A stretch of 20,463 bases of DNA, from positions 1 through 20,463 of the IMG/VR virus record IMGVR_UViG_3300035670_001465, one strand, 5' to 3'. Both the position numbers and the translations under genes were made by a program. Shown one piece after another: positions 1 to 20,463 of this stretch (positions within the stretch are counted from its first letter, which is position 1; every line of letters begins with the position of its first letter). The DNA is from a virus. The notes under the pieces are model-generated. The model worked only from the letters and a program-made list of their open reading frames with translations. It had not been told where the DNA came from and made no database searches.

Positions 1-418
1 CCCAGACTTCTTGTATCCTTTTGTCATTAATCTCAATAGAATTCTGTCGGTTAGACTTGTCTTGTAGCCTTGCTTCTCTAAGAACAAATGCGAGTTCTTT
101 AGTTGGGTCAGCATATCGTTGGCTAAATTCTTGGAAGCTAAAGGATCTATGTCTGAGGATCTGTCTTGCAATGTCTCTGGTGGTAGTGATTTCAAGGCAG
201 AGGTTGACCATCTCGAAAGGCGACCAGTGCTTATGTTCAATGAGGTACTCCAGTAGTTTGTCTGCGGTTCTGCTGTTGAATTGATTGGTTGGATTCGAGA
301 CACGAGCGCAGTACGCAACCAATTCCTTAATCGTTTGGGGATGTCCTGTATAAACGCCATCGTCATCTACAAATGCTCCTGTGTTTACGTTTGTATACGA
401 AATCAATTTAACTTTCAT
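1..418 (-). CDS. thyX: Flavin-dependent thymidylate synthase ThyX (partial, C-terminus off the left edge)
   Basis: ThyX makes dTMP from dUMP with methylene-tetrahydrofolate and reduced FAD, so it would supply thymidine for phage DNA synthesis. Reading leftward from ATG at 418, 139 codons stay open to the window edge. Residues 89-99 read RHRSFSFQEFS, the ThyX signature RHR-X7-S, and EHKHWSPFEM at 61-70 matches the conserved His-x-Ser-Pro-x-Glu segment before it. The start has a good site, AAGGA eight bases upstream, and overlaps the end of the glycosyltransferase gene by 11 nt, so the two are probably translationally coupled in the leftward operon. The usual length is about 210-250 residues, so roughly the last 40% lies outside the window. 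The family call rests on the exact signature and is firm. Confidence 0.95.
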   Translation of the reverse strand, partial: MKVKLISYTNVNTGAFVDDDGVYTGHPQTIKELVAYCARVSNPTNQFNSRTADKLLEYLIEHKHWSPFEMVNLCLEITTTRDIARQILRHRSFSFQEFSQRYADPTKELAFVLREARLQDKSNRQNSIEINDKRIQEVW

Positions 419-1394
419 CGATAGGTTCCTTATAAAACTGCGGAATAACATACACCTTATTAATGTTCTTAGCCTTCTCAAAGTCTATGGTTCTTGCCTC
501 ATAATCAATACCACAGAACAATGCAAAATCAGCCAGTGTTCTTACTTTACCTAACCCATATGCCCCTAGATCCTTACCGTGATAGAGCATATCTGCCATG
601 CGTTGATCTGCTTGCTTAGCAAACTCCCACCATGGCACAGTACGTTGTTCATTCTCTCCATCAGTCCAGTGCCTAGCCTCTGTCTCCCTTCCATAGTAGT
701 GATAGAGGGGCACGTAAGGTGGGTGTATAAGATCCCAGCCATGTGTCCATGCCCTTACTGCAAGTGTCTGTTCTTCACCTAAGAAATATAAGTTAGGATC
801 ATAGGGAACCTCACGAGCAAACTGACTGAAGCTAAATATAAAACCTCCTGCTACATGGTGTGCAAGTATGTTGTCTTTAATGCTATGGAATGCGGAAGCA
901 AACTCAATAGCAGGTGTGTTATCTTTAAGTGTGACACCTTCCTTGGGGAAGATATGAATAAGGTCACTAGATTGTGCTACAGATACAGGTTGCTTATCCT
1001 TAAATTCAAAGGCACGAGGGTAGGAAGTGTACACACGCTTAAGATTCTTAACGACAGGTGCATGTAGCATACGAATGCAAAAGTCATCCCATCCTTGCTC
1101 AAACCACGTATGAGAATCTATCTGCATGAAGTATCTTTCATCTGCCAATAGCGTTTGTGTCACTGCTCTAGCCCAACATGCACCCCTAGCATCCATAGTA
1201 TGAATGTGGACATACTTTATCTGCTTGTGAAAGGGTAGCTTATTTAATCGTACATGCTGTGGGTACGGCGATTGATCAAAGATACCAAAGACTAATTCAT
1301 CTTTGTGTGTAGCTTTATCGTAAGCATCTTTCACCGTAAACCATAGCAAAGGATCATTATAGCTGGCAATACTAATGAACAGTTTATTATTCAC
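408..1394 (-). CDS. GlcNAc-transferase-family glycosyltransferase (GT-A type)
   Basis: A 328-residue protein resembling the Pfam 'GlcNAc' glycosyltransferase family (Skp1 GlcNAc-transferase-like). Visible landmarks are a first beta strand LFISIASYNDP at residues 5-15, DARGACWAR at 68-76, DSH at 93-95 in the position of the metal-binding DxD-like motif, GEEQ at 206-209 and WTHGWD at 216-221. These follow the family's order. It probably transfers a sugar from a nucleotide donor; the acceptor could be host surface sugar, a phage protein or modified DNA, and the sequence does not say which. The start is a GTG at 1394 with no strong Shine-Dalgarno; the next in-frame ATG (residue 67) would remove conserved sequence. 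It sits 8 nt after the preceding gene and overlaps thyX by 11 nt, in a leftward operon. Family assignment is fairly sure, substrate unknown. Confidence 0.85.
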   Translation of the reverse strand: MNNKLFISIASYNDPLLWFTVKDAYDKATHKDELVFGIFDQSPYPQHVRLNKLPFHKQIKYVHIHTMDARGACWARAVTQTLLADERYFMQIDSHTWFEQGWDDFCIRMLHAPVVKNLKRVYTSYPRAFEFKDKQPVSVAQSSDLIHIFPKEGVTLKDNTPAIEFASAFHSIKDNILAHHVAGGFIFSFSQFAREVPYDPNLYFLGEEQTLAVRAWTHGWDLIHPPYVPLYHYYGRETEARHWTDGENEQRTVPWWEFAKQADQRMADMLYHGKDLGAYGLGKVRTLADFALFCGIDYEARTIDFEKAKNINKVYVIPQFYKEPIDES

Positions 1395-1402
1395 AATAAA
1401 AG

Positions 1403-1912
1403 CTAGTCAGTGAAAGTATCAAGCTTCTGTTTCTGTGCCTGGGAAAGCATAGCGTACTTCTCCTTCCTACGTGTAACTTCCTTGACTACAATGTCATCGG
1501 GTTCAATGCCTACCTTCTCCACAAATGCAGGTGTCTGTGGGTTAGTCTCCTCAACCCTGTAGACATGCCCCTTTGTGTAGTCCTCTAGGATCACACCCAT
1601 TTCCATCAGTTCGTCATACCGATAGTTATGATAGGGCAGTGTCTCATTGAGTGATGAAGCGTAGTAGCAGAGCATGGTACGGTATGTTAGTTCAGGTGTT
1701 TGTGTATCAGCCACCTTAAATGTAGCTACACCATACTTACCACCACGCTCAGCTACTTCATCTTCAGCCAATGCCATAGCCTTGTCTTGATCATCGCCCA
1801 TGTAGACTACGTACCAGTGATTATTGGTCTGTCCATAACGGTATGCAATCGTTAGGTAATTACTCTTGATCTTCGGCACTTGCTTGTCTGGGGACATATT
1901 GATCTGGGACAT
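1403..1912 (-). CDS. Hypothetical phage protein, 169 aa
   Basis: I do not recognise this family. The frame is open from a start at 1945, but I place the start at ATG 1912 (MSQINMSPDK) because AAGGAA lies eight bases before it; a further ATG at 1897 has no comparable site. The protein is soluble-looking and mixed-charge, with a segment NHWYVVYMGDDQDKAMALAE that could be a small alpha/beta fold and an acidic then basic C-terminal half. No signal peptide or membrane segment is visible. It overlaps the end of the upstream gene by 53 nt and is followed 8 nt later by the glycosyltransferase gene, so it belongs to the same leftward transcript. Confidence 0.75.
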   Translation of the reverse strand: MSQINMSPDKQVPKIKSNYLTIAYRYGQTNNHWYVVYMGDDQDKAMALAEDEVAERGGKYGVATFKVADTQTPELTYRTMLCYYASSLNETLPYHNYRYDELMEMGVILEDYTKGHVYRVEETNPQTPAFVEKVGIEPDDIVVKEVTRRKEKYAMLSQAQKQKLDTFTD

Positions 1913-2255
1913 AGATAGAATTCCTTGTTTCGTAAATACCACCAAAGGCAGTTGCTCTAACTCGTAGTACAGTGGAAGTTCTCACGATACCTTCACCATA
2001 CTTGGGGTGATCTAATGCATAGACAGATATATGATCATCATCTTCCCACTGTGAAGATCCCTGTCTGTATCTCACAATGTTTTTGCTGTCCTTGTGTGTA
2101 GCAGTCCATTGATATTCTCTGTCCATCTTGATTGCGTTATTGATTGCTTCTTTCAATGCCCAGGAAAGTAAGGTAGATGTCTCCTCACTTGTCATGTCTA
2201 GGGTAAGGGTAGCACTGCCATCCTCGTGCTCTACGATACTAGCTACTTCAGCCAT
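1860..2255 (-). CDS. Hypothetical phage protein, 131 aa
   Basis: Unrecognised protein of 131 residues. The N-terminal part (EDGSATLTLDMTSEETSTLLSWALKEA, approximately residues 11-37) predicts a strand followed by an amphipathic helix; the remainder is rich in strands and polar residues, ending acidic (ASAEDQE). The start at ATG 2255 is well supported by AGGAG upstream, and its ATG overlaps the stop of the upstream gene as TAATG, which implies translational coupling. The last 53 nt overlap the next gene in another frame. No catalytic motif is visible. Confidence 0.8.
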   Translation of the reverse strand: MAEVASIVEHEDGSATLTLDMTSEETSTLLSWALKEAINNAIKMDREYQWTATHKDSKNIVRYRQGSSQWEDDDHISVYALDHPKYGEGIVRTSTVLRVRATAFGGIYETRNSIYVPDQYVPRQASAEDQE

Positions 2256-2512
2256 TAATTTTCTCCTGTATTTAATACAACTCTACTGAATGTCTTACCA
2301 TCCTTGTTTCGTGAGTAACAAAAGTAATCACCACGATCATTTAGCTCACGCACCAAATGTCCATCTGTAGACTTACATAAATTACGTGCTACACGTTCGG
2401 ACACATTCTTATTGTCAGCTTCAATTAAGAAAAAGACAATGAGACAGATACATGAGGCAACTAATATTACCTGCATGGATGAGAATATAAAATCAAACAT
2501 CCTGCTTAACAT
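2255..2512 (-). CDS. Small inner-membrane protein, 85 aa, one N-terminal membrane helix
   Basis: The protein has a single hydrophobic stretch at about residues 7-29 (IFSSMQVILVASCICLIVFF) followed by a charged soluble domain of about 55 residues with two cysteines (C46 and C65). It is probably a membrane-anchored protein, with the hydrophobic segment too long and lacking a clear cleavage site for a secreted form. The start at ATG 2512 has AAGGAG seven bases upstream. The gene overlaps the 49-residue gene before it by 20 nt and the 131-residue gene after it by one base. Function unknown; phage membrane proteins of this size often serve in host takeover or superinfection exclusion, but nothing here proves that. 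Confidence 0.75.
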   Translation of the reverse strand: MLSRMFDFIFSSMQVILVASCICLIVFFLIEADNKNVSERVARNLCKSTDGHLVRELNDRGDYFCYSRNKDGKTFSRVVLNTGEN

Positions 2513-2642
2513 CTTCGATCTCCTTTTGAATAAGTTTGTCTTGCAACTGCTTACGCTTATCCTTCAGTACACGAAGACGGTACTTAGGTGTACGTAAGTC
2601 CTTTGCTACTGGGTTACGGCTACGCCTATGTACCTTCTTCAT
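2493..2642 (-). CDS. Small conserved basic phage protein, 49 aa
   Basis: A 49-residue, strongly basic protein beginning MKKVHRRSRNPVAKDLRTPK and continuing KYRLRVLKDKRK. The segment RNPVAKDLRTPKYR is one I recognise as recurring in small proteins of many tailed phages, where it remains unnamed. AGGAG lies seven bases before ATG 2642. The protein probably binds nucleic acid or an acidic partner, judging only from its charge. Its end overlaps the next gene by 20 nt. It starts 11 nt after the DUF932 gene ends. Confidence 0.8.
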   Translation of the reverse strand: MKKVHRRSRNPVAKDLRTPKYRLRVLKDKRKQLQDKLIQKEIEDVKQDV

Positions 2643-2652
2643 ATCTACACTC

Positions 2653-3522
2653 CTATGCAGCTAGTAATTGGGGCATGAACCTAGTCTGGAACTCTTCACC
2701 ACGAATCACAGACTCGATATCCTGCTCGATACGGATACGCTTGGTAGCTACCTCAGCAGTACGTGATTCCACGTGAGTGCTGATGTGGGTAAGCGTGTTG
2801 TACAAGTGGTACGTGTTCTCACCCAGGATGTTGTAGCTATCATGGATACCTACGATACGCTCAAGCCACTTCTTGTTTACCTTAGTCGAAGTCTTGGTCT
2901 GATAGGTAGCTACGTTACGCTCAAGGAAATCGATAGCATCATCCCTATCTACCCTGACACCCTGCATCAAGCGCATGATCTGTGCATCTTTCAGCAGTTG
3001 GTCAGGGAACTTGGAAGCAATCTTACCTACGGTATCTGGATCACTGTAGGTAGTGTGCTTCTGTACAATGCCAACTGCCTCACGTGGTGCAATCATACCG
3101 TTCAGGCAAGCTAGACGATAGATCATAGCCCTGATCTGCCTACGGATAGACTGATCGTGTGAGTCACGAAAGCTCATAGTCATCTTTGCAGGTTCACCAA
3201 GCACTTGTTCGTACTGGTAACGCTTCAATATGATCTGTGCATCCATAGCTGCACCTTCCTTGATGACATTGAATTTGACCTCGGCTTCAGATGTATCTAA
3301 GCCTGAGTGCAACAAGCCTTCACGGAAACTATCCCATACCTTGCTGAAGTTCTGGGGATTGTGAATGGACTTACCGTTACCAATCACAGTGTCTGTGTTA
3401 GGATTGACTACCCAGTACTGGTTACGGATAGCTACACCGTTACGGATCTGAGGCTCACGTACCGGATCGAAGTCCAGGATCTGGGGAAGTGCTGGGAGTA
3501 CGGTATCGAGTATTGCGTTCAT
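2653..3522 (-). CDS. DUF932 family phage/plasmid-like protein, 289 aa
   Basis: Matches the DUF932 (phage/plasmid-related TIGR03299-type) pattern: an N-terminal strand-rich region with NPNTDTVIGN, then EGAAMDAQIILKRYQYEQ near residues 90-107, MSFRDSHDQSIRRQIRAMIYR near 115-136 and the hallmark LACLNGM at about 137-143. The family is common in phages and plasmids near recombination or single-strand annealing genes; its biochemical role is not established. Start at ATG 3522 is preceded by AAGGAAC and the stop of the upstream gene lies two bases away (TAGCATG). It is one of the longest genes of the leftward arm. Family assignment is fairly sure. Confidence 0.85.
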   Translation of the reverse strand: MNAILDTVLPALPQILDFDPVREPQIRNGVAIRNQYWVVNPNTDTVIGNGKSIHNPQNFSKVWDSFREGLLHSGLDTSEAEVKFNVIKEGAAMDAQIILKRYQYEQVLGEPAKMTMSFRDSHDQSIRRQIRAMIYRLACLNGMIAPREAVGIVQKHTTYSDPDTVGKIASKFPDQLLKDAQIMRLMQGVRVDRDDAIDFLERNVATYQTKTSTKVNKKWLERIVGIHDSYNILGENTYHLYNTLTHISTHVESRTAEVATKRIRIEQDIESVIRGEEFQTRFMPQLLAA

Positions 3523-3523
3523 G

Positions 3524-3976
3524 CTAGTTCCTTACAGGTTGAGTAAATAAATGGTGTGAGGCTACGAATGGTTGTAAATGGATGCGTTTTTGGTAAATCT
3601 GGTACGGATAAATGCTGTTTACTTCAATGGGTATATGGTACTTGTCACATAAATGTTGCAGGAAGTCAAATGGTGGCTTGTTAATGGACTCAAACGATAG
3701 CCACAATGCCTCACCTTCATGTAGTGGTATAGGTGATTCTTGCATGTACCAGCGAGTGATTGTCTTGGTAGGACAGTCAATCACTGGGTTCCAAGCTAGC
3801 AGTTTGAAGGGTTCATAGGTTTGGAATGCCTCCATGATGGGTTGATAGGTGATTGGGCTAGCCTGGAATACAACATTGCTATGTACCCAATCATGTTCCT
3901 TGACATCACAAGCACCCCCATACTTGGTATAGCTACGGGCATGAGGGTGATTGTCAATTACGATTTCGGTGACCAA
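3524..3976 (-). CDS. Hypothetical phage protein, 150 aa, TTG start
   Basis: Unrecognised 150-residue protein, soluble-looking and aromatic-rich (many Trp, Tyr and His), with CDVKEHDWVHSNVVFQ near residues 23-38. No membrane segment. The only start consistent with the reading frame is TTG at 3976, which has a strong AAAGGAG at 3987-3993 ten bases upstream; the first in-frame ATG is at about codon 48. It overlaps the end of the preceding small gene by 19 nt and ends two bases before the DUF932 start, consistent with one transcript. Confidence 0.7.
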   Translation of the reverse strand: MVTEIVIDNHPHARSYTKYGGACDVKEHDWVHSNVVFQASPITYQPIMEAFQTYEPFKLLAWNPVIDCPTKTITRWYMQESPIPLHEGEALWLSFESINKPPFDFLQHLCDKYHIPIEVNSIYPYQIYQKRIHLQPFVASHHLFTQPVRN

Positions 3977-4161
3977 GTTCGGTAGACTCCTTTAACGGGT
4001 GTGAATCTGTGCCAGTACAGTGAAAGTTTACCCATGTGTATTGCATTGAAGTCCGTAGTGGGATCGGCTATGAGAACAGAAAATCCTCTGCTCTTCTTCG
4101 CTCTCTTACGGATAATGATGGGTAGACCGAGGAACTTAGTGCGCTTTTCATAGTATCGCAT
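3958..4161 (-). CDS. Hypothetical small basic protein, 67 aa (frame overlaps another)
   Basis: Open frame with ATG at 4161 (MRYYEKRTKFLGLPIIIRK) and GGAG ten bases upstream; a GTG at 4191 is an alternative directly after an in-frame stop. The protein is basic with a run KRAKKS in the middle and ends TWSPKS. It overlaps the following TTG-started gene by 19 nt and the frame at 4068-4292 by 94 nt. The amino acid composition looks natural, and I favour this frame over the overlapping one in the shared part. Function unknown. Confidence 0.5.
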   Translation of the reverse strand: MRYYEKRTKFLGLPIIIRKRAKKSRGFSVLIADPTTDFNAIHMGKLSLYWHRFTPVKGVYRTWSPKS

Positions 4162-4292
4162 GGTGTTACATCTCCAGGGTTGATTGTCCACTTACGTTGC
4201 TGCCCATGTCCACTGCGTTTGATTTGCAATGGACTGAGGGAATTGTACCTACAATAATTTACAGCGTCAAGGTATCGGGAATACGTTACCAT
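4068..4292 (-). CDS. Hypothetical small protein, 74 aa (overlapping frame)
   Basis: Open frame whose ATG at 4292 overlaps the stop of the preceding gene, with GGAG eleven bases upstream. Without it, 4162-4285 would be the only gap of more than 100 nt between genes in this tightly packed arm before 5533, which is the main argument for it. The N-terminal part (YLDAVNYCRYNSLSPLQIKR) looks like real protein; the C-terminal 31 residues overlap another frame and are Ser/Arg-rich, which looks less natural. A frameshift joining its first part to the 3958-4161 frame is possible. Confidence 0.4.
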   Translation of the reverse strand: MVTYSRYLDAVNYCRYNSLSPLQIKRSGHGQQRKWTINPGDVTPCDTMKSALSSSVYPSLSVRERRRAEDFLFS

Positions 4293-4729
4293 GATGACTG
4301 ATACTCCAAGTAAAAATCAGGGTTATGCCTGAGAAAATCTAGCACAGTGCCAAGCTTGTCATGCGTCATCTTCAGTGCTTCAAAGTAATAGTCATCGTAC
4401 TCTGTACCACCGAAAAAGAACCCACCTTGTGTGGGTAGTAGATCATCTGCCATTTCGGGTGAATCGAGCACATCAAGTATTGTCTTACGCAGTGCTTTGA
4501 TGTGGTCCGTACTGACATCATAAGATCCACAGTCATCCTTACCCCCTTGTACGTTATCCACAAACCACTGATGAATAGCGTTAGCCTTACGCCAGTATGC
4601 AACTTCCACAGACAGTGTTGCAGCAGCAATCTGCATACCCTTGGGCAGCTTCAGTGGTGCGGTTAGATCTGCTACCTGTGCATTGCGGTAGTGGGATGTT
4701 TTAGCGTTGAGGTACATATCGAGGCCCAT
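4286..4729 (-). CDS. Conserved phage/bacterial hypothetical protein, 147 aa
   Basis: Begins MGLDMYLNAKTSHYRN and contains VAYWRKANAIHQWFVDNVQ near residues 43-61, DDCGSYDVS near 65-73 and a Gly/Phe-rich GGFFFGGTEYDDYYFEAL near 101-118. I recall this combination in an unnamed family found in many phages and bacterial genomes; no reaction is known to me. Start at ATG 4729 has GGAG eight bases upstream. It begins 3 nt after the upstream gene ends. No membrane segment or metal-binding cluster is visible beyond the acidic DDC and EYDD patches. Confidence 0.8.
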   Translation of the reverse strand: MGLDMYLNAKTSHYRNAQVADLTAPLKLPKGMQIAAATLSVEVAYWRKANAIHQWFVDNVQGGKDDCGSYDVSTDHIKALRKTILDVLDSPEMADDLLPTQGGFFFGGTEYDDYYFEALKMTHDKLGTVLDFLRHNPDFYLEYQSSW

Positions 4730-4732
4730 GAT

Positions 4733-4921
4733 TTAGACTCCTTCGGTTACAGTGATAGTGGGTATGCTCACGATTGCATTGATCACGTGCTGATAGCATG
4801 GGGTATCTAGCCCTACCTTCTGTACGTGTGCCTTTGCTTGCTCCTCAGTGTCAAAGCGTAGCATCCATACGTTGCCATTGCCATTGATGCGGTACGAGAG
4901 TAGGTAGCCTTCGATCTGCAT
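4733..4921 (-). CDS. Hypothetical small protein, 62 aa
   Basis: Unrecognised small protein, MQIEGYLLSYRINGNGNVW onward, with a strand-helix look (FDTEEQAKAHVQKVGLD as an amphipathic helix). Two ATGs lie close together. The one at 4927 is only two bases after GGAG, while the one at 4921 is eight bases after it, so I take 4921. The stop of the upstream gene overlaps the first ATG (TAATG), so translation is probably coupled by re-initiation. Confidence 0.65.
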   Translation of the reverse strand: MQIEGYLLSYRINGNGNVWMLRFDTEEQAKAHVQKVGLDTPCYQHVINAIVSIPTITVTEGV

Positions 4922-4926
4922 GGTCA

Positions 4927-5151
4927 TTACTCCAGGTTAAGAGACATAAGCTTGTCGAACGGTACACTGTGTGTTGTACCCAGTGCATGGTCATGTACTT
5001 GGAACTCATACCCCAGTGCATGGATGTGCTTCACAGTCTTACGGGTGAGTGTCTGAGTACCTGCAATGTTACTAAATAGGTGTGACCTGTGGCAGTACGG
5101 GACAATGCGTACCTTGCCATATGCGTGTTTCATGCTTACTGTAACTTCCAT
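4927..5151 (-). CDS. Hypothetical small protein, 74 aa
   Basis: Unrecognised His-rich small protein (about nine His in 74 residues), with no evident zinc-binding spacing. Two adjacent ATGs exist at 5154 and 5151; AAGGGG is three and six bases upstream respectively, so 5151 is the better start. The stop of the gene before overlaps here (TGA within ATGATG), a coupled junction. Nothing else identifies a function. Confidence 0.6.
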   Translation of the reverse strand: MEVTVSMKHAYGKVRIVPYCHRSHLFSNIAGTQTLTRKTVKHIHALGYEFQVHDHALGTTHSVPFDKLMSLNLE

Positions 5152-5375
5152 CATCTGCCCCTTACGATTTTGTATTGCCTAGAAAAATCATGCCTGTTTA
5201 GATTGGTTAAATGCTCTCGCCATGTATCAGCTAATTCATTATCCGTGTACTGCGAAAATCCCCCCATTGCCATGAATGCAATGATGGCTTCCTGTGTATC
5301 GGGATGCATCGCCATATACTCTAATTCATACTTAGTAAGATCAAGTAAAGCTTGTTTTCGTGTCAGTAGGATCAT
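5151..5375 (-). CDS. Hypothetical small protein, 74 aa
   Basis: Unrecognised, mostly helical small protein with an acidic middle and a basic end (KIVRGR). ATG at 5375 overlaps the stop of the 31-residue membrane protein as ATGA, a classical coupled start, so translation probably depends on the upstream microprotein. It overlaps the next gene at its stop. Confidence 0.65.
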   Translation of the reverse strand: MILLTRKQALLDLTKYELEYMAMHPDTQEAIIAFMAMGGFSQYTDNELADTWREHLTNLNRHDFSRQYKIVRGR

Positions 5376-5467
5376 AAGACAATGATGCCAGTTAAAAGCA
5401 TCAATCCAAGTGCCACAGATACAACAACCATAAAACCCCCTACAATCGATTCAGTGTCTATGTGCAT
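5372..5467 (-). CDS. Membrane microprotein, 31 aa
   Basis: A 31-codon frame starting at ATG 5467: MHIDTESIV followed by a hydrophobic segment of about 22 residues (GGFMVVVSVALGLMLLTGII) to the C-terminus. AGGGG lies six to seven bases before the start, and the stop overlaps the next gene's ATG as ATGA, two features that argue for a real gene despite its size. It would be a single-span membrane peptide with a short acidic N-terminus. Function unknown. Confidence 0.6.
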   Translation of the reverse strand: MHIDTESIVGGFMVVVSVALGLMLLTGIIVL

Positions 5468-5500
5468 GGTATACCCCTATAAATTATTGAAAGTGTCACC

Positions 5501-5520
5501 AAGGGGCTATTAGACCCCTT
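5501..5520. terminator. Short hairpin between two leftward genes
   Basis: AAGGGG at 5501-5506 pairs perfectly with CCCCTT at 5515-5520 across an eight-base loop. It lies 12 nt after the end of the 230-residue gene and before the 31-residue gene. No T-run follows on either strand, so it is not a standard intrinsic terminator; it may be an RNA-processing or partial attenuation hairpin. Confidence 0.3.
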
Positions 5521-5532
5521 AGAATTGATTTA

Positions 5533-6225
5533 TTAACGTACTACAAAGCCATTGTCGTTATGCTTAGCCTTGCCCTTAGCCTTTAAGCCTACGATAACAC
5601 CCTGTGACTCAAGGAAGCGGGCATCTTGGGCATCCCCATCGATAACCTTGCGCCCCATGAACGTCAAAGGAAACTCACCGGCAAATACCACTGCCATACG
5701 TGCCTCTGCCTTGAGTGCATGCTTGATCTGGTTTTTGTACGAAGGCTTGCCAGAGTATGAGAAAGTTAGATCGTAGGGCATGTCAGCTAGTCGATCTGCC
5801 CTTTTGGTGTAGTCGTAGAATTGGACCATGGGGAAAGCTTTCATAAGGTTTTCGTAAACAATGCCATCAACGGTTACAGGTATCGTTTCCCATGCCACAT
5901 CCGACAGCACGTTCATACGGCAGGCAAGGGTAACCTTACGCTTTGCTGCCCTACGTACATAAGCTTGCATTTCCTTGACTACTTGGGCCATGAAAGCATC
6001 AGGGTTAGACATGAAATAGTCGGTTTTGGCTTGCCTTGCCAGTGCCACAGATGTCATCTGCCCCCTACCTGCAGACTTCAGGCAATCGTCCATGCATCCT
6101 GCAGCCTTAGCCCCTGGGCATAGTGTGTAGTTGGGCATCATGGATAAGCCTATGAACATGTACTCGGTCTGTGCCTTGTTGGTCTTGGCAAGCTTGGCGT
6201 TGCTGTCATGGGTAAGTAGTTGCAT
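5533..6225 (-). CDS. Conserved phage protein with N-terminal Cys cluster, 230 aa (GP88/DUF7227-like)
   Basis: First gene of the leftward arm. The segment TLCPGAKAAGCMDDCLKSAG (residues 34-53) gives cysteines at 36, 44 and 48; a fourth, C102, sits in LACRMNVLSDVAWE. This pattern recalls a widespread phage family (mycobacteriophage gene-88-like, or DUF7227 in recent databases), from memory and not checked. The cysteines could hold zinc or an iron-sulfur cluster. The rest is alpha/beta, with FYDYTKRADRL near 136-146. GGAG sits seven bases upstream of ATG 6225. Its position directly after the control region suggests strong early expression. Role unknown. Confidence 0.75.
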   Translation of the reverse strand: MQLLTHDSNAKLAKTNKAQTEYMFIGLSMMPNYTLCPGAKAAGCMDDCLKSAGRGQMTSVALARQAKTDYFMSNPDAFMAQVVKEMQAYVRRAAKRKVTLACRMNVLSDVAWETIPVTVDGIVYENLMKAFPMVQFYDYTKRADRLADMPYDLTFSYSGKPSYKNQIKHALKAEARMAVVFAGEFPLTFMGRKVIDGDAQDARFLESQGVIVGLKAKGKAKHNDNGFVVR

Positions 6226-6374
6226 GGTTACACTCCGGTTAGTTAGTTGCGATGTGTTGCACTGTACACTGGTTTACGGTGATTTGTAGCCACAATTTAG
6301 CTTTAGCCGACGAACGGCAGCTAATCCAGGATAAACGGTCAATATGTGCCGCTCATGTCTGACGAACGAACATT

Positions 6375-6442
6375 GTGAGTGTTGCATGTGAGTGTTGCAA
6401 TGTGGGTGTTGCATGTGGGTGTTGCAATGTGGGTGTTGCAAT
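6375..6442. repeat. Five tandem 13/14-bp repeats
   Basis: Units GTGAGTGTTGCAT, GTGAGTGTTGCAAT, GTGGGTGTTGCAT, GTGGGTGTTGCAAT and GTGGGTGTTGCAAT run head to tail from 6375 to 6442. Lengths alternate 13 and 14, so the first four form two 27-bp doublets, suggesting duplication of a doublet. They lie in what would be the untranslated leader of the leftward transcript. Confidence 0.9.
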
Positions 6443-6555
6443 GCTTGCATTGTTTAGGTTTTTTAGTGTGGACATTTGCTGTGGGGGGATGGGGTGTTTT
6501 ATTGGATGTGGGGGTAGATGTGTGATGTATAGGATGCATCGCCTTGCTACCCTCG

Positions 6556-6570
6556 TTTCACATTGTGAAA
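6556..6570. promoter_or_regulatory. Perfect palindrome TTTCACA-T-TGTGAAA
   Basis: Seven-base arms around a single central base, 30 bp from the second palindrome at 6600-6624. It is the shape expected of a dimeric repressor operator, and lies just inside the putative leftward transcript. Protein unknown. Confidence 0.5.
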
Positions 6571-6599
6571 TCTACCCTTTTGTGACCCTAAAAATACGA

Positions 6600-6624
6600 T
6601 TTAACTGACAGTATATCAGTTAAA
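6600..6624 (-). promoter_or_regulatory. Leftward extended -10 promoter inside a 9-bp inverted repeat
   Basis: TTTAACTGA (6600-6608) and TCAGTTAAA (6616-6624) are perfect inverted arms around seven bases. On the minus strand the centre reads TGATATACT, an extended -10 (TGnTATAAT-like; TATACT at 6610-6615), so a bound dimer would cover the promoter. No good -35 is visible. The predicted leader to the first gene at 6225 would be about 375 nt. Confidence 0.45.
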
Positions 6625-6690
6625 CACTCTATCTAAGTCATTGATTTTAAAGCATTTACATGCTGCGTATATAGTGCTTTATTGGGCTAT

Positions 6691-6769
6691 GCACGTGCGT
6701 GTGCGTGTGTGTACGTGTGTGCGTGAGCGTGCGAGTGTGGGGGCGGGCGTGGGCCAGGGTGGGGTGGGG
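6691..6769. repeat. Alternating GT tract followed by six G-runs (Z-DNA / G-quadruplex candidate)
   Basis: From 6691 to about 6737 purines and pyrimidines alternate almost without break (GCACGTGCGTGTGCGTGTGT and on). From 6739 to 6769 there are G-runs of 5, 3, 3, 3, 4 and 4 separated by one to three bases on the plus strand, enough for a G-quadruplex. Both are strong departures from the AT-rich surroundings. Confidence 0.7.
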
Positions 6770-6897
6770 CGCTACTGTATACACTTTCTCCCACAGATCA
6801 GGTATTTACACTCTAAATGAGAACACTTCTCGTTGAATATTCATGCATATGTTTGCACACAAAATGCTACACAAACCCTATGCAACTATCTATGAAA

Positions 6898-6917
6898 TAC
6901 TGTATGTATGTACAGGT
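6898..6917. promoter_or_regulatory. LexA-like box 1 (CTG-N10-CAG)
   Basis: TACTGTATGTATGTACAG: CTG at 6900-6902 and CAG at 6913-6915 with ten bases between, matching the gammaproteobacterial SOS box pattern CTG(TA-rich N10)CAG. A second box lies 41 bp away. Confidence 0.45.
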
Positions 6918-6938
6918 ATATGAAGTTAATAGTGTATT

Positions 6939-6958
6939 TACTGTATGAATGTACAGTT
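6939..6958. promoter_or_regulatory. LexA-like box 2 (CTG-N10-CAG)
   Basis: TACTGTATGAATGTACAG: CTG at 6941-6943, CAG at 6954-6956. It differs from box 1 by one base over the 18-base core, so the two are true repeats about four helical turns apart. A weaker third version at 7013-7029 has a nine-base gap. Confidence 0.45.
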
Positions 6959-7036
6959 ATGGATAGTATTGATTAAGATGATAGAAGTAAGTGGAATTAT
7001 CGATAATGGGTGTACTGTAAATGTAACAGAAATGCT

Positions 7037-7065
7037 AAGATGTTGGGTCTGAGTCACAAATAACT
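7037..7065. repeat. Imperfect direct repeat, left copy
   Basis: AAGATGTTGGGTCTGAGTCA followed by ...ATAACT; its partner lies at 7342-7369, differing by two substitutions in the 20-base core. The pair brackets the AT-rich motif cluster. Confidence 0.7.
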
Positions 7066-7092
7066 TGACAACTACAACCAAACTCATATACC
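7065..7092 (+). promoter_or_regulatory. Rightward sigma70-type promoter candidate
   Basis: TTGACA at 7065-7070, 16-base spacer, TATACC at 7087-7092. Perfect -35, moderate -10. It overlaps the end of the left direct repeat and would read into the AT-rich cluster. Confidence 0.45.
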
Positions 7093-7241
7093 ATAGGGTA
7101 ACAACCCTCATTGAAAGTGATACACTATAAGTGATACATATATAACACTTACATATATCACTTACTATATATACTTAAAATACTATTCTTAAGATATAAG
7201 AACATATACATAACACTTACTATAGACACTTACATAAGTAC

Positions 7242-7270
7242 TTGTAATAATATTCATATAAGTGTATAAT
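7242..7270 (+). promoter_or_regulatory. Rightward sigma70-type promoter with motif copy against the -10
   Basis: TTGTAA at 7242-7247, 17-base spacer, perfect TATAAT at 7265-7270. A TAAGTG copy (7259-7264) directly abuts the -10, so a protein bound to it would compete with RNA polymerase. Predicted start near 7277, about 220 nt before the first rightward gene. Confidence 0.5.
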
Positions 7271-7341
7271 AGATATAAATAGAATACTTAAGTATAAGAA
7301 CACTTAAATAAGACACTTAAGTGATTCATTGTAAGTGAAGC

Positions 7342-7369
7342 AAAGATGTCGGGTCTGAGGCATATAACT
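7342..7369. repeat. Imperfect direct repeat, right copy
   Basis: AAGATGTCGGGTCTGAGGCA, then ATAACT; partner of the copy at 7037-7065, offset about 305 bp. Confidence 0.7.
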
Positions 7370-7393
7370 ACCCTATACTTGTGCTATCTATCT

Positions 7394-7421
7394 GTAGCCA
7401 CTTAAAGCGTAGCCGCTTAAA
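7394..7421. repeat. Two direct repeats GTAGCC[A/G]CTTAAA
   Basis: GTAGCCACTTAAA at 7394-7406 and GTAGCCGCTTAAA at 7409-7421, a 15-bp period. The first contains one of the CACTTA hexamers; the second is a one-base variant of it. Confidence 0.7.
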
Positions 7422-7495
7422 TGCTACATTGTAAGTGATTCCGCAGTGACTGAGTGAGCAAAGCGAACGAAGGAACGAGGACTAACCCTTGACGC

Positions 7496-7747
7496 ATGAA
7501 GAAAAAGAAAATATACCTAAGAGAAAATCACCTATTCAATGACTTTATCAATGCAGTCTATCGTGATAAGTTAGATCAGGTACATATACCCCATAGCGAT
7601 GTATTCTATGTCCGTGCAGCTTTAGAAAAACGTACAGGTACAAGATTCCCATTGCAACAGGTAGAGATGGCAATGAAGGCAGAAGGTTGGTCTGAAGGTA
7701 GGATACTTAAGAGTGATCACAGATATAAGGGTAATAAAAATGTCTGA
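7496..7747 (+). CDS. Hypothetical small protein, 83 aa, first gene of the rightward arm
   Basis: Unrecognised basic protein starting MKKKKIYLRENHLFNDF; a likely alpha-helical body with YVRAALEKRTGTRFPLQQVE near residues 43-62. No membrane segment. The start at ATG 7496 lacks a well-placed Shine-Dalgarno (GAGGA is about 15 bases away), so the start is provisional. It overlaps the next gene by 8 nt, and is the first gene after the control region. Confidence 0.65.
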   Translation: MKKKKIYLRENHLFNDFINAVYRDKLDQVHIPHSDVFYVRAALEKRTGTRFPLQQVEMAMKAEGWSEGRILKSDHRYKGNKNV

Positions 7748-8057
7748 CTTTCCTGAGAGATATAAAAAGCTAGGGTTTACTGGGTATAACCAACCTAAGA
7801 AATCTAACCGTCCTGAAAAGAAAGAGATGGTAGTGGCTAAGGAAGGTGACAAGGTTAAGCTGATCCATTACGGTGATGCATCTATGGGTCACAATTACAG
7901 TGATGAGGCTCGTAAGAACTTCAAAGCAAGGCATGCTAAGAATATAGCTAAAGGTAAGTTATCAGCAGCTTATTGGGCTGACAAGCGTTTGTGGGCAGGT
8001 CCTAGTGGATCTAAGAAGGAACCCCCTAAGTCTCAGAAAGTTAAATTCGGGAAATAA
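7740..8057 (+). CDS. DUF6321-like small basic phage protein, 105 aa
   Basis: Contains KVKLIHYGDASMGHNYSDEA (residues 38-57) and RKNFKARHAKNIAKGKLSAAYWADK (58-82), a pattern I associate with DUF6321 of marine phages and large DNA viruses. The RKxFxARH...KxKxSAxYW core is highly basic and likely binds nucleic acid or a protein partner; its role is not known. The frame is open from 7713, but ATG 7740 has AAGGG eight bases upstream and starts on the conserved region, so I choose it. The gene overlaps its predecessor by 8 nt and is followed two bases later by the 295-residue gene. Confidence 0.75.
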   Translation: MSDFPERYKKLGFTGYNQPKKSNRPEKKEMVVAKEGDKVKLIHYGDASMGHNYSDEARKNFKARHAKNIAKGKLSAAYWADKRLWAGPSGSKKEPPKSQKVKFGK

Positions 8058-8059
8058 TC

Positions 8060-8947
8060 ATGCTTAAAAAGCAACTAGGTAAAGCGTTTGCATCAAACGT
8101 TGCCCAACAATCAGGCAGGGGCAGAGTTAAAGAAGCTTTAAAACGTGAAGTTAAAGAAGAAGGTATATCTGATAAAAAAGCTAGAGAGATAGCTAAACAG
8201 GAAGGTATTACAGTAGAAGAAGCTAGAATGCGTCGAGGGGTGACAGACGAAGAAGCAAAAAATAAAGCTCATTTTCTCATGAGACAAGCAGAGGGTAAAG
8301 AGACTGCTGTACGTACTACGGGTGTTAAACAAGATAGAGACACAAGTGGGTTTAAAAAAGAAGCATCTCATGGCGGGAATAAAACGTTAGCAATACAGAA
8401 CGTTGATACAAAAACAGGTAGAACGGTATCGACAAAAACAGATACGGATAAAAACTCAACACTACGTGCTACGGAAAGAAGGCAAGCCAGAAGAGCAGCA
8501 GGTGAAGCTATGTACGAAGCTGGATTAAAAGAAGCAGCTAAGACTCGTGCTAAAGAGGCTGTTGCTGGTTTGGGTATTGCTAGTGCAGGTTACGCTACAG
8601 TTAAAGCATTAAGTAAAGATGAAGAAGAACAAGATAAAAGATCTACAGAAAGAAGGGATACAGGTTCTGAAAATAAACGAGGTGATTCAGGACCTAGGGA
8701 TGAGCGTGTAAACAAAGAAGACTACCCAACTTACCGTAAAGATACTAAGAGTGCTGAATCTTTCCGTGAAGCATTTAAGAGTGCTAAAGATGAAGGTAAA
8801 GATTCATTTTCGTGGGAAGGTAGAAAGTACAGCACAGAAGAAGCTAGTGGTATGGCTAAAGGTGGTATGGTAAAAGCTAAGAAGAAAGTAGTTAAACCTA
8901 AAGCTTTTAGCGTAGGTGGTTATGCAAAAATGTACGGAAAGAAATAA
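8060..8947 (+). CDS. Highly charged phage protein with C-terminal SFREAF/Y-S-T-E motif, 295 aa
   Basis: Very Lys/Arg/Glu-rich, predicted largely helical or disordered. Residues 1-80 are charged helices with repeated EEA/KKAR patterns; 90-145 is polar linker; 145-190 holds a short hydrophobic stretch AGLGIASAGYATVKAL; the C-terminus has SAESFREAFKSAKDEG (231-246) and FSWEGRKYSTEEA (250-262), followed by MAKGGMVK. The SFREAF...FxWxGxxYxT motif recurs in phage proteins near head genes in my recollection. It could be a virion-internal or head-associated protein, but nothing proves it. The gene follows its predecessor by 2 nt; the Shine-Dalgarno is weak (GGGA). Confidence 0.7.
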   Translation: MLKKQLGKAFASNVAQQSGRGRVKEALKREVKEEGISDKKAREIAKQEGITVEEARMRRGVTDEEAKNKAHFLMRQAEGKETAVRTTGVKQDRDTSGFKKEASHGGNKTLAIQNVDTKTGRTVSTKTDTDKNSTLRATERRQARRAAGEAMYEAGLKEAAKTRAKEAVAGLGIASAGYATVKALSKDEEEQDKRSTERRDTGSENKRGDSGPRDERVNKEDYPTYRKDTKSAESFREAFKSAKDEGKDSFSWEGRKYSTEEASGMAKGGMVKAKKKVVKPKAFSVGGYAKMYGKK

Positions 8948-8950
8948 GAA

Positions 8951-9121
8951 ATGAAAACTTGTCCTTCATGTCCTACCCCAGCTAAGTGCAAGAAAGCAGG
9001 TAAGTGTTTAATGGCTAAGATGGCAAAAGGTGGAATGAGTAAGCTCAAATCCCCTTCTATCATGGTAGCCATTGCAATGCCTAAGACACCTAAAGTAAAA
9101 GTACCTAAAGCAAAGAAGTAA
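8951..9121 (+). CDS. Small Cys/Lys-rich protein, 56 aa
   Basis: Begins MKTCPSCPTPAKCKKAGKC: cysteines at 4, 7, 13 and 19 (CxxC-x5-C-x5-C), a plausible zinc-binding cluster, followed by MAKMAKGGMSK, which resembles the MAKGGM tail of the preceding 295-residue protein, and a Lys-Pro-rich end (PKTPKVKVPKAKK). It is too short for a normal cut-off but lies neatly between its neighbours, 3 nt and 4 nt apart. Unrecognised family; likely nucleic-acid binding from its charge. Confidence 0.65.
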   Translation: MKTCPSCPTPAKCKKAGKCLMAKMAKGGMSKLKSPSIMVAIAMPKTPKVKVPKAKK

Positions 9122-9125
9122 GATA

Positions 9126-9293
9126 ATGAAACCCACTAAAGCACAGAAGAAAGTGAAGAAGGTTATGGGTGAATTTAAGGAAGGTACACTTCACTCAGGC
9201 AAGAAGGGACCTGTTGTAAAGAGTCCTAAGCAAGCCATTGCTATTGCTTTGAGTGAAGCTGGAATAGCTAAAAAGAAACCTAAAGCTAAATGA
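9126..9293 (+). CDS. DUF6496-like small basic protein, 55 aa
   Basis: Reads KKVMGEFKEGTLHSGKKGPV (residues 11-30) and VKSPKQAIAIALSEAG (31-46), the pattern I recognise from the DUF6496 family of small basic proteins in phages and bacteria. Function is unknown; its charge suggests nucleic acid binding. The stop overlaps the next gene's ATG (ATGA), implying coupled translation. It lies four bases after the Cys-rich gene. Confidence 0.8.
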   Translation: MKPTKAQKKVKKVMGEFKEGTLHSGKKGPVVKSPKQAIAIALSEAGIAKKKPKAK

Positions 9294-9646
9294 CTATATC
9301 TGCCACATATAAATCCCGCAGTATAGGTGTTAATCTAACTGCGGGATCTGATAATACTATTTATGAGTGTCCTAATAATTGGACAGCTCATATGGTTTTA
9401 TTGTTTGTGACTAATCATGGTAGCGGCAATAAAACACTAACCATTGAATGGTATGACAGTAGCACTAGTACGTGGTATTACATTTTAGGTGGATATACTT
9501 TAAATGGGTACGGGTATCTTATGCTAGCTGATAGTTATCTTGTGCTTAATGCAGGTGATAAGATGCGTATCACACCAGAAGCAGGTTCTAGTATGAGTGC
9601 TACGGTAACAGTAGAAGAGTACTTTGATCCAGCTAATAGGGCATAG
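9290..9646 (+). CDS. Probable small virion protein with beta-sandwich fold, 118 aa
   Basis: The sequence alternates short hydrophobic strands and Ser/Thr/Gly turns with almost no charged runs, in contrast to its basic neighbours. DNTIYECPNNWTAHMVLLFV (residues 21-40), LTIEWYDSSTSTWYYIL (49-65), YLMLADSYLVLNAGDKMRI (75-93) and a SATVTVEEYFD end resemble small structural proteins of marine phages that carry a single jelly-roll-like domain. A decoration or neck/tail accessory role is likely but unproven. ATG 9290 overlaps the preceding stop. Confidence 0.65.
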   Translation: MTISATYKSRSIGVNLTAGSDNTIYECPNNWTAHMVLLFVTNHGSGNKTLTIEWYDSSTSTWYYILGGYTLNGYGYLMLADSYLVLNAGDKMRITPEAGSSMSATVTVEEYFDPANRA

Positions 9647-9648
9647 TA

Positions 9649-10047
9649 ATGGGGCGTACTAACGAAAAGCTTTGGAACTCCGTAGTCAAGCAAGTAAAAG
9701 CACAAAGTAAAGGTGGGGATCCTGGAGAATGGTCAGCTAGAAAAGCACAGTTAGCAGGTAAGATATATAAAGATAAAGGTGGTGGGTACACAGGCGAAAA
9801 GACTAAAGCCCAAAAGAGTTTAAGTAAGTGGACTAAAGAAGATTGGGGTACTAAGTCAGGTAAGCCCTCCACACAGGGACCAAAGGCTACAGGTGAAAGG
9901 TACTTACCCAAGAAGGCTAGAGAGGCACTATCACCCGCAGAATACGCAGCTACTACAAAAGCTAAACGAGAGGGTACAAAGCAAGGTAAGCAGTTTGTGA
10001 GCCAACCTAAAGCTATTGCAAAGAAGGTTCGACCTTACAGGGACTAA
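9649..10047 (+). CDS. DUF5872-like basic protein, 132 aa
   Basis: Residues 24-67 hold the DUF5872 pattern as I recall it: DPGEWSARKAQLAGKIYKDK, then GGGYTGEKTKAQKSL and SKWTKEDWGTK. A second common phage block follows, REALSPAEYAATTKAKREGT (91-110) and KQFVSQPKAIAKKVRPYRD. The protein is strongly basic. DUF5872 appears in phages and large eukaryotic DNA viruses; role unknown. It starts two bases after the preceding stop without a clear Shine-Dalgarno, so translation is probably coupled. Confidence 0.8.
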   Translation: MGRTNEKLWNSVVKQVKAQSKGGDPGEWSARKAQLAGKIYKDKGGGYTGEKTKAQKSLSKWTKEDWGTKSGKPSTQGPKATGERYLPKKAREALSPAEYAATTKAKREGTKQGKQFVSQPKAIAKKVRPYRD

Positions 10048-10051
10048 TGAC

Positions 10052-10429
10052 ATGGCAAGACAATTAACTGAACAACAGCAAAAGTTTCTTGATGTATTAT
10101 TCGATGAGGCAGGAGGGGACGTTAATCGTGCTAAAGTACTAGCAGGGTATTCACCTACCTACTATACCCGTGATATCATCAAGGGGCTTAAAGAAGAGAT
10201 CCTAGAAGCTACACAAATCTTTATGGCACGTAATGCTCCACGTGCAGCTATGTCCCTTGTAGATGGCATGGTAGATCCTACAGAGTTAGGCATCAGAGAT
10301 AAGCTTAATGCAGCTAAAGACTTATTGGATCGTGTAGGTTTAGCTAAGACAGAGAAGATGCAAATTGAAACAAATAATGGGTTAATGATTCTGCCACCCA
10401 AAGATAGTAATTCTCAAGATGATGAATAA
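10052..10429 (+). CDS. terS: Small terminase subunit (probable), 125 aa
   Basis: The N-terminal half carries a helix-turn-helix of the small-terminase kind, QQKFLDVLFDEAGGDVNRAK then VLAGYSPTYYTRD (approximately residues 9-40), and the rest is helical, ending acidic (DSNSQDDE). In head modules this protein recognises the phage packaging site and loads the large subunit. ATG 10052 is preferred over an upstream in-frame ATG at 10016 because the latter overlaps the basic gene before it; AGGG lies nine bases upstream. Position two genes before terL fits. The assignment is from motif and context. Confidence 0.75.
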   Translation: MARQLTEQQQKFLDVLFDEAGGDVNRAKVLAGYSPTYYTRDIIKGLKEEILEATQIFMARNAPRAAMSLVDGMVDPTELGIRDKLNAAKDLLDRVGLAKTEKMQIETNNGLMILPPKDSNSQDDE

Positions 10430-10431
10430 TT

Positions 10432-10962
10432 ATGGCACACAGTGTATTGCCATTAAGAAAGGCTGCAGGTAAGTGGTTATTACCTCAACCTAAAGATGCA
10501 GCTGAAACAGGAGAGTATGTACCTATACCCATGACAGTAAAGCTTGTAAATCCACCGTTTGGATACAAGTTTTCTGAAGAGACTAAGATGCTCTTAATAC
10601 CCATACCCCATGAACTAGACGCATTAGAGAAGGCTAAGAAGTATTTAAAACAATATCCATCTCGTAATGTAGCTGCATGGCTAACTAAGGTTACAGGTAG
10701 ATATATAAGTCATGTAGGTCTACTACAACGTGTAAAGAATGAGCGACAAAGAAAAGCCAAAATTAGCTTACTTAGGTCATGGGCCAGAAGGTACAAAGAA
10801 GCCCTTGAGCTTGCGGAAAAATACGAAGACAAGAAAGGTACAAAAATCTACAACCAAGCCAAAAAGATCGTTGAAAGTGCCAGACATCTCGATCCAGAAT
10901 ACAAGTCAGGAGGAGATACAGAGACAAGAAGTACTCATACAGAAAGTACAGCAGGACAATAA
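10432..10962 (+). CDS. Hypothetical HTH-like protein between terminase genes, 176 aa
   Basis: Unrecognised protein, basic in its second half. The N-terminus has a short strand-rich part (YVPIPMTVKLVNPPFGYKF), and residues about 63-110 contain two or three helices, EKAKKYLKQYPSRNVAAWLT then KVTGRYISHVGLLQRVKNER, resembling a helix-turn-helix, followed by SWARRYKEALELAEKYE. It could assist DNA recognition by the terminase (inference from position only). Its last 224 nt overlap the large-terminase frame. The tail from about residue 158 (GGDTETRSTHTESTAGQ) looks low-complexity and may be dispensable. Confidence 0.65.
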   Translation: MAHSVLPLRKAAGKWLLPQPKDAAETGEYVPIPMTVKLVNPPFGYKFSEETKMLLIPIPHELDALEKAKKYLKQYPSRNVAAWLTKVTGRYISHVGLLQRVKNERQRKAKISLLRSWARRYKEALELAEKYEDKKGTKIYNQAKKIVESARHLDPEYKSGGDTETRSTHTESTAGQ

Positions 10963-13267
10963 TGTAGTATTTAAACCTAACCTAGGCCCTCAATCTTTCT
11001 TTTTAGCTGCAAGTGAACGTGAGGTACTGTATGGTGGGGCTGCAGGTGGGGGTAAAGCACAGCCCCTTTATGCAAAAGTAGCTACGCCTTTTGGGTGGAA
11101 ATGCATGGGCGATTTGTATGTCGGTGATTTTGTATGTACTCCAAATGGAAAAACTGCAAAAATTACGCATTTACACCCACAAGGCATACAAGACATATAC
11201 ACGGTAACATTTCAGGATGGGTCTAAAGTAGAGTGTACTGGAGATCATCTGTGGATGTCTAAACCAATACGAGATGGTGCAGTTAGATGGAAGCCAAGAA
11301 CTACTTTAGAAATATTAAAAAGTAAAAGAGCACATGTAATACCTTTGGGTGTTACAGAGCAACAAGAGCAAGATCTTCCTTTAGACCCTTACGTTTTAGG
11401 TTTTTTACTTGGTGATGGGTCTATAACAACACGCTCTATTAGTATTACAACTGCAGATATAGAGTCTGCTGCTGAGCTTGCTAAATATGTTAAAATTACT
11501 AAAAGAGCAAGTAAATACACATATGGCATACGAGGCGTAGCTAGTATACTTAGAAGTTTAAATTTGATAGGAACAAATTCGTATACTAAGTTCATACCCG
11601 ATATATATATGAAAGGAAGCATACAGCAACGGCTATCTTTGCTTCAAGGTTTACTAGACACAGATGGCTATGTTTCTGTAGATGGCAAAGTTAACTACAC
11701 TAGCATGTCCCCTTTTTTACTTTCTTCTGTTGCTGAGTTAATAAGAAGTGTCGGCGGTACAGCTAAAGTATTTAAAGGGCATACGTTATACATACGACAC
11801 CCAGATAGTAGTTCTTTATTTCGTTTAGCAAGAAAAAAACAAAGGTGCCATACTAAGACTATCAATAATAAAATACTTAGTATTGAAAAAACAGGCGAGT
11901 TTTATGCACAATGTATAACTATTGATTCAGAAGAACAGCTGTACATAACAGATAACTACGTAGTAACACACAACAGCTATGCAATGCTAGCGGATCCCAT
12001 GCGATATATGGGACATCCACAGTTTAGTGGCTTACTTTTACGACATACAACAGAAGAATTAAGGGAACTGATTTGGAAAAGTCAGGAGTTGTACCCAAGA
12101 ATCTATCCTGGGATCAAATGGTCCGAGAGAAAGATGCAGTGGCAGGCACCAAGTGGCGCAAGACTATGGTTTTCTTACTTGGATCGTGACGAGGACGTAC
12201 TAAGGTATCAGGGACTCTCATTCAGTTGGGTAGGTTTTGACGAATTGACGCAATGGTCAACTCCATTTGCATGGAATTATATGCGTTCTCGCTTGCGGAG
12301 TACCGCACCAGACCTACCTACCTACATGAGAGCTACTACAAACCCTGGGGGTCCGGGTCATACATGGGTTAAAAAGATGTTTATTGACCCAAGTCCTGCT
12401 GGTAGGGCATTCTGGGCTACCGACATAGAGACAGGTGACATGCTTTCGTACCCAAAAGGTCACAGTAAAGAGGGTCAACCCCTGTTTAAGCGTAGGTTTA
12501 TACCTGCCATGCTCTCAGATAACCCCTATCTTGCTGAAGGTGGTGACTATGAAACCATGCTTTTGTCACTTCCTGAACATCAACGTAAACAATTGCTTGA
12601 AGGTAACTGGGATGTAGCTGAAGGTGCTGCATTTCCAGAGTTTAACAGGCGTATTCATGTTATTAAGCACGAAAAAATACCCAGTAACTGGGCTAGATTC
12701 AGGGCATGTGACTATGGATACGGTTCTTACTCGGCAGTGCTATGGTTTGCAGTAGCCCCATCTGAACAACTTATCGTTTATAGGGAATTATACGTTAGTA
12801 AAATACTAGCTAAAGACCTTGCCAAGATGATATTGAATATTGAACAAGAAGATGGACAAATCCGTTATGGTGTTCTTGATTCTTCCTGTTGGCATCGTAG
12901 GGGTGATACTGGTCCTTCACTGGCTGAGCAGATGATAGCTGAGGGTTGTAGGTGGAGACCTGCAGATCGTAGTGCAGGATCACGTGTAGCAGGTAAAAAT
13001 GAGATACATAGACGGTTACAGCTGGATGATTTCACTGAAGAACCCAGATTAGTGATCATGGATAACTGTACGCATTTAATTTCTCAGTTACCTGTTATAC
13101 CTTTGGATAAGTCTAACCCTGAAGATATCAATACAAAGTCTGAAGATCACTTATATGATGCACTGCGATATGGTGTCATGAGCAGACCTAGAAGTAGTTT
13201 ATGGGACTATGATCCCGCACATCAGCGTAGCGGTATGAGTGTAGCTGACCGCACTTTTGGATACTAA
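10739..13267 (+). CDS. terL: Large terminase subunit, interrupted by an intein (842-aa precursor)
   Basis: ATPase and nuclease that pumps DNA into the prohead and cuts it. The Walker A P-loop GGAAGGGK (residues 99-106) is split from its Ser (S413) by the 306-residue intein at 107-412. After splicing the motor would be 536 residues. Downstream motifs: Walker B VGFDEL with D501/E502, TTNPGGPGHTW coupling segment, and the nuclease residues D658 (ACDYGYGS), D714 (VLDSS) and D807 (HLYDALRYG). The only ATG before the P-loop is 10739, which overlaps the previous gene by 224 nt and has a poor Shine-Dalgarno; TTG 10871 and GTG 10877 are alternatives, so the N-terminus is uncertain. Function is firm. 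Confidence 0.95.
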   Translation: MSDKEKPKLAYLGHGPEGTKKPLSLRKNTKTRKVQKSTTKPKRSLKVPDISIQNTSQEEIQRQEVLIQKVQQDNNVVFKPNLGPQSFFLAASEREVLYGGAAGGGKAQPLYAKVATPFGWKCMGDLYVGDFVCTPNGKTAKITHLHPQGIQDIYTVTFQDGSKVECTGDHLWMSKPIRDGAVRWKPRTTLEILKSKRAHVIPLGVTEQQEQDLPLDPYVLGFLLGDGSITTRSISITTADIESAAELAKYVKITKRASKYTYGIRGVASILRSLNLIGTNSYTKFIPDIYMKGSIQQRLSLLQGLLDTDGYVSVDGKVNYTSMSPFLLSSVAELIRSVGGTAKVFKGHTLYIRHPDSSSLFRLARKKQRCHTKTINNKILSIEKTGEFYAQCITIDSEEQLYITDNYVVTHNSYAMLADPMRYMGHPQFSGLLLRHTTEELRELIWKSQELYPRIYPGIKWSERKMQWQAPSGARLWFSYLDRDEDVLRYQGLSFSWVGFDELTQWSTPFAWNYMRSRLRSTAPDLPTYMRATTNPGGPGHTWVKKMFIDPSPAGRAFWATDIETGDMLSYPKGHSKEGQPLFKRRFIPAMLSDNPYLAEGGDYETMLLSLPEHQRKQLLEGNWDVAEGAAFPEFNRRIHVIKHEKIPSNWARFRACDYGYGSYSAVLWFAVAPSEQLIVYRELYVSKILAKDLAKMILNIEQEDGQIRYGVLDSSCWHRRGDTGPSLAEQMIAEGCRWRPADRSAGSRVAGKNEIHRRLQLDDFTEEPRLVIMDNCTHLISQLPVIPLDKSNPEDINTKSEDHLYDALRYGVMSRPRSSLWDYDPAHQRSGMSVADRTFGY
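11057..11974 (+). other. Class 3 intein with LAGLIDADG homing endonuclease (inside terL)
   Basis: 306 codons in frame within terL, beginning AQPLYAKV (Ala at position 1, not Cys or Ser) and ending VVTHN before Ser +1. The residues that define class 3 inteins are present: Trp in TGDHLW (intein residue 66, block B), Cys in AQCITID (residue 286, block F) and Thr in VVTHN (residue 304, block G). The endonuclease motifs are LGFLLGDGSI (about 114-123) and LLQGLLDTDGYV (about 195-206), with acidic residues at 120 and 201-203. All splicing and endonuclease motifs look intact. The insertion point is directly before the P-loop Ser, so splicing is needed for a working motor. Confidence 0.92.
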
Positions 13268-13269
13268 CT

Positions 13270-15381
13270 ATGGCCCAAGATAAAACGGATTATACAGAAG
13301 CTACAACGGTAAGCTTAGAAGATGCACCTTCATTTAATCGTGAGGATGAAGTTACTAAGCCAATTATTGAATTGGTTAAAGGTAAATTTAATCGTGCTAA
13401 AACTGCAAGAAGGTACGATGAAGAAAGATGGTTAAGAGCTTATCGTAACTATCGTGGTATCTATGGTCCAGATGTACAATTTAGGGAAGACGAGAAGAGT
13501 AGGGTATTTATTAAAGTTACTAAGACTAAAGTGCTAGCTGCATACGGAGCTATCACTGAGGTACTATTTTCTAACAATTCATTTCCTATATCCGTTGAGC
13601 CTACTGTATTGCCAGAGGGTGTAGCTGAAGATGTTCACTTTGATCCCGCTAAAGCCAATCAAGCTCCCGTTGCAGGTGAAGCTATCTATGGCTTTGCAGG
13701 AGATGGTAAAAAGCTACCCCCCGGCTCAACTGCCTACAGTTTAGATAGGCTCTTAGGACCTCTTAAATCAGCCCTAGGAGGCATTAAAAACTTAAAGCTA
13801 GGTGCAGGTACTACCCCAACTTCAGTTACGTTTAGCCCTGCTATGGTAGCTGCTAAGAAGATGGAAAAGAAGATCAAGGATCAACTGGATGAAAGCAAAG
13901 CAAGTAAGCAATTAAGATCTACTGCTTTTGAAATGTCTTTGTTTGGTACAGGGATTATGAAAGGTCCCTTTGCTGTTGATAAAGAGTACCCTAGTTGGGA
14001 AGAGTCAGGTGACTATAAGCCCACCATTAAAACGGTTCCTTCTACTTCTCATGTGAGTGTATGGAATTTCTATCCCGATCCAGATGCAGCTAATATGGAA
14101 GAGGCTAGTTATGTCATTGAAAGGCATAAACTTAGCAGATCACAGTTACGTGCATTAAAGAAACGTCCCTACTTCCGTAAGCAAGTCATCGATGACGTAA
14201 TTGCCGAAGGTGAATCATATACTAAAGAGTATTGGGAAGATGATCTCAATGATTACCAAACAGATCATGGTGTCAACCGATTTGAAGTACTAGAGTTCTG
14301 GGGCACTGTTGATAGTGACATGCTTAAAGACAACGGTGTTAAGATACCGGCAGAACTAAACGGTGTTGATGAGCTACAGGCTAATGTGTGGTTGTGTAAT
14401 AACCGTATCATTCGCATGGTACTTAACCCATTTAAACCTGCACGTATTCCGTACTATGCAGTGCCTTACGAATTAAATCCATACTCATTCTTTGGTATTG
14501 GTATCGGTGAAAATATGGACGATACGCAAACACTGATGAATGGTTTTATGAGATTGGCAGTAGATAATGCTGTATTATCGGGTAATCTTGTATTTGAAGT
14601 TGATGAGACTAACCTCGTACCTGGGCAGGATCTACAAATATATCCCGGTAAAGTGTTTCGTAGACAGGGTGGTGCACCTGGGCAAGCTATCTTTGGTACT
14701 AAGTTTCCCAATGTTTCTAATGAGAATCTACAGTTATTTGATAAGGCTCGTGTACTTGCAGATGAATCCACGGGTTTTCCTTCATTTGCACATGGTCAAA
14801 CTGGCGTAGCAGGTGTAGGTAGAACGGCTAGTGGCATCAGCATGTTAATGAATGCTGCAACGGGATCTATTAAGACTGTCATTAAGAATGTCGATGATTA
14901 TTTGTTACGCCCCATGGGTGAGGCATTCTTTAGCTTTAACATGCAATTTGACTTTGATCCAGAAGCACGTGGAGACTTAGAAGTTAAAGCACGTGGTACT
15001 GAAAGCCTTATGGCAAATGAAGTACGTAGCCAACGCTTGATGCAATTCTTACAGATTGCAAGTTCACCTGCACTAATGCCTTTTGCTAAGTTCCCTTACA
15101 TCATCCGTGAAATTGCTAAGTCCATGGATCTTGATCCAGATAAGGTAACTAACAGTTTAGAAGAGGCTGCAAGACAAGCAGCTATGGTACAGCCACAACA
15201 ACCTGCTGCACAACCTGCTGCACAACCTGCTGCACCCGGAGCACCTGCAGTACCCGGAGTAGCAGATACAGCAGGTACAGGGGGTGGCAATATAGGGATA
15301 GGACAAGCACCTGTCCCAGGCGAACAAGGATTTACGGGTAATGTCCAATCAATTAGACCAGCAGCACCTCAACAGGCTTAA
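13270..15381 (+). CDS. Portal protein, 703 aa
   Basis: The dodecameric portal sits at the head vertex and is the channel for DNA packaging and ejection. Evidence is position directly after terL, length, and typical blocks: an early ERWLRAYRNYRGIYG and FIKVTKTKVLAAYGAITEVL (ring-forming helical region), KPARIPYYAVPYELNPYSFFGIGIGENM with DDTQTLMNGFMRLAVDN, and DDYLLRPMGEAFFSFNMQFD near the C-terminal part. A Pro/Ala/Gln-rich low-complexity tail near residues 640-660 has three tandem copies of a 12-nt unit (CAACCTGCTGCA, 15200-15235). The start is 2 nt after the terL stop with a weak Shine-Dalgarno, so coupled translation is likely. Confidence 0.85.
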   Translation: MAQDKTDYTEATTVSLEDAPSFNREDEVTKPIIELVKGKFNRAKTARRYDEERWLRAYRNYRGIYGPDVQFREDEKSRVFIKVTKTKVLAAYGAITEVLFSNNSFPISVEPTVLPEGVAEDVHFDPAKANQAPVAGEAIYGFAGDGKKLPPGSTAYSLDRLLGPLKSALGGIKNLKLGAGTTPTSVTFSPAMVAAKKMEKKIKDQLDESKASKQLRSTAFEMSLFGTGIMKGPFAVDKEYPSWEESGDYKPTIKTVPSTSHVSVWNFYPDPDAANMEEASYVIERHKLSRSQLRALKKRPYFRKQVIDDVIAEGESYTKEYWEDDLNDYQTDHGVNRFEVLEFWGTVDSDMLKDNGVKIPAELNGVDELQANVWLCNNRIIRMVLNPFKPARIPYYAVPYELNPYSFFGIGIGENMDDTQTLMNGFMRLAVDNAVLSGNLVFEVDETNLVPGQDLQIYPGKVFRRQGGAPGQAIFGTKFPNVSNENLQLFDKARVLADESTGFPSFAHGQTGVAGVGRTASGISMLMNAATGSIKTVIKNVDDYLLRPMGEAFFSFNMQFDFDPEARGDLEVKARGTESLMANEVRSQRLMQFLQIASSPALMPFAKFPYIIREIAKSMDLDPDKVTNSLEEAARQAAMVQPQQPAAQPAAQPAAPGAPAVPGVADTAGTGGGNIGIGQAPVPGEQGFTGNVQSIRPAAPQQA

Positions 15382-15565
15382 GAGTGTATTTAATACACAG
15401 ATTGTATGGGAAGCATTTACAGGTATATTGGAAACTAGAGCAAGGGGCTATTACAAGATCCTAGAACAAGCTAAAGATCCAATAGATCTATACAAAGCAC
15501 AAGGAGCATTGGATGCTCTTATGAAAATGAAAAGGCTAAGAGATGAAATCAATGCCCAAGAGTAA
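15341..15565 (+). CDS. Small helical protein after the portal, 74 aa
   Basis: An all-helical protein (NRLKSVFNTQIVWEAFTGIL then ETRARGYYKILEQAKD) with LYKAQGALDALMKMKRLRDE, which could form a coiled coil. Unrecognised family, but small helical proteins at this place in head modules are common and may assist the portal or scaffold. ATG 15341 has AAGGA ten bases upstream and overlaps the portal's end by 41 nt; its own end overlaps the next gene by 23 nt. Real gene likely because it fits exactly between its neighbours. Confidence 0.7.
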   Translation: MSNQLDQQHLNRLKSVFNTQIVWEAFTGILETRARGYYKILEQAKDPIDLYKAQGALDALMKMKRLRDEINAQE

Positions 15566-18233
15566 AGCTAAAAAGCAAATGCAACGCTTATTCCAAGATG
15601 GTGGTATGTTGCAAGAGGGTGGTACTGTTGATGAAAACAGTGGCAATGAAGTACCTGTAGGATCGTTAAAGAAAGAAGTACGGGATGACATACCTGCACA
15701 ATTAAGTGAAGGTGAGTTTGTATTTCCTGCAGATGTAGTACGTTTTATTGGGCTAGAAAGACTCATGCAAATGCGTCAGGCAGCTAAAAACGGTTTAGCT
15801 AAGATGGACGCTATGGGGCAAATGGGGAATGCAGATGAGGCAACTGAAGAAGATACTGGCGAATTTGAAACAGAAATTGATGACATTATTGAAGAGGTAG
15901 AGAACCAATCAAAAAAGTCTGAAGGTGGCATTGCTAAATTTTCAGCAGGGGGCACTGTCACCAAAAACATAGATCCAGCTTCAGTTTATCAAGGCTATAC
16001 TAAAGCAGACTTAGAAAACGCTTTATTTGACGGTCAAAATAAATATGATCCTGCTGCTGCTGCACGAGTAAGTGAAGCATATCAATTTCTTGGGGTGCTT
16101 CCAGAAGACATTAACTATTGGACAACTTTACTGCAGCATTATAATCAAGATTCAAAATTATATGACCGTACTCCCGGATCTTCCCAGGCTAATGCGTTAA
16201 ATATATCTAAGCAAAATCTTAAACAGTTCTTTTTAGCTAAAGATATTGCTAAAGGCAATTTAACTTTCAGGCAAGCTGGTGATATATTACGTGCTTATGA
16301 TGCAGAACAAGAAATTAATAGCATTAATGCACGATTAAAAAATGAACAAAGCTATCTAGATGCCATAACGAAAGATCCAACTAAAATACATGGCGGCATG
16401 GATAAAGATTTTGCACAACAAACTGTCAATACATTACTATTAAATAAACAAAATGCTCAGTCTCGTGTGGGACCAATAACAGAAAGTCTAAAAAATGTTG
16501 ATGTGTCTAATTTAGAATTTACAAAAGCAATGACCCCGACACTCTTTGAATTTGATAGCGGGATTTTTAATGAGGCAACCCAAACATATGATCCGTCTGT
16601 CGATTTTTCATATTATAACAATGTACCTTCGTGGTTGGGCGGTGACAGTATCAATGCTGCTACCCAACAAGCGTTAAAAACTGTAAAGTCCCCTTCTCAA
16701 GGAAGGGGCCAAAGCACTACATCTGCTACTGCAGACACCCTTCAAATACAAAAAGATACCACTACACAATCTAAACAACAAACTGGAATTACGCCACAAC
16801 AACAGCAAGCTGGTGTTACGACACAGCAAACAAGACAACGAGCAAGTGCATTTGGTGGGCAAACCCAAGCTGCTGTTCCCTCCATGGCTTATCAAATGCG
16901 TCGCTTCGGTAAAGAGGGTGAGCGTGATATCTATATACCATTTATGGGAGATACACCCCAGCTAGACATACCTGAAGGGTTTACACAGACAAATAAAATC
17001 CTAAGCAAAGGCGGGGTATACAGAGATCCCAGTGAAGCACAACCTTTGCTTGGTTCAATACGTCAACCAGGACAGTATGGCAGTGCTTCTACAGTAACTG
17101 GCACAGTGACACAACCACCTTTAGTTACTATGGATCCAACATATGCTGGGTTAGATGTGGATACAGATATGAATAAGTATCTGCTTTCCTTGGCAGAGAA
17201 AGATGCAACTACTTATGCAGCGGAAGATAAAGCTAAAGGTAGAGCGTGGACTCGTGGTACAGTATTAGATAATCCATTTAAAGATGTAAAAGATTTAGGT
17301 ACTGTATCTGTACAAGTGGGTGTAGATACGGATGGTATTCCTATTTATGAGGATCGTCCTGCTTCTTTAACAGACTGGGTATTAAAACAAACAGATCCAG
17401 CTTCAGCGAAGATTGCAGAACTTGTATCTCACAAAACTACAGACATACAAAAACTTGAACAGAATGGTGACGTATACTATCAGATATCTGGAAAGACAGG
17501 TGGTGCAGATAGAGAAAGAATGACACAGGTATACAAAGAAATAGATGACAAACTTGTACCTGTAGGTAAAGCTACTTTTTATAAAGGCGCACATCCAGAT
17601 GCAGCAAAGGTACAGGGTTTTGCACAAGTCGCTGGTATATTTGCTGCCCCATTTACTGCAGGTTTATCGACTAGTATAGGATCTGCCATTATGGGAGCAG
17701 GTGCAGTTGGTGCACAGACAGTTGGTTCAGCAATACTAGGTGCTACTTTTAATGGACTAACTGCCGCAGCTACTGGAGGTAATATTGGAAAGGCTATGGT
17801 AGGAGGTGCAGCAGCAGGTGCCCTTAATGCAAATGCCGGTGAAATTACTTCAGCAATCATAGGTGCAGATAATTTAAATAGCATTGCTAACTCACTTAAT
17901 TTAAAGCCAGCACAGGTGTCTAATATTTTTGTGGGTTCTATTGGTAGTGGGGTAACAACTGCTATACGGGGTGGGGATTTTGGTGACGTATTAGGTAGTT
18001 TTAAAGACTCTCTTATATCTTCTGGTGTATCTGAAATAGCTGCCACTAATGTCATGAAATCTTTATCGGGAACAATGGACCCCAATAATTTAAGACGTAT
18101 TGGTGTGGCAACTAAGATGCTTTCTAATGTAGCAATTAATGCTTCCATGAAAGGTTTGGATGTTAATACCGCTATTAAATACTATGCCCCTACGGTAATA
18201 ACAAAAGCATTGACTACCCCCGGTGGTGGATGA
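15543..18233 (+). CDS. Large virion protein, probable internal/DNA-ejection protein, 896 aa
   Basis: The N-terminus is basic (MPKSKAKKQMQR), then DDIPAQLSEGEFVFPADVVR (48-67) and GLERLMQMRQ (70-79), a motif I recall from large virion proteins of marine phages. Residues 100-125 are acidic, 140-380 mixed alpha, and about 380-440 form a Gln/Thr-rich linker. Residues about 692-768 are a Gly/Ala-rich hydrophobic stretch with several possible membrane-inserting segments (GIFAAPFTAGLSTSIGSAIM and following), like internal virion or ejection proteins. It lies between the portal group and scaffold. ATG 15543 (AAGG about seven bases upstream) or 15552 are both possible starts. No enzymatic motif seen. 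A tape-measure-like role is an alternative. Confidence 0.65.
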   Translation: MKSMPKSKAKKQMQRLFQDGGMLQEGGTVDENSGNEVPVGSLKKEVRDDIPAQLSEGEFVFPADVVRFIGLERLMQMRQAAKNGLAKMDAMGQMGNADEATEEDTGEFETEIDDIIEEVENQSKKSEGGIAKFSAGGTVTKNIDPASVYQGYTKADLENALFDGQNKYDPAAAARVSEAYQFLGVLPEDINYWTTLLQHYNQDSKLYDRTPGSSQANALNISKQNLKQFFLAKDIAKGNLTFRQAGDILRAYDAEQEINSINARLKNEQSYLDAITKDPTKIHGGMDKDFAQQTVNTLLLNKQNAQSRVGPITESLKNVDVSNLEFTKAMTPTLFEFDSGIFNEATQTYDPSVDFSYYNNVPSWLGGDSINAATQQALKTVKSPSQGRGQSTTSATADTLQIQKDTTTQSKQQTGITPQQQQAGVTTQQTRQRASAFGGQTQAAVPSMAYQMRRFGKEGERDIYIPFMGDTPQLDIPEGFTQTNKILSKGGVYRDPSEAQPLLGSIRQPGQYGSASTVTGTVTQPPLVTMDPTYAGLDVDTDMNKYLLSLAEKDATTYAAEDKAKGRAWTRGTVLDNPFKDVKDLGTVSVQVGVDTDGIPIYEDRPASLTDWVLKQTDPASAKIAELVSHKTTDIQKLEQNGDVYYQISGKTGGADRERMTQVYKEIDDKLVPVGKATFYKGAHPDAAKVQGFAQVAGIFAAPFTAGLSTSIGSAIMGAGAVGAQTVGSAILGATFNGLTAAATGGNIGKAMVGGAAAGALNANAGEITSAIIGADNLNSIANSLNLKPAQVSNIFVGSIGSGVTTAIRGGDFGDVLGSFKDSLISSGVSEIAATNVMKSLSGTMDPNNLRRIGVATKMLSNVAINASMKGLDVNTAIKYYAPTVITKALTTPGGG

Positions 18234-18239
18234 TATAAT
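18210..18239 (+). promoter_or_regulatory. Sigma70-type promoter of the scaffold gene
   Basis: TTGACT at 18210-18215, 18-base spacer, TATAAT at 18234-18239: five of six and six of six matches. It overlaps the last codons of the preceding gene. The predicted start is near 18246, leaving about 110 nt of leader before the ATG at 18357. Confidence 0.65.
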
Positions 18240-18254
18240 AGATAGTTAGCTATA

Positions 18255-18313
18255 GAAGGGTGTAGCTTTCAATAACAATAACCCTTCATTATGGGCTATT
18301 TTAAGTAGTAGCC
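18255..18313 (+). promoter_or_regulatory. Hairpins in the scaffold leader
   Basis: GAAGGGT (18255-18261) pairs with ACCCTTC (18281-18287) over 19 bases; then GGCTA (18294-18298) pairs with TAGCC (18309-18313). The first arm begins about ten bases into the predicted transcript. No T-run follows, so termination is not indicated; mRNA stabilisation or translational control is possible. Confidence 0.4.
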
Positions 18314-18356
18314 TTTGGGCCACCTGATGTAACAGCCCCCAATTCAAGAGGTAAGT

Positions 18357-19223
18357 ATGTCTGAGCAACAACAAATTGAACAAGTAAAAGTAGCAGGTTT
18401 TATCAAACGTAATGCAAATCATGATAAGATAAAACAAGAAGAAGATGAACTTAAGCAGATGCTTGAACCTTCAGTTAATAATAAAAACATTGTATCTGAA
18501 GACGTAGAAGATGAAGATGACGTTGTACCTGAAAGTGCAGAGGAACGTAGTTTTAAAAAGCGTTATGGCGATCTACGTAGACATTCACAAAAACAACAAC
18601 TAGATCTACAGAGTAAGATCGATGAACTACAGGCACAACTAGAAATATCTACAAAAGAACAGATCAAGCTGCCTAAAAGTGAAGAAGAACTTGAAGCATG
18701 GGTTAGTGAGTACCCAGACGTAGCAAAGATTGTCGAAACTATTGCCATCAAAAAAGCACGTGAACAATCAGCTGAACTTGAATCACGTGTACAGAAGATT
18801 AACCAGATGGCAGAAGAAGCTGAAAAGAAAAAAGCTGAAGCACGGCTTATGAAATTACACCCTGACTTTGACGAGATCAGGGAGCAAGATGAGTTTCATG
18901 AGTGGGTAGATAAGCAACCCAAATGGGTACAGCAAGCTTTATATGACAATGAAACAGATGCTATTTCAGCTGCACGTGCTATTGATTTGTACAAAGCTGA
19001 CATGGGCATTTCAGGCACTCGTAAGAAAGACACATATAAAGATGCTGCACGTTCTGTGATGGGTTCTAAACGATCACAGCCAAGTGAAAGAAGTAATGAT
19101 GTGATTTATGAATCTGATGTAGAGCGTATGTCATCGGCTGAATACGAAAAGAATCAAGATCGTATTATTGCAGCCATCCGCTCTGGTAAGTTTGTATATG
19201 ATAAGTCAGGTCACGCAAGGTAG
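18357..19223 (+). CDS. Head scaffolding protein (probable), 288 aa
   Basis: Immediately upstream of the capsid gene, highly charged and mostly coiled: an acidic stretch VSEDVEDEDDVVPESAEE (about 46-63), then long coiled-coil-like helices (RRHSQKQQLDLQSKIDELQA and AREQSAELESRVQKINQMAE) and a basic C-terminal helix region including EYEKNQDRIIAAIRSGKFVY. This is typical of scaffolding proteins that organise the coat into a prohead and then leave. AGAGG is five bases upstream of ATG 18357. It has its own promoter at 18210-18239. The stop codon lies next to the 21-bp repeats that follow. Confidence 0.8.
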   Translation: MSEQQQIEQVKVAGFIKRNANHDKIKQEEDELKQMLEPSVNNKNIVSEDVEDEDDVVPESAEERSFKKRYGDLRRHSQKQQLDLQSKIDELQAQLEISTKEQIKLPKSEEELEAWVSEYPDVAKIVETIAIKKAREQSAELESRVQKINQMAEEAEKKKAEARLMKLHPDFDEIREQDEFHEWVDKQPKWVQQALYDNETDAISAARAIDLYKADMGISGTRKKDTYKDAARSVMGSKRSQPSERSNDVIYESDVERMSSAEYEKNQDRIIAAIRSGKFVYDKSGHAR

Positions 19224-19277
19224 TGAGTGCCTCACGCACGTTAGTAAGTACTTCACGCAAGGTAGTGAGTGCCTCAC
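19215..19277. repeat. Three tandem 21-bp repeats before the capsid promoter
   Basis: Units at 19215-19235, 19236-19256 and 19257-19277. Units 1 and 3 are identical, unit 2 differs at several positions. Units 1 and 3 contain the inverted repeat GTGAGTGCCTCAC; unit 2 has GTAAGTACTTCAC. The period equals two helical turns, so all copies face the same side of the DNA. The array begins just before the scaffold stop codon and ends 17 bp before the -35 hexamer of the next promoter. Confidence 0.85.
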
Positions 19278-19294
19278 TCACATTAGCATTTGAC

Positions 19295-19323
19295 TTGACA
19301 AATTCAAACTAGGTTCATATAAC
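19295..19323 (+). promoter_or_regulatory. Sigma70-type promoter of the capsid gene
   Basis: TTGACA at 19295-19300, 17-base spacer, TATAAC at 19318-19323: perfect -35, five of six at -10, optimal spacing. Predicted start near 19330, with a leader of about 205 nt before the capsid ATG at 19535. Confidence 0.7.
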
Positions 19324-19337
19324 AAGAGCAAAATAAT

Positions 19338-19385
19338 GTAAGTGTTGCCGCTGTACATATATACATACAGCCAACCAGCACTTAC
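19338..19385 (+). promoter_or_regulatory. Long hairpin near the 5' end of the capsid mRNA leader
   Basis: GTAAGTGTTG (19338-19347) pairs over ten positions (one G-U) with CAGCACTTAC (19376-19385), and inside it GCTGTA (19350-19355) pairs with TACAGC (19366-19371) around a ten-base AT-rich loop. The hairpin begins within about ten bases of the predicted transcript start. A further inverted repeat CAGTG-TTCA-CACTG lies at 19443-19456. The arms also contain the TAAGTG/CACTTA motif found in the central control region. Confidence 0.5.
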
Positions 19386-19534
19386 GTATTTACAGTAAAC
19401 GCAGACAGTAAGCTAACAGACTTACCTGACAATATACTAGCCCAGTGTTCACACTGCACCTAGTTGAAGCAGCCTCTGTAGTAAGTGTTTAAGCGTATTT
19501 ATATTCTTATTCATTTATCTTAGGAGGATAAATC

Positions 19535-20463
19535 ATGGCTTTTCCTAAAGCCCCAAATTACAACAACCTGCCAAATGGCAACTTTTCTGCGGTAATCTAT
19601 AGCAAACAGGTACAACTTGCTTTCCGTAAAGCTTCTACCGTAGAAGATATCACTAATAGCGACTACTTCGGTGAAATCGCTAACATGGGTGATTCAGTTA
19701 AAATCATCAAAGAGCCTGAAGTCTCTGTCCAAGCATATGCTCGTGGTACACAAATCACTGCACAAGATCTTGATGACGAAGACTTTACCCTTGTCGTTGA
19801 TCAAGCAAACTACTTTGCATTTAAGATTGATGACATTGAAGCTGCTCACAGCCACGTAAACTTCATGTCTATGGCATCTGATCGTGCAGCATATCGCTTG
19901 CGTGACCAGTATGATCAAGACGTTCTTGGTTATCTGTCTGGTTTCTATCAGTCGGCTAAGCATATCAATGCTGATACTGCACGTACAACTGCTCCCGGTA
20001 CTAAGGCTGTTGCAACTGCAGGTTCAGATGAATTGCTTTCTTCTATGAAGCTCAAGAAAGGTGACTTTGGTAATATTACCACTGCATCTGCAGGTGATCA
20101 TTCCATTCCTCTCGCCGCTCGTCTTCCTGGCGCAACTGCACTTCCCACTGCAACTGCATCACCTTTAATGGTCATTGCACGTATGGGTCGTTTGATGGAT
20201 CAGCAGTTTGTTGATACCACCGGACGTTGGTTGGTTGTCGATCCCGTCTTTATTGAATTGCTCAAGGACGAAGATAGCCGTTTGTTGAACAGTGATTTCG
20301 GTGGTTCAGGTCTTCAGAATGGTCTTGTTATTAACAATCTCCACGGTTTCCGTGTATATGTTTCTAACAACCTTCCAAAGATTGGCACTGGCCCAGGAAC
20401 TACAGGTACTGCTAACCAGAACAGCAACTACGGTGTCATCGTTGCAGGTCATGAGTCTGCTGT
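19535..20463 (+). CDS. Major capsid protein (HK97-like fold), partial at the right edge
   Basis: The 309 complete codons give an N-terminal arm (MAFPKAPNYNNLPNGNFSAV), then an ordered coat-like body: VEDITNSDYFGEIANMGDSV (about 36-55), VQAYARGTQITAQDLDDEDF, DQANYFAFKIDDIEAAHSHV, LRDQYDQDVLGYL and a later domain WLVVDPVFIELLKDEDSRLL followed by NGLVINNLHGFRVYVSNNLP. These blocks and the place after the scaffold are typical of HK97-fold coat proteins of marine phages. AGGAGG sits seven bases upstream of ATG 19535, the strongest ribosome site in the window, consistent with a highly expressed gene. The codon choice appears richer in C-ending codons than in neighbouring genes. The C-terminus is outside the window. 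Confidence 0.9.
   Translation, partial: MAFPKAPNYNNLPNGNFSAVIYSKQVQLAFRKASTVEDITNSDYFGEIANMGDSVKIIKEPEVSVQAYARGTQITAQDLDDEDFTLVVDQANYFAFKIDDIEAAHSHVNFMSMASDRAAYRLRDQYDQDVLGYLSGFYQSAKHINADTARTTAPGTKAVATAGSDELLSSMKLKKGDFGNITTASAGDHSIPLAARLPGATALPTATASPLMVIARMGRLMDQQFVDTTGRWLVVDPVFIELLKDEDSRLLNSDFGGSGLQNGLVINNLHGFRVYVSNNLPKIGTGPGTTGTANQNSNYGVIVAGHESA

Follow-up and report, generated by a model that had tools for sequence, protein, structure and literature searches.

Does the in-frame insert that splits the Walker A motif of this terminase large subunit (TerL) gene constitute a class 3 intein, and does that intein splice and move? The gene lies in the window, the whole 20,463-base fragment analysed here, which was taken from an IMG/VR record of an uncultured bacterial virus, probably a marine one; by sequence, its phage is HMO-2011-like. 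The evidence presented here makes it very probable that a full-size class 3 intein interrupts the TerL of this HMO-2011-like phage at Walker A, and that it splices and homes as proposed below.

The features of the packaging region and of the intein are listed in Table 1. Both exteins are homologous to the TerL of HMO-2011-like phages. In particular, the nearest TerL matches are those of Roseobacter phage CRP-1 and Puniceispirillum phage HMO-2011, and the alignments jump over the insert; the C-extein also matches Pfam Terminase_6N/Terminase_3 slightly under the cut-off. A 176-aa frame without a PHROG match (10432-10962, + strand) extends over the initial 224 bases of terL, out of frame with it. 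Elsewhere in the window, the minus strand carries a ThyX fragment (Thy1) cut by the window edge (2-481), a GlcNAc-type glycosyltransferase (408-1394) and a Gp88-family protein (5533-6225).

Table 1. Packaging genes, TerL exteins and intein features, with positions in the window.
Feature	Position	Strand	Basis
Terminase small subunit (TerS)	10016..10429	+	PHROG 2538
TerL, intein included	10739-13267	+	Reading frame
TerL N-extein, 106 aa, ending in Walker A GGAAGGGK	10739..11056	+	Homologous to TerL of CRP-1 and HMO-2011
Class 3 intein with LAGLIDADG homing endonuclease, 306 aa	11057..11974	+	Sequence, alignments, tree, model
Block B H64-L65-W66, with the catalytic His and the Trp of class 3	11246..11254	+	Aligned with 6bs8; W in 90/91 sequences
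Homing endonuclease domain, approx. residues 96-262	11342..11842	+	Pfam LAGLIDADG_3; PI-SceI match; dN/dS 0.061
First LAGLIDADG motif VLGFLLGDG, D120 (PI-SceI D218)	11393..11419	+	Alignment
Block D Lys K178 (PI-SceI K301)	11588..11590	+	Alignment
Second LAGLIDADG motif LLQGLLDTDG, D203 (PI-SceI D326)	11639..11668	+	Alignment
Block F Cys C286, presumed to attack first	11912..11914	+	Aligned with 6bs8; 91/91 W-C-T sequences; Gly in 8/8 class 1 inteins
Block G T304-H305-N306	11966..11974	+	Aligned with 6bs8
Ser+1, second nucleophile; Walker A Ser once TerL is spliced	11975..11977	+	Codon AGC
TerL C-extein, 430 aa, beginning SYAMLADP	11975..13267	+	PHROG 979 terminase large subunit, E 9.6e-54
Portal / head-tail connector protein	13270..15381	+	PHROG 332 and 1216

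The insert is 918 nt long, in frame and free of stop codons. The preliminary description had placed it at 11057-11974, between the Lys and Ser of Walker A (GGAAGGGK/S, the slash marking the insertion point), and these limits are exact to the base: GGAAGGGK directly precedes it, SYAMLADP directly follows it, the reading frame bears out the split, and Walker A is intact in the alleles without the intein. The Ala1 and the block B Trp, block F Cys and block G Thr that it had named were likewise found; residue 1 is a non-nucleophilic Ala in place of Ser, Thr or Cys, and W66, C286 and T304 occupy the class 3 positions B:12, F:4 and G:5. A block alignment could have put the Cys and Trp elsewhere; instead, both of them, together with T304, H64, H305 and N306, align with their counterparts in the solved class 3 intein of M. 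smegmatis DnaB (6bs8).

Across 91 distinct W-C-T sequences from annotated phages and viral contigs, which were chosen by similarity and are no unbiased census, 90 have the block B Trp, and all have the block F Cys and block G Thr. In contrast, the small comparison set of eight phage inteins of class 1 (Cys1), several of them at Walker A, has Leu at the Trp position and Gly at the Cys position; seven of the eight keep the THN ending, so that T304 by itself is not diagnostic of class 3. Further, in a tree of the splicing blocks (146 columns, with columns 1, 66 and 286 removed), a branch with a support of 100 separates every W-C-T intein, the window's included, from the eight class 1 rows; the rows include no biochemically proven class 3 intein. 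The position of the window's intein within the W-C-T group is poorly resolved, and its companions there are other phage W-C-T inteins.

Several relatives show variations on the signature. Two inteins inside the W-C-T group of the tree have a nucleophilic residue 1: one carries Cys1 (L120:308-1420; SAGK/CQPLYAKV) and may have regained a residue-1 nucleophile, and the other carries Ser1 (L141:2501-3544; GTGK/SQPLSEPV). In a third intein, Phe replaces the block B Trp (L144:428-1441; EHLFEC), with Ala1, the block F Cys and THN retained. More broadly, among the viral contig loci L105-L184, whose host proteins were identified for some only, W-C-T inteins stand directly after the Walker A Lys in many phage P-loop proteins and often start with AQPL. 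In genome contigs, a search with one related intein gave no confirmed relative from bacteria.

A structure model, calculated with AlphaFold2 on a sequence alignment (pLDDT 95.7, pTM 0.91), agrees with this placement. Among mini-inteins and splicing domains, the top solved match of the splicing domain is 6bs8 (Z 20.6, 1.6 A over 123 residues), followed by the class 3 DnaB inteins 6riy (Z 19.8) and 6rix (Z 19.7); the class 1 intein gp41-1 is nearly equal in this comparison (Z 19.2). Pfam Intein_splicing was matched weakly (E 0.014; 6e-4 in a second search). Overall, the W-C-T set with a non-nucleophilic residue 1, the tree and the structural match of the splicing domain support the assignment of the window's intein to class 3.

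The endonuclease part matches Pfam PF14528 above the cut-off, and the best structural match over the whole length is PI-SceI (Z 25.3), whose catalytic residues are D218, K301 and D326. These align with D120, K178 and D203 of the window's intein. The two LAGLIDADG helices thus keep their catalytic acidic residues within the expected fold, in agreement with the preliminary description, which had considered both motifs intact.

A further line of evidence comes from populations of related phages. Using the TerL C-extein as query, 80 loci of the same phage group were retrieved, 79 of which have an exactly empty site, with a 0-nt gap at the insertion point. Besides the window, three viral contigs from different metagenomes have the 918-nt intein at this site (L001, L002 and L003; L001 and L011 are one contig). 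Because the same intein recurs at the same site in three other contigs, alongside 79 exact empty sites, the insert is neither a chance feature nor an assembly artefact. The intein is rare in the wider phage group. Between the window and L001-L003, it is 97% identical in amino acids and 94.7% in nucleotides, as compared to only 67% amino acid identity in the N-extein stretch. The loci closest to the window in their N-extein and upstream DNA (L008-L010; 94-96% identity over 300 nt) are without the intein. Moreover, the intein-bearing L001 and the intein-less L013 have flanking DNA with 99-100% identity across most of the kilobase on each side; in particular, identity is 99-100% in each 100 nt of the upstream kilobase, and downstream it is 96-100% over the kilobase and 97.2% over 4.3 kb. 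This population evidence for mobility is the new part of the analysis, and the polymorphism between near-identical phages is its most useful element.

The intein is also under purifying selection. For the window and L001 pair, dN/dS is 0.049 over the intein, 0.061 in its endonuclease part and 0.034-0.043 in its splicing part, while dS is 0.23 in the intein versus 0.47 in the C-extein. The Ser codon at +1 is AGC in the window, and TCG in its nearest kin L008-L010; the L001/L013 lineage, L012 included, has either AGC or AGT. A switch between the two Ser codon families takes at least two substitutions, which makes co-conversion with the intein the simplest reading of AGC; the codon suggests such an event, on the strength of a few nucleotides in a recombining gene. 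The proposal of active homing is strengthened by the presence/absence polymorphism, by purifying selection on the endonuclease and by this putative trace of co-conversion, and the population data are consistent with cutting of the empty allele.

From these residues, we infer the following course of events, whose chemical steps (C286 attack, transfer to Ser+1, Asn306 cyclisation and ligation) are those expected of class 3 inteins (PMC7664689, PMC5222942, PMC3196547). Once the precursor is translated, C286, sharing an active site with H64, W66 and T304, would attack the Lys106-Ala1 bond to form the block F branched thioester; the N-extein would then pass to Ser+1, N306 would cyclise with the aid of H305, and ligation of the exteins would restore GGAAGGGKS. 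The unspliced precursor is predicted to be unable to hydrolyse ATP, because Lys106 and Ser+1 both belong to Walker A; with the P-loop broken until splicing, packaging should therefore need splicing, which we regard as a sound inference. The LAGLIDADG domain would cut an intein-less terL at the insertion site, and repair from a co-infecting, intein-bearing phage would copy the intein. A more elaborate reading is improbable: that the class 3 TerL intein is now spreading through populations of otherwise nearly identical phages, and that packaging is timed by slow or redox-sensitive splicing, so that the intein would be retained for a regulatory role besides being a parasite.

Other explanations account for parts of these observations. 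The intein could be class 3 by sequence and fold with an endonuclease that is now inactive, in which case the occupied and empty alleles would reflect an old polymorphism and ordinary recombination without current homing. The mosaic identity in the terL flanks and the rarity of the intein in the wider group agree with such a history, and homing cleavage is itself a prediction from sequence; however, the catalytic residues are intact, the endonuclease and splicing parts are constrained to a similar degree, and, as the dS values indicate, the lineages differ less in the intein than in the exteins. An endonuclease that has lost its activity is considered unlikely.

The mechanism could instead be that of class 1 or class 2, with residue 1 or Ser+1 attacking first and C286 being incidental. 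Ala1 with Ser+1 fits class 2 (KlbA-type) chemistry, and class 1 inteins ending in THN occur at Walker A sites; against this, C286 and W66 are found in nearly all relatives and are absent from the class 1 set, and the tree places the window's intein among W-C-T inteins. Class 1 was rejected because Ala1 cannot be a nucleophile. Class 2 combines a non-nucleophilic residue 1 with the lack of a block F Cys and W-C-T set, and was rejected in view of C286 and W66; either mechanism is very improbable. It is hardly credible that a dead intein or a mis-assembly inactivates TerL. The contig is indeed a metagenomic fragment, but the same intein recurs in three contigs from other metagenomes, and an open frame, strong purifying selection and intact TerL exteins argue against decay; a pseudogene was rejected on a dN/dS of 0.05, and an assembly artefact on the four contigs. 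The preferred reading remains a class 3 TerL intein that splices and homes.

The window's intein is not novel in kind, as full-size class 3 TerL inteins have been known in phages since 2016 (PMC5050341). Kelley et al. described seven terminase insertion sites in mycobacteriophages, with TerL1-a inserted between the P-loop Lys and Thr, and counted TerL1-c, -d and -e as class 3; splicing was demonstrated for five mycobacteriophage terminase inteins and cutting for TerL1-b and TerL1-c, where TerL1-c (Bethlehem) both spliced and cut an intein-less terL (PMC5050341). The preliminary description had related this locus to the idea that class 3 inteins originated in phages. A full-size phage TerL member it is; its weight as evidence is weak, because such inteins are already described (PMC5050341) and many exist, and by itself the window's intein does not decide that origin. 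Among the open-licence papers searched, none mentions both HMO-2011 and intein. With this locus, the range of class 3 TerL P-loop inteins comes to include HMO-2011-like phages, and the near-isogenic L001 and L013 alleles offer a ready substrate for class 3 homing tests outside mycobacteriophages.

Like the window's intein, mycobacteriophage TerL1-a to -e are full-size and lie in the TerL ATPase domain (PMC5050341), although they belong to another terminase lineage and host group (actinobacteriophages). Six viral TerLs have a W-C-T intein at the same position, namely those of FireRed, TaPaz, MetMV, Aphanizomenon phage CL131, Pseudoalteromonas phage HM1 and Thiohalocapsa phage MD04. The FireRed intein, which we take to be TerL1-a on the basis of cluster and site, lies at Lys/Thr, combines Ala1 with W-C-T and is about 29% identical to the window's. 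The other five share with it the Walker A Lys and Ser/Thr site, W-C-T, THN and LAGLIDADG, and several start with AQP, as the window's does; they differ in sequence (roughly 26-38% identity) and in length (350-407 versus 306 aa). Mycobacterial DnaB class 3 inteins (6bs8, 6rix/6riy) have the H-W-C-T arrangement in common with it, but are helicase mini-inteins without an endonuclease. PI-SceI, the yeast VMA intein, resembles it in whole-length fold and endonuclease residues, and differs in being class 1 (Cys1), longer and inserted in a vacuolar ATPase.
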